NCBI GenBank assembly: GCA_028352435.1
Contig: JAOMMB010000007.1
Location: 1-51,480, forward strand
DNA from: Candidatus Thioglobus sp.
GTDB taxonomy: Bacteria > Pseudomonadota > Gammaproteobacteria > PS1 > Pseudothioglobaceae
Direction: 5' to 3'
DNA: 51,480 nucleotides
Shown here piece after piece: positions 1-51,480 of the stretch. The translations under genes were made by a program, and so were the position numbers. The notes beneath the pieces were generated by a model, which ran no database searches, was not told the DNA's origin, and was given only the letters and a program-made list of their open reading frames with translations. Numbering within the stretch: the stretch's first letter is position 1; each line of letters begins with the position of its first letter.

Positions 1-117
1 ATTTGGTAAATGGAACAAAAAATGTTCCAAGGCATAAATACCAATTGCATTAAGCCTTTCTTGCGCTTTTGGACCTAGCCCATTTAAGCTGATAATGGGA
101 TCAGATAAATGCTGCAT
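1..117 (-). CDS. recG: ATP-dependent DNA helicase RecG, N-terminal fragment cut by window edge
   Basis: Reading the minus strand from the ATG at 117 gives about 39 residues, beginning MQHLSDPIISLNGLGPKAQE and running into a LEHFLFHLPN segment. This matches the start of RecG, whose wedge region begins with a helix-hairpin-helix-like 'L.G.GPK' stretch followed by 'DLLFHLP'. RecG remodels stalled replication forks and branched DNA. Only the N-terminus is inside the window, so no helicase motifs can be checked. The start lies 8 bp after the ridA stop, so the two genes are probably co-transcribed, an order known in other gammaproteobacteria (spoT-ridA-recG region). Confidence 0.8.
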   Translation of the reverse strand, partial: MQHLSDPIISLNGLGPKAQERLNAIGIYALEHFLFHLPN

Positions 118-125
118 TTCTATCT

Positions 126-533
126 TTATGAATTGTCGTTACACGACTCTATCACCATTACTCCATCCATTTCAACTTGCGAACCTTTAGGTAATTCTTT
201 AATGCCAACTGCTGCTCTAGCGGGATATGGCTCGTCAAAATATTGCGCCATAATCTCGTTCACTGTTGGGAAATTACTTAAGTCGGTTAAGAAAATATTA
301 AGCTTAACAATATCATTAAGACTGCCACCTGATTCTTTGCAAACTTCAGTTAGGTTTTTAAATACTTGATCAATCTGTGCGCCAATGTCATCTGATACCA
401 TTTCCATAGTTTCAGGGACTAAAGGAATTTGTCCAGATAAATAAATCGTTGAACCACCAGTCACGCAAACAGCCTGAGAGTATGTGCCGATAGCTTTTGG
501 TGCTTTATCGGTAGAGATAATTTGTTTTTTCAT
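126..533 (-). CDS. ridA: RidA family reactive enamine/imine deaminase
   Basis: This 135-residue protein has the YjgF/YER057c/UK114 signature near its C-terminus: [15 protein letters not shown] followed by VEMDGVMVI, including the conserved Arg (in PAR) and the Glu-x-Asp pair. RidA hydrolyses 2-aminoacrylate and related imines released by PLP enzymes, protecting the cell from metabolite damage; it is a cytosolic trimer. The length is close to the usual 125-130 residues and no key residue seems missing. It is followed after 8 bp by recG on the same strand. Family assignment is secure; the exact substrate range is not visible. Confidence 0.93.
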
Positions 534-675
534 AATATTTATTGCAAAGAGTTAATCATAAAATGATTATACGAAATATTTTGTTGATATGCAGATAAAA
601 AACTTGATGACTACTTTTTAATAAGAATCGTGCGAATAATAATACAAACCCTTTATGCGAGCAATTTTTGAAAAA

Positions 676-2373
676 TCACGATGAGCAACTATAATAGGAC
701 ATTCCGCCAACATCAAAGAGTTCAGGTGGTTTTAATTGGTAGTATTTTTCCTCTACATCGCTAGTTTGTTCGGCGTAAGGCTGGGTCATGACTTCTTGTA
801 GTTTTCGAACCAGAGAATACTCTCTTTGAGCTGCTTGTTGGTACGCAGGAACCACAAACCATTCTCGCAAACTGTACTTTGGGTTAACCAGTTTCATCTG
901 CTTTGAAATCTGTTCTTGAGTATTCGTCGAGCTGTTGATAAGCAGCCTCCATTTTATAAGCCACTCTGACCAGCGCTGATCAAGCTCTTGGGAAGTTGAA
1001 TGTCTGTAGAAGCTTTTTTTGAGTGGAGCAATATCATCAGGCACTGTCGAAAGTTCACGAAAGAATAGGGTGTAGTCAACAGGTGTTTGAGTCATAAGAG
1101 TTTGTAGCTCAGTGAATAATACGGCATCAAAAGTTTCAAGTCCGAGTTTTTCAGTCCACATTTTTTCCATTTGTATTTGCATCACTTTAGAAAAGCTATT
1201 TAGAATTTCATCGAGCTGTTGTAGTTGATCCTGATGCGACGTTAATAAGGGCTGTAACGCCTTACAAAACATTTGAAAATTACGCTGCGCTGCGACTGGC
1301 TGGTTTAAAAATGAGAAGTGAAGTCCGCCACTTGACCAAGGCTGGAACTGCGGACTAAACTCATCACAGAATCCAAATGGACCATAGTCGATTGTAAAGC
1401 CACCAGCCGCACAATTATCACTGTTGAAATTGCCTTGGCAATAACCAACGCGTATCCAATTAGCCACAAGTGACGTAAGACGTTCGCGAAATTCGCGTGC
1501 GAGCATCACTACTTTGTCAGCTGTATTTAGTGTCTTGTCAATGTCATTAGCATATTCTCGATCGATCAAGTGGAGCACAATCATCTCAAGCTCTTCCATT
1601 GCCTTTGGATGCTCATTCTTGCGAGCACGGCGACTAAAGAGTTCGAGTTGTCCAACTCGTATAAATGACGGCGCAACACGCGTTGAAATAGCAACTGATT
1701 CTGATGCTAGCATATCAGGATCTTTCGAATGTGAGCCTTCTGAATACCATGGTCGATTGACTCTTTGCGTTTTTGAAACATACAAACTTAGAGATCGTGA
1801 GGTTGGAACGCCGAGTGCATGCATGTGCTCTTGAGCTAAAAACTCTCGAATACTTGAGCGCAATACGGCGCGACCATCTGCACCACGACAATAGGGTGTT
1901 CGACCACCACCTTTTAGTTGCATTTCCCAGCGTTGACCATTAATCACAGTCTCAAGTACAGAAACTGCACGACCATCACCATAGCCATTTCCAGTTTGGA
2001 ACGGGCACTGCTGGGTGTATTCAGTGCCAAAGATAGAGAGTGCATATCCACTCGCCCATCCAACCGTACGCATTGGCTTGGGAACATGAGAAATATCACC
2101 AGAAAATAGTTTCATAAAATCATCCATCTGCGCCATGCTGTCGCTCAAGCCAAGCTCACTAAAAAAAATCTTACTATGTGAAATGTATTCTGGATTCTCT
2201 ATGGGTGTAGGATTGACGGGAACATAGTGGCCACTAAAGACTTGTCTAGGCGCATGATCTACGCCATTTTCTGTTGCATCGGGGTCGCAATTAAGCGTGT
2301 CAACTAGAGAATAGTCAACTAACTTTGCAAGTTCACCGAGTGTTTTTATTTTTTGAGACGGACTATTTATCAT
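676..2373 (-). CDS. selO: Protein adenylyltransferase SelO (YdiU/UPF0061 family)
   Basis: The 565-residue product carries the UPF0061/SelO pseudokinase-like fold: a GNGYGDGRA glycine-rich region, the [19 protein letters not shown] block, the [20 protein letters not shown] helix region, and FNSDN plus TIDYGPFGF around residues 318-330 (the catalytic/metal Asn-Asp and Asp). SelO binds ATP upside-down and transfers AMP to Ser/Thr/Tyr of target proteins, linked to redox homeostasis. The extreme C-terminus is YYSCSS, the bacterial Cys version of the selenocysteine-Ser-Ser tail in animal SelO. It is longer than E. coli YdiU (about 480 residues), with extra sequence mainly in the C-terminal half. 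It stands alone, with 142 bp separating it from ridA. Confidence 0.92.
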
Positions 2374-2697
2374 AGAGCCATTTTATATCAATGTAATAAT
2401 TTTATCTAAAGTATGTCAAAGAGATAACAATAATCCTTCTCATTTTATTATTAAATTTAGTTTTTTATATATTTCACTAGATCAGTTTGTATTAAAGCAA
2501 GGTTGACATTAGACAAAAGTCAAAGAGACCTGTTTGAGTGTGAAATTACAAAGTAACAATTAAAGCATAACTTTGGTAATTTGTTGTATTATGCTAGTGA
2601 ATTAGGAAATGATCGATGGTTACCTAGAGCAGCATTCCAATCCAATCGATTTACAACAAGGTGGAATGAGTTGTTAAAGATTTAATCGAGGTTTTGT
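2374..2697. other. AT-rich intergenic stretch with one repeat copy and a possible coding remnant
   Basis: This 324-bp gap between selO and the sugar dehydrogenase is strongly AT-rich. It holds the left 27-bp direct repeat at 2477-2503. It also has a stop-terminated reading frame at 2581-2685 (plus strand), encoding a protein-like segment (about 34 residues, including DRWLPRAAFQSNRFTTRW) without an ATG start. I do not recognise it; it may be the tail of a decayed gene. A good Shine-Dalgarno (GAGG at about 2688) precedes the next gene. Confidence 0.5.
2477..2503 (+). repeat. Left copy of 27-bp imperfect direct repeat
   Basis: The sequence from 2477 matches 5096-5122 at 23 of 27 positions by eye; the shared core is GTTTGTA(T/C)TAAAGCAAGGT. 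The two copies bracket about 2.6 kb containing the sugar dehydrogenase, a recombinase remnant, a secreted protein, an AlkB-like gene and a phosphoesterase fragment. The pair could be att-like sites, copies of a dispersed repeat, or remains of one decayed element. Confidence 0.6.
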
Positions 2698-3798
2698 ATG
2701 AAAAAAATATCTTTTATTTTAATAGTATTGGGTTTTGTTACTACATCGGCACAGGCTAAAGATTATCAAATAAACAAAATAGCTAGCGGTTTGGGTATAG
2801 TTTGGGGAATGGATTTTGTTTCAGAGAATGAGATCATATTTACACAACGCTCAGGTGAGGTTGGCTTATTTAATCTTCAATCAAAAAAAGTTAGTTATTT
2901 AGAGGGTACCGCTAAAGTACTTAACGAAGGCCAAGGTGGCATGCTTGATGTCTTGGCGTACAAAAACTGGCTATATTTTACTTATGCAAAAGAAGTGCCG
3001 GGCGGGAGTGCAACTGTCTTGGCGAGAGCAAAAAATAAAAACAACCAAATCACAGACTGGGAAGACATCTTGATTACTAAATCTGTTAATGAAAATACGC
3101 ACCATTATGGCAGCCGAGTTGTTACAGATGGTCAGTATTTATATGTATCAATAGGTGATAGAGGCGTAAGAGAAAATGCACAAGATTTAACTAATCACTT
3201 TGGCAAAATACTGAGATTAAATCTAGATGGCTCAGTGCCAAAAGACAACCCGTTTGTTGGCGAGATAAAAGCATTGGGTGAGATTTGGAGTTATGGCCAT
3301 AGAAATCCACAAGGATTAGCCTGGGATAAACAAACTCAGAAGCTATGGGCAATTGAGCATGGTCCACGCGGCGGTGATGAGATTAATTTAATTAAAAAAG
3401 GCGCTAATTATGGTTGGCCTGTAATCTCATATGGTAAGGAGTATTGGGGGCCTTTTAGCGTTGGGGAAGGTACACATAAGGTAGGCATGGAGCAACCTAT
3501 CAAATACTATGTACCCTCGATTGCACCTAGCGATCTTGTTGTTTATCAAGGAAATGAATTTAAATCTTGGGATGATGATTTATTAACGGGCGCATTACGC
3601 GCCAAACATATCAATAAAATTAGCCTGGACTCATCTCTAAAAAAACCGAGCGAAGAACGCTTCTTAACATCGCTCAAACAAAGGATACGAGCATTATTGA
3701 TAGACAAAACGGGACGCATTTATTTTTCTACCGATCAAGGTGATATTTTCATGATAAAAAACAAAAATACAAAAATTACCTCTAAAAATCCTCAATAG
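2698..3798 (+). CDS. Periplasmic PQQ-dependent aldose sugar dehydrogenase (YliI/Asd family)
   Basis: The product has 366 residues and a Sec signal peptide (cleavage likely after the AQA near residue 20). It shows the six-bladed propeller signatures of the glucose/sorbosone dehydrogenase family: VTDGQYLYVSIGDRG, EIWSYGHRNPQGLAWD near residue 200, then WAIEHGPRGGDEINLI and GANYGWPVISYG. Family members oxidise aldoses with PQQ in the periplasm and feed electrons to the respiratory chain. The start is supported by GAGG six bases upstream. No PQQ biosynthesis genes are visible here. The gene lies inside the stretch bounded by the 27-bp repeats, so it may have been acquired. Confidence 0.88.
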   Translation: MKKISFILIVLGFVTTSAQAKDYQINKIASGLGIVWGMDFVSENEIIFTQRSGEVGLFNLQSKKVSYLEGTAKVLNEGQGGMLDVLAYKNWLYFTYAKEVPGGSATVLARAKNKNNQITDWEDILITKSVNENTHHYGSRVVTDGQYLYVSIGDRGVRENAQDLTNHFGKILRLNLDGSVPKDNPFVGEIKALGEIWSYGHRNPQGLAWDKQTQKLWAIEHGPRGGDEINLIKKGANYGWPVISYGKEYWGPFSVGEGTHKVGMEQPIKYYVPSIAPSDLVVYQGNEFKSWDDDLLTGALRAKHINKISLDSSLKKPSEERFLTSLKQRIRALLIDKTGRIYFSTDQGDIFMIKNKNTKITSKNPQ

Positions 3799-3800
3799 GA

Positions 3801-3914
3801 TTAAATATCTGAAAAATACTTCTCAATTAACTTCTGCTTATGACTGACACATAGATGAGCATATCGCTTAGTCATCTGTATTTGTTTGTGCCCTAAGACA
3901 TCTATAATGATTCT
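3801..3914 (-). pseudogene. C-terminal remnant of a tyrosine recombinase (phage-type integrase)
   Basis: The minus strand reads, ending at a stop at 3801-3803, as IIDVLGHKQIQMTKRYAHLC followed by a short helix (VSHKQKLIEKYF). This is the terminal box of tyrosine recombinases: the LGHK..I..T.RYAHL block with the active-site His and the nucleophile Tyr. Only about 38 residues survive; upstream the frame soon meets a stop and the space is occupied by the plus-strand gene at 3915. The rest of the catalytic domain (R...H-x-x-R) is absent. It marks a decayed integrated element. Confidence 0.8.
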
Positions 3915-4244
3915 ATGAAGATTTACTTTACCTTACTCCTCTTATTTTTTTTATCATCGACTTCTTATTCTAGTGTTATTGAAAATTATCTTAACTCTCA
4001 ACCTGAGAAAAGTATGGTTTGCTGGGAAGAAAACAAATGGGTTAAATATGAACTTAGAGGAGATAAATTAATTTTAGATAGGTTATTTGAATTACCCATA
4101 CTGGAAAGCAAAGAGGGTATTTATGCTACCAAATACTTCGGTAGCGATTTAATAATAGATTTCAGAAAAACTAGAATTACAATGAAAAATACAATCTTTG
4201 CACTCGGTAGAGATTTGGTTCTTGATTGCAGAGTGTATCAATAA
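3915..4244 (+). CDS. Small secreted protein of unknown function
   Basis: I do not recognise this 109-residue protein. The first about 19 residues form a clear signal peptide (hydrophobic LLLLFFLSSTSY core), so the mature protein of about 90 residues is probably periplasmic. Two Cys remain after the signal (VCWEE and LDCRV), able to form one disulfide. It follows the recombinase remnant directly and precedes the AlkB-like gene by 16 bp on the same strand, suggesting a two-gene unit. The ATG overlaps the remnant's end, which fits a gene that arrived with or after the element. Confidence 0.6.
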   Translation: MKIYFTLLLLFFLSSTSYSSVIENYLNSQPEKSMVCWEENKWVKYELRGDKLILDRLFELPILESKEGIYATKYFGSDLIIDFRKTRITMKNTIFALGRDLVLDCRVYQ

Positions 4245-4260
4245 AAATTGAAGTGAAATA

Positions 4261-5007
4261 GTGGACTTATTTGATAATAACAAAGATTACTTTGCGCCAT
4301 TTGAATTGCCAAATGAAGATGGTTACTCAATGATCTGGAATGAAAATTTAAATGGTTACGATATCAAAATTCCCAACGGAGTTATGTTTTATTCAGAGCA
4401 TTTTTTTGATCAAAAAGTAAGCGATAAAAGTGTGGAGTATTTTTTAGAAAATACAAACAATATTGATAAAAGTGTAGATTGGAGAGCGGTTACAACAGAG
4501 GAGTTTTCTTCTATTAATTTTAAAAATATTAAATGGAAGCATGATAGTATTAATTTATACGGAAAAAAGATACCATTACCAAGATACACAGCTTGGTTCG
4601 GTGATCCGGGTAAGTCTTACTCTTATTCAGGTATCAATTCAATTCCTAACGAGTGGAATAAAGGTCTATTGCATATCAAACAACAAATTGAAAAGGTTTC
4701 AGATATAAGGTTTAATGGCGTTTTGTTAAATTGGTATAGAGATGGGAACGATTACATGAATTGGCATGCAGATAATGAAAAAGAACTAGGCACAAACCCT
4801 GTTATTGCTTCTGTAAATTTCGGAGCTACACGTGATTTTATTATTAGAAAAAATGACAAGTCTTTAAAAATAAAAATTCCTTTAAAACACGGCTCTTTAT
4901 TGATCATGCGTGGTGAGATTCAACATTATTGGCAACATTCTGTTCCTATAAGAAAAAAAATTAAAAATATACGTTTTAACTTAACCTTTAGAAAGATTAT
5001 CGGTTAA
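4261..5007 (+). CDS. AlkB-like 2-oxoglutarate/Fe(II) dioxygenase, probable DNA/RNA dealkylase
   Basis: The 248-residue product has a complete ALKBH2/3-type core: LLNWYRDGNDYMNWHADNEK with the His-x-Asp iron ligands, NPVIASVNFGATRDFIIR, then GSLLIMRGEIQHYWQHSVP with the distal His, and RFNLTFR with the 2-oxoglutarate-binding Arg. Such enzymes remove methyl groups from 1-methyladenine and 3-methylcytosine in nucleic acid. The start is a GTG; the frame is closed by a TGA at 4249 and no ATG lies between, so GTG 4261 is the best N-terminal choice. The gene probably shares a transcript with the small secreted-protein gene before it. Confidence 0.9.
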   Translation: MDLFDNNKDYFAPFELPNEDGYSMIWNENLNGYDIKIPNGVMFYSEHFFDQKVSDKSVEYFLENTNNIDKSVDWRAVTTEEFSSINFKNIKWKHDSINLYGKKIPLPRYTAWFGDPGKSYSYSGINSIPNEWNKGLLHIKQQIEKVSDIRFNGVLLNWYRDGNDYMNWHADNEKELGTNPVIASVNFGATRDFIIRKNDKSLKIKIPLKHGSLLIMRGEIQHYWQHSVPIRKKIKNIRFNLTFRKIIG

Positions 5008-5026
5008 ATTTGTATTCAATAAAAAC

Positions 5027-5092
5027 ATGAATAAACAAAGTTATGACCTAATTGGTAATATCCATAGTGTGAAAGAAGGCGTTACCTTTTAA
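5027..5092 (+). pseudogene. N-terminal fragment of a metallophosphoesterase
   Basis: The ATG at 5027 opens a 21-codon frame beginning MNKQSYDLIGNIHSVKEG and stopping at 5090. YDLIG(D)IH(G) is the first metal-binding motif of PPP/calcineurin-type phosphoesterases; here the key Asp is Asn and the Gly is Ser, and the frame ends at once. It looks like the front end of a lost gene. The match is one short motif, so confidence is moderate. Confidence 0.4.
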
Positions 5093-5095
5093 TGT

Positions 5096-5122
5096 CCAGA
5101 TAGGTTTGTACTAAAGCAAGGT
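5096..5122 (+). repeat. Right copy of 27-bp imperfect direct repeat
   Basis: Partner of the copy at 2477-2503 (four mismatches by eye). It lies just past the phosphoesterase fragment and about 120 bp before the end of the sulfur operon on the other strand. Weaker similarity continues on the GGT side for about 15 bp with an indel, which suggests a longer diverged repeat, not a chance match. Confidence 0.6.
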
Positions 5123-5239
5123 AAATAAAAGTACAGCAATCTAAAGACTAAAATTTAAGAGGTTCGACTAAAGAGAGTTGACAAAAAATTGCGCAAATCA
5201 CCCCCAATCACTCTAATTTATTTAAGCAAGTGGCTCGCC

Positions 5240-5437
5240 TTATAAAATAATATTTTTTTCAGAATTAATAATGTGTTTTAACACTTGATCCCAATCTTGG
5301 TCAGCCATTTTATCGATAGAAAAATTGGCCGTCATTGAGGTTTTATTTTGTGTTTCAGTGAACTTTAACTCATTTCTTAGGTTGTTAGAACCTGAAAAAT
5401 AACCTATATCTAGAACAAAGTATTTTAAGTTAGTCAT
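5240..5437 (-). CDS. Small protein of unknown function, last gene of the sulfur operon
   Basis: This 65-residue cytosolic-looking protein is not recognised. It has no Cys, no membrane segment and no signal peptide. It starts 17 bp after the second DsrE-like gene and is the last gene of the minus-strand operon. Its C-terminus (NSEKNIIL) ends in a short hydrophobic run after a polar turn, as do the two DsrE-like proteins upstream (DKSDHILTI and NHDKVVSI), which recalls the tail of DsrH/TusB-type subunits. That likeness is weak and only suggests a diverged third partner. Confidence 0.6.
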   Translation of the reverse strand: MTNLKYFVLDIGYFSGSNNLRNELKFTETQNKTSMTANFSIDKMADQDWDQVLKHIINSEKNIIL

Positions 5438-5454
5438 ATTGTGTGTTTTATGGA

Positions 5455-5739
5455 TTAAATGGTAAGTATGTGATCAGACTTATCTAGTTCTGCACGAAAT
5501 CGAGTCTGGTCTATTCTCTGTATGTTTTCATCATCAAGTATTGATAAGGGCATAATTTCACACAACTCCAGTAACTCTGCATTTTCAATATTTTCATCAT
5601 TTTCTTCAATGGGTCTATCAACAAAGATACAGCTAATATGATGTCCAAATATTGTCAATCCAGCAGCTACACGCATTGCTTCTGCATGGTCGTTTATTGC
5701 GAATACTAGAATATTTTTTTTAGTGTTGGATGTTGTCAT
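5455..5739 (-). CDS. DsrE/DsrF-like protein
   Basis: The 94-residue product starts with a beta-strand (NILVFAIND) followed by AEAMRVAAGLTIFGHHISCIFVD, the alternating strand-helix-strand pattern of the DsrE/F-like fold. Family members carry or relay persulfide sulfur between TusA-type carriers and oxidising enzymes. Two Cys are present (HHISCIF, LLELCEI), the second in the region where DsrE-type active Cys often lie. It overlaps the upstream gene by four bases (ATGA), so the pair is translationally coupled. Fold-level assignment is likely; the exact subgroup is not resolved. Confidence 0.65.
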   Translation of the reverse strand: MTTSNTKKNILVFAINDHAEAMRVAAGLTIFGHHISCIFVDRPIEENDENIENAELLELCEIMPLSILDDENIQRIDQTRFRAELDKSDHILTI

Positions 5740-6026
5740 ATTGAGACCACCTTGTCATGGTTGGCAATCATTTCACTTAAGTTGGTTTGGCTACCCATAG
5801 TGGCAACTGAAGTTGTATTGGGGTGATACCGATCCCAAGAATGGTGGCACGCTACAGAGTTTTCTAATATGTTTAAATTTTGTTTAATTTTTGCATCTTC
5901 TAAAGTCTTTACACCTGCACCTGTAAAAAAACAACTGTATTGTTGCTTTTGCCTAATACATGCATTACTTAATGGTAGTAATAGATCAGCACCATGCTCT
6001 TGGCTAATGATAAATAACAAGTTCAT
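5736..6026 (-). CDS. DsrE-family sulfur relay-like protein
   Basis: The 96-residue product has the DsrE-type start NLLFIISQEHGADLLLPLSN followed by the YSCFFTGAGV strand-turn and a VACHHSWDRYHP motif, whose Cys (in ACHH) is a good candidate sulfur-binding residue. DsrE-like proteins are small cytosolic persulfide carriers working with TusA. A strong Shine-Dalgarno (AAGGAG) precedes the start. The gene stands between the secreted 214-aa protein gene and a second DsrE-like gene, in an operon that also encodes a TusA-like carrier and YeeE-type membrane proteins, so cytosolic sulfur relay is the natural reading. Confidence 0.72.
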   Translation of the reverse strand: MNLLFIISQEHGADLLLPLSNACIRQKQQYSCFFTGAGVKTLEDAKIKQNLNILENSVACHHSWDRYHPNTTSVATMGSQTNLSEMIANHDKVVSI

Positions 6027-6037
6027 TCCTTAACTCC

Positions 6038-6682
6038 TTAATCAATAATTATTTTAACATTTGCATAATCTGAAGCTACCAGATCAGCAAAAACTGCAAG
6101 TGATGTAGAAACATCTTTTGTTTGAATAATGATTTTTTCATGTTTTGACTGGGCTTTAGGGTTATCAGCCAATCTCCAGTTTTGGTCTTTCATATTTTGA
6201 ATTTGACTTTTTAGTACTAAGAATTTTTCTCTCATTTTTCCTAGATAAACTCTAGAGCGGGATAATTGCCTCTTAGATCCACTAGCCTTACCTGACACTT
6301 CCACTAATTGTTTGATGTTATTATTTGACCAAATCCATATTTTTTTTTGACCAGCAAGAAAAAATAATGCTGCTAAAGCTCGGTTTTCTTTTTGATTTTT
6401 TCCATAGATCAATAATTCATCGGTATGAGCTATGTTGGATGTGGAAAAAGCCCAAAAGATATCTCTAAAACTAGCAAGTTGCCCTTGGGATTCGAAGTCA
6501 TTAAAAGGGACGCATTTAGTTTTTTTAGTACTATAAAGTACGCATTCTTGGAGTTTGTTGGAGTTAATTGGAACTAGTTTTTCTAAGAACACTTTATTTG
6601 AATTATTTGTATAACTAATATGGGGGTTGGCTATTGACTCACCAAGATGTAGAAAAATACTTATCCCTATAATATAGAGCAT
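6038..6682 (-). CDS. Secreted or membrane-anchored protein with a weak rhodanese-like segment
   Basis: The 214-residue product begins with a hydrophobic stretch ending SIANP near residue 20, read as a signal peptide or anchor. Residues about 90-120 (ELLIYGKNQKENRALAALFF, then AGQKKIWIWS) resemble the strand-helix-strand of rhodanese domains just around the active loop, but no Cys follows, so any rhodanese fold would be inactive. Two Cys occur in the N-terminal third. The C-terminal half is basic and partly helical. It sits in the sulfur operon 3 bp after the 94-aa membrane protein gene. I cannot assign a family with certainty. Confidence 0.6.
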   Translation of the reverse strand: MLYIIGISIFLHLGESIANPHISYTNNSNKVFLEKLVPINSNKLQECVLYSTKKTKCVPFNDFESQGQLASFRDIFWAFSTSNIAHTDELLIYGKNQKENRALAALFFLAGQKKIWIWSNNNIKQLVEVSGKASGSKRQLSRSRVYLGKMREKFLVLKSQIQNMKDQNWRLADNPKAQSKHEKIIIQTKDVSTSLAVFADLVASDYANVKIIID

Positions 6683-6685
6683 TAA

Positions 6686-6970
6686 TTAGCAGCCTCCGAA
6701 TTGACGTTCTGGTATTTTTGAGGATGTATTGTCATTAATTACAGGAGGGTTTTCCATATAGTATCCCATTAAGTCAATAATGGGAAGCTCACCATAATCG
6801 GCACCCATATTTATGCTTAGATCAAATTCTTCAATATTTTTTGGCGTATTCATCTGTTTCATTGCTTCTGGCGACAGCTTGGCAAATGGAAAAATAAGCA
6901 GTAATACAATTAAACTAATTGTTAATGCAGATGAGCAAAAAATTAAACCTAGTTTTGTTTGATATTTCAT
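6686..6970 (-). CDS. Small single-span membrane protein of the sulfur operon
   Basis: This 94-residue protein has one transmembrane helix (about residues 8-30, LIFCSSALTISLIVLLLIF) and a polar tail that should lie outside the cytoplasm, ending ERQFGGC with a C-terminal Cys. The segment after the helix (FAKLSPEAMK) resembles the one in the 72-aa protein of the same operon (FAKTPESLK), so the two may be old paralogs. No known family is recognised. The terminal Cys on a flexible tail would suit binding of sulfur or a metal, but that is inference. Confidence 0.65.
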   Translation of the reverse strand: MKYQTKLGLIFCSSALTISLIVLLLIFPFAKLSPEAMKQMNTPKNIEEFDLSINMGADYGELPIIDLMGYYMENPPVINDNTSSKIPERQFGGC

Positions 6971-6982
6971 AAGGCCTTTTGG

Positions 6983-7057
6983 TTAAGTAAGACTAATGTA
7001 CATTAAGTAAAATGCAGTCGCAAAAGCAATTAATTGAGCAGTAGTTTCATAATCCAT
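6983..7057 (-). CDS. 24-residue single-span membrane microprotein
   Basis: Between the 94-aa and 72-aa genes the minus strand has an ATG at 7057 and a TAA at 6983, encoding MDYETTAQLIAFATAFYLMY plus ISLT. Residues about 6-22 form one short membrane helix with a negative N-terminus. It starts three bases after the stop of the upstream gene, so translational coupling is likely; no strong Shine-Dalgarno of its own is visible. Small single-helix subunits of this sort often stabilise membrane complexes. The case rests on position and composition only. Confidence 0.5.
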   Translation of the reverse strand: MDYETTAQLIAFATAFYLMYISLT

Positions 7058-7060
7058 AAT

Positions 7061-7279
7061 CTAATTACCTTTAAAATGTTTAACAAGTGTTTCTATTGAA
7101 AGGGTTTCACCTGATTCTGGATGAATCGCAGCTGGCGTAAAGAAAGGTACGCCATTTCTAGAAGTTTTCAAAGATTCAGGAGTTTTAGCGAACATATAGA
7201 AAAAAATCACAACTGTCATTATGATGATTAGTATTGATATCACTAAGAGTTGCTTATCTTTTGCTTTGTTAAAAGTCAT
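7061..7279 (-). CDS. Small single-span membrane protein of the sulfur operon
   Basis: The 72-residue product has one transmembrane helix (about residues 10-30, LLVISILIIIMTVVIFFYMF) with a positively charged N-terminus, placing the 40-residue tail in the periplasm by the positive-inside rule. The tail contains PFFTPAAIHPESGETLSIET and no Cys. It begins three bases after the TusA-like gene's stop. Similarity to the 94-aa protein at the helix exit (FAKTPESLK) hints at common origin. I do not recognise a named family. Confidence 0.65.
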   Translation of the reverse strand: MTFNKAKDKQLLVISILIIIMTVVIFFYMFAKTPESLKTSRNGVPFFTPAAIHPESGETLSIETLVKHFKGN

Positions 7280-7282
7280 GAG

Positions 7283-7597
7283 CTAATTTTTTTGTAGAAG
7301 AACTTTCCAGCTCTGATCAGAAAAAACTGTTCCTAAATGTATACTACTTAACTCCGACTGCATTGATGCTAAAGATTCCATTGAAGTGGGATTATCAATG
7401 ACTATCTTGACAATATCACCACTCTTGGCATCATTCATTGCGCCTTTGGTCATTAGCTGTGGTCTAGGGCATGAGAATCCAAGGCAATCGATAGTTTTTG
7501 TAACATTTATCACGTCTCCGTTATCAAGGGTTATTGTGGGATCATTGTCGCTGATGTTAGCCACTTTTTCAGTCACTTTTTTTGTAAATAAACCCAT
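7283..7597 (-). CDS. TusA-like sulfur carrier protein
   Basis: The 104-residue product has an N-terminal extension of about 30 residues and then the TusA core TKTIDCLGFSCPRPQLMTKG, with the CPxP motif at Cys43 and an additional Cys38. TusA-family proteins carry a persulfide on the CPxP Cys. When paired with YeeE/YedE channels (TsuA-TsuB), they are thought to accept sulfur from imported thiosulfate. The start codon overlaps the stop of the upstream YeeE-type gene by one base (TAATG), supporting functional pairing. The charged extension is longer than in plain TusA (about 80 residues). Confidence 0.9.
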   Translation of the reverse strand: MGLFTKKVTEKVANISDNDPTITLDNGDVINVTKTIDCLGFSCPRPQLMTKGAMNDAKSGDIVKIVIDNPTSMESLASMQSELSSIHLGTVFSDQSWKVLLQKN

Positions 7598-8190
7598 TAC
7601 TTATCTCCTGTTGTTTTTAAAGTTTTCTTTGCTTGAATTTTTAAGTATATGAAAAGTAAAACTGCAAACTGTATTAGTCCAAAGAATATTGCTGGGATTC
7701 CAGTTTTTTCTTGGAGTGTTTCTGCATTTGCAAATCCTAGCTGAAGCGTTTCTAGATTAGGCTCACCAGTCATTGCAATAGGAGCGGGCGGCCAATAATC
7801 AAATGACCAAAGTAATGAGAATAAAAACATACCTATAAAGGTAAATAGTAATGCCCAGATCGCGCCAACATTACCTTCACCAGACTTAACCCATGTCGAT
7901 ACGGTGCACGCACCTGCAAGAACCATGCCTATTCCAAATATAAATAAGCCGATAACCTGATTAAGGCCAACATCAAATTTCATGGTTTGGCCTACACCAA
8001 AGGTAATAAATGTTGTAAATCCTATGGTTAAAACCATCATAGCAAGCAATAAAGCTTCAGTATTTCGATAGGTTTTAAACAATATTGCATCTCTTAGAGC
8101 TGCTGTATTACAAAATCTAGAGCGTTGTACTAGTAATCCAACTATAGATCCAAATAAAAATGCGACTAAAATTTCACCAATTACTGACAT
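7597..8190 (-). CDS. YeeE/YedE-family membrane protein, second half-size unit
   Basis: The 197-residue product has about five membrane helices. It carries the family motifs QRSRFCNTAALRDA near Cys27 and GIGMVLAGACTVSTW near Cys95; such Cys line the pore of the thiosulfate transporter TsuA (YeeE). The full YeeE is one longer chain, while here the work seems divided between this gene and the 163-aa gene just upstream (12 bp gap). Its likely role is moving thiosulfate or another sulfur species across the inner membrane and handing it to the TusA-like protein encoded next. The substrate is inferred from the family. Confidence 0.88.
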   Translation of the reverse strand: MSVIGEILVAFLFGSIVGLLVQRSRFCNTAALRDAILFKTYRNTEALLLAMMVLTIGFTTFITFGVGQTMKFDVGLNQVIGLFIFGIGMVLAGACTVSTWVKSGEGNVGAIWALLFTFIGMFLFSLLWSFDYWPPAPIAMTGEPNLETLQLGFANAETLQEKTGIPAIFFGLIQFAVLLFIYLKIQAKKTLKTTGDK

Positions 8191-8202
8191 ATCATTCCTT
8201 TT

Positions 8203-8694
8203 TTAAAATCCTAAAACTTTTTTATAAATATGAGAACCGACCCAGGCGCCTACAATAATTCCAGTCATTGATAAATATCCTCCGAGGTTTAGTTGTGGTG
8301 TCAAGCCAAAGAATGTTGAGACATTGCAAACAAAAGCCAGGCGTATTCCAATACCCATCATAAGTCCACCTATAGTAATCATTACCCATTCAGACAAACT
8401 ACCTGGAAAGCGCCAAAAAAATTCATTGCTTAGCTTTGCACCGACAAATGCACCAAAGAGCATACCAAGAGAAATATAAATTTTCCAATAGCCAAAATCA
8501 GGCGGGAATACTATCTGCCAGAAAGGTATTTCATTAATTTGATCTCCTATAATTAGCTCAGCAGCCAAACCAGTCATCATCGTTTCGCCACCACCAACTG
8601 TCCATGCACCTAAAATTAAAAAAAGAAAAATATCAAAAAAAGCAATGGCTACCAATGCAATTCTAGGATCAAGTGATTTTTTAAAAAAGTCCAT
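8203..8694 (-). CDS. YeeE/YedE-family membrane protein, first half-size unit
   Basis: The 163-residue product has four to five hydrophobic helices and the family-type motif GGLMMGIGIRLAFVCNVSTF with Cys123, matching the YeeE/YedE (sulf_transp) pattern G.G.....C..G. It is the first gene of the sulfur operon. A periplasmic loop (about residues 48-70, rich in Pro and Trp) separates the first helices. Together with the 197-aa protein it probably forms the two halves of one transporter. The start lies inside a 15-bp sequence that recurs 37 bp upstream. Confidence 0.85.
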   Translation of the reverse strand: MDFFKKSLDPRIALVAIAFFDIFLFLILGAWTVGGGETMMTGLAAELIIGDQINEIPFWQIVFPPDFGYWKIYISLGMLFGAFVGAKLSNEFFWRFPGSLSEWVMITIGGLMMGIGIRLAFVCNVSTFFGLTPQLNLGGYLSMTGIIVGAWVGSHIYKKVLGF

Positions 8695-8707
8695 ATTTGT
8701 TATTTAT
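8693..8707 (-). repeat. 15-bp direct repeat copy over the start of the first YeeE-type gene
   Basis: The plus-strand sequence ATATTTGTTATTTAT occurs here and again at 8730-8744, an exact match with 37-bp spacing. This copy overlaps the start codon at 8694. It could be a protein-binding site or a by-product of a small duplication. Confidence 0.55.
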
Positions 8708-8729
8708 TTTTATAGAAGTTGTGAGTACT

Positions 8730-8744
8730 ATATTTGTTATTTAT
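8730..8744 (-). repeat. Upstream copy of the 15-bp direct repeat
   Basis: Exact second copy of ATATTTGTTATTTAT. It lies where the promoter or operator of the minus-strand sulfur operon is expected, about 36-50 bp upstream of the first start codon. Confidence 0.55.
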
Positions 8745-8820
8745 AATTTATGGGTAGTATTATTGTATTAGTTTTTTACAATGATAGTTTTCAGTTATAT
8801 AAAAATATAACTTATAGAAA

Positions 8821-8866
8821 ATATAGCAAATACTACTACCTTTAATTATATTGCTTAGAGAATAAT
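8821..8866 (+). repeat. 46-bp direct repeat, copy A
   Basis: ATATAGCAAATACTACTACC and the following 26 bases match 9160-9204 with only a few differences and one indel by eye (shared blocks ATATAGCAAAT, CTACTACCTTT and CTTAGAG.ATAAT). Copy B sits directly in front of the rhodanese start, so the repeat may carry a promoter or a regulator site. Copy A is followed by hairpins instead of a gene. Confidence 0.7.
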
Positions 8867-8872
8867 AGCATC

Positions 8873-8963
8873 TGAATAACATAAACTTTCTCCCATAAAA
8901 GTAGTTATTCAACCGGGTGGCAGTCTTCTTATTTTCTCCTCTAGAGTACAGTAAGAGCCACCC
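8873..8963 (+). ncRNA. Candidate structured RNA or leader (two hairpins)
   Basis: First hairpin: TGAATAAC (8873-8880) pairs with GTTATTCA (8904-8911) around a 23-nt loop. Second hairpin: GGGTGGC (8915-8921) pairs with GCCACCC (8957-8963), extended by TCTT/AAGA after a two-base bulge. GC-rich paired arms stand out in an AT-rich gap. No long T-run follows on either strand, so a simple terminator is less likely. I match it to no known RNA family; it might be a leader of the rhodanese transcript or a separate RNA driven from copy A. Confidence 0.35.
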
Positions 8964-9159
8964 AACCTTATTCTTTATTTCTTAAGCGTACTAAAAAAAA
9001 CTATTGTTATTAAGGAGTATTTTTACGTCCAAAGTTAATTAGAAATTAAATAAAGTGTTTCTTTACTCTAAAGAACATGCCAAATTTTTAATGACAGCAT
9101 AATAAAAGTATATAGGTATATTTATAGTTAAATAAATAAAATCGACTGGGTTAAAAAAT

Positions 9160-9204
9160 ATATAGCAAATGCTACTACCTTTGAAATATAACTTAGAGCA
9201 TAAT
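9160..9204 (+). promoter_or_regulatory. 46-bp direct repeat, copy B, likely promoter/operator of the rhodanese gene
   Basis: Second copy of the repeat at 8821. It ends 32 bases before the ATG at 9237. AT-rich hexamers in it (for example TTGAAA at 9181 with an AT-rich hexamer about 17 bases downstream) could be sigma-70 elements, but the match is loose. Confidence 0.45.
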
Positions 9205-9236
9205 TAAATTTGAAAATAATAAAAGAGGGTTTACAT

Positions 9237-10184
9237 ATGAAAAACATGAAAATAAAAACGCTTGCTTTTGGTATTGCGTTTTCGATCGGAGGAGTGGCAT
9301 TAGCAAATACACCATTAGTTGATGTTGATTGGGTCAAGTCAAATTCTTGTAATAGCAATGTTAGAGTTATTGATATTCGTAATCGTTTAGATGGTGGATC
9401 AAAAACAGACTATCTTAAAGGTCATATTCCTTGTGCCGTGTATAGTAATTACCTGAAAGACGGATGGCGCGCAAAGGTTAAAAATGTTGTTGGTCAGTTA
9501 GCGCCAAGTCCAAAACTTGAAAAATTAATTGGTAAGCTTGGTGTTGATAATAATACACATGTCGTTATTTATCATCATGGTAAAAGTGCATTGGATCTAG
9601 CTAGTGCTACTAGAGTTTATTGGACTTTTAAAGTTTTAGGCCATGATAATGTTTCAATTCTAGATGGTGGCTATCTTGCTTACATTAAAGAAAAAGATAG
9701 TAAGAAGAGGGTGAAGAATAAAGTTGAAAGAGGTAATTATGCAGTGAGGGCTAAAAATTTCAAAGCTTCCCTGCGTACTAACATGATGGCCGATTCAGGT
9801 GATGTTCTATCAGCTATCAATGATTCAAGTGTGGCGTTAGTTGATCTTCGTCCTCATCATCAGTTTATTGGTATTAATAGACACGGAAAAGCAAAAAGAA
9901 ATGGTACTATACCAACAGCTAAGAATCTTTCTGAAAGCTGGTTAACAAAGAATGGTGGCGGTACTTTCCGTAGCCCAGATGACATTAAAAAACTTTATAA
10001 AGTTGCTGGTGTGAAACTTGGCGGTGATCAAATTAATTTTTGTAACACTGGACATTGGGCCTCTCTAGGTTGGTTTGCCGATAGTGAAATTATGGGCAAC
10101 AAGGCTTCAAGACTTTATGATGGTTCAATGGTTGAGTGGTCATCAAACAGCTCTTTACCAATGGAGAAGAAAGTAGATTTTTAA
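9237..10184 (+). CDS. Periplasmic rhodanese-type sulfurtransferase, two-domain
   Basis: The 315-residue product has a signal peptide (cleavage after ALA near residue 23). An N-terminal rhodanese domain (VRVIDIRN, GHIPCAVY, VIYHHGK, DNVSILDGG) has no Cys in its active loop. A C-terminal domain (VALVDLR, then INFCNTGHWASLGWF) has Cys269 as the likely catalytic residue. Such proteins move sulfane sulfur from thiosulfate or persulfides to a thiol. I chose the ATG at 9237 because AAAGAGGG lies seven bases upstream; a TTG further up lacks a site. It diverges from the YeeE-TusA-DsrE operon, fitting periplasmic sulfur handling. Confidence 0.87.
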   Translation: MKNMKIKTLAFGIAFSIGGVALANTPLVDVDWVKSNSCNSNVRVIDIRNRLDGGSKTDYLKGHIPCAVYSNYLKDGWRAKVKNVVGQLAPSPKLEKLIGKLGVDNNTHVVIYHHGKSALDLASATRVYWTFKVLGHDNVSILDGGYLAYIKEKDSKKRVKNKVERGNYAVRAKNFKASLRTNMMADSGDVLSAINDSSVALVDLRPHHQFIGINRHGKAKRNGTIPTAKNLSESWLTKNGGGTFRSPDDIKKLYKVAGVKLGGDQINFCNTGHWASLGWFADSEIMGNKASRLYDGSMVEWSSNSSLPMEKKVDF

Positions 10185-10203
10185 TAAAAATTTAGTTTTT
10201 CCA

Positions 10204-10851
10204 ATGTTAAGAACAATATTGGCCTCTATAGCACTTATTTTTTTAGGTAGTGCTATAGGGGCCAATTCTGTTATTGGTATAAAACAAATGTCTTTAATTG
10301 AATATGATAAGCAATTATGCAATGCAGAGTTGATAATCCTTAAAGGTGACCTTATAAAGTTAAGCAAAATAACGACGCCTGACTTATATAAAAAAGGGCT
10401 AAAAAGCCGAATGGATAGCGCCTTTGGAACGCTTAATTGGATTTGCAGAGGATTTATTGACAATGACCCTAATTTGTTTAGCTTATTTGAAAAATTAGAG
10501 CCATTATTTATAGCAAACAAGTTTAAAGAGCTTCATTTAAAACTTGATTTTTTGATAAAAAAATATCCATTAAATCTTGATCAATATTTACCAGAACAAG
10601 CATCAAAAGAAGATATTAAGGTTGGTATAAAAATTTATCAGCATTATTGTCATGGTTGTCATTTAAGCCATAATGATCAATTAGAGATGCCAGCATTATC
10701 ATTAGAGGTGATGGCTAAAAGCCTTGCACCCGAAGAATTTATTGCTCGTATGATTGCTGGGGTTAAGGGTAATGGTGTCATTGCGCTTAGGAATCCTTTG
10801 AGCCGTAAAGATATTTCTAGTATTTATAGCTATTTATTGGACAAAAAATAA
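10204..10851 (+). CDS. Periplasmic c-type cytochrome, single heme
   Basis: The 215-residue product has a signal peptide (first about 20 residues) and one heme-binding motif, CHGCH at residues 149-153, followed by a class I cytochrome c tail with a candidate Met ligand region (QLEMPALS or ARMIAG) and a final helix (DISSIYSYLL). The first 130 residues are a helical region that I do not recognise. It starts 19 bp after the rhodanese stop, so the two are likely co-transcribed. It could take electrons from periplasmic sulfur oxidation; that role is inferred from position. Confidence 0.8.
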   Translation: MLRTILASIALIFLGSAIGANSVIGIKQMSLIEYDKQLCNAELIILKGDLIKLSKITTPDLYKKGLKSRMDSAFGTLNWICRGFIDNDPNLFSLFEKLEPLFIANKFKELHLKLDFLIKKYPLNLDQYLPEQASKEDIKVGIKIYQHYCHGCHLSHNDQLEMPALSLEVMAKSLAPEEFIARMIAGVKGNGVIALRNPLSRKDISSIYSYLLDKK

Positions 10852-10902
10852 ATTAAAACGGCATAATAGTATCTCTTCAATATTTTTTTTAGGTAATTAA
10901 AC

Positions 10903-11196
10903 ATGTCCACATTGCTTTCTGATCGTAATCTTAGACACTTGTTTAACGTTTGCTCGACTGAACAAGTAAAGGAGTTCGTCCCACTTAAGAGAAGTATTCG
11001 TCTACATGGTCATAGTACAACCATTAGATTGGAAATAGCTTTTTGGACAGTTTTAGAGCAAATGGCAGACGATGAAGAGGTGTCATTGGCAAAACTACTG
11101 GAGTTAATTAGTGACACCTGTCTTGTGGCAAATGATAAAAATCTTGCCTCTTGTTTGCGAGTGCTATGCCTAAAGTATATTAATATCTATTATTAA
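10903..11196 (+). CDS. Ribbon-helix-helix domain protein (RHH_4 type)
   Basis: The 97-residue product contains RSIRLHGHSTTIRLEIAFWT followed by a helix (VLEQMADDEEVSLAKLLELI) and NLASCLRVLCLKYI. This is the pattern of the RHH_4 family (arginine/serine strand 'R..GH.TS.RLE..FW', two helices), seen as small putative DNA-binding proteins. It follows the cytochrome gene by 51 bp on the same strand and could regulate the divergent sulfur region, though its targets cannot be read from the sequence. It ends 9 bp before the convergent peroxiredoxin gene. Confidence 0.78.
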   Translation: MSTLLSDRNLRHLFNVCSTEQVKEFVPLKRSIRLHGHSTTIRLEIAFWTVLEQMADDEEVSLAKLLELISDTCLVANDKNLASCLRVLCLKYINIYY

Positions 11197-11205
11197 TAAA
11201 TTTCA

Positions 11206-11934
11206 TCAACTTAAGTATTTTTCCAACTCATCAGCGCCACCAATATGTTTGCCACCAATAAATATTTGAGGTGTTGAACTGTTACCACTAACAGCTCTAA
11301 GAGATCTAGAAGTGACAGGACTGTCAAGCTCTATCTGTTCCACATAAATATTGTGCTGGCTTAATAGTGCCATAGCACGCTCACAATGTGGGCAGCCTTT
11401 TCTACTAAACATAGTGGCAGTATCTGGAATGTTGGCATCCTTATTTACATACTTTAGCATTGTGTCGGCATCAGAGACTTCAAAAGGGTCGCCTTCTACT
11501 TCAGGCTCAATAAACATTTTTTCAATAGTGCCGTCTTTAACTAACATTGAATATCTCCAAGAACGACTACCAAACCCTATGTCATTTTTATTGACAAGCA
11601 TGCCCATAGCATCGGTAAATTCACCACTTCCATCTGGGATCATTAATACATTTTCAGCTTCTTGATCTTTACTCCATGCATTCATAACAAAAGTATCATT
11701 GACTGATACGCAAACTACTTCATCAACTCCATTAGCTTTTAATACTGGCGCAAGCTCATTGTATCTTGGTAAGTGAGAAGAGGAGCAAGTAGGGGTGTAA
11801 GCACCGGGTAGAGCAAATACCACCACCGTTTTGTTGTTAAAAATCTCTTCTGTTGAAAAATTAATCCATTGATGATTTTTTTGAATTTTGAAATTAATTG
11901 ATGGAATTTTACTGCCCGTATTATCTTTTAACAT
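11206..11934 (-). CDS. Peroxiredoxin-glutaredoxin fusion protein
   Basis: The 242-residue protein has an N-terminal Prx5-type peroxiredoxin domain (PGAYTPTCSSSHLPRY, peroxidatic Cys50) and a C-terminal glutaredoxin domain (FSRKGCPHCERAM, CPHC at 181-184, plus STPQIFIGGKHIGG). It reduces hydrogen peroxide and organic hydroperoxides using glutathione through its own glutaredoxin. The fused form is typical of gammaproteobacteria such as Haemophilus. It diverges from the OxyR-like regulator gene, with 105 bp between starts, the usual arrangement for an OxyR target. Confidence 0.95.
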   Translation of the reverse strand: MLKDNTGSKIPSINFKIQKNHQWINFSTEEIFNNKTVVVFALPGAYTPTCSSSHLPRYNELAPVLKANGVDEVVCVSVNDTFVMNAWSKDQEAENVLMIPDGSGEFTDAMGMLVNKNDIGFGSRSWRYSMLVKDGTIEKMFIEPEVEGDPFEVSDADTMLKYVNKDANIPDTATMFSRKGCPHCERAMALLSQHNIYVEQIELDSPVTSRSLRAVSGNSSTPQIFIGGKHIGGADELEKYLS

Positions 11935-12039
11935 TTTCTTACTCCTGATTATTATTTATTAGTGCACATTGTAGGTCTAGTTTATAATTAAGTAAAACGA
12001 ATATTTTCTATCAATACAATCTAAAAAAACGATTATAAA

Positions 12040-12891
12040 ATGCTACCTTCTATTAAAAATCTTCAGTATCTTGTTGCACTTAGGGAAACGCTACATTTTT
12101 CTAAAGCATCAAAAAAATGTTATGTTAGTCAATCAACTTTAAGCGCAGGTATTGCTAAATTAGAGCAAGATCTACAAATTCCATTAGTTGAAAGAAATAA
12201 CAAAAAAGTAGTATTTACCCCAATAGGAGAAAAAGTAGTATTGCAAGCAATGCTTGTTATAGCAGATGCCAAGGGATTGGTAGATATGACAAAGATTGAT
12301 TTTCTCGAATCGGAAATCATTGTAGGAACCATACCAACTATTTCGGCTTACATCCTGCCAAATTTTTTGAGAAATATAGAGAAAGCTTTTCCAAAATTAA
12401 AAATATCGTTTGTGGAAGATACGAGTGACAATTTATTAGAAAAACTTAAGCAAAATAAAATTGATTTTGCAATCTTTGCCTTTCCTTATGATTTGCCTGA
12501 TGGTATTGGCGGATATGAATTATTGAGAGACTCACTGTGTTTAATTCATCATAAAGATCGAAAAACGAAAAAGATTAATAATGAAGAGTTGCTTTTATTG
12601 GAGCAAGGTCATTGCTTAAGGTCACATGTTATGCAGGGATATGCTTTATCAGAGAAACAGATATCAAGCTTTTCTTGTTCTAGTATTTCTACCTTGGTGG
12701 CGATGATTAATATGAATTTAGGGGTAAGTTTTTTACCAAAAATCGCGATTGATTTTGGTGTTTTATCACACTATCCAAATGTAGTTGCTGAAACTCATTG
12801 TCAAGCATCAAGAGGTATTGGTATTGTCTTTAGAAATAATAATTATCAAGTGACTAACATTAAAAGAATAGCCAAAAGTTTGTTGGAATAA
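12040..12891 (+). CDS. LysR-family regulator, OxyR-like
   Basis: The 283-residue protein has an N-terminal winged helix-turn-helix (NLQYLVALRETLHFSKASKK, then VSQSTLSAGIAKLEQDL) and a LysR effector domain. OxyR features include LLLLEQGHCLRSHVM, where Cys192 matches the peroxide-sensing Cys199 of E. coli OxyR. The resolving Cys208 position (nine residues later) is Tyr here; the next Cys is at 213. Thus it either uses another Cys pair or senses through one Cys. Its place divergent to a peroxiredoxin-glutaredoxin gene supports a peroxide-response role. Confidence 0.85.
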   Translation: MLPSIKNLQYLVALRETLHFSKASKKCYVSQSTLSAGIAKLEQDLQIPLVERNNKKVVFTPIGEKVVLQAMLVIADAKGLVDMTKIDFLESEIIVGTIPTISAYILPNFLRNIEKAFPKLKISFVEDTSDNLLEKLKQNKIDFAIFAFPYDLPDGIGGYELLRDSLCLIHHKDRKTKKINNEELLLLEQGHCLRSHVMQGYALSEKQISSFSCSSISTLVAMINMNLGVSFLPKIAIDFGVLSHYPNVVAETHCQASRGIGIVFRNNNYQVTNIKRIAKSLLE

Positions 12892-12925
12892 AATTTCTAC
12901 TCACATTTTTACTTACTTAATATTT

Positions 12926-13177
12926 TTAACAGCAATTATCATCTGCTGGACAGCATAAAGACTTAAACCAAGACAAGATGGTCTTTTTGTCTGGAATGCT
13001 TCCAGTATGAACAGTTTTTCCATTGACGATAATTTCAGGTGTTGACATAATTTTCGCCGCATCTTCAACTTTCTCTAGTTCAATGGTAATTCCATTTTCA
13101 CTAGCCACTTCTTTGATTAATTTTTGAGTGGTTATGCATTTAGTGTAATCATTGTCTAATACTTTTACTTCAAACAT
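12926..13177 (-). CDS. Small thioredoxin-like protein (redox-active disulfide protein type) lacking a full CxxC
   Basis: The 83-residue protein fits the thioredoxin_3 / redox-active-disulfide-2 fold: first strand (FEVKVLD), YTKCITTQKLIKEVA around Cys14, and STPEIIVNGKTVHTG with the cis-Pro. The usual GCxxC is reduced to KCITT, so only the first Cys remains. Its C-terminus is CCPADDNCC, adding four Cys that may bind metal or give a second redox centre. It is convergent with the OxyR-like gene and 34 bp from it. Confidence 0.75.
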   Translation of the reverse strand: MFEVKVLDNDYTKCITTQKLIKEVASENGITIELEKVEDAAKIMSTPEIIVNGKTVHTGSIPDKKTILSWFKSLCCPADDNCC

Positions 13178-13659
13178 TTTTATCCACTTTTATTTAAGCC
13201 TAGAGCTAAATTATACATTTTCTATCACTTATTTTTTTTACGTCTACCATTGTTTATGTTTCATGTAATTTTCTTGAATTAATTTAGAGAATTGACTATG
13301 TCAAGAATATTAAAGATTAGTAATTTGAAGGGAGCCCTATACCGAGTCTACATTCGTAGAAAAAGGAATATCAATAATTTATATCACACCCCTAAGCTGA
13401 TACTAATCTATCCAAAAAAAATGAAATATTCAATATTTATATCATAATATTATTAAACCATAATATACTAACTAGTAATTGTTTTCTGTATTACTTTAAA
13501 ACATAATAGTATTATTTTAACAATATAGTATTAGTTTCAGGTATCTTTATATTAGATTTTCATCATTTTGAAGAGTATATTGTTAAATTCAAATCTAGTA
13601 TATAGATATGATAAATGGCACCTTAGCCGTTTAAATATAAAATTAAAAGGGGAAGATAA
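13178..13659. other. AT-rich intergenic region before the polyol operon
   Basis: This 482-bp gap is very AT-rich and should contain the promoter of the polyol operon just upstream of 13660. The only reading frame of note is the small one at 13298-13447. I see no tRNA, clear terminator or second copy of the tRNA-Leu 3' end. The binding-protein gene is preceded by a good site (AAAAGGGGAAG). Confidence 0.5.
13298..13447 (+). CDS. Possible small basic protein, unsupported ORF
   Basis: An ATG frame of 49 codons gives a basic peptide (MSRILKISNLKGALYRVYIR and more). It has only a weak ribosome site and sits in a long AT-rich gap. I do not recognise it, and it may be a chance frame or part of a decayed gene. 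Confidence 0.2.
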   Translation: MSRILKISNLKGALYRVYIRRKRNINNLYHTPKLILIYPKKMKYSIFIS

Positions 13660-14967
13660 ATGAGGAAAAGTATAAAAATATTGGCTAGTAGTGCGATTAT
13701 TGCTGTTGCAAGTTCTACTGCTGTCCAAGCTGGTGAATTAACAATCGCTACAGTAAATAACGGTCATATGATTAAAATGCAAGGTCTAACGCATCATTTT
13801 GAAGCGGCTAACCCTGGTGTTACAGTTAACTGGGTAACCTTAGATGAAGGAACACTTCGTTCAAGGGTAACAACAGATATCGCCACAAAGGGCGGCCAGT
13901 TTGATGTTATGACAATCGGTATGTATGAAGCACCTATGTGGGGAGCAAAAGGCTGGCTGAATAAGCTTGAGTTTGATGCCTCTTACGATACGGAAGATCT
14001 ATTGCCAGCTATACGTGATGGTTTGTCGTCAGGTGGTAATCTTTATGCAGCACCTTTCTATGGCGAGAGCTCTATGATTATGTATCGTAAGGACTTGCTA
14101 GATGCAGCAGGAATGAGTATGCCAGATAATCCAACTTGGGGACATATTCAAGATGCAGCAGCTGCTATGACTGATAGAGCCAATGGTGTTTCTGGTATTT
14201 GTTTACGTGGTAAGCCAGGTTGGGGTGATAACATGGCATTCTTAACTACAATGGCCAATTCGTTTGGTGGCAAATGGTTTGATGAAGACTGGAAGCCAGC
14301 TCTAGATTCGCCAGCTTGGAATCACGCAGTAAGCTTCTACGTTGATTTGTTAACTAAATATGGTCCTCCAGGATCAGAAGGAAACAGCTTTGGTGAAATC
14401 CTACCTTTAACCCAGACAGGTAAGTGTGGTATGTGGATTGACGCAACTATTGCGGCTTCATTTATATCTGATCCAGCTGAGTCAGAAGTTGCTGATGTGA
14501 TTGCTTATGCACAAAGCCCAGTAGCTGTAACAAGTCGTGGTGCAAACTGGCTATGGGCATGGTCTCTAGCAGTTCCAGCAGGAACAGAGCAGGCTGAAGA
14601 TGCTAAGGCATTTGTTCAATGGGCAACCTCTAAAGACTACATTGCTCTAGTAGGTAAAGAACTTGGTTGGGGTAGTGTTCCAACAGGTACTCGAGCAAGT
14701 ACATATGAAATTGCTGAATTTAAAGCAGCAGCGAACTTTGCTGAAGCAGAGTTGAAAGCTATTAATTCAGCTGATCCTTCGTTTAGCTCGCAAGACCGAA
14801 CTCCTTACCAAGGCGTTCAGTTCGCAGCTATCCCTGAGTTCCAAGAAATTGGTGCTGAGGTAGGTCAACAAATGAGTGCCGCTTTAGCAGGAACTATTAC
14901 TGTTGAGCAAGCTCTTTATAATTCTCAAGCCTATGCGGTAAGAGCGATGAAGAGAGCTGGATATTAA
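13660..14967 (+). CDS. ABC transporter polyol-binding protein (mannitol/sorbitol type)
   Basis: The 435-residue protein has a Sec signal peptide (cleavage after VQA, about residue 24) and the family 1 extracellular solute-binding fold (TIATVNNGHMIKMQGLTHHF, FEAANPGVTVNWV, YAAPFYGESSMIMYRKDL). The region RGANWLWAWSLAVPAG is typical of sorbitol/mannitol-type (SmoE-like) binding proteins. It delivers the polyol to the two permeases encoded downstream. A strong Shine-Dalgarno supports the start. It is followed by two overlapping hairpins, which would allow more binding protein than permease to be made. Confidence 0.88.
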   Translation: MRKSIKILASSAIIAVASSTAVQAGELTIATVNNGHMIKMQGLTHHFEAANPGVTVNWVTLDEGTLRSRVTTDIATKGGQFDVMTIGMYEAPMWGAKGWLNKLEFDASYDTEDLLPAIRDGLSSGGNLYAAPFYGESSMIMYRKDLLDAAGMSMPDNPTWGHIQDAAAAMTDRANGVSGICLRGKPGWGDNMAFLTTMANSFGGKWFDEDWKPALDSPAWNHAVSFYVDLLTKYGPPGSEGNSFGEILPLTQTGKCGMWIDATIAASFISDPAESEVADVIAYAQSPVAVTSRGANWLWAWSLAVPAGTEQAEDAKAFVQWATSKDYIALVGKELGWGSVPTGTRASTYEIAEFKAAANFAEAELKAINSADPSFSSQDRTPYQGVQFAAIPEFQEIGAEVGQQMSAALAGTITVEQALYNSQAYAVRAMKRAGY

Positions 14968-14994
14968 TCAATAATATCTAAGTTTTAATTTTTG

Positions 14995-15030
14995 ATGGGC
15001 CAGTGATAGTCTTATTGGCCCATTTTTTTC
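14995..15030 (+). terminator. Intrinsic terminator/attenuator after the binding-protein gene
   Basis: ATGGGCCA (14995-15002) pairs with TGGCCCAT (15016-15023) around a 13-nt loop and is followed by a run of seven T. It lies 28 bases after the stop of the binding-protein gene and would end part of the transcripts. Its 3' arm and T-run overlap the left arm of the next, much longer hairpin. Confidence 0.8.
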
Positions 15031-15077
15031 ATTTGTTTTTGCATTTTATACACTGCAAAAACAAATGAAAAAAATGG
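15020..15077. repeat. 24-bp perfect inverted repeat with 10-nt loop
   Basis: Left arm 15020-15043 and right arm 15054-15077 are exact reverse complements. The stem is AT-rich with A and T tracts at the base. Because it shares 15020-15029 with the GC-rich hairpin at 14995, the two structures cannot form together. It may protect the 3' end of the binding-protein mRNA, act as an antiterminator or stop transcription on the other strand. Confidence 0.85.
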
Positions 15078-15173
15078 TTGTTTATATGTTAATTCTGTTT
15101 AAGTTACTTAAGCCTCAGGTGGCTAATATAAAAAGTCAACAACATCAATTTCAGTATATGTAGTAATTAAATT

Positions 15174-16034
15174 ATGAAAATAAATATCCATAAAATTTTA
15201 CAAGCTCCGAGCATTATCCTATTACTACTATGGATGATTGTTCCTCTAGGTATGACGCTATATTTTTCTTTTCAGCGCTACCATTTACTGTATCCAGAAC
15301 GCTCTGGTTTTGCCGGTCTTTCTAATTATGACTTTTTCCTCACGGATCCAGCATTAGGAGTTTCAGTTTTGAACACTCTTACGCTAGTGGGCGGTGTGAT
15401 TGTTATTTCTGTTATTTTAGGTCTAGGAATTTCACTCCTATTGCAAGAAGCGTTCCGCGGGCGCGGAATTATCCGAATATTATTAATTTCACCTTTCTTC
15501 ATCATGCCAACTGTGAATGCTCTTATGTGGAAGAACATGTTTATGAATCCAGCTTATGGGCTGTTTGCATATATCAGTGAGATATTTGGCTTGCCAGTTG
15601 TAAATTGGCTAGCTGAGTTGCCGCTACTATCAATTATTATTATGCTTAGTTGGCAGTGGACTCCATTTGCATTGCTAATATTTATGACATCCCTCCAATC
15701 AATGGATCAAGAGCAAATCGAGGCTGCAGAAATTGAGGGCGCTGGATTTTGGGCGAAGTTTAGATATTTAACCTTGCCGCATTTAGGCCGGGCCATTGGA
15801 GTGGTTGTGATGATTCAGGCAATTTTCCATCTTGGTGTTTTTGCAGAAATCTATGTGACGACTGGCGGAGGCCCTGGGCATGATAGTACAAATACCACAT
15901 GGTTAATCTTCAAGCAGGCATTACTAGCATTTGATGTCGGTGTAGCTTCAGCTGGTGGAGTCTTTGCAATTATCGTTGCAAATATAATTGCATTTTTCTT
16001 AATTAAAACAGTTGCTAAAGGGATGGGGAAATGA
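15174..16034 (+). CDS. ABC transporter permease, MalF/SmoF-type
   Basis: The 286-residue inner-membrane protein has six hydrophobic segments and the EAA loop, read as QIEAAEIEGAGFWAKFRYLT followed by LPHL, which docks to the ATPase. It belongs to the carbohydrate uptake 1 permease family that pairs with MalG-type partners. It starts 206 bp after the binding-protein gene, past the double hairpin, and its stop overlaps the next permease start by four bases (ATGA). Confidence 0.88.
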   Translation: MKINIHKILQAPSIILLLLWMIVPLGMTLYFSFQRYHLLYPERSGFAGLSNYDFFLTDPALGVSVLNTLTLVGGVIVISVILGLGISLLLQEAFRGRGIIRILLISPFFIMPTVNALMWKNMFMNPAYGLFAYISEIFGLPVVNWLAELPLLSIIIMLSWQWTPFALLIFMTSLQSMDQEQIEAAEIEGAGFWAKFRYLTLPHLGRAIGVVVMIQAIFHLGVFAEIYVTTGGGPGHDSTNTTWLIFKQALLAFDVGVASAGGVFAIIVANIIAFFLIKTVAKGMGK

Positions 16035-16867
16035 TTATAGGTTACCGAAATATGAAAAGAATAAAGCATCAAACTACAGTATTAGCTTGCTGTATTCTTG
16101 CTGTAATATTCTTCTTTCCAATTTTTTGGATGGTTCTTACAAGTTTTAAAACTGAGCTTCAAGCAATTCAATTTCCACCAGTTTTATTTTTTGAACCAAC
16201 ATTAGAAAACTTCTCGATTATAAATGAGAACAGTGACTACACTAAACACGCATTGAATTCAATAATTACCTCCTTAGGGGCGACAGCGCTTGCCATAATC
16301 ATTGCCGTTCCTAGCGCCTACTCAATGGCTTTTTTCCCGGGTCGATATACCAAAGATATCCTGCTTTGGATGCTCTCAACTAAAATGTTGCCCGCTGTTG
16401 CTGTGTTGATGCCAATTTACTTACTTGCGCAATGGTCGAATCTCCTTGATACACGAATTGTACTTATTTTTATTCTTGCTATGATGAACCTTCCTATTAT
16501 TATGTGGCTGTTATTTGCATATTTTAAGGAGATTCCAAAAGAAATACTTGAAGCTAGTCGAATGGATGGTGCTAGCACAATGGAAGAAATTAGATATGTT
16601 GTACTGCCTCTTGCCTGGGGCGGAATTGCCTCGGCTGCCCTTCTAAGTATCGTCTTATGCTGGAATGAGGCATTTTGGACAATTTTACTAACTGCTGCAG
16701 ATGCAGGAACACTAACTGCATTGGTCGCATCGTATTCTATGCCTGAAGGGTTATTTTGGGCGAAGCTATCTGCTGCTTCAACACTTGCTTGTGCCCCAAT
16801 TGTTGTATTTGGATGGTTTGCCCAGAAACAACTAGTCCAGGGCTTAACCTTTGGTGCAGTGAAGTGA
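16031..16867 (+). CDS. ABC transporter permease, MalG/SmoG-type
   Basis: The 278-residue protein has six membrane segments and the EAA loop EASRMDGASTMEEIRYVVLP. It forms the second half of the polyol permease. The ATGA overlap with the upstream gene supports the start at 16031, although ATG 16052 (MKRIKHQ) is an alternative with a more typical cytoplasmic N-terminus. It is followed by 94 bp and then the AraC-type regulator. Confidence 0.88.
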   Translation: MIIGYRNMKRIKHQTTVLACCILAVIFFFPIFWMVLTSFKTELQAIQFPPVLFFEPTLENFSIINENSDYTKHALNSIITSLGATALAIIIAVPSAYSMAFFPGRYTKDILLWMLSTKMLPAVAVLMPIYLLAQWSNLLDTRIVLIFILAMMNLPIIMWLLFAYFKEIPKEILEASRMDGASTMEEIRYVVLPLAWGGIASAALLSIVLCWNEAFWTILLTAADAGTLTALVASYSMPEGLFWAKLSAASTLACAPIVVFGWFAQKQLVQGLTFGAVK

Positions 16868-16961
16868 TCAATAAAGAACAACACTTATGGCCTGATTTAT
16901 CAGATGCTATCATTCTGGTTTCAGTTGCAAATAGTGACAATGTTTTAAGTTAAGGCAAATT

Positions 16962-17846
16962 ATGTCAATAATAGATAAAATAAAACCAGAGTTTGAAATC
17001 GTTGATAAGGTAGAGACGATTCGTTATTTAGAGCATGGCTGGCCCACCCCGCTTTGCCGTTGGCATGCACATGAAGAGTATGAACTGCATTTAGTTTTAA
17101 AAACTTCAGGCAAGGTTTTTGTCGGTGACTATGTTGGACAATTTTATCCTGGATCTTTATTTTTGACCGGCCCTAACTTGCCGCATAATTGGGTAACTGA
17201 AGAAAGTTCAAGTAATGAAATTCCATTACGAGATATGTTAATTCAATTTAATCATAAAACATTGAAAAAGGCATTTGAAGCGTTTCCTGAATTGATGGAA
17301 TTAGATCAACTTTTAGAGTCATCACGCTCCGGTATTGAATTTAAGAATTATGATCCAGAACTTGCCAAAAAGAGCTTAGAGTTAATACGCGATAGCCAAG
17401 GAATAGAAAGGCTGATGCATTTTTTGAATTTTCTAAAAGAGCTTAATAAATGGTCAAAAAAAGCAACATTATCACTTACCAAATTAAATCCTAGTTTATC
17501 CTCAAGTAGCCAACATCGTATCAATGAAGTTGTGAATTATGTAATAGATAACTACAAAGATAATATTTCATTAGTCGAGGCTTCAAAAATTGCAAATATG
17601 AGTGAGAGTGCATTTTCAAGATATTTTATGAAAACAACAGGTAACCGATTCTCAGAATTTGTCTCAAGAATTAGACTAGGAAGAGCATGCGTTATGCTTT
17701 ATGAAACTGATAAAAATATTTCAACTATAGCTTTTGAATCTGGCTATAACAATCTTGCTAATTTTAATAGACAATTTGTTAAATTAAAGGGTGAGACGCC
17801 AAGAGAATACAGAAAGACAGCACATAAAGGATTAATAAGTGAATAA
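16962..17846 (+). CDS. AraC-family transcriptional regulator of the polyol operon
   Basis: The 294-residue protein has an N-terminal cupin-like sensor (WPTPLCRWHAHEEYELHLVL, GSLFLTGPNLPHNW) and a C-terminal AraC DNA-binding domain with two helix-turn-helix units (SLVEASKIANMSESAFSRYF and ISTIAFESGYNNLANFNRQF, ending GETPREYRK). It resembles MtlR-type activators of mannitol operons. It lies within the operon, between permease and dehydrogenase genes, so it probably controls its own operon. Its last bases overlap the next start. Confidence 0.88.
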   Translation: MSIIDKIKPEFEIVDKVETIRYLEHGWPTPLCRWHAHEEYELHLVLKTSGKVFVGDYVGQFYPGSLFLTGPNLPHNWVTEESSSNEIPLRDMLIQFNHKTLKKAFEAFPELMELDQLLESSRSGIEFKNYDPELAKKSLELIRDSQGIERLMHFLNFLKELNKWSKKATLSLTKLNPSLSSSSQHRINEVVNYVIDNYKDNISLVEASKIANMSESAFSRYFMKTTGNRFSEFVSRIRLGRACVMLYETDKNISTIAFESGYNNLANFNRQFVKLKGETPREYRKTAHKGLISE

Positions 17847-19284
17847 AGATATTATAAAAAACAAAAATAAAAGTGAGTCTTTAGTTAAAGCTAGTTTTGA
17901 ACCTGCCGACTGTAAAGTTGGAGTAATTCATATTGGTGTGGGAAATTTCCATAGGGCGCATCAAGCAGTATATTTTAATAATATTTTAAAAAATGCAAGT
18001 TTACGTAATTGGGGTGTTGCTGGAATTAATTTAAGAAAAGAGCAAAGTCAATTTATTATGGATTTAAAAAAATCTAATAATCAATATATCTTAAAGACTA
18101 TTTCAGCAAGTGGAGAAGCCAAACATGAAGAAATAAAATCAATTATAGAGTTATATGATTGGGAGAGTGATGAGAGGGAAATTCAACATCTTTTTTCGTC
18201 TAGCAATGTTCAATTGATAACAACTACAGTTACTGAAAGTGGCTATTATTTTGATAAAGATAAGCAATTAAAAATAACAACAAAAGATATTCAAAATGAT
18301 CTAAATGGAGGAATGCCAATAACTGTTTTTGGAGCTCTTGCAAAAGGTTTGAGAGTGAGAATGGAAAATAATGGGCTTCCAGTTACAATTGCTTGTTGTG
18401 ATAATATTCAAGAAAATGGTGTCATGCTAAAGCAATGCTTTAATCAGTATTTAAATGAATCAGGTGATCAAGCTCTACTAAATTGGGTTTCAAAAAACGC
18501 CAGCTTTCCATCTAGTATGGTTGATAGAATTACACCTAAAGTTGATACTAAGGAGTTACTAAAAATTAAAGAGTCTTTTGGTAGAAGTGATGATTGCCCA
18601 GTTGTCTCTGAAGACTTCATTCAATGGGTGATTGAAGATAAATTTTCTGGAAAAAAGCCCCCTTTAAGTTCTGTTGGAGTCGAAATTGTTGATGATGTAG
18701 AGCCTTATGAAAATACAAAAATTCGTATATTAAATGGAGGGCATACTGCTCTTGCTTATTTAGGTGTATTACGAGGGCATGAAACCTATTACTCGGCATT
18801 AAGTGACCCAGAGCTATCTAATTTTTTCGATTCAATACAAACAAAAGAAATCATTTCATCACTACCAAGAGTGGCTTCAATTAATTACTTAGATTACTTG
18901 TCCACAACCAAGAAAAGGTTTGGAAATCAAAATTTACCCGACTCCTTGTCAAGAATTTGTATGGATGGAGGGTCAAAGTTTCCTATATTTTTATTGCCAG
19001 TCGTTGAGTGGCATTTATCAAAAGGAGAGGTGCCTGAGTTTTCATTAAAGGCGATTGCAAGTTGGTATATTTTTCTATGTCAAGTAATTACCAATAAGAT
19101 AAGTTTTGACTATGTCGAACCAAAATGGAGCATGTTAACTCCTTTTTTAGTTGAAGGTGGAGAGCTTGGTTTTGCAACTGAAGCCGAACTTTGGGGAGAT
19201 ATTCCACAAAAGTACCCTGACTTTGTTGATGGAATTATTAAAGAAATTCAAGAAATGAAAAAAAAATATCAGATTAATTTATAA
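17839..19284 (+). CDS. Mannitol-type polyol 2-dehydrogenase (long-chain MDR family)
   Basis: The 481-residue protein has the family features of mannitol 2-dehydrogenase: GVIHIGVGNFHRAHQAVYFN (NAD-binding start), GRSDDCPVVSEDFIQWVIED, and the catalytic set Lys294, Asn299 and His302 in TKIRILNGGHTALAYLG. It oxidises D-mannitol to D-fructose (or a related polyol such as arabinitol or sorbitol) with NAD. The start is a GTG overlapping the regulator gene by eight bases. With the ABC importer and fructokinase-like gene it makes a full path from polyol to fructose-6-phosphate. Confidence 0.9.
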   Translation: MNKDIIKNKNKSESLVKASFEPADCKVGVIHIGVGNFHRAHQAVYFNNILKNASLRNWGVAGINLRKEQSQFIMDLKKSNNQYILKTISASGEAKHEEIKSIIELYDWESDEREIQHLFSSSNVQLITTTVTESGYYFDKDKQLKITTKDIQNDLNGGMPITVFGALAKGLRVRMENNGLPVTIACCDNIQENGVMLKQCFNQYLNESGDQALLNWVSKNASFPSSMVDRITPKVDTKELLKIKESFGRSDDCPVVSEDFIQWVIEDKFSGKKPPLSSVGVEIVDDVEPYENTKIRILNGGHTALAYLGVLRGHETYYSALSDPELSNFFDSIQTKEIISSLPRVASINYLDYLSTTKKRFGNQNLPDSLSRICMDGGSKFPIFLLPVVEWHLSKGEVPEFSLKAIASWYIFLCQVITNKISFDYVEPKWSMLTPFLVEGGELGFATEAELWGDIPQKYPDFVDGIIKEIQEMKKKYQINL

Positions 19285-19316
19285 AATGTTTTTAGACTTA
19301 TGCAAGGAGAGTAATT

Positions 19317-20312
19317 TTGGCTGAAATTAAATTAGAATCAATATATAAAAATTATGATGAAGTAGGCGTCATTAAGGGTGTTGATATTGAAATTCATGAT
19401 GGGGAGTTTGTTGTTTTTGTTGGACCATCTGGATCAGGCAAGTCTACTTTACTTAGAATGATTGCTGGTCTTGAAGATATTAGTTCGGGGCTCTTAATGA
19501 TTGACGGCGAAGAAATGAATGATGTTCCCCCATCTAAAAGAGAATTGGCTATGGTGTTTCAGTCTTATGCTTTGTATCCTCATATGACTGTCTTAGATAA
19601 CCTAGCTTTCGGACTTAAAATTTCAAAAGTGGAAAAGAATGAAATTAAAGATCGCGTTAATAGGGTAGCTGAGGTATTGCAAATTCATGACCTTTTAGAT
19701 AGGCTTCCTAAGCAATTATCTGGTGGTCAGCGTCAACGAGTGGCGATTGGTAGGGCGATTATTAGAGAGCCAAAAGTTTTTTTATTTGATGAGCCATTAT
19801 CTAATCTAGATTCGGCTTTGAGATCTGATATGAGAGTAGAGCTTTCCGAGCTTCATGAAAAACTAAATGCAACAATGATATACGTGACACATGATCAAAT
19901 CGAAGCTATGACTCTTGCTGATAAAATTGTGGTACTTAATAATGGACTTGTTGAGCAAATTGATACACCAACCGAGCTCTATAATCACCCAAAAACTGAA
20001 TTTGTTGCTGGCTTCATAGGTTCGCCAACCATGAATTTTTTAAGAGGTGATATTGTAAATCAAAGTGGCGCAGAGCTCTATGGTGTAAGACCGGAACATA
20101 TTACGCTTTCACCTACTAAGGGAAAAATAAAATGTACTTTGAAGCATCTAGAAAATTTAGGTGCAGATACCTTATATTACATGCAATCAGAGGATGATCA
20201 GAAAATTACAGTTCGAGTTGAAGGAATGGGGTCTCATAAAAAAGGCGAAGTAATGTTTTTAGATTTTGACGAGGCTAATGTGCATATGTTTAAAGATGGA
20301 AAGCGAGTTTAA
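19317..20312 (+). CDS. ABC transporter ATPase, MalK/SmoK-type
   Basis: The 331-residue protein has Walker A GPSGSGKST, the Q-loop (MVFQSYALYP), signature LSGGQRQRVAIGRA, Walker B VFLFDEPLSNLD and the switch His in YVTHDQIEAMTLAD. A short TOBE-type C-terminal domain (GVRPEHITLSP) follows, as in sugar-importing CUT1 ATPases. It energises the polyol permease. The start is TTG at 19317 with AAGGAG just upstream; the first internal Met lies deep in the ATPase core, so a later start is unlikely. Confidence 0.93.
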   Translation: MAEIKLESIYKNYDEVGVIKGVDIEIHDGEFVVFVGPSGSGKSTLLRMIAGLEDISSGLLMIDGEEMNDVPPSKRELAMVFQSYALYPHMTVLDNLAFGLKISKVEKNEIKDRVNRVAEVLQIHDLLDRLPKQLSGGQRQRVAIGRAIIREPKVFLFDEPLSNLDSALRSDMRVELSELHEKLNATMIYVTHDQIEAMTLADKIVVLNNGLVEQIDTPTELYNHPKTEFVAGFIGSPTMNFLRGDIVNQSGAELYGVRPEHITLSPTKGKIKCTLKHLENLGADTLYYMQSEDDQKITVRVEGMGSHKKGEVMFLDFDEANVHMFKDGKRV

Positions 20313-20323
20313 ATAAACCTCTC

Positions 20324-21256
20324 ATGATAATTTGCGCCGGCGAATCTTTAATTGATATGGTGTCTTTTGTAGGAGAGACTGAATACACACCACATGTTGG
20401 TGGCAGTATTTTGAACACCTCAATAACTTTAGGCAGATTAGGTGCTGAAAGTTTTTATTGTGGCGCTATTTCAAATGACTCTTATGGCGAACTAATTGAA
20501 GAGCGGCTAAAACACTCTAAAGTTAAAAAGGATTTTATAGTTAAAACCAATCGACCTACTACGCTAGCTTATGCAGACGTTGTTGACGGTATAGCTCAAT
20601 ATACTTTTGTTGATGAGCATTCTGCAGGGCGCATGCTAGATAAACAAAGTCTTGAACCTTTTATTGAAAGCTTAAAAAAAACTAAGGCGTTGTTGGTTGG
20701 AGGGATTAGCCTTCAAGCAGAGCCTTGTGGAGCGTCTTGGCAATGGTTAATTGAACAAGTCTCAGGTAATTGCCTAATTTATTTTGATGCCAATATACGT
20801 CCTGACTTTATAGAAAATAAGGCAAAGTATATTGAGCGTTTTAATCAACTCACTTCAAAAGTAGATATTATTAAAATATCTGAGGAAGACTATCAGTATT
20901 TATATGGAATGCAAGACTTCAAGGAAGTCAGTAATGAATGGCTCAAAAACGGTGTGAAGTTAGTTATATTGACTTTAGGTTCTAAAGGTTCAAAAGCTAT
21001 ATTTGATAATGGTAAAGAAGTTTTTGTAAAAGCAAATAAAGTCGGTGTTGTTGATACAATTGCCGCCGGCGATAGTTTTAACGGGGGCTTCCTTTTTAGT
21101 CTCGATACGCAAGGTCTACTAGGCAGGGAAAAGTTGGATACTATGAATGAGTCAATACTTCAACAAACATTGACTTTTGCCAATCAAGTAGCCAGTTTTA
21201 CTGTTACCAAGAAAGGCGCAAATCCACCATGGATTTATGAAATATTAGAGAGTTAA
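20324..21256 (+). CDS. PfkB-family sugar kinase, probable fructokinase
   Basis: The 310-residue protein has the PfkB signatures: GGSILNTSITLGRLGAESFY near the N-terminus and VVDTIAAGDSFNGGFLFSL near residue 245, with the catalytic Asp in GD (IAAGD in place of the common GAGD). It begins 11 bp after the ATPase gene. In this operon it most likely phosphorylates the fructose made by the polyol dehydrogenase. It is the last operon gene; the tRNA-Leu gene faces it. Confidence 0.88.
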   Translation: MIICAGESLIDMVSFVGETEYTPHVGGSILNTSITLGRLGAESFYCGAISNDSYGELIEERLKHSKVKKDFIVKTNRPTTLAYADVVDGIAQYTFVDEHSAGRMLDKQSLEPFIESLKKTKALLVGGISLQAEPCGASWQWLIEQVSGNCLIYFDANIRPDFIENKAKYIERFNQLTSKVDIIKISEEDYQYLYGMQDFKEVSNEWLKNGVKLVILTLGSKGSKAIFDNGKEVFVKANKVGVVDTIAAGDSFNGGFLFSLDTQGLLGREKLDTMNESILQQTLTFANQVASFTVTKKGANPPWIYEILES

Positions 21257-21402
21257 AAATCTATACGATTATTGACAATCACCAAACAATTCTATTTAAT
21301 TTATGGTGGGATTGTACAATATTGTGTGAAACACAGTTTTGACACTAATCCCTTTGTTTATGTGCTCTGTGAGTCTTTATGGGATGTAGTGAAAACGAAA
21401 GA

Positions 21403-21489
21403 TGGTGCCCGGGGCCGGAATCGAACCGGCACGCCGATAAAGGCGCAGGATTTTAAGTCCTGTGTGTCTACCAATTTCACCACCCGGGC
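21403..21489 (-). tRNA. tRNA-Leu (anticodon UAA)
   Basis: On the minus strand the sequence folds as a class II tRNA. The acceptor GCCCGGG pairs with CCCGGGC, followed by A-CCA (encoded CCA at 21403-21405). The D-arm is GTGAAATTGGTAGACAC; the anticodon stem CAGGA/TCCTG encloses CTTAAAA, giving UAA. A long variable arm (CGCC...GGCG) and the T-loop GTTCGATTC follow. The 3' end faces the polyol operon, a common insertion point for islands. Confidence 0.97.
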
Positions 21490-21578
21490 AGGAACTGTGT
21501 AATTACTATAGACACATTAAAAAGAAGCAATTATATACTAAGCATCGGTAAAATTCTATTTTTTTGAGGTGGTATATT

Positions 21579-21788
21579 ATGGGGATTGTTAAGTTAATTA
21601 TTATAGTTTTGGTTATTTGGCTGTGCGTTAGTTTGTGGCGTCAATTTAGAAAAACACCTGATAACAATATTCCTCAGCCATCTACTAGTAAAATGCTTTC
21701 TTGTGGCGTCTGCAAGACGCATATTCCTGAAAATGAAGCCATTATTCAGAATGGTGAAGTTTTTTGTTCTAAAAAATGTTTGAGGTAG
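21579..21788 (+). CDS. PP0621-like small membrane protein with a Cys-rich metal-binding tail
   Basis: The product (69 residues from ATG 21579) has one N-terminal membrane helix (VKLIIIVLVIWLCVSLW) and a tail with CGVCKTHIP and FCSKKC, a four-Cys knuckle likely binding zinc. This matches the PP0621 family of small proteins of unknown function. I chose ATG 21579 because GAGGTGG lies six bases upstream. A TTG 15 bases earlier would place the ribosome site inside the gene. The next gene follows within a few bases. Confidence 0.8.
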   Translation: MGIVKLIIIVLVIWLCVSLWRQFRKTPDNNIPQPSTSKMLSCGVCKTHIPENEAIIQNGEVFCSKKCLR

Positions 21789-21791
21789 TTG

Positions 21792-22436
21792 ATGAAATTT
21801 TTACTTGATTTTTTCCCGATTGTATTATTCTTTATTGTTTATAAAACTATGGGTTTGTATGCAGCAATCTACGCCATGATTGCTGCTACTGCGGTGCAAA
21901 TGTTGGTCGCTCGTTATCAAACGGGTAAATTTGAGAATACTCATCTAGTCACATTTGGGTTGTTGGTCGTTTTGGGTGGTGTGACACTAGCACTAAGAGA
22001 CCCAGCATTTCTAATGTGGAAAGTTAGTGCGCTATATGTTGTATTTGCTGCAGTATTAATTATTAGTATTTGGGTTGGTAAAAAGCCTTTATTAGAAAGA
22101 ATGCTAGGCAAAGAATTAGATTTACCAAAAATTATTTGGAGACAAATAAGTTGGATTTGGGGTCTTGGTTTTGTTGGAATTGCATTGGTTAATGCTTATT
22201 ATGTCCAGCTGGCCTTAAGTGCAAGAGATGCATTGTTTGGTTCGACTGATTTAGATCCTAAGATCGAATTAACAGAGCTTGATTGTGTTGCAACGACGAT
22301 GCCGGATTTGTGCAATATTGCTCAACAGACAGAAGAATCATGGGTTAACTTTAAATTATTTGGTACCATGGGACTAACTTTTATTTTGATCGTTGTCACG
22401 GTGATAATGATTAGCAAGTACGCTAAACAAAAGTAG
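21792..22436 (+). CDS. yciB: YciB/IspZ family inner-membrane protein (septation protein A)
   Basis: The 214-residue protein has five to six membrane helices and the YciB pattern: KFLLDFFPIVLFFIVYKTMG at the start, then AATAVQM, PAFLMWKVSALY, KIIWRQISWIWGLGFVGIA and NFKLFGTMGLTF. E. coli YciB helps maintain envelope integrity and interacts with cell division and elongation proteins. It carries an insertion near residues 150-175 with two Cys (ELDCVATTMPDLCNIAQQ), possibly periplasmic, longer than in E. coli (179 residues). The ATG at 21792 is preferred over the TTG just before it. Confidence 0.88.
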   Translation: MKFLLDFFPIVLFFIVYKTMGLYAAIYAMIAATAVQMLVARYQTGKFENTHLVTFGLLVVLGGVTLALRDPAFLMWKVSALYVVFAAVLIISIWVGKKPLLERMLGKELDLPKIIWRQISWIWGLGFVGIALVNAYYVQLALSARDALFGSTDLDPKIELTELDCVATTMPDLCNIAQQTEESWVNFKLFGTMGLTFILIVVTVIMISKYAKQK

Positions 22437-22448
22437 TAGGAGATTAAT

Positions 22449-23525
22449 ATGAAATACACACCTTTATATCAAGCACATATAGATGCACAAGGAAAAATGG
22501 TTGATTTTGGTGGCTGGGAAATGCCCCTTAATTATGGCTCTCAAATTGAAGAGCATCATCAGGTTCGGTCGGACGCAGGCATGTTTGATGTATCTCATAT
22601 GACTGTGGTAGATTTTAAAGGTACACAAGCTAAAGTTTTTGTACAAACGCTTATTGCTAATGACGTGGAAAAATTAAAAACAGAAGGCAAGGCGTTATAC
22701 AGTTGCATGCTAAACGAAAGTGGCGGTGTGGTCGATGACTTGATTGTTTATTATATAAATGATGAAGACTATCGAATGGTGATTAATGCTGGTACTACAG
22801 AAAAAGATATTGCCTGGATTAATTTACAAGCGCAAAGTTTTGATGTGAGTGTTGAGCCTAAATTTGATTTAGCTATGATTGCTGTTCAAGGACCAAATGC
22901 ACGCGAAAAAGTATTTGCAGCTATGCCTGGTGTTGAAAATATTGCTGGAGAATTAAAGCCTTTTAATGCGGCTAGTTTAGGTAGTTTATTTATTGCCCGA
23001 ACTGGCTATACAGGTGAAGATGGATTTGAAATTATGCTGCCTGATAAATCAGCAGAATTTACTTGGAAGATGCTACTCGAAGGAGGCGTCAAACCTTGTG
23101 GACTTGGTGCGCGTGATACTCTACGTTTAGAGGCAGGCATGAGCTTGTATGGCTCTGAAATGAATGATGAAGTGTCACCATTGGAAGCAGCGCTTTCATG
23201 GACGGTAGACTTATCTAATGAAGACCGCCAGTTTGTTGGCCGTAAAGCTTTAGAAGAATTAAAAAATGAGGGTGCTAAAAATACCATTGTAGGCTTGGTG
23301 TTAGAAGGCAAAGGCGTGATTCGAAATCATCAAAAAGTCGTAACAAGTTTGGGCGATGGTGAGGTTACTTCAGGCACATTCTCTCCTACAATGGGCAAAG
23401 CTATTGCGTTAGCAAGAGTTCCAATAGATGCAACAGGATCATGTGAAATTGAGATGCGAAATAAATTAGTTTCGGCTAAAATAGTCAAACCACCATTTGT
23501 ACGTAATGGTAAAGTATTAGTTTAA
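22449..23525 (+). CDS. gcvT: Glycine cleavage system T protein (aminomethyltransferase)
   Basis: The 358-residue protein contains [31 protein letters not shown], the [12 protein letters not shown] block and [19 protein letters not shown], all standard GcvT motifs (tetrahydrofolate-binding residues included). It releases ammonia from the lipoyl-bound aminomethyl group of GcvH and passes the one-carbon unit to tetrahydrofolate. A Shine-Dalgarno (AGGAG) lies upstream. gcvH follows 46 bp later; gcvP is not next to them and must be elsewhere. Confidence 0.96.
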
Positions 23526-23571
23526 TTTAAAACCTTTATAGGTAAGGCCTACAAAGAATTTGGAGAACGGC

Positions 23572-23946
23572 ATGAGCGAAGTAAGAGACGATAGACAATA
23601 CACACAAACACACGAATGGATTCTAGACAATGGTGACGGCACCTACACTATGGGTGTAACTGACCATGCTCAGGCACTATTAGGTGATATGGTATTTGTA
23701 GAATTACCAGTCGCAGGCGATGAAGCTTCTCAGGAAGATGAGTTTTGTGTTGTGGAATCTGTAAAGGCAGCCAGTGGTGTTTATGCCCCCGCTGATCTTG
23801 AAGTTGTTGAAGTTAATGAAGCATTAGATGATGCGCCTGAATTGGTTAACTCAAGTTGCTATGATGATGGTTGGCTGGTTAAATTTAAAGCAGAAAACAT
23901 CGAAGACTTGATGTCTGCGCAAGACTACACTGAAACACTAGACTAA
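23572..23946 (+). CDS. gcvH: Glycine cleavage system H protein
   Basis: The 124-residue lipoyl carrier has the lipoylation site [15 protein letters not shown] with Lys65 and the start YTQTHEW typical of GcvH. It shuttles the aminomethyl group between the P, T and L proteins. ATG 23572 is chosen because GGAG lies six bases upstream; a TTG twelve bases earlier overlaps that site. It is followed within 11 bp by the RNB-domain gene. Confidence 0.95.
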
Positions 23947-23957
23947 GTTACATAGTC

Positions 23958-25769
23958 TTGGTTAATTCACTGGTTGCCTATAAAGGCAAACCTGCGCGCA
24001 TAGTTAGTGTTACTGCGCATAAATTCGATTTAGAATTTGCAGATGGCTCAACACGCAAAGTTAGAGAAAAAGACTTTCGCTTTATTCATCCAGAGTTTAC
24101 TCAGGTGAATGAATCTTGTGCGCATGCAGATGTGAGCGTGCTTGATGAGTTCCAGGAAGAAATTTTAACGCTACAAGAGATCACCGAATGGCTATTTGAC
24201 GAATACACCGCTCAAAGTGCCTGGTGTACTTGTCTTTTAGTGGAAGAAGGCTTATATTTTTATTGGCAAAAAGACAGTGTTTTTGTACGTCCAACCTCGC
24301 AAGTTCAAGGCGTTCTTGATAAGCGTAATGCAGAAAAATTAGCCGCTGAAAGTTTGCAACATTGTATTGATAATCTTAACAATAATACCTTTGATGAGAA
24401 AGATATTCCTTTTTTGAAAGAGGTGGAGAAGGTTGCGTTTAATCAATCAAAACATGCCAAAATTTTAGATCATGTGGGCGTTGAACATACTGAAGAAGCG
24501 GCGTATAAATTCCTGCTAAAAATCAAATATTTCAAGGATAGTTTTAATCCTTATCCGGCACGTTTTAGCATTCCAGAAGATGAGGAAATTGAGACCAGCC
24601 TGCCAGAAATTGAGCGCATTGATTTAACTCATATGACATCTTATGCAATTGATAATGAAGGCTCTAATGACGCCGATGATGCGATTAGCGTAGATAACGA
24701 TAAGCTGTGGATTCATATTGCTGATGTGTCTACTATTGTTGATTCTGGTTCAGAGCTAGATGAATATGCTCGTGAACGTGGCTCTAATTTATATCTGCCA
24801 GAGCAAATTATTCATATGCTACCCACTTCAATTACTAAAGCGCTGGCGCTTGGGGAAACAGAAACTTCGCCAGCATTGTCTATTGGGCTTAATATGAGCG
24901 AAGGCATTATTAGTAATATTGAGGTAGTGCATAGCACGATCAAAGTAATAAATACAACCTATGAAGCTGTAGATAAAGAATTAGGGATTAATCCAGATTT
25001 TATTAAGATTCAAACTTTTAATGATCAGCATAAAACTTTCCGTGAAAAAAGCGGCTCAATTAGCCTTAATTTACCGAATGTAGATGTTAGATATATTGAT
25101 GAGAAGGTTGAGATAGCGCCGCAGAAAACCAGTCCTAGTCGAGATTTTGTTGCAGAAGTTATGATTACTGCAGGACGCACTATTTCTCAGTATGCGCAAG
25201 AAAATGATATCGTTATGCCCTATGCTTTACAAGATGAAGGTGAGTTCCCGCAGGAAGTCTTAGACAAAAAAGAAAACTTAAGTACGGCTGAATCATTTAA
25301 GGCGATTAAGTTTTTCAAGCGTTCTGCAACCTCTATTAAGCCGTTACCACATTACGGTCTTGGCTTGGATTCGTACTTAAGAATTACCAGTCCTCTAAGA
25401 CGCTACTATGATTTACTGGCACACCAACAATTGTCTAATTTTATTGCTGGCAAGCCAACACTTGATAAAGCCCGAGTTAAGGAAATTATTGGTATTAACA
25501 ATAATGCATTAGCCAGTGTTGGCCGTGTAACACGCTTTAGTAATGATCATTATAAGTGCTTGTTTTTAAAAAGAAACCCTAGCTGGAAAGGCGAAGGTGT
25601 GGTGGTTGATATTCGTGGTGATAAAGCTTTATTTATGATTCCTGAAGTTGGCTTAATGACACAAATCAAATTTAAAGAAGATCAAATTCCTAAGCCAGAT
25701 GACAAGATCATGCTGCAAGTTACACGGGTTGATATGATGGAACGATCAGCTAATTTCAAGACGGCTTAA
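23958..25769 (+). CDS. RNase II-type exoribonuclease (RNB domain)
   Basis: The 603-residue protein has the RNB catalytic core: NEGSNDADDAISVDNDKLWI with the metal-binding Asp cluster, HIADVSTIVDSGSELDEYAR, ERGSNLYLPEQIIHMLP and LRITSPLRRYYDLLAHQQL. This family degrades RNA 3' to 5'. A short N-terminal SH3/KOW-like part (VAYKGKPARIVSV) and a C-terminal S1-like piece (GEGVVVDIRGDKALFMIPEV) flank it. It is nearer to the VacB/RNase II-like group than to E. coli RNase R. The start appears to be TTG 23958; no ATG fits. Its end overlaps lpxH tail-to-tail by 24 bp. Confidence 0.88.
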   Translation: MVNSLVAYKGKPARIVSVTAHKFDLEFADGSTRKVREKDFRFIHPEFTQVNESCAHADVSVLDEFQEEILTLQEITEWLFDEYTAQSAWCTCLLVEEGLYFYWQKDSVFVRPTSQVQGVLDKRNAEKLAAESLQHCIDNLNNNTFDEKDIPFLKEVEKVAFNQSKHAKILDHVGVEHTEEAAYKFLLKIKYFKDSFNPYPARFSIPEDEEIETSLPEIERIDLTHMTSYAIDNEGSNDADDAISVDNDKLWIHIADVSTIVDSGSELDEYARERGSNLYLPEQIIHMLPTSITKALALGETETSPALSIGLNMSEGIISNIEVVHSTIKVINTTYEAVDKELGINPDFIKIQTFNDQHKTFREKSGSISLNLPNVDVRYIDEKVEIAPQKTSPSRDFVAEVMITAGRTISQYAQENDIVMPYALQDEGEFPQEVLDKKENLSTAESFKAIKFFKRSATSIKPLPHYGLGLDSYLRITSPLRRYYDLLAHQQLSNFIAGKPTLDKARVKEIIGINNNALASVGRVTRFSNDHYKCLFLKRNPSWKGEGVVVDIRGDKALFMIPEVGLMTQIKFKEDQIPKPDDKIMLQVTRVDMMERSANFKTA

Positions 25770-26480
25770 TTTATCCGTAACCTCAATAGCGTTACCTTGA
25801 GTATTTGACCAATCTCCTAAAACATGTCGTGTAAATGTCGGCTCAATATGAGTATTAAGTCGATGTGTATGTCCATGAATAAGATCAGCATCTGGATATT
25901 TCACCATTAATTCATTAACCGCAGCTTGATTAACATCCATAATCTTTCGAGTTTTAGTTTGTTGAGCATTGACACTCTTTTGACGCAGTTGGCCACTTAA
26001 CTTTAAGCGCCAATGTTTAGGTAAGCGAACAAAAATAGCTTTAGTAATCGGATGTTGCAAGATAGATTTCATTTGCTGATATGATTCATCATCCGTGCAC
26101 AGCTCATCACCATGGGTCAGTACATATTGATGCTCATTGACTTCCAGCAAATAAGGCGAATCAATTAATTCACAACCTGTTTGATGAGCAAATTCTTGCG
26201 CAAGCAAGAAATCACGATTACCTGTCATTACAAAAACTTGAGTTGTTTGACCTAAGTCTTTAAGAATTTGAATAATTTCATGGTAATAAGACAAAGATAT
26301 ATCATCACCCAGCCAAGTATTAAACAAATCACCCAAAATAAAAACCTGATCAGCTTGTCGCGCTTGCTGGCAGAATTTTTCAAATAGCTGATTTTTTTGC
26401 ACCTCGTTAGTGACCAGGTGCAAATCAGCAATGATTAAAATCTGCTGAATACTTGAAGTGTTTGATTTAGACTTAGGCAT
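25746..26480 (-). CDS. lpxH: UDP-2,3-diacylglucosamine diphosphatase LpxH
   Basis: The 244-residue protein has the metallophosphoesterase motifs of LpxH: IIADLHL, FILGDLFNTWLGDD, MTGNRDFL, LTHGDELCTDD and LIHGHTHRLNTH. It hydrolyses UDP-2,3-diacylglucosamine to lipid X in lipid A synthesis at the inner membrane. Extra residues before IIADLHL are a little longer than usual. The ATG is immediately after the T-run of a strong terminator hairpin, so there is no room for a normal ribosome site; translation may need an unusual start or readthrough. Confidence 0.93.
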   Translation of the reverse strand: MPKSKSNTSSIQQILIIADLHLVTNEVQKNQLFEKFCQQARQADQVFILGDLFNTWLGDDISLSYYHEIIQILKDLGQTTQVFVMTGNRDFLLAQEFAHQTGCELIDSPYLLEVNEHQYVLTHGDELCTDDESYQQMKSILQHPITKAIFVRLPKHWRLKLSGQLRQKSVNAQQTKTRKIMDVNQAAVNELMVKYPDADLIHGHTHRLNTHIEPTFTRHVLGDWSNTQGNAIEVTDKLSRLEIS

Positions 26481-26481
26481 G

Positions 26482-26508
26482 AAAAAACCCGGTTAAAAAC
26501 CGGGCTGT
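26482..26508 (-). terminator. Intrinsic terminator between ppiB and lpxH
   Basis: On the minus strand, CCCGGTT pairs with AACCGGG around a short loop and is followed by six T, then C and the lpxH ATG. It is well placed to end the peptidyl-prolyl isomerase transcript. Its T-run ends one base before the lpxH start codon. Confidence 0.88.
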
Positions 26509-26510
26509 CA

Positions 26511-26996
26511 TTACTTAATGTAGGCTTTAGTTACAATAACTGAATCATTTGGCACGTCACCATGTCCACCTTTGTTGCCTGTTGAGACTTCGTTAATTTT
26601 ATCAACTACATCAAAACCTTCAACAACTTCACCAAATACACAATAACCCCAACCATCTTGGCCCGGATAATCCAAGAATGAATTATCCTTGGTATTAATG
26701 AAAAACTGTGAACTAGCAGAATGAGGCGCAGCAGTTCGAGCCATAGATAAAGAATATTTAGAATTCTTTAAGCCATTTTTGGCTTCATTTTCAATTTCTG
26801 CATTGGTTGGTTTTTGTGACATATCTTGGGTAAATCCGCCACCTTGAATCATAAAGTTTTTAATGACACGGTGGAAAATAGTTTCATCAAAAAAGCCTGA
26901 CTCAACATAGTCTGTAAAGTTTTTAGCACTGATTGGTGCTTTCTCAGAATCAACTGTTATATGGATATCACCCATGTTTGTTTCAAAAATAATCAT
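26511..26996 (-). CDS. ppiB: Cyclophilin-type peptidyl-prolyl cis-trans isomerase B
   Basis: The 161-residue protein has the cyclophilin core: FHRVIKNFMIQGGGFTQDM with catalytic Arg, SMARTAAPHSASSQFFINT and WGYCVFGEVVEGFDVVDKI. It catalyses proline isomerisation. No signal peptide is present, so it is the cytosolic PpiB type. It diverges from rplU by 114 bp. Confidence 0.95.
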   Translation of the reverse strand: MIIFETNMGDIHITVDSEKAPISAKNFTDYVESGFFDETIFHRVIKNFMIQGGGFTQDMSQKPTNAEIENEAKNGLKNSKYSLSMARTAAPHSASSQFFINTKDNSFLDYPGQDGWGYCVFGEVVEGFDVVDKINEVSTGNKGGHGDVPNDSVIVTKAYIK

Positions 26997-27068
26997 TGTT
27001 CGCTCATCTATGTAAATAAAAATACAAATTATACTTAAAACTCCCTTTCATAAATGTGCTCGTTGGCG

Positions 27069-27074
27069 TATAAT
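27069..27074 (+). promoter_or_regulatory. Probable -10 box of the rplU-rpmA operon
   Basis: A perfect TATAAT lies 36 bases before the L21 start codon, with a weak -35 (TTTCAT) 17 bases upstream. This is the best promoter-like site in the gap between ppiB and rplU. Confidence 0.6.
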
Positions 27075-27110
27075 TGCCACTTTTTACGAATTCACATTTT
27101 GGATTTTATT

Positions 27111-27422
27111 ATGTACGCAGTTATTAAAACAGGTGGTCAGCAGTTTCGAGTGGCAGAGGGAACAACTTTAAAGGTTGAAAAATTAGAAGTTGAACCAGGT
27201 AAAACAATTACTTTTGACGAAGTTCTTATGGTTGCTGACGGTGACAACGTTCAAGTTGGTGCACCTTTGGTTGCTAAAGCAACAGTCGAAGCAAAAGTTA
27301 TTTCACAAGGCAAGGGAAAGAAGGTTCATATCTTAAAATTCCGTCGTCGTAAGCACTCTATGAAGCAACAAGGTCATAGACAATTGTACACAGAAATCGA
27401 AATTATAAAGATTAAGGCATAG
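27111..27422 (+). CDS. rplU: 50S ribosomal protein L21
   Basis: The 103-residue protein begins [20 protein letters not shown] and ends with the basic [21 protein letters not shown] segment, both diagnostic of L21, which binds 23S rRNA. Start at ATG 27111 gives the standard length; an earlier in-frame ATG at 27054 would overlap the promoter. L27 follows after 11 bp, the universal order. Confidence 0.97.
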
Positions 27423-27433
27423 GAGAATAAACC

Positions 27434-27691
27434 ATGGCACATAAGAAAGCAGGTGGTAGTACTAATAACGGAAGAGACTCCCAGTCAAAACGCCTAGGTG
27501 TTAAAAGATTTGGTGGTCAAGTAGTATTAGCGGGCAACATTTTAGTTCGTCAAAGAGGCACTAAAGTTCATCCAGGTACTAACGTTCGTAAAGGTAAAGA
27601 CGACACATTATTTGCAACAGCAGGTGGTAAAGTAGTTTTTGCTAAGAAAGGTAAATTCATGCGTCAAACAGTTTCAATCGAAACTGCATAA
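27434..27691 (+). CDS. rpmA: 50S ribosomal protein L27
   Basis: The 85-residue protein begins [20 protein letters not shown] and contains [15 protein letters not shown], hallmarks of L27, whose N-terminal arm reaches the peptidyl-transferase centre. It follows rplU on the same transcript and is closed by the terminator at 27713. Confidence 0.98.
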
Positions 27692-27712
27692 GCAGCACTT
27701 AAGATTTATCTC

Positions 27713-27738
27713 AAAAAGCGCCTTACAGGCGCTTTTTT
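27713..27738 (+). terminator. Intrinsic terminator of the rplU-rpmA operon
   Basis: AAAAAGCGCC (27713-27722) pairs with GGCGCTTTTT (27728-27737) around a five-base loop, and the 3' arm itself forms the T-run. It is symmetrical and may stop transcription in both directions. Confidence 0.92.
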
Positions 27739-27777
27739 ATTAACTAAAATAAGGCTATTTCGTTTATTAAATTTATT

Positions 27778-28707
27778 ATGAAATACGCTATTATATTTCC
27801 GGGTCAAGGCTCACAATCACTTGGCATGCTATCAGAGCTTGCTGATCATTTTTCTATTGTAAAAGATACCTTTAACAAGGCAAGTGATGCACTAGGCTTT
27901 GATCTTTGGAAGCTTACTCAAGAAGATCAAGAAGGGCTTAATCAAACACAAAATACACAACCCGCCATGTTGGCTGCGGGTTATGCTACTTATAGGGTTT
28001 TAAGTAGTGAAACAGAGCTATCGCCAATTTGCATGGCAGGCCACTCTTTAGGTGAGTATACGGCTTTGGTGGCTTCAGGCTCGCTTGGCTTTAGTGACGG
28101 TATTAAATTAGTACGTACGCGAGCTGAGCTTATGCAATCAGCTGTTCCTGCTGGTGTGGGTGCTATGGCGGCTATTTTAGGGCTTGAGGATGAAGTATTG
28201 GTTAAGGTCTGTGCTGATTATTCTGGTGAAGGTATTGTTCAGGCGGTAAACTTTAACTCAAATGGACAGGTGGTGATTGCTGGCAACAAGCCGGCAGTCG
28301 ACGCCACTTGCGAAGCGATGAAAGCTGCTGGTGCAAAGCGCGCTGTAATTTTGCCAGTGAGTGTTCCGTCACATTGTTCGCTGATGGATGATGCGGCTGA
28401 AAAGTTCAAAATAGCCGTTGATGCGCTTGATTTTAAAATGGGCAATATTGATGTTTTGCATAATGTTGATGGCGCTAAAGCCGCAGATACTAATGACATA
28501 AAAGCCAAGCTCGTTGCACAATTGCATAAACCCGTACTATGGACAGGAACCGTACAAGCCATGGCAGATATGGGCGCAGAAAAACTCATCGAAGCCGGCC
28601 CGGGAAAGGTTTTAGCAGGACTTACTCGTAGAATTAACAAATCATTAAGCGCTAATGCTGTATTAGATTCGGCTAGCGTTGCAATCACTTTAGAGGAGAT
28701 AAAATAA
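27778..28707 (+). CDS. fabD: Malonyl-CoA:ACP transacylase FabD
   Basis: The 309-residue protein has the acyltransferase signatures IIFPGQGSQSLGML, the nucleophile motif CMAGHSLGEYTALV with the catalytic Ser, QAVNFNSNGQVVIAG and PVSVPSHCSLM with the catalytic His. It loads malonyl groups on acyl carrier protein for fatty-acid synthesis. Its stop overlaps the fabG start by one base (TAATG). Confidence 0.97.
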   Translation: MKYAIIFPGQGSQSLGMLSELADHFSIVKDTFNKASDALGFDLWKLTQEDQEGLNQTQNTQPAMLAAGYATYRVLSSETELSPICMAGHSLGEYTALVASGSLGFSDGIKLVRTRAELMQSAVPAGVGAMAAILGLEDEVLVKVCADYSGEGIVQAVNFNSNGQVVIAGNKPAVDATCEAMKAAGAKRAVILPVSVPSHCSLMDDAAEKFKIAVDALDFKMGNIDVLHNVDGAKAADTNDIKAKLVAQLHKPVLWTGTVQAMADMGAEKLIEAGPGKVLAGLTRRINKSLSANAVLDSASVAITLEEIK

Positions 28708-29453
28708 TGTCAGATTTAACTGGAAAAATTGTATTAGTCACGGGCGCAAGCCGCGGTATTGGCCAAGCCATTGCACTTTCGTTAGGTAATGCGGGCGCTA
28801 CTGTTATTGGTACAGCCACAAGCGACAAGGGTGCTGATGCTATTAGCGATACCTTAAAAGCTCAAAAAATTGCTGGCCAAGGTATGGCGCTAAACGTTAC
28901 GGATAATGATCAAATTGCTGATGTAATGAAAAATATCACAGACACCTATGGTGCTGTTGACATCTTAGTTAACAACGCTGGAATCACGCGTGACAATCTT
29001 CTGATGCGCATGAAAGATGATGAATGGGATGATATTATGAACACCAATCTGGCTTCTGTTTACAAAATGTCAAAAGCGGTACTGCGCGGCATGATGAAAA
29101 AACGTGCCGGTCGCATTATCTCCATTGCATCTGTTGTGGGTGCTATGGGTAATGCAGGACAAACTAATTACGCTGCTGCCAAAGCTGGCATCATGGGCTT
29201 TACCAAATCTTTAGCGCGTGAAGTGGGTGCTCGCGGAATTACTGTTAATGCCGTAGCACCAGGCTTTATCAAAACGGATATGACTGACGCATTGCCTGAA
29301 GAACAAAAAGACGCATTATCCAAGCAAATTCCAATGGGGCGTCTCGGTACGGTTGATGAGATTGCTGGTTCGGTGTTATTTTTAGCCAGTGATGCGGGTG
29401 CGTATATAACAGCCCAGACTATCCACGTTAACGGTGGTATGTACACCGTTTAG
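28707..29453 (+). CDS. fabG: 3-oxoacyl-ACP reductase FabG
   Basis: The 248-residue short-chain dehydrogenase has the NADPH motif VTGASRGIGQAIAL, NNAGITRDNLLMRM, and the catalytic Ser and YxxxK (ISIASVVGAMGNAGQTNYAA with Lys in AAAKAG). It reduces 3-oxoacyl-ACP in fatty-acid elongation. Coupled with fabD in the common order; acpP and fabF do not follow here, because the next gene lies on the opposite strand. Confidence 0.97.
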   Translation: MSDLTGKIVLVTGASRGIGQAIALSLGNAGATVIGTATSDKGADAISDTLKAQKIAGQGMALNVTDNDQIADVMKNITDTYGAVDILVNNAGITRDNLLMRMKDDEWDDIMNTNLASVYKMSKAVLRGMMKKRAGRIISIASVVGAMGNAGQTNYAAAKAGIMGFTKSLAREVGARGITVNAVAPGFIKTDMTDALPEEQKDALSKQIPMGRLGTVDEIAGSVLFLASDAGAYITAQTIHVNGGMYTV

Positions 29454-29569
29454 CGTAAATGTTCTTTTATTACTACCAGCTCATCTAGAAATAGTTGGAT
29501 AAACTAAGTAATCAATTTCACAGCTATTATTAGTTTTCTGAATTGTGTTGTAACAGAGATTTTCTAATA

Positions 29570-31126
29570 TTAGAAACTCCAACCAACTGACGCAGCTGAA
29601 CTGGAAATATTTCCTGATTGCGAGCCGAGCAATCGATAAGTAATATCTTGCTCACCATCGTGATGGGAAAATCCGTATGCAACGGCGTGAGTGCCATTGT
29701 AGTTGCCTGTCGCAATAGAAAAATTAGACTTGCCAAAGCTAGGTGCACTAAGTGCGCCCATGGCCATGGATTGCGCCAATCCAGTTTCTAGCTCTTGTAT
29801 GGCGTTAATATTGATACTTATTGCAGTAGTATTAGTACTAATCAAAGTGGTATTGGCAGATGTTGATGAGGTATTTGAGGCGATAGAGCTATCTTGAGAA
29901 GTATTTTTTGATTGTATAGCGCTAATATCTGTGCCATTTGTAGTTATGCTATTGGCATTGGAATTTGTAGCGCTGTCAACATAAGTTTTGGTGGTGGCGT
30001 GATTATCGCCGGTTGGGGTTTGTACGCTAAGTGTACCGAGTACGGTGGTATTGTGCGAGGTGCTGGTGCCAATTTGGAGTTCGTTGATACTTGAGGCGAT
30101 TTCGTCTTTGCTACTGCTGGAGGTTGATGCATCTTCAATGGTAAATGAGTTGGTTCCAATATGAACAACATCACCTACTTTACGCAGCACGTTATTGCCG
30201 GATGCATCTTTTAAAGTATTGACGGTTAAGTTGCCATTAATCGTTACCTCTTGCGTGGAAAAATCACCTTGAATTAAGGGTGATGAAGTGTCACCATTAG
30301 AGATGTAGAGTTTATTAGATCCGGTTTCGTTATAGCCAGCCTTGTGTCCAATGAAGACATTGTTTGATCCACTTGCATTGGTGTATCCAGCTCGATAGCC
30401 AACGGCAGTATTACTGTCGCCGTTGCTACTATTAAGAGTGCCATTGCCGTTAGACACATTGTAAGATCCGGTGGTATTGGCTAATTGGGCATCGTCACCC
30501 AGTGCAGTGTTAAAACCGCCTGTAGTGTTAGCTTTCATACTTTGATTGCCCAGTGCTGTGTTGTTTGATCCGGTGGTGTTATAACGCAGTGCATAATTAC
30601 CAACCGTGGTATTGTCAGAGCCTGAAGTGTTGGCACGCATGGCAAAATTACCAATTGAGGTGTTATCATTGCCGGAAGAATTTGAGCGCATTGAGTAGTT
30701 GCCTATGGCCGTATTTTTATCACCCGAGGTATTGTCACTGAGTGAGTAATTACCAATTGAAGTGTTACTTGTTCCGGTGGTATTTTCTTGCAAGGCATAA
30801 TTACCAACCGCAGTATTTTTGTCACCAGTAGTGTTATTTTTGAGTGATTCAAAACCCACTGAGGTGTTGTCATTTCCAGTGGTGTTATTGCGCAATGAGT
30901 AGCTACCAATAGCGGTATTTTGCTTGCCTGAAGTATTGTCTCGTAAGCCAAAATAACCAACAGAAGTGTTATTTATCCCCGTGGTATTTTCTTTCATTGC
31001 TGAGTCGCCGATAGCGACATTGTTACTGCCAGTCGTAATGTTTAAAAGTGCATTGGTGCCAGTAGCCGTATTATCTGAAAATGCAAGTGTTGGCAGTAAA
31101 ATAAGCACTATAAATAGTGACTTCAT
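29570..31126 (-). CDS. YadA-type trimeric autotransporter adhesin with 17-residue repeats
   Basis: The 518-residue protein has a signal peptide (cleaved near AFS, residue 17). Then come about a dozen repeats of 17 residues of the form NTAIGNYSLRNNTTGND (residues about 22-275), a linker domain, a coiled-coil stalk rich in Ser/Thr/Asn (TSANTTLISTNTTAISININ) and a C-terminal YadA anchor (LAQSMAMGALSAP, VAYGFSHHDG, final aromatic in VGWSF). Three chains form an outer-membrane beta-barrel that displays the head. It is probably an adhesin for cells, particles or a host surface; ligand unknown. Confidence 0.85.
   Translation of the reverse strand: MKSLFIVLILLPTLAFSDNTATGTNALLNITTGSNNVAIGDSAMKENTTGINNTSVGYFGLRDNTSGKQNTAIGSYSLRNNTTGNDNTSVGFESLKNNTTGDKNTAVGNYALQENTTGTSNTSIGNYSLSDNTSGDKNTAIGNYSMRSNSSGNDNTSIGNFAMRANTSGSDNTTVGNYALRYNTTGSNNTALGNQSMKANTTGGFNTALGDDAQLANTTGSYNVSNGNGTLNSSNGDSNTAVGYRAGYTNASGSNNVFIGHKAGYNETGSNKLYISNGDTSSPLIQGDFSTQEVTINGNLTVNTLKDASGNNVLRKVGDVVHIGTNSFTIEDASTSSSSKDEIASSINELQIGTSTSHNTTVLGTLSVQTPTGDNHATTKTYVDSATNSNANSITTNGTDISAIQSKNTSQDSSIASNTSSTSANTTLISTNTTAISININAIQELETGLAQSMAMGALSAPSFGKSNFSIATGNYNGTHAVAYGFSHHDGEQDITYRLLGSQSGNISSSAASVGWSF
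30300..31066 (-). repeat. Coding tandem repeats, 51-bp (17-aa) units of the adhesin head
   Basis: The region encodes about 12-14 degenerate units with the pattern NT(A/S)(I/V)G..(A/S)(L/M)..NT(T/S)G... . Units are 51 bp, so gain or loss by recombination keeps the frame and changes head length. The last units near 30300-30480 are more diverged. Confidence 0.8.
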
Positions 31127-31175
31127 ACTTTTTCCTCAAGTAGCTAAGGTAATAAGTATAGTTCTTTAATAACTG

Positions 31176-31658
31176 TTATTTTCGTCTATTTTTAAAAAAA
31201 GCTTGAAGAATGCTTTTGCAATCAGCCTCAAGTATGCCACCTTGAAGCTCAATAGAATGGTTAATGCAATCACTATTCGATAAGTCTTCACAAGAGCCGC
31301 AAACGCCAGTTTTTGGATCATATGCGCCAAACACAACGCGCGATATACGTGCATGAATCATGGCACCTAAGCACATCATGCAAGGTTCTAGCGTGACGTA
31401 TAAAGTGGTATTGGGTAGGCGGTAGTTATTGAGCTGTTTGCCGGCTTTACGTAGTAATTGTATTTCTGCATGGGCAGTGGCATCATTAGTTGAAATGGGC
31501 TGGTTATGAGCGCTAGCAATAAGCTTTCCGTCCTGCACTAAAACAGCCCCAACAGGCACTTCGTCTATTGCCTGAGCAAGCCATGCCTGCTCTAAAGCAA
31601 GTGCCATCCATTTTTCCTCTTGAAGCAGAGTAAGACTTTCTTCCTGAGTTATTCCCAT
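31176..31658 (-). CDS. tadA: tRNA-specific adenosine deaminase TadA
   Basis: The 160-residue protein contains the zinc and catalytic motifs [10 protein letters not shown] (His, Glu) and [17 protein letters not shown] (two Cys), and [13 protein letters not shown]. TadA converts A34 to inosine in tRNA-Arg(ACG). Its start overlaps the guaA stop by 10 bases, so it is translated with guaA. Confidence 0.95.
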
Positions 31659-33223
31659 TCAATAGTGGCGGGCGGTTTCCCAGAAATATCATAGACTACA
31701 CGCGAAACACGCGTAATTTCATTCATGATTCTATTAGAAACATGATCTAGAAAATCGTATGGTAGATGCGCCCAACGAGCGGTCATAAAATCAATGGTTT
31801 CTACGGCTCTAAGTGCAATGACATAATCATAGCGACGTTCATCGCCGGTGACACCAACCGATTTGACTGGCAAGAAAACTGCAAAAGCTTGATTAACTTT
31901 ATCGTATAAATCATTTTTATATAATTCATCCATAAAGATCGCATCTGCTTCGCGCAAAATTTCAGCGTATTCTTCTTTTACTTGACCTAAAATACGCACA
32001 CCTAAGCCAGGGCCGGGGAATGGATGACGGTAAAGCATGTGCGCAGGAATACCCAGTTTCACGCCAATGGTACGAACTTCGTCTTTAAATAGTTCTTTTA
32101 AGGGTTCAACCAATTCAAATTTTAGATCTTCTGGCAAACCGCCAACATTGTGGTGTGATTTAATCACTTTGGCTTTGCCAGATTTGGCACCAGCTGATTC
32201 GATTACATCTGGGTAGATAGTACCTTGCGCTAAAAATTTAATATCATCAAGGTGTTTAGCCTCTTCTTCAAAGACTTCGATAAATGCATGACCAATAATT
32301 TTGCGTTTTTTCTCAGGATCATTTTCATCGGCAAGAGCATCGTAGAATTTTTTCTGAGCATTAGCACGAATGACTTTAACGCCCATGTTGTCGGCAAAAG
32401 TTTGCATAACCTCATCACCTTCATTAAGGCGTAATAGACCGTTATCGACAAACACACAGGTGAGTTGGTCGCCAATGGCTTGATGTAGTAATACCGCTAC
32501 CACAGATGAATCAACGCCGCCTGACAAGCCTAGCAAAACATTTCTACTGCCGATTTGATCTTTAAGACTTTGAACTAAATCAGTAATAATATTGTCAGTA
32601 GTCCAGTTGTTCTCGCAGTCACAAATGCCACTGACAAAGCGATCAAGTATGTGCTTTCCTTGCTTGGTATGTGTAACTTCAGGGTGGAATTGTAAACCAT
32701 AATAGTGTTTTTCAACATTGGCAAATCCAGCAATGGCACAATTATCGGTTGATGCAATGAGTTTAAAGCCTTTTGGTAATTCGTTAACTTCAATGCCATG
32801 ACTCATCCACACATCAAGCAAGCTATGACCCTGGTCGTTGACATTATCAGTGATATCATTTAAGAGTGGAGAGTGGTTACGAGCACGAATTTTTGCAAAA
32901 CCATATTCATGCTTGTCAGCTGATGTGGCTTTACCACCAAGTTGTATTGCCATGGTTTGCATACCGTAGCAAATACCTAAAACAGGCACACCTAGATCAA
33001 ACACGATTTGCGGCGCTCTGGCTGAATCATCAGTGGTAACTGTGTCAGGTCCACCAGATAGGATAATGCCCTTAGGGTTGAATTCTTTAATAAAATCCAC
33101 ATCTACATCATATGGAAATAATTCACAATACACGCCAATTTCTCTTACGCGACGGGCAATGAGTTGCGTATATTGAGAGCCAAAATCAAGAATAAGGATT
33201 TTATCGCTGTGAATATTTGTCAT
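31649..33223 (-). CDS. guaA: GMP synthase (glutamine-hydrolysing)
   Basis: The 524-residue protein has a class I glutamine amidotransferase domain ([29 protein letters not shown] with nucleophile Cys, [10 protein letters not shown]) and an ATP-pyrophosphatase domain ([14 protein letters not shown]) with the C-terminal dimerisation region (PPATIEWE). It converts XMP to GMP. It shares a transcript with tadA and diverges from lptG by 45 bp. Confidence 0.98.
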
Positions 33224-33268
33224 AATAGTGTCATTGTTTAATTAAACCTGAAAGAACCCCTTATTTTA

Positions 33269-34357
33269 ATGAAAATTCTAGATCGATATATTATTAAAAC
33301 CATGGCTTTTTATACTTTAGCTGTTATGCTGATTTGGGTAGGGGTTTACTCGTTTTTTAGTTTTCTAAATGAAGTCAATGAAATTGGGCAAGCAAATTAC
33401 ACGATTTCTGAGGCGATGATTTATATCTCTTTGAAATTGCCAGATGTAGTCTCTGGACATTCTTCTGTGGTTATTCTTCTTGGTGCACTTCTGGCATTAG
33501 GGCATTTAGCGGGGACTTCGCAACTAATTGTTATCAGAAGTTCAGGTATTTCAATTATGAATATTACTAAGATTGTCTTAAAGACAGCGCTGGTATTTAT
33601 TGTTATATCGACTCTAATCGGTGAATTCCTTGCACCTGTAACCAATCAAGCTGCGAAAAATTCTCGAGCTCAAGCGTTTGGGCAAAATATTTTGGCCAAA
33701 AATCAACAAGGATTCTGGGTAAAAGAAAATCAATCAATAGTTCATGTTGGTAAAAACTTTGATGGGCATCTATTTAGTGATGTAATGTTAATTAATCTAA
33801 AGAATAATAAGACATTAGCATCAGTTGGGCAGACTGATAATGCGTTATTTGATGGTGAAAATTTGATGCTAGAAAAGATTGATCTCTATCAAATTGATCA
33901 AAGTGAAGGTCAGAAATTTAACAACTTTAATGTTGATCAATTAACTCAATATAAAGTTCCAGTTGCGTTTGATCAAGAGTTTGTTAGCAGTTTACGTAAA
34001 AAACCTCGTGAATTATCTACTTGGAATTTATATAACCAAATTAATTTTTTAATGCAAAATGGATTGGCATCAGACCCATTTGAAGTTGAGCTATACAAGA
34101 GGCTTGTTAAGCCATTCACACTGATAGCAATGATTATTTTCTCGATGTTGTTTATTTTTGGATCACTACGGGATGCGTCATTAGGTAAGAAAATTTTTAT
34201 AGGAGTGGCCTTGAGTTTATTTTTTGAATTATTCTCAAGAATTGGGGGGGTATTATCCCTTAGATTTGATTACAATCACTTCTTGGTTGCATCTACTCCT
34301 ACTTTAATCGTTTTAGTCTTTGTTTATATTTTACTTAAAAGAAAATCAGCTCAATAA
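33269..34357 (+). CDS. lptG: LPS export ABC transporter permease LptG
   Basis: The 362-residue protein begins [20 protein letters not shown] and has the LptF/LptG layout: three membrane helices, a periplasmic jellyroll-like domain (about residues 130-260) and three more helices ([21 protein letters not shown]). The [20 protein letters not shown] segment favours LptG. It moves LPS from the inner membrane with LptB, LptF and LptC. No lptF is adjacent. It heads an operon with clpS, clpA and surE. Confidence 0.88.
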
Positions 34358-34358
34358 A

Positions 34359-34658
34359 ATGGAAGAATTAAAAACTAAAATTGCCAAGCCTAAGTTGGGA
34401 AAACCTAAAAGATTTCAGGTTTTATTGCTAAATGATGACTATACAACCATGGAGTTTGTAGTGGCTGTGTTAATGAGGTTTTTTTCCAAAGACGAAGAAG
34501 CGGCAAATGCAATTATGATTAAAATTCATGTAGATGGGGAAGGAGTATGTGGCACTTATTCGCATGATATTGCTAATACAAAAGTAACCCAAGTAACGGA
34601 TTTTGCTAGGAATAATGAACAACCACTTATGTGCGTTTTGCGCGAATTGAGCGACTAA
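34359..34658 (+). CDS. clpS: ATP-dependent Clp protease adaptor ClpS
   Basis: The 99-residue protein has [20 protein letters not shown] and [14 protein letters not shown], the ClpS fold with the N-degron pocket. It brings N-end-rule substrates to ClpA. The ATG at 34359 lies one base after the lptG stop; a longer frame into lptG is not needed. clpA follows. Confidence 0.95.
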
Positions 34659-34675
34659 TTTATAATAGAGATACT

Positions 34676-36895
34676 ATGATTGAATCAGGACTACAACAAG
34701 AAATTAACTTTATCATGACCCAGGCTCGTAACAATCGACTTGAGTTTGTAACTGTTGAGCATTTGCTCCTCGCTTTATTGAATATTGACGAAGTGATTAC
34801 TTTTTTGCGTAATAAACGCGTTAATCTCGACGAGGTTCGTGAAGAGCTGGAAGAGTATATTGATTCACACACGCCACTAATTGCTCAAGATTCTGAAATT
34901 GATATTGTACCAACAGTTGGCTTTCAAAGAGTTTTACAACGCAGCGTTTACCAGGCACAATCTGCACAAAAGAATACTGTTTATGCCATGAATGTTTTGG
35001 TGAGCATCTTGTCAGAGAAAGAGTCACATGCGGTTTATTTGCTAAAGCTTAACAATATTTCTCGTCTAGAGGTTATGGAAGGGATTGCTAATCGAGAGCC
35101 TGAAGTGATCGAAGAGAATGCTGAAATTGAAGATAAAACTCAAAAACCTAAAAAATCTTCTCTTGACACCTATACTGTTGATCTATGTGAAAAAGCAAGA
35201 GCAGGAAAGATTGATCCGCTACTAGGTCGTGAAGAAGAGGTTTTACGAACCGTTCAAGTATTATCTCGTCGTCGCAAAAATAATCCATTATTTGTTGGCC
35301 AAGCAGGCGTCGGAAAAACTGCTATTGCTGAGGGGATTGCTAAAAAAATTGTTGATGGTAAAGTGCCAGAGGTCTTAAAAGAAGCGAGTATTTATTCGCT
35401 AGATATCGGTATTTTGATTGCCGGTACAAAGTATCGAGGTGATTTTGAAAAGCGCTTAAAGTCAGTTTTGACTGATCTAGGAAAAATTCCACACGCCATC
35501 TTATTTATTGATGAAATTCATACTATGATTGGTGCAGGTAGCGTTTCTGGTGGATCACTTGATGCATCTAATTTGCTTAAACCCGCTTTGGCGGATGGAT
35601 CACTTAGATGTATGGGTTCCACAACCATTGAGGAGTTTCGTAAAGTATTTGAAAAAGATCATGCGTTGACTCGTCGATTCCAAAAAATTGATATTGAAGA
35701 GCCTTCGATTAGTGATACGGTTAAGATTTTACAGGGGTTGAAAAAATATTATCAAGATCACCACAAAGTGAAGTATTCAGCAGCGGCATTAGAATCTGCA
35801 GTTGAGCTATCACATCGTTATATTAATGATCGTCGCTTGCCGGATAAAGCTATTGATGTTATTGATGAAGTAGGTGCATTGCAGCAAATTCAACCAAAGT
35901 CTAAGCGTAAGATTAATATTGGTGTTAGTGATATTGAAGATATTGTCGCTAAACTTGCTCGTATTCCATCACGCCAAGTAACAAATGATGATAAGTCATT
36001 ACTTAAAAATTTAGAAGAAGAATTAAAGCTGGGTGTTTTTGGTCAAGATGAGGCTGTGGGCAGTCTTTCTACGGCAATTAAACTGGCCCGCTCTGGATTA
36101 TCTCAAGAAGATAAAACTATGGGTTCATTCTTATTTGCCGGCCCAACAGGTGTAGGAAAAACCGAGATTTGTAAGCAGCTAGCACGCATTATGGGTGTGA
36201 AGCTGTTACGTTTTGATATGAGTGAGTATATGGAGCGCCATTCTATTTCCAAGCTAATTGGCTCCCCTCCAGGTTATGTGGGTTATGATGAGGGCGGGCT
36301 ATTAACTGAAGCAGTTAACTCTAATCCATATGCCGTATTATTGTTGGATGAAGTAGAAAAAGCCCATCCAGACTTGTTTAATATTCTTTTACAAGTAATG
36401 GATAACGGCAAAATGACCGATGCTAATGGGCGTGAAATTGATTTTAGAAACGTGATACTAGTAATGACATCTAATGTCGGTGCTCACAGTGTTCAACGTG
36501 CGTCAATTGGATTTAGTGAGCAAGATCATGCGCTAGATTATGAAAGCGAACTTAAAAAAACTTTCACCCCAGAATTTAGAAACCGCTTGTCTGAAGTGAT
36601 CTACTTTAATTCACTCAATAAAGATACAATTGTTTATGTGGTGAATAAATTCTTATTTGAGCTAGAGGCTACTTTAGAGGATAAAAATGTTTCGCTTATT
36701 ATCTCTGACGCTGCTAGAAAATGGTTTTCTATTAATGGCTATGATGCACAAATGGGCGCTCGTCCGATGTCACGCCTTATTGAAAAAGAAGTTCGCAAGC
36801 CATTGGCTGATGAGCTTTTATTTGGTAAGCTAATAAATGGCGGTGTGGTTAAAGTTGGTGTTAAAAAAGATCAAATTACGTTAAATATTACCTAA
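34676..36895 (+). CDS. clpA: ATP-dependent Clp protease ATP-binding subunit ClpA
   Basis: The 739-residue protein has an N-terminal Clp domain, a first AAA+ module ([15 protein letters not shown] Walker [13 protein letters not shown]) and a second ([28 protein letters not shown]), plus [13 protein letters not shown] and the ClpP-contacting loop with SIGFSEQD. It unfolds proteins for ClpP. Start ATG 34676 gives the standard N-terminus [13 protein letters not shown]. The stop overlaps surE by one base. Confidence 0.97.
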
Positions 36896-37638
36896 TGAAA
36901 ATCCTTGTTAGTAATGATGATGGCTATCAAGCCAAAGGCATTCAGACTTTGGTTAAATATTTATCACAGGACCATGAAGTCATCGTTGTGGCACCGAGTG
37001 AAAATAAATCAGCAGCGAGCAGCTCTCTAACCCTTAATAGAGGGCTAAAACCAGTTAAGATCAGCGAAAATATCTATAGTATTGATGCCACACCTAGTGA
37101 TTGTGTGCATCTAGCGCTATGCGGCTTTCTGAAAGATGATTTTGATTTAGTAGTAACGGGTATTAATTTTGGCCCTAATTTGGGTGATGATGTTATCTAT
37201 TCTGGTACTGTAGCTGGGGCGATAGAAGGGCGTTTTTTAGGTCTGCCATCGGTGGCAATATCTCTAGCTAGCTGGCAAGGGGAAAATTTTGAAACTGCCG
37301 GTATCATTGCTAAGCAATTAATTGGCCATATATCTCATGCGCAACTATCCCACGACACTGTGCTTAATGTAAATATTCCTGATGTTGCTATAGAGAGTAT
37401 TAAGGGTTTTCAAACCACACGCTTGGGTAAGCGCCATATGTCAGAACCAAGTATTCAAGACAAAGAAGATGCCTCTTTATATTGGATTGGCGAAAATGGC
37501 AAGGAAGCAGATAATGGCGTAGGCACTGATTTTCACGCTATTGATAATAACTACGTATCAGTGACACCATTACAAATTGACCTTACTAAATACAACGAAA
37601 TAGATACTGTTTCAGATTGGTTAAGCGCGCTAGGTTAA
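36895..37638 (+). CDS. surE: 5'/3'-nucleotidase SurE
   Basis: The 247-residue protein starts [19 protein letters not shown] with the metal-binding Asp pair, and has [20 protein letters not shown] and [20 protein letters not shown] with the conserved Asn. SurE is a nucleotidase with polyphosphatase activity, linked to stationary-phase survival. It is coupled to clpA (TAATG) and converges on glnS with a four-base overlap. Confidence 0.96.
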
Positions 37639-39305
37639 TGACTCCAAGTATCTCTTAAACTGACCGTCTTATTAAATACGATTTCGTCAGGCGATTGATT
37701 ATCGCGACAAAAATATCCCTCACGTTCAAATTGATAAGCCACTTCCGGCGCAGCATTAGCCATACTAGGCTCAATAACGCCATAGGTACTCATAAGTGAG
37801 TCAGGGTTAATTAACTGCTCAAAATGATCATTTTTGCCCGGATTTTCAAGTGTAAATAGACGATCATATAGTCTAAATTCAGCTTTTAAAGCTTTAGTAG
37901 CTTCTACAAAATGAATAACCCCTTTGATTTTTCGACCATCAGCAGGATTTTTACCCAATGTATCTGCATCATAAGTGGCATACACTGTTGTAATATTGCC
38001 ATCAAAATCTGTGTCAAAAGTAGTAGCATTAATGACATATGCATTACGCAGGCGTACTTCTTTATCGATAGCTAGGCGTTTGAATTTTTTGTTAGGTGCA
38101 ACTTCTTCAAAATCAGCTCTGTCAATAAATAACTCACGTGAGAAAAATATTTCACGCTTGCCCATGGATTCATTTTGAGGATGAATAGGCGCTTGTAGAG
38201 TTTCTATTTGATCTTCAGGGTAATTCTCAATAATCACACGTATCGGATCAATGACACCCATGGTTCGTGGTGCTACAATATTTAAATCATCACGCGCAGC
38301 ATCTTCCAAGATTTTCATGTCGGTCATACTATCAACTTTAGAAATACCAATGCGATCGACAAAATCACGAATACTGGCCGGCGTATAACCGCGCCTACGC
38401 AGTCCTGAAATCGTAGGCATGCGTGGATCATCCCAACCAGTAACAAGATTATCTTCTACTAATTGTTGAAGTTTGCGCTTCGACATAACTGTGTATTCAA
38501 GATTAAGCCTTGAAAACTCATACTGATGTGGGCGGTCAGGTTTGTCAAAATCATCTAAATGCTCAAGAATCCAATCGTACAAATGTCGATTATTTTGAAA
38601 CTCTAATGTGCATAAAGAGTGAGTGATATTTTCAATTGCATCAGAAATACAGTGTGCAAAATCATACATCGGATAAATACGCCATTCATTGCCCGTTTGA
38701 TGATGCTTATCAAAGCGAATGCGATATAGCGCTGGATCACGCATGCACATAAACGAGCTGGTCATATCAATCTTGGCGCGTAGTACGCATTCACCTTCGG
38801 CAAATTTACCCTCTTTCATTTTGGCAAGTAGTTCTAAATTTTCTTCAATAGAGGTATTTCGATGCGGACTATCTTTACCTGCATCTTTCAAAGTTCCGCG
38901 ATATTCTCGAGTCTCATCTGCATTTAAAAAACACACATAAGCCAAGTCTTTATTAATCAGCTCAATCGCATATTCATAAAATTTTGGAAAATAATTAGAG
39001 CTGTATTGAATTTCACCATCCCATTCAAAACCCAGCCATGCTAAATCAGCCTTGATTGATTCTACAAACTCTATATCCTCTTTCGCAGGATTTGTATCAT
39101 CAAAACGCAAATTACACTTGCCGTTATAGTCTTTTGCTAGGCCAAAATTCAAACAAATTGATTTTGCATGGCCAATATGTAAATAGCCATTTGGCTCAGG
39201 CGGAAAGCGCGTTTGAATAGAAGAATGTAATCCAGAATCCAGATCATCATTAATTTGATGACGAATAAAATTAACAGGCTTATCAGTTGGTGTATTGTCA
39301 CTCAT
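37635..39305 (-). CDS. glnS: Glutaminyl-tRNA synthetase
   Basis: The 556-residue class I synthetase has the HIGH box in [20 protein letters not shown] and the KMSKS equivalent [11 protein letters not shown]. It attaches glutamine to tRNA-Gln. Motifs such as [20 protein letters not shown] are typical of bacterial GlnRS. The C-terminal anticodon-binding part ends at 37635. It diverges from the O-antigen-ligase gene at 39365. Confidence 0.97.
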
Positions 39306-39364
39306 TGCAAGTCTAGGTTACTATAAAATTAATCAATTAATTATATCAGCAAACCAATAATTTT

Positions 39365-40582
39365 ATGAACGAAGCACACTTAGACAAAAGATACTCAAGT
39401 TTCGTTATTGGCTTGTTAATCTTATTTCCTATATTGATTAATTCTGTCAAAATTTTAGGAAATATGATTTTATTGATCTTGGTTATTTTGGGTCTCTATA
39501 TTGCGATTGCTGAGAAAAAAAATCCATTTAAAATCCAAGAATTAAAAGTTTTTTCTTGGATTACAGTGGGTTATTTTTTCATTATGTTGTTGTCTATCTT
39601 AATAGCAGATGGATTTGATGCTAGGTTTGTTAGCTTAGGCAGAAAGGCGCATTTCTTATTAGCACCTTTAATAGCGCTTTCCATTTATCAAATAGACTTG
39701 CCTTTTAAAAATATATTATTAGCCTTGAAGGCGGGCCTAATAATAATTGGCATTGTTGTTATGGTTCAGTTTTTATTAGGGTCTAGTAGGCCTTCAGGTA
39801 TGATCAATGCTAATATATTTGGCGATATTGCCGTTGCTATGCTATTTTTATCAATCGTACAGGTTTTTAATGAAAAGCCAAAAGAGCAGATTATTACTTT
39901 TATTGCTGCTGTAGCAGGTGTAGTAGCAATATTTTTATCAGGCAGTCGAGGCTCATGGCTGTCATTCATTATTCTATCTATTACGTTTATTTTTCTTGTT
40001 TACAAGCCTTTTTTAATGGGAAATAAAAAAAATCAATTATTTCTTGTATTATTCTTTTCAGTTTTATTTGGCTTTATTGGCACTCAAACAGATGCAGGAA
40101 AGAAGATAACCAGCGCAGTTGTTAATATTCAAAATTGGGATAATGGTGATAAAACCTATACATCTTCTGCCATTCGTATGGAAATGTGGGAATCAAGTCT
40201 AGAAGCTGCTAAAAATTCGCCTTGGTTTGGATATGGATATCGAAATTCAAATAAAGAAGTATCTAAGTATGTTGATAGTCATAATCATACCGTTGCAGCA
40301 TTTACACATTTACACAATGAATACTTAACTAATTTATTGGCAGGCGGCTTATTGGGGTTAGTCTCCTTGCTAGTTATGTTATTTGTACCAATGGTTTTTT
40401 TCTATAAAAATTTAAAAAATCAAAAAACCTATTATTACGCATCGGCGGGGATATTGCTAAGCATTGGCTATGCAACGTTTGGTTTTACTCATATCGCATT
40501 TGGCGAAGAGCATGTTAATGCTTTTTACATTTTTATGCTTGCTTTTTTACTGCCAAAATCAACAGAGAGCTATGAAAATTAA
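39365..40582 (+). CDS. O-antigen ligase-like polytopic protein, first copy
   Basis: The 405-residue membrane protein has 10 or more helices and the Wzy_C/WaaL pattern: SRPSGMINANIFGDIAVAM, SGSRGSWLSFIIL, WFGYGYRNS and the periplasmic FTHLHNEYLTNLLAGGLLGL with the conserved His. WaaL joins O-antigen or sugar to lipid A-core; family members also polymerise glycans. A second copy of equal length follows directly, so this pair arose by duplication. Confidence 0.85.
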   Translation: MNEAHLDKRYSSFVIGLLILFPILINSVKILGNMILLILVILGLYIAIAEKKNPFKIQELKVFSWITVGYFFIMLLSILIADGFDARFVSLGRKAHFLLAPLIALSIYQIDLPFKNILLALKAGLIIIGIVVMVQFLLGSSRPSGMINANIFGDIAVAMLFLSIVQVFNEKPKEQIITFIAAVAGVVAIFLSGSRGSWLSFIILSITFIFLVYKPFLMGNKKNQLFLVLFFSVLFGFIGTQTDAGKKITSAVVNIQNWDNGDKTYTSSAIRMEMWESSLEAAKNSPWFGYGYRNSNKEVSKYVDSHNHTVAAFTHLHNEYLTNLLAGGLLGLVSLLVMLFVPMVFFYKNLKNQKTYYYASAGILLSIGYATFGFTHIAFGEEHVNAFYIFMLAFLLPKSTESYEN

Positions 40583-41789
40583 GGTTGATTATACAAACTA
40601 CATTAATTCGTTAATTTTATTATTTTTTATTGCTGTAGTTTTTAAGAGGACAGCCATGGACTTAGTGTTCCTATCAGTTTCATTTACAGGGATTTATTTT
40701 GCAATAAAAGAGAAAAAATTACCTTTCCAGATAAAAGAAGTACAACTGTTAACGCTACTTTTTTGGGGTTACTTTATTGCAGTGATCTTTTCAATAATTG
40801 CACACCCAAAAAGTACAGAGGTGGCTGGCTTTTTATCAAGAGAAGTGTATTTCCTTCTGGCCCCCTTTGCCTCTATGGCAATAATAAAGGCAAAAATTAA
40901 TCTAAATTGGCTGGTATTGGGCTCGAAGTTAGGATTATTTCTAATTGGCATAATTGTGATTTATGAAAGTTTTTTGGGTGCTAGCAGGCCATCAGGATTT
41001 TTAAATGCAATTACATTTGCAAACTTAGCGGTACTTTTATTTTTTATTGTGCTGGTTGCAAGTCTTAATGATATTAAAAAACAACAAATAATTCCAATAA
41101 TTGCATCTCTGTCAGTTGGTGGGCTTTCCATAATGTACATAGGTGGAAGAAGTGCCTGGATAGCCTTTGTTTTTCTACTTTTGGTTGTTGTTTATTTGCA
41201 ATTTAAACAGCGATTTTCGATTAAACTAAAAACAATCCTGCTAGGGTTGTTAATTATTGGACTTCTAGGTAGCTTTAATAGTGTCATTAATCAAAGGGCA
41301 GGGTTGGCATATAATAATGTTGCTGAGTGGTTTAATGGTGATTTAACAATGTCGTCTGCAGGCCAAAGGCTAGAAATGATGAGAATTGGCGCTATTGAAG
41401 CGCCAAATGTTCCATTTTTTGGCAATGGTTATCGTAATATTAACCAAAGTATTATTACTGATAAATATAATCATAAAGTCCATGACAAGATTAGGCTATA
41501 TACGCATCTTCATAATGCTTATTTGACAAATTTTATTGGCGGCGGTTATCCGCTATTTTTTGCCCTATTGTTAAATTTATTTGTACCTTTTTTAGTCTTT
41601 AAGAAAGCTTTAATGCGCAATAAGAATCAATTATATGCATCAATTGGCATAATAATAACAGTAGGCTATATGATCTTCGGATTGATCAATCATCTATTTG
41701 GCGATGTATTTATGAATGCATTCTACACTTTTAGTATGGCAATTTTATTGCCTAAGTTGCAAACGGATAAAGATGAAATGTACACCTGA
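40572..41789 (+). CDS. O-antigen ligase-like polytopic protein, second copy
   Basis: Also 405 residues from ATG 40572, which overlaps the first copy by 11 bases. It shares the same landmarks (LGASRPSGFLNAITFANLAV, YIGGRSAWIAF, FFGNGYRN, YTHLHNAYLTNFIGGG). Divergence between the copies is substantial, so they may act on different glycans (ligase versus polymerase). An earlier in-frame ATG at 40464 would lie deep inside the first gene and is not preferred. Confidence 0.85.
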   Translation: MKIKVDYTNYINSLILLFFIAVVFKRTAMDLVFLSVSFTGIYFAIKEKKLPFQIKEVQLLTLLFWGYFIAVIFSIIAHPKSTEVAGFLSREVYFLLAPFASMAIIKAKINLNWLVLGSKLGLFLIGIIVIYESFLGASRPSGFLNAITFANLAVLLFFIVLVASLNDIKKQQIIPIIASLSVGGLSIMYIGGRSAWIAFVFLLLVVVYLQFKQRFSIKLKTILLGLLIIGLLGSFNSVINQRAGLAYNNVAEWFNGDLTMSSAGQRLEMMRIGAIEAPNVPFFGNGYRNINQSIITDKYNHKVHDKIRLYTHLHNAYLTNFIGGGYPLFFALLLNLFVPFLVFKKALMRNKNQLYASIGIIITVGYMIFGLINHLFGDVFMNAFYTFSMAILLPKLQTDKDEMYT

Positions 41790-42768
41790 AAAAAACTTAT
41801 TTGTAGTTAATACGCCATGGCAATTAATTAATGCTAATGAGGCAATTTCAGCCTTCAACATGGAGAATAATATCCTTATTGTTGATGTTACGTCTAACCT
41901 GCTAAATACAAGACAAATTCAAGCATTAATACAGCAAGATGACTGGATTTCAATTGTCTATTTGACAAGCAACCAATCTAATTTTCTTCAATATGCTAAA
42001 GTCATAAAAAATTGTAAAAAAAATCACTACGATAAAATTTTCATAAGTTGGAGTTGGTTTACTCAGATTCTATTTGCTAATATTGTTTCCAGAGATGCGT
42101 ATATTGTTGATGACGGACTTGCAACAATAACCCACTACAATGAATTGCAATTAGGTAAAAAAAATTATCGCACTTTTTTTAAAAAGAAGTTAAGGTTTGC
42201 TCTTTTTGGTTATAAAGTTTTTACATTTAAAAAAATAGATTTTTTCACTTCTTTCTCATTATCTAATGTAAATAATATCAAAGTTAAGCGCCATGATTTT
42301 AAACGTATTAGGGATCAATTTGGTATAAGTAATTTTCAAAAAAATGAATATGTGTATATTATTGGACAGCCTTTAGTAGAAAAAAAAATGATGAGTCAGA
42401 AGATGTACGATCGATATATTATAGGTATATGTGAACACTTTCAAGGTTGTAATATTGTATATATTCCTCATCGTGATGAAAAAATAATTTTTAAATATTT
42501 TAGATCTTTTAATGGTTTAGAGCTGAAGACTATTGATCAGCCAATAGAATTATTATTATTAGGCAATAAAGAAATTCCAAAGGCTATTGTTGGTTTTTTT
42601 TCATCAGCCCTTGTAAATATTAAGCATATTTTGGGCGCTGTAGAGGGTGTTTATTATGTAGATATCCCAAACAAGTATATTAATAAAAACTTTTACAAGC
42701 AAGTGTTACAAAATAATAAATCTTATATTGTTTTTTCGAAAATAAAGAAAATTGATCTAAATATATGA
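41773..42768 (+). CDS. Sialyltransferase-like glycosyltransferase (GT52-type)
   Basis: The 331-residue protein begins KNLFVVNTPWQLINANEAIS, the start pattern of GT52-type lipooligosaccharide sialyltransferases. It has a D-D-G motif in DAYIVDDGLATITHY (matching the D/E-D/E-G catalytic motif) and YIPHRDE where the HP motif is expected, then a small-residue motif GFFSSALVNI. It may add sialic acid, Kdo or another sugar to surface glycan. ATG 41773 overlaps the preceding gene by 17 bases. No CMP-sialate genes are visible in the window. Confidence 0.7.
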   Translation: MKCTPEKNLFVVNTPWQLINANEAISAFNMENNILIVDVTSNLLNTRQIQALIQQDDWISIVYLTSNQSNFLQYAKVIKNCKKNHYDKIFISWSWFTQILFANIVSRDAYIVDDGLATITHYNELQLGKKNYRTFFKKKLRFALFGYKVFTFKKIDFFTSFSLSNVNNIKVKRHDFKRIRDQFGISNFQKNEYVYIIGQPLVEKKMMSQKMYDRYIIGICEHFQGCNIVYIPHRDEKIIFKYFRSFNGLELKTIDQPIELLLLGNKEIPKAIVGFFSSALVNIKHILGAVEGVYYVDIPNKYINKNFYKQVLQNNKSYIVFSKIKKIDLNI

Positions 42769-42785
42769 AAGGTTGATAGAGGTTA

Positions 42786-43870
42786 TTACATAGTATTACA
42801 AGTTAATTTTATGTATTCTTTAACAACATTTTCAAGTAAAAATTCTTTTCTTATATTGCAACTATAGTTGATCGTATTATTAGATGCATCTGATATTCTG
42901 AGCGCTAGGGCGTTCACATCATTAACAGGTGTCAGGTTTTTTTTAGGTAAAATTTCTCGTGGACCTGAGTTGCAGTCGGTACTTATAACCGGAGTGTTTA
43001 ATGCTAATGATTCTAAAATAACCATTCCAAGTCCTTCAAATTCTGATGAAAGTACCATAAATTTGGCATTTTTCATATACGGATAAGGATTATTTTGAAA
43101 GCCCGAAAAGATAACCTTATCTTTAATATTAAGTTTTTTAACTAGGTCTCTAGATTTTTCCTCTAAAGGGCCTTGTCCTACCAAAACTAGCTTTTCTTTA
43201 ATGTTGCTTTTTGCATAAGATTTAATTAGGATGTCATGACGCTTCTGGTCTTTAAACTTGCCAACATGGATAATGTAGTTTGCTGTCTTGCTGTCTTGCT
43301 GTCTTGCTGTCTTGCTAATTTGTTTATAAATTCTACATCTATCGGATTATATATTTGATATGATTTATTTTGATTTGTAAAGAATAAATCAAAATCTTCC
43401 TTTACACCTTTGGAAACGGAAATAGATGGCTTTTTTTCGTATATTTTGGAAAATTTATTAATTTTATTGGCTAGGGGTTTTCCAGACAATCCTTGAAAAA
43501 AGTCATAGCTCGGTGTATTGTGAATTACAAGAAAAACATTGGATAGTTTGCTTCTACATAGAATTCTATCTACAGGTAGTAAGTTAGATAAAACTAAATC
43601 TGGAGTACTACAGTTTTTTTTGATAAAATTATCCAGTACAGGGGCTAACAGTACCCCTCTTATACTCTTTGGAATCCACCTATGGTGCTGTTTAAAAACA
43701 TGAATTTGAAATTTAAATTTTGATTTAAGTTCTATAAATTTATTAAATAAAATAATGTGTACATTATGACCTTCATTCATAAATCCATCTGCTAAAGTCA
43801 TAACGACCCTTTCCGCGCCATTGCCTTTTAAATCCGGAAGCACCATGACAATTGTTTTTTTCTTAACCAT
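42786..43870 (-). pseudogene. GT4-family glycosyltransferase interrupted by an 8-bp tandem repeat (probably phase-variable)
   Basis: The N-terminal half (43870 down to about 43317) begins with MVKKKTIVMVLPDLKGNGAE and reads to the repeat, then runs out of frame to a stop at 43226. The C-terminal half continues in another frame (NYIIHVGKFKDQKRHDILIK, LVLVGQGPLEEKS, EFEGLGMVILESLALNTPVI), with the GT4 nucleotide-sugar site EGLGMVILES. Both halves form one normal protein of about 360 residues. Four AAGACAGC units at 43281-43312 separate them. With three or six units the frame is whole, so the gene is probably switched off in this sequence and not dead. Confidence 0.88.
43281..43312 (-). repeat. 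Octanucleotide tandem repeat, four copies, in a glycosyltransferase gene
   Basis: Plus strand TGCTGTCT occurs four times in a row (minus strand unit AGACAGCA), followed by a partial copy TGCT. Since 8 is not a multiple of 3, each change in copy number moves the frame. Counting codons, three copies join the two halves of the gene exactly; four do not. Confidence 0.97.
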
Positions 43871-43878
43871 TATTAATA

Positions 43879-44655
43879 TTAAAAATCCTTGTTATTAATA
43901 TTAATATAACGTCTTTCCGACTTAGTAATTAGCGTTAATTGCCGGACTCCTAGCTTTATCTGAAAATATATTCTTTTAGCCCAGAAGCCCCAGTTTCCTT
44001 TTGGGTTTTTAATACTACTTACACTAGACCTGGAAGTGGCATTGTTAACTGGATTATTTATGTTGTAATATTCACATTGGTCTAGCTGGATAATAGGTGA
44101 AGGCTCTACTTGATAAGAGACTAAACTGTTACAAGCAGTAATATGGGCATCAGCCAAAGCGATGCCTTTTTCCTCGTATTGAATGAGTTTATTAGCGCCA
44201 GAGGGCCATAAAACATACCCAGCAGCGCCGGTTCTATCCTGATAAAGCCTTAAAAGATCTGAATTGCAAGTTATAGATTCGCTAGATCGAGATACAAACT
44301 TTTTTCTTGCTCTATTTTCAAGGTTGATTAGATCTGTATTTTCTTTATCAGTGAAATCTTTGAGTAGTTCTGGCACGCACTTTGATAGCAGGGCGTCATC
44401 TTCTAGAATTAATGTGGGTCTGTTAGATTGGATAACCTTATCCCAGGCGTGACGATGAGAATAATAACAGGCAACTTCAGTTTCTTTTAAGGGTCTTTGC
44501 CAGTCATGATAATGTTGTTTGTAGATTGCTTTGCTTATATTGCTAGTTGAAGTAGCATCTAAAAATTCAAATTCTAAACCCAATTTAGACAGCTGGTTTT
44601 GTTGAAAATCACGCCGTTCTTTTGCATTGGGCAGACTAATAACTAAAATATCCAT
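43879..44655 (-). CDS. GT25-family glycosyltransferase (LPS/LOS galactosyltransferase type)
   Basis: The 258-residue protein begins MDILVISLPNAKERRDFQQN, then FEFLDATSTS, ETEVACYYSHRHAWDKVI and TLILEDDALL, the GT25 pattern of LgtB/LpsA-type LOS galactosyltransferases. It likely adds a galactose-type sugar to the LPS outer core. It starts two bases before the end of the intergenic boundary with the 246-aa gene, so both are on one transcript, ending in the phase-variable gene. Confidence 0.88.
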   Translation of the reverse strand: MDILVISLPNAKERRDFQQNQLSKLGLEFEFLDATSTSNISKAIYKQHYHDWQRPLKETEVACYYSHRHAWDKVIQSNRPTLILEDDALLSKCVPELLKDFTDKENTDLINLENRARKKFVSRSSESITCNSDLLRLYQDRTGAAGYVLWPSGANKLIQYEEKGIALADAHITACNSLVSYQVEPSPIIQLDQCEYYNINNPVNNATSRSSVSSIKNPKGNWGFWAKRIYFQIKLGVRQLTLITKSERRYININNKDF

Positions 44656-45396
44656 TTACCACCAACCTGTTTTGTTACGAGCGTGTCTATCTTTAGTTCG
44701 CTTATACACGGTGTCAAACTTTTGTAATCGCTTAAAAATCTCTAATAGAATTTCACCAGCAACATTTAGTTTTGCAGCTTTGTCAATTCTCCAGCGCATA
44801 TTTCTAAGCGTGTCATCGGTGCCAAATTTAAACACCGAAGTGCCATCAAATAATGCAAATCTCTCTTCATTATCAAGCCTGCTTTGTTTTTCCTTGTCAT
44901 CCTTGCATTGATCAGCATTAGTAAGAAAGCGCTCTGATTCTTGAAGTTTGACAGTGTTAAGCAAGCAAACACATGCAATAGATAAGCTTTTAATTGCATC
45001 ATTATCAGAATAATCTGCAAAGGTATCGGTTGCTGCAATAAGCCAGCGGATGTTTAAGTTTTTAAGTAAATGTTCTTTTTCTTCAAGCCAAAGCTGTTCA
45101 AATAATTTAAAGTGGTTGTCAATTTCAAAATCACGCCTAATGAGTACAATAATTTTGGCGTGCGTATAGCAAAGCTCACTCTGGCCAACAAATTCTTCTC
45201 TTAGCGCCTCAAAGTGTTTGCTTACATCATTAGAACTACCATGGGTGTAGATGACTCCATCCCCAGGTATGATTTGTTTTCTTTGTGATTTAAAATCTGT
45301 TGCAATAAGTGATGACAGCTCTTTAGCGCCAGTACGCCTTTTATGACGTGATAGTGAAAACCACTTTTCAAATTTTGTTTTATCTCTTCTACCCAT
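44656..45396 (-). CDS. Protein of unknown function in the glycan locus
   Basis: I do not recognise this 246-residue protein. It is soluble, charged and without signal peptide or membrane segment. Features include a basic start (MGRRDKTKFEKWFSLSRHKR), PGDGVIYTHGSSNDVSKHFE in the first third and a C-terminal helical region rich in Lys/Arg. The order suggests a role in surface glycan assembly or modification. It abuts the next and the previous gene with no gap, which supports it being a true gene. Confidence 0.6.
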   Translation of the reverse strand: MGRRDKTKFEKWFSLSRHKRRTGAKELSSLIATDFKSQRKQIIPGDGVIYTHGSSNDVSKHFEALREEFVGQSELCYTHAKIIVLIRRDFEIDNHFKLFEQLWLEEKEHLLKNLNIRWLIAATDTFADYSDNDAIKSLSIACVCLLNTVKLQESERFLTNADQCKDDKEKQSRLDNEERFALFDGTSVFKFGTDDTLRNMRWRIDKAAKLNVAGEILLEIFKRLQKFDTVYKRTKDRHARNKTGWW

Positions 45397-46176
45397 TTAT
45401 TTTTTACCTTGTGCAAATAAAAACACCAGATCACGGAAGGTTTTTATATTAAATAGTCGAGTTAGTATTCTAGAATGAGAAATAAATAATTTTGTACAAG
45501 ATGACTTTATTAGTCTTAGTTTAAAAGCATTTTGATACTTACTAACTAAAGCTTTTTCTGATTTGTAGAAAGATGCATCTTTATTACCAGGGCTATTATG
45601 CTGTAAGTGAAAATTTATTACATAAGCGTTATATCCTAGTATATCTGCCATTAAACATAAATCAGTTCCATACATATGAAACCCATTTAAATTTCCAGAT
45701 AAGGCCACTCTATTTTTAGAATTTGAAATGATAAAATTTTCATCTAGGCTTTGTACTCTTTGAGGAAAACTGCCAATACTTGAAGTGCCATGAGGGTCGG
45801 TAATTCTCCTATAGCGTGTTTGCGAATCTCCGCCTGCATTACCTGCTAAGGCCCAATTTTTATCTTTATCATTAAGTTCGGAAATACAATTATTTAAAAC
45901 AGCCTCATCATCAAAATTTAACAAAATATCTTGATGACATAAAATAACATACTCACCAACAGCAGTATTTAACATATGGTTTAATCCAGTATATCCATCG
46001 TATTGATTGCTATCAATATTGCTAATATACAAAAATTCAGTATTTTGCTCGTTAAACCCTTTATTTGTAAAAGAGTTGACCATCCCTTCGTATTCAGATG
46101 CTTTAGTAACTAGCGTACACACTGAGTATTTGTATTTTGGTTTTGTATTATTAATTTCTAAAGCTTTGTCTATCAT
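45397..46176 (-). CDS. GT2-like glycosyltransferase
   Basis: The 259-residue protein (start ATG 46176) reads SVCTLVTKASEYEGMVNSF, NIDSNQYDGYTGLNHMLNTA, EYVILCHQDILLN and GYNAYVINFHLQHNSPGN, similar to GT2-fold glycosyltransferases in O-antigen loci. The Asp in CHQD may stand in for the DxD metal motif. I prefer ATG 46176 because it overlaps the upstream stop by one base (TAATG) with AAAGG before it. Donor and acceptor are unknown. Confidence 0.72.
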   Translation of the reverse strand: MIDKALEINNTKPKYKYSVCTLVTKASEYEGMVNSFTNKGFNEQNTEFLYISNIDSNQYDGYTGLNHMLNTAVGEYVILCHQDILLNFDDEAVLNNCISELNDKDKNWALAGNAGGDSQTRYRRITDPHGTSSIGSFPQRVQSLDENFIISNSKNRVALSGNLNGFHMYGTDLCLMADILGYNAYVINFHLQHNSPGNKDASFYKSEKALVSKYQNAFKLRLIKSSCTKLFISHSRILTRLFNIKTFRDLVFLFAQGKK

Positions 46177-47147
46177 TATCCATTCAACCTTTTGCTTTTC
46201 CATGTATTGCATACTAACGTGCTTGCATAGTACTTAAATGTAGTAATAAATACTAAGAGATTTGCTTTAAATGCTGTTTTCCAAAACACTGGTAAAGTAA
46301 ATAATATTTTTATAAGCTGAGATAGGAGCGTATCTATAAAGATTACAAAGTGTAATAAAACTCTGTTTAATCCTTGTGTGTGCAACTGAATATAAACATG
46401 GCTTGAAGTGACAACTTCTGATTTGGTAATGGCAGTGGTTTTTGGGTTTCTTCTAGAAGATCCACCATGTGCATGCTTTAATTCTACATTGCGTAATAAT
46501 GCAATTTCTTTATCTTGGCGCTTTACCTTTCTGCATAGGTCAACATCTTCATAATACATCCAAAAATTATCTTGATCCCATCTACCTATCTTGTTAAATA
46601 ATTTCTTCTCAATAAGCACGACAGATCCAGCAATCCAATCGGGATGCCAAATCATTTCATTTTCCGGAAATTTTTTTTGAATTTTTGCTTTATTGACTAA
46701 CTTATATATAGCACGAATCCAGCTAATTATTAACCATGGATTGGCAAATGCTATTTCTCTTTCCGGCTTGCCTTTTGGGTTAATTCTTCTGCATGATGTA
46801 ATACCAACATCTGGATTATGTTGAGCAAAATTAAATAGGTCATCAATAGCTGTGCTATTGGTTAATACGGTATCAGGATTTAAAAACAACAAATATTTTC
46901 CTCGAGAATTATCCGCACCTAAATTGCAACCATGTGCAAAGCCATTATTACCTGTATTTTTTATAAAATTAACTTGTGGGTATTTTTTAGAAAAAGGCTC
47001 TATTTCTCCATCCTGTGAATCATTGTCAACCACGATAATTTCATAATTGAGTTTTGGGGTGTATTGGTCAAAAGAATCTAGACATTCAGTCAGTACACTC
47101 CAGCTTTTGTAGTTAACAATAATAATTGATAAATCGATATTACTCAA
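46176..47147 (-). CDS. GT2-family glycosyltransferase (rhamnosyltransferase-like)
   Basis: The 323-residue protein has LSIIIVNYKSWSVLTECLDS, EIIVVDNDSQDGEIEPF, NNGFAHGCNLGADNSRGKYL and LLFLNPDTVL with the DxD-type NPD, then WMYYEDVDLCRKVKRQDKEI. Such enzymes often transfer rhamnose, fitting the rml genes in the same locus. The C-terminus has a hydrophobic region that may bind membrane. I place the start at TTG 47147 because AAGGAG lies seven bases upstream; it overlaps the previous gene by eight bases. Confidence 0.85.
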   Translation of the reverse strand: MSNIDLSIIIVNYKSWSVLTECLDSFDQYTPKLNYEIIVVDNDSQDGEIEPFSKKYPQVNFIKNTGNNGFAHGCNLGADNSRGKYLLFLNPDTVLTNSTAIDDLFNFAQHNPDVGITSCRRINPKGKPEREIAFANPWLIISWIRAIYKLVNKAKIQKKFPENEMIWHPDWIAGSVVLIEKKLFNKIGRWDQDNFWMYYEDVDLCRKVKRQDKEIALLRNVELKHAHGGSSRRNPKTTAITKSEVVTSSHVYIQLHTQGLNRVLLHFVIFIDTLLSQLIKILFTLPVFWKTAFKANLLVFITTFKYYASTLVCNTWKSKRLNG

Positions 47148-47868
47148 CCCAATACTCCTTAACCCAGGGAGAAGGCTGGATGTGTCGATACCATTTTCCA
47201 CTATGACCAGTAATGGCTTCTGGTGGGTTTGGCAGCCCATGAAATAGTATTACTCTAGCATTTTTTGGTATGGATGGCGCTTCAAACCAGGACTTTATCC
47301 AGGATGGACAGCAACCATATTTAAAACTAGGCACCCATTTATCTGGCCAATATTCGAGCTTTCCCAGTTTATGCATCTCACGTGATAAGTAAGCCTGTTC
47401 ATGCCGTACTTCGCTTTTTACCAGTTCAGAGTTTTGTTCAAAATACTTTAAAATTTGTGGATATTTGCCAATCTCAAACCTAAATACTGAGGAATTTCCT
47501 TCAATTTTTTTTGGATTTTTTTTATCATGAGCAATTAAGAATTCACCAGGATGAGTGAAGAATTCATCCAAACTTCCTACAACCACTATATCCAAGTCTA
47601 AAAATAAAGTTTTTCCCTTTAAGCCGCCAAAGTCTTTTTTAAATACTGTTAGCTTTCTCCAGCCTCTTTCTGGCGCCCCAGGAGGAAGGTCTAATTCTGG
47701 CAAATTTTGTATTTCAACTTCATCTCTAATGCCATCATTATTTTCAGTAAAGCAAACAAACCTAAAGGGTATAGAAAGGTTTTTACTAACCATTCCATAA
47801 AGTCGGTTGACATATTCAGCAGGGAATTTATCACCCCACTTCATACAGATAATATTAACTTTATTCAC
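47140..47868 (-). CDS. Glycosyltransferase-like protein (DxD type)
   Basis: The 242-residue protein begins [20 protein letters not shown] and has [20 protein letters not shown] with a DLD metal motif, then [16 protein letters not shown] and [14 protein letters not shown]. It has the GT-A look of GT8-like enzymes in capsule and LPS loci. The C-terminus is rich in Trp and Pro. It overlaps rmlB by eight bases upstream. Sugar specificity cannot be read. Confidence 0.7.
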
Positions 47869-48940
47869 TTGATACCACCCCTAATCTCTCACCTTGATAA
47901 CTGCCATCTTTAACTCGATCACACCAAATAGTGTTTTCTAAATACCACTGTACAGTTTTCTTAATGCCTGTTGCAAATGTTTCATCAGGCGTCCAATTTA
48001 ATTCATTGGCAATTTTAGTGGCATCAATTGCATATCTGACATCGTGCCCAGCTCTATCGCCCACATAGGTAATAAGCTGTTCGTATTTAGTAATACCATC
48101 AAGCTTACTTGGTATTAGTTCGTCCAGAATACTGCAAACGGTTTTTACAACATCAATATTCTGTAATTCATTATGCCCACCAATATTATATGTTTCACTA
48201 ATTTCACCTGTAAGTGCAACGTGCAAGAGTGCTCTTGCGTGGTCATCAACATACAGCCAATCGCGTATTTGTTTTCCATTACCATAAATTGGCAAATTTT
48301 TACCTTCTAAGGCGTTGATAATAATCAGTGGAATGAGTTTTTCAGGAAACTGATAAGGGCCATAATTATTAGAGCAGTTGGTAATCAATGTTGGGAATTT
48401 AAAAGTTCGTTGCCATGCGCGTACCAAATGATCAGAGCTTGCTTTTGCAGCAGAGTAAGGTGAGCTTGGCGCATAAGATGTCTCTTCGGTGAACAGGTCA
48501 TCTGTACCTTCTAAATCACCATAAACTTCATCAGTAGATACATGGTGAAATCTAAAATATTCTTTTTTACTACCCTCTAAATTTGACCAATAGCCCCTAG
48601 ATTCTTCGAGTAATACGTAGGTACCAACAATATTAGTTTGAATAAACTCACCCGGCCCATCAATAGACCTGTCTACATGTGATTCAGCTGCTAGATGCAT
48701 AACGATATCCGGCTGATATTTATTAAGCACACGTTTTATATCAGCCGCATCACAAATATCAACCTGTTCGAATGTATATCTTGAATTATTTTCAACTGAC
48801 TCTAAAGACTCTAAATTTCCTGCATAGGTAAGTTTGTCGACATTGAGTACACTGTGATCAGTATTTTCAATAATATGACGAATTACCGCAGAGCCAATAA
48901 ATCCGGCGCCACCAGTGATTAATAGTTTCTTTGAAGTCAT
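47861..48940 (-). CDS. rmlB: dTDP-glucose 4,6-dehydratase RmlB
   Basis: The 359-residue SDR enzyme starts [20 protein letters not shown] and has [46 protein letters not shown] with the catalytic Tyr-x3-Lys, and [14 protein letters not shown]. It makes dTDP-4-keto-6-deoxyglucose for rhamnose. I chose ATG 48940, one base overlapping the rmlD stop and preceded by AAAGGA; an ATG 27 bases earlier lacks support. Confidence 0.97.
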
Positions 48941-49818
48941 TACTGTTCCTTTAGTATTGTAATACAAGCTTCTAGAGATTTTTTCCAGTCAAGAATTTCC
49001 ACACTAAATTCTTCTATTATTTTATCTTTACTCATTAAAGTATTTCTTGGCCTCTTTGCAGGTGTCGGATATTGCTCTGTTGTTATTGGGCTAACCTTGC
49101 AATCTGTCTTTGCTAGTTTAAAAATCTCTTTAGTAAAGTCATACCAACTTATTTCACCTTTATTTGAATGATGATAAATTTCAGTTGCCCTGTCTTTGTC
49201 TTGATAATCTCTATTATCTATTATTTTTAATATAGCTTTTGCCAAATCAGTTGCATAAGTAGGTGATCCTATTTGGTCACTCACAACATTTATTTCATTC
49301 CTCTCTTTACCTAGCCGAAGCATAGTCTTAACAAAGTTATTGCCATATTCTGAATACACCCAACTAGTTCTAATAATCATAGCGTTAGTTGACATTATTT
49401 CTTGCAATACCTTTTCTCCAGCTAGCTTGGTTTTTCCATAAACATTTATAGGATTTGTTTTATCAGTTTCTTTGTATGGTTTATTGCCTGTCCCATCAAA
49501 AACATAATCAGTTGAGATGTGTATTAACTTTGCTTTCTGCTCTTTGGCGATCCCAGCTAATTGTGTAATTGCTAAATGGTTAACTTGGTTGGTAAGATTT
49601 TGCTCCTCTTCAGCCTTATCAACCGCAGTATAGGCACCGCAGTTAATAATTACATCGAAGTTATTATTGTCAAAATAGCTAGCAATACTTTCTTTCTTAC
49701 TTAAATCTAATTCACCCCTACCAACAAAAACAAACTCATTATTTTGTTTTGCACCAGAAACAATTTTCTGAATAGATTTTCCTAATTGACCATTAGCCCC
49801 GATAACTAGTATTTTCAT
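48940..49818 (-). CDS. rmlD: dTDP-4-dehydrorhamnose reductase RmlD
   Basis: The 292-residue protein has the NAD(P)H motif [56 protein letters not shown] and [11 protein letters not shown] with Tyr-x3-Lys. It makes dTDP-L-rhamnose, the last step of the pathway. It follows the toxin gene by 13 bases and is translationally coupled to rmlB. Confidence 0.95.
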
Positions 49819-49831
49819 AGCTAGCTTTTAA

Positions 49832-50080
49832 TTATTTATACACATCTTTTCTGTGCCCAATTTTGGTGATAATAATTTCATTTTCTATGATGGTAAAAAT
49901 AATACGATAATTGCCAATTCTGTATTTCCTTAAGCTTTTAAACCTACCCTTCAAAGGTTTACATTCGAGAGCTAAATTTGGAAGGTTTGTTTGAATCTTA
50001 TTGATCAGTTGAACGGCATTATGTCTGTCAATATTTTTTAAATCTCTTTCAATCGAAGACTTAAAAACGATATTAAGCAT
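49832..50080 (-). CDS. RelE/ParE-type toxin
   Basis: The 82-residue basic protein has the RelE/ParE fold: IVFKSSIERDLKNIDRHNAV, then KPLKGRFKSLRKYRIGNYRI, a strand (IFTIIENEIIITKIGHR) and final KDVYK. RelE-type toxins cleave mRNA at the ribosome. It overlaps the antitoxin by eight bases. The pair lies between rmlC and rmlD, an odd place. Confidence 0.88.
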   Translation of the reverse strand: MLNIVFKSSIERDLKNIDRHNAVQLINKIQTNLPNLALECKPLKGRFKSLRKYRIGNYRIIFTIIENEIIITKIGHRKDVYK

Positions 50081-50297
50081 TAAGTCTATTTATAAGCTCA
50101 TCAGCAGAAATATTAATATCTGTAGGGTTATTTAAACGATCTAATGAAACCTGAAAGTCAGCGTAATCATTGATATACAACTCTAGGGCTTTTTGTATAT
50201 GAAATGAGCGACTTCTTTGTGTTTCTTTAGATATGGAATCAAGCGTATTTTTTGTGATATTTGAAACTCTAGCTGTGATTGAGGTATCTGCATTCAT
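50073..50297 (-). CDS. Ribbon-helix-helix antitoxin
   Basis: The 74-residue protein begins MNADTSITARVSNITKNTLD, an RHH strand and helix, followed by SKETQRSRSFHIQKALELYI, a typical second helix, and an acidic tail (ADFQVSLDRL...ISADELINRLNA) that should bind the toxin. It starts 55 bases after the rmlC stop and has AAGG upstream. It probably represses its own operon through the palindrome at 50320. Confidence 0.88.
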   Translation of the reverse strand: MNADTSITARVSNITKNTLDSISKETQRSRSFHIQKALELYINDYADFQVSLDRLNNPTDINISADELINRLNA

Positions 50298-50319
50298 AAT
50301 TTGCCTTTTTTGGTTATTT

Positions 50320-50344
50320 ACTTACATTGTAACACAATGTAAGT
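50320..50344 (-). promoter_or_regulatory. 25-bp palindrome, likely operator of the toxin-antitoxin pair
   Basis: ACTTACATTGT (50320-50330) and ACAATGTAAGT (50334-50344) are exact inverted arms of 11 bp around AAC. The site lies 23 bases upstream of the antitoxin start. RHH antitoxins bind such palindromes to repress their promoters, and a TACAAT -10-like hexamer lies inside it. Confidence 0.8.
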
Positions 50345-50351
50345 TAGATAT

Positions 50352-50906
50352 TTATTTAAACAGTTCAAGTACGTCAGATAAATTAGGATGTGTTTTATCT
50401 TTATCTGAAAGATGTAATTCTCTCAAAGCTAATTGCCAATTAATGGCTAATTTAGCATCATCAAAAGCAATTCCTCGATCATGCTCTGGTGCATAGTAAT
50501 TATCAACTTTATAAGAAAAAGTTGCACTATCACTTAACACTAAAAAACCATGGGCAAAGCCATGTGGTACAAATAGCTGGTGTTTGTTTTCACCTGTTAG
50601 CTCTACAGATACATGCTGTCCAAATGTAGGGCTAGATTTTCTGATATCCACTGCCACATCTAAAACACTACCCTCAATAACTCTAACTAACTTGGCTTGA
50701 GTGTAGGGCGGCAGTTGATAATGAAGACCCCTTAACACGCCTTTAGTTGATTTTGATTCATTATCTTGAATAAAATTAACTTTATAGCCAACAGATTTTT
50801 CAAATAAATCTTGCCTGAAGGTTTCTACAAAATAACCCCGATCATCACCGTGCACAGTTGGCTCAATGAGTATTACTTCTGGAATTGATTGGGGTGTAAA
50901 CTTCAA
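50352..50906 (-). CDS. rmlC: dTDP-4-dehydrorhamnose 3,5-epimerase RmlC
   Basis: The 184-residue cupin starts [20 protein letters not shown] and has [35 protein letters not shown] with the catalytic His, and [13 protein letters not shown]. It epimerises the keto-deoxyhexose at C3 and C5. It overlaps rmlA by four bases (ATGA). It is followed by the toxin-antitoxin pair, then rmlD. Confidence 0.97.
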
Positions 50907-51480
50907 ACGACTTCCTCTGCACGTCTAAGCAAGTATTGTCCATATTGATTTTTAGCTAAAGGCTGTGCCAACTCTATAAGCTGCTCTTTACTGATATAAC
51001 CTTGTTCAAAGGCGATCTCTTCGATGCAAGCGACTTTTAAGCCTTGTCTTTTTTCAATAGTTTCAATAAAGGTTGATGCTTCTAATAGGCTTTCGTGGGT
51101 ACCAGTGTCTAGCCAAGCATAGCCTCTACCCATTAGTTCAACCGTTAGACGCTCTTCACTTAAATACATTTGATTAACCGTAGTAATTTCTAGCTCACCT
51201 CTGTCAGATGGCACAACTTCCACAGCTTTTTTAACCACATCGTTTGGGTAGAAGTATAAGCCTGTAACCGCATAGTTGCTTTTAGGATTTATAGGTTTTT
51301 CTTCAATACTAAGTGCTTTGCTAGCACTATCAAAATCAACCACGCCATAACGCTCAGGATCATTAACATGGTAGCCAAATACGGTTGCCATGTTTTTATC
51401 CTTTGCATTTGATACGGCATTAGTTAGCATATCAGTCATGCCGTGGCCATAATAAATATTGTCACCTAAAATTAAACAAG
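50903..51480 (-). CDS. rmlA: Glucose-1-phosphate thymidylyltransferase RmlA, start beyond the window
   Basis: The visible C-terminal 192 residues read [20 protein letters not shown], then [54 protein letters not shown] and [20 protein letters not shown], all RmlA motifs. It makes dTDP-glucose, the first step of dTDP-rhamnose. The frame continues past 51480, so the N-terminus and the nucleotide-binding GGxGxRL motif are outside. It heads the rml operon on the minus strand. Confidence 0.97.

Follow-up and report, generated by a model that had tools for sequence, protein, structure and literature searches.

A conserved gene cluster with a split YeeE channel in reverse-Dsr sulfur oxidisers: a candidate system for sulfane-sulfur import and relay

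Described YeeE systems and the Thioglobus cluster

How periplasmic sulfane sulfur reaches the oxidation enzymes of the cytoplasm is, according to PMC11582611, unknown or poorly understood. Several described systems contain YeeE-family transporters. The YTD cluster, or YeeE-TusA-DsrEFH type II, is found in Desulfobacterota and cable bacteria (PMC13293266, PMC13047784), and transfer of sulfur in vitro from TusA to DsrEFH-II and on to DsrC has been shown (PMC13293266). PmpA and PmpB are proteins of about 130 aa with one cysteine each, and for the SoxT1 members of the YeeE family import of sulfur destined for oxidation has been reported (PMC11582611).

The window analysed here is a stretch of 51,480 nucleotides from Candidatus Thioglobus sp. 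(contig JAOMMB010000007.1). Its ORF list shows 10 consecutive minus-strand ORFs at positions 5240-8694, separated by 12, -1, 3, 3, 12, 3, 11, -4 and 17 nt (Table 1). A previous sequence-only reading had described ten small, nearly gapless genes, with a rhodanese and a c-type cytochrome divergent from them, and our analysis agrees with it on both counts, the gaps ranging from -4 to +17 nt. That reading left the tenth gene (65 aa, 5240-5437) without a description. A SelO gene, which encodes a protein adenylyltransferase, lies nearby at 676-2373.

The cluster is distinct from TsuAB, PmpAB, SoxT and the published YTD cluster, although it probably works like a combination of them. With YTD it has in common a YeeE-family transporter, TusA and a trio of DsrE/F/H size, in the same order. 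Unlike in YTD, YeeE is split, m72, m24, m94, s214, the rhodanese, the cytochrome and the regulator are added, and the hosts oxidise sulfur by oxidative Dsr and contain canonical DsrE as well. The three channel cysteines and a TusA-family partner are shared with TsuA-TsuB (YeeE-YeeD), but here the channel consists of two polypeptides, the C-terminal half is encoded first, the scores are below the family cut-offs, and gene context and hosts differ. Two half-size YeeE proteins, presumably forming a heterodimer, are also found in PmpA/PmpB, whereas E1 is 163 aa long with one invariant cysteine and E2 is 197 aa long with two, which places the pair outside that family. SoxT1A and SoxT1B resemble the present case in being YeeE-family proteins of sulfur oxidisers, encoded near rhodanese or TusA genes and, for their part, near a sulfane-sulfur-responsive repressor. 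SoxT is, however, a full-length YeeE of 330-350 aa with nine helices, and two ORFs of 163 and 197 aa do not fit this description; moreover, its regulator is of the ArsR type, its context is sHdr or Sox, and neither a GC-tailed protein nor a DsrE trio is described there. In the open-access literature that was searched, no account of the cluster was found.

Table 1. Features of the cluster and its divergent neighbours; positions refer to the window.
Feature	Length (aa)	Position	Strand	Description
E1	163	8203..8694	-	YeeE/TsuA carboxy-terminal half; C123 equivalent to TsuA C293
E2	197	7597..8190	-	YeeE/TsuA amino-terminal half; C27 and C95 equivalent to TsuA C22 and C91
TusA-like sulfur carrier	104	7283..7597	-	CPRP motif; conserved MGLF-type N-terminus
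m72		7061..7279	-	Single-span membrane protein with short conserved tail; no known family
m24	24 (about 30 elsewhere)	6983..7057	-	Single-span micropeptide; no known family
m94		6686..6970	-	Single-span protein; tail of 61-71 aa with invariant Gly-Cys at its end
s214	214	6038..6682	-	Secreted, shortened, degenerate rhodanese-like protein
d96	96	5736..6026	-	DsrE type II-like subunit; C60 invariant
d94	94	5455..5739	-	Putative DsrF type II-like subunit (weaker evidence)
p65	65	5240..5437	-	Putative DsrH type II-like subunit (weak evidence); DWD motif
Tandem rhodanese		9237..10184	+	Exported; PF00581; catalytic C269 in CNTGHW
Monohaem cytochrome c		10204..10851	+	Exported; weak PF13442
RHH_4-family regulator		10903..11196	+	PF13467, E 1e-22

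Channel halves, TusA-like carrier and DsrEFH-like trio

E2 and E1 belong to the Sulf_transp family PF04143, as the sequence-only reading had supposed for its two half-size YeeE proteins with conserved cysteines; the halves score 89.8 and 74.6 bits against a gathering cut-off of 27. E1 covers model positions 172-310 (E 1e-20) and E2 positions 1-156 (E 3e-25). Both align with TsuA (6leo), E1 with an E-value of 1.3e-7 and E2 of 4e-10, and in this alignment all three TsuA cysteines (C22, C91 and C293) are retained and invariant in the split pair: C123 of E1 is kept in 55/55 homologs, and C27 and C95 of E2 in 56/56 and 57/57, respectively. The third protein, described earlier as a TusA-like CPxP carrier, indeed matches the general TusA family PF01206 (E 4e-13); its C43 is invariant (56/56) and C38 is present in 53/56.

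The retention of the three TsuA channel cysteines, together with the adjoining TusA-family gene, would suit an importer of thiosulfate for assimilation similar to TsuA-TsuB of E. coli, equipped with accessory proteins, in which TusA/TsuB splits thiosulfate for cysteine synthesis. The earlier assignment of the pair to TsuA-TsuB did not hold, since none of the scores comes near its curated cut-off: 66.8 (E2) and 31.9 (E1) of the 645 bits of NF041049, 63.1 and 46.7 of the 400 bits of a second TsuA model (NF052577), and 17.4 of the 147.5 bits of TsuB (YeeD) for the TusA-like protein. In addition, the cluster is carried by sulfur oxidisers that have Dsr and Sox genes, and assimilation needs neither a DsrE-like trio nor a periplasmic rhodanese; we therefore consider an assimilatory importer quite improbable. 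The top score of the YeeE halves was that of YedE/FdhT. Selenium transport was rejected, because these scores amount to only 69 and 56 of 350 bits and selenium genes are not linked.

The proteins d96, d94 and p65 are probably a distant DsrEFH type II-like set, in which the homology of d94 and p65 is weak. In profile-profile comparison d96 matched DsrE type II with a probability of 91 (E 1.3e-6, 88 columns), with its C60, kept in 48/48 sequences, falling on the DsrE-II cysteine; a PDB profile search with d96 gave no real match. d94 has the motif EAMRVAAGLTIxGH, no conserved cysteine and a predicted alpha/beta model (pLDDT 93). Its best slot is DsrF-II, weakly (E 0.03 over 87 columns by profile-profile comparison), and against PDB DsrF 2hy5_B the E-value was 0.78. 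p65, present in 47/56 loci, fits best, and also weakly, the DsrH-II slot (E 0.013), with a model pLDDT of only 71. Foldseek searches with the d94 and p65 models gave no specific match. Against DsrEFH type II HMMs, which we rebuilt from 29-31 sequences and which are not the published models, the best scores of the trio were 24.1, 4.1 and 10.6 bits, under the published cut-off of 80, while DsrE-II members reached 222-296 bits with the rebuilt model. The E-F-H order near yeeE and tusA and the lengths (96/94/65 vs. 104/104/57 aa in type II) are those of such a trio; it is separated from tusA by m72-m24-m94-s214.

Conservation of the cluster and its small membrane and exported proteins

The cluster consists of about 12 small, tightly packed genes whose order is kept in many sulfur oxidisers. 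Some 50 loci, spread over Alpha-, Beta- and Gammaproteobacteria and SAR324, show the same order together with the tandem rhodanese and the monohaem cytochrome c, and this cross-class synteny is far above chance expectation. All 10 ORFs are under purifying selection, with dN/dS ≤0.30 per gene in pairwise comparisons among four congeners, except for m94 between L064 and L065, two nearly identical congeners; since this includes the 24-aa and 72-aa ORFs (0-0.12 for m24), these are real genes. In a deep survey of L061-type loci the cluster was present in only 1/78 relatives, so that L061 is an isolated case. A phage or mobile origin was rejected, as no relative was found in viral contigs; three weak matches came from unannotated phage-collection records.

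That the small proteins accompany YeeE, a check set beforehand on which the sequence-only reading could have failed, was borne out over the 56 loci used for per-gene counts: m72 is present in 53/56, m24 in 51/56 (profile search) and m94 in 51/56, and in L078 m72 and m24 are fused. The three are genuine conserved families, unannotated so far, which upholds for them the claim that four proteins lie outside known families. The claim fails for s214, whose homologs of 317-325 aa match PF00581 with E-values from 1e-9 to 1e-10, whereas the window copy does not score. s214 is a shortened, degenerate tandem rhodanese; its C47 and C57 are kept in 49/50.

SoxY and DsrC/TusE carry sulfur on a mobile C-terminus with a Gly-Cys-type motif, and m94, a protein of 94 aa, shares such a terminal motif with these arms. 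Its C-terminus reads Gly-Cys-stop in 52/52 sequences (among 51 homologs, FGGC in 33, FQGC in 12 and FEGC in 3), and this invariant cysteine had been overlooked before. Unlike SoxY and DsrC, m94 has neither a SoxY nor a DsrC domain, is membrane-tethered and bears the cysteine as its last residue; it has no Pfam match, hence no SoxY domain PF13501, and the Gly-Cys end is the only common point. The charge of the tail gives modest support to a periplasmic side (+0.75 vs. +0.19). A C-terminal Gly-Cys is also found on m72, besides m94, in L081, and on both an m72-like protein and E2 in a divergent Desulfobulbaceae locus. From this anatomy, the m94 cysteine may carry sulfur. It might instead be structural, forming a disulfide with s214 or with itself or binding a metal or haem: two cysteines of s214 are invariant, and candidate haem or disulfide partners are encoded in the cluster. 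As a long tail ending in Gly-Cys is the anatomy of a sulfur-carrier arm (SoxY GGCGG, the C-terminus of DsrC), and L081 bears such a tail on two proteins, we regard the structural role as somewhat unlikely; it would leave the import model as a whole intact.

On the divergent side, the tandem rhodanese aligns with PDB rhodaneses (E 1e-23) and keeps C269 in 46/46 sequences. The cytochrome has CxxCH in 45/45 and a weak similarity to cytochrome c6. The RHH regulator belongs to the neighbourhood and is found near the cluster in 23 loci; its cysteines C17, C73, C84 and C89 are conserved in 21-24 of 22-24 sequences. In other hosts a binding-protein/kinase/sigma-54 regulator module adjoins the cluster.

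Carriers and the proposed route of sulfur

With few exceptions, the carriers oxidise sulfur by the reverse-Dsr pathway. dsrA was above the cut-off in 32/36 hosts outside the genus and canonical DsrE was found in 41/45 carriers; in the class sample, dsrA occurred in 9/11 carriers vs. 107/358 other genomes (p = 7e-4), the carriers being a minority (9/116) of the Dsr-positive genomes. Conserved order in sulfur oxidisers with reverse-Dsr genes bears out the earlier proposal of a YeeE-TusA-DsrE operon linking periplasmic sulfur to cytosolic oxidation; the earlier observation was real and understated. SoxC is present in 10/45 carriers, where periplasmic handling of sulfane sulfur is therefore possible, and absent from 35/45. 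A strict link to Sox was rejected, several Dsr-positive carriers having no SoxB. An absolute link to Dsr was likewise rejected on account of G332, a 100% complete carrier genome with SoxB and with neither dsrA nor canonical DsrE, which means that rDsr cannot always be the downstream acceptor.

We propose, with a probability of roughly 60%, that the cluster imports and relays sulfane sulfur and so supplies reverse-Dsr oxidation in the cytoplasm. In the periplasm, sulfane sulfur would be mobilised by the exported tandem rhodanese with the aid of a cytochrome c and of the rhodanese-like protein, be it membrane-bound or secreted. The membrane-tethered Gly-Cys tail of m94 would take the sulfur as a persulfide and present it to the split YeeE channel, of which m72 and m24 may be accessory spans. 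Sulfur would then pass by the three channel cysteines to C43 of TusA, from there to C60 of d96 within a d96/d94/p65 DsrEFH-like complex, and finally to DsrC or canonical DsrEFH and DsrAB. The Cys-rich RHH regulator may control expression, a task that would fall to the binding-protein/kinase/sigma-54 module in other hosts.

This proposal is grounded in gene order, homologies, cysteine conservation and host pathway, from which we infer the substrate, the direction, the role of m94 as carrier, the cytochrome's job and the final acceptor. In favour of import and relay are the order kept in about 50 loci across classes and the near-invariance of the redox or carrier cysteines at every step, with the channel cysteines aligned with TsuA and that of d96 with DsrE type II. 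The constant Gly-Cys end of m94 and its recurrence in L081 and the Desulfobulbaceae locus point the same way, as do the dsrA, canonical DsrE and SoxC counts of the hosts with the dsrA enrichment in the class sample, the reported import by SoxT1 (PMC11582611) and the transfer among TusA, DsrEFH-II and DsrC (PMC13293266).

The same machinery might serve sulfane-sulfur homeostasis or sensing, passing persulfide sulfur across the membrane as a signal or for detoxification, as proposed for SoxT1B or PmpAB, and not for energy metabolism. The neighbouring genes encode a regulator of the Cys-rich RHH type or a binding-protein/kinase module, SoxT1B is reported in signal transduction (PMC11582611), and one carrier has no dsr; the tight linkage to rDsr hosts, and the TusA and DsrE-like relay with a cytochrome, which suggest catalytic flux, make this role improbable. 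An exporter, moving cytoplasmic sulfane sulfur out through YeeE and loading it on m94 for periplasmic storage, is very improbable. Sequence alone does not give the direction, and Thioglobus stores sulfur according to PMC6509183, but the family members of shown function are importers and the relay proteins are turned towards oxidation in the cytoplasm.

The cluster encodes the channel and TusA together with a periplasmic rhodanese and a DsrE-like trio in one conserved operon. It adds three unannotated families of membrane miniproteins and widens the range of putative DsrEFH type II-like proteins to include bacteria with oxidative Dsr. We suggest more tentatively, as a possibility somewhat short of even, that m94, m72 and m24 form with the split YeeE a new multi-subunit sulfane-sulfur translocase, whose tethered Gly-Cys arm would be a new class of sulfur carrier that loads a channel directly; if true, this would give periplasmic sulfur a way into the reverse-Dsr pathway. 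As the operon is present in the cultured and harmless Sedimenticola, Thiorhodococcus and Sulfuriferula as well as in the abundant marine SUP05 bacteria, and the predictions concern single residues, the question of sulfur transit becomes directly testable.

Conservation and history of the cluster

Scanning GTDB contigs with E2, the N-terminal YeeE/TsuA half, gave 47 loci of 56-97% identity, including those of Sedimenticola, Thiorhodococcus, Sulfuriferula, Thiobacillus, Rhodospirillaceae-type MAGs, Granulosicoccaceae and SAR324; a 'Candidatus Thioglobus' sp. (L016) is among the window's closest cluster-holding relatives, which places the window in the SUP05/Thioglobus group. The genome holding the window comprises 0.93 Mb and is 67% complete. 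In nearly all complete loci the order is E1-E2-TusA-m72-m24-m94-s214-d96-d94-p65-rhodanese-cytochrome, the rhodanese lying in some loci upstream of E1 (the C-terminal half) or, as in the window, divergently. In a set of 56 loci, a few of them redundant and several broken by contig ends, profiles detected E2 in 56, E1 and TusA in 55 each, the single-span miniproteins m72, m24 and m94 in 53, 51 and 51, the DsrE-like trio d94, d96 and p65 in 49, 48 and 47, and the rhodanese, the secreted s214, the cytochrome and the RHH regulator in 50, 49, 44 and 23, respectively. The condition by which the sequence-only reading would have been refuted, small proteins not conserved with YeeE, does not hold in these loci.

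Coordinates of the cluster genes and of other features
Feature	Location	Strand	Remarks
Ten-ORF run	5240-8694	-	inter-ORF gaps -4 to +17 nt; from upstream: E1 (163 aa), E2 (197 aa), TusA (104 aa), m72, m24, m94, s214, d96, d94, p65
Tandem rhodanese	9237-10184	+	divergent from ten-ORF run
Monohaem cytochrome c	10204-10851	+	divergent from ten-ORF run
RHH regulator	10903-11196	+	divergent from ten-ORF run
Repeat protein	29570-31126	-	518 aa, exported, mostly TGxNT-type repeats; resembles trimeric autotransporter or head-repeat protein
Rhodanese, congener L064	L064:9265-10338		divergent, same position as in window
Rhodanese, congener L065	L065:9553-10626		divergent, same position as in window
m72-m24 fusion	L078:7549-7932	-	single ORF
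Divergent cluster version	L061:9329-12505		one Desulfobulbaceae MAG

Within the genus, only 4 of the 12 genomes examined contain the cluster. Against three congeners (E2 identity 96-98%), dN/dS was at most 0.30 in every informative comparison for all ten ORFs, including that of 24 aa; the sole higher value (0.77, m94) came from L064 versus L065, near-identical congeners with hardly any synonymous change. These two loci are identical from s214 through p65 (dS 0), yet strongly different in E2 and TusA, which in L064 are close to the window copies (dS 0.05-0.08). This mosaic likely reflects recombination between species. Their rhodanese is distant kin of the window copy (128 bits, as compared to 684 bits for L063), which suggests a replacement.

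The L061 version, an isolated case (1 of 78 relatives), contains E1-E2-TusA, two single-span proteins (one ending RGC) and a rhodanese, lacks the trio and the cytochrome, and was probably acquired by horizontal transfer. YeeE-family matches of 30-36% identity were also seen in the unannotated phage-collection records OR850166.1, OR851619.1 and MT835690.1, two of which are below 2.3 kb; these are possibly bacterial contamination.

Cysteines and the small proteins

Alignment column counts revealed C27 of E2 in 56/56, C95 in 57/57 and E1 C123 in 55/55 sequences. Since in HMMER alignments these fall on the three cysteines of Spirochaeta TsuA, the split pair jointly retains the whole cysteine path, whereas PmpA and PmpB have one cysteine each (PMC11582611). 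The same counts gave TusA C43 in 56/56 and C38 in 53/56, d96 C60 in 48/48, rhodanese C269 (CNTGHW loop) in 46/46, the cytochrome CxxCH in 45/45 and s214 C47 and C57 in 49/50; the RHH cysteines are C17, C73, C84 and C89.

A striking new feature of the cluster is the end of m94, Gly-Cys-stop in 52/52 sequences, closing a tail of 61-71 residues. In L081 the final stretch SAKAISAPTGC, 11 residues long, is common to m72 and m94, as though a Cys tail had been copied from one protein to another; in L061 an m72-like protein terminates KRGC and E2 terminates IGIGC. The m72-m24 fusion of L078 suggests joint working, with m24 running back from the periplasm, and hints that the two proteins interact. The net charges of the N- and C-flanks (+0.75 vs. 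+0.19 for m94, -1.6 vs. -0.4 for m24) agree weakly with this topology, which is therefore putative.

In Thioglobus s214 is a shortened copy; its full-length homologs (317-325 aa) match the rhodanese family with E values from 1e-9 to 1e-10. The trio was compared by profile-profile searches with DsrEFH type II references from a YTD locus (YeeE-TusA-DsrEFH type II) of the L061-bearing genome and from its relatives. d96 matched DsrE-II (prob 91, E 1.3e-6) with the active Cys aligned; the E value was 0.03 for d94 with DsrF-II and 0.013 for p65 with DsrH-II. Each was best in its own slot, all other pairings giving E of at least 0.22. Against a congener's canonical DsrE, d96 reached prob 2. The d94 model has a confident alpha/beta fold (pLDDT 93), for which Foldseek named no specific relative, and the predicted p65 fold is uncertain. 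With type II models rebuilt here, d96, d94 and p65 scored at best 24, 4 and 11 bits; the published survey, with its 80-bit cut-off (PMC13293266), therefore probably missed them.

Hosts, regulation and a proposed sulfur relay

Among 36 carriers outside the genus, dsrA was over cut-off in 32 and SoxB in 28, several being Dsr-positive and SoxB-negative; among 45 carriers, canonical DsrE was over cut-off in 41 and SoxC in 10. E2 is present in 11 genomes of a 369-genome class sample, where dsrA occurred in 9/11 E2 carriers vs. 107/358 others (Fisher p = 7e-4) and SoxB in 9/11 vs. 141/358 (p = 6e-3), both without phylogeny correction. The complete carrier genome G332 (L080) has SoxB, while dsrA and canonical DsrE are both absent; a different acceptor of sulfur is therefore to be expected in its cytoplasm.

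Two regulatory modules are apparently alternatives. One is the Cys-rich RHH gene. The other, immediately upstream of E1 in the RHH-less loci L023, L025, L030, L038, L044, L049, L052 and L055-L058, consists of a binding protein of the phosphonate type (PF12974), a histidine kinase with HAMP and Cache domains, and a response regulator of the sigma-54 class. The latter module may sense a periplasmic sulfur compound.

From the parts, their order, their cysteines and the host pathway we infer the following route. The periplasmic rhodanese, with s214 and the cytochrome, would mobilise sulfane sulfur; the m94 arm would carry it to the split YeeE, which with m72 and m24 would import it; TusA C43 would accept it, and the d96 trio would hand it to DsrC or to canonical DsrEFH and reverse-Dsr oxidation. 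The substrate may be thiosulfate, polysulfide or protein-bound persulfide. For cable bacteria, sulfur transfer from TusA through DsrEFH-II to DsrC was demonstrated in vitro (PMC13293266); SoxT1A, a protein of the YeeE type, reportedly takes up sulfur that is then oxidised (PMC11582611). No description of the cluster was found in the open-access papers searched. The cluster is an apparently undescribed form of the YeeE-TusA-DsrE relay, with unannotated parts.
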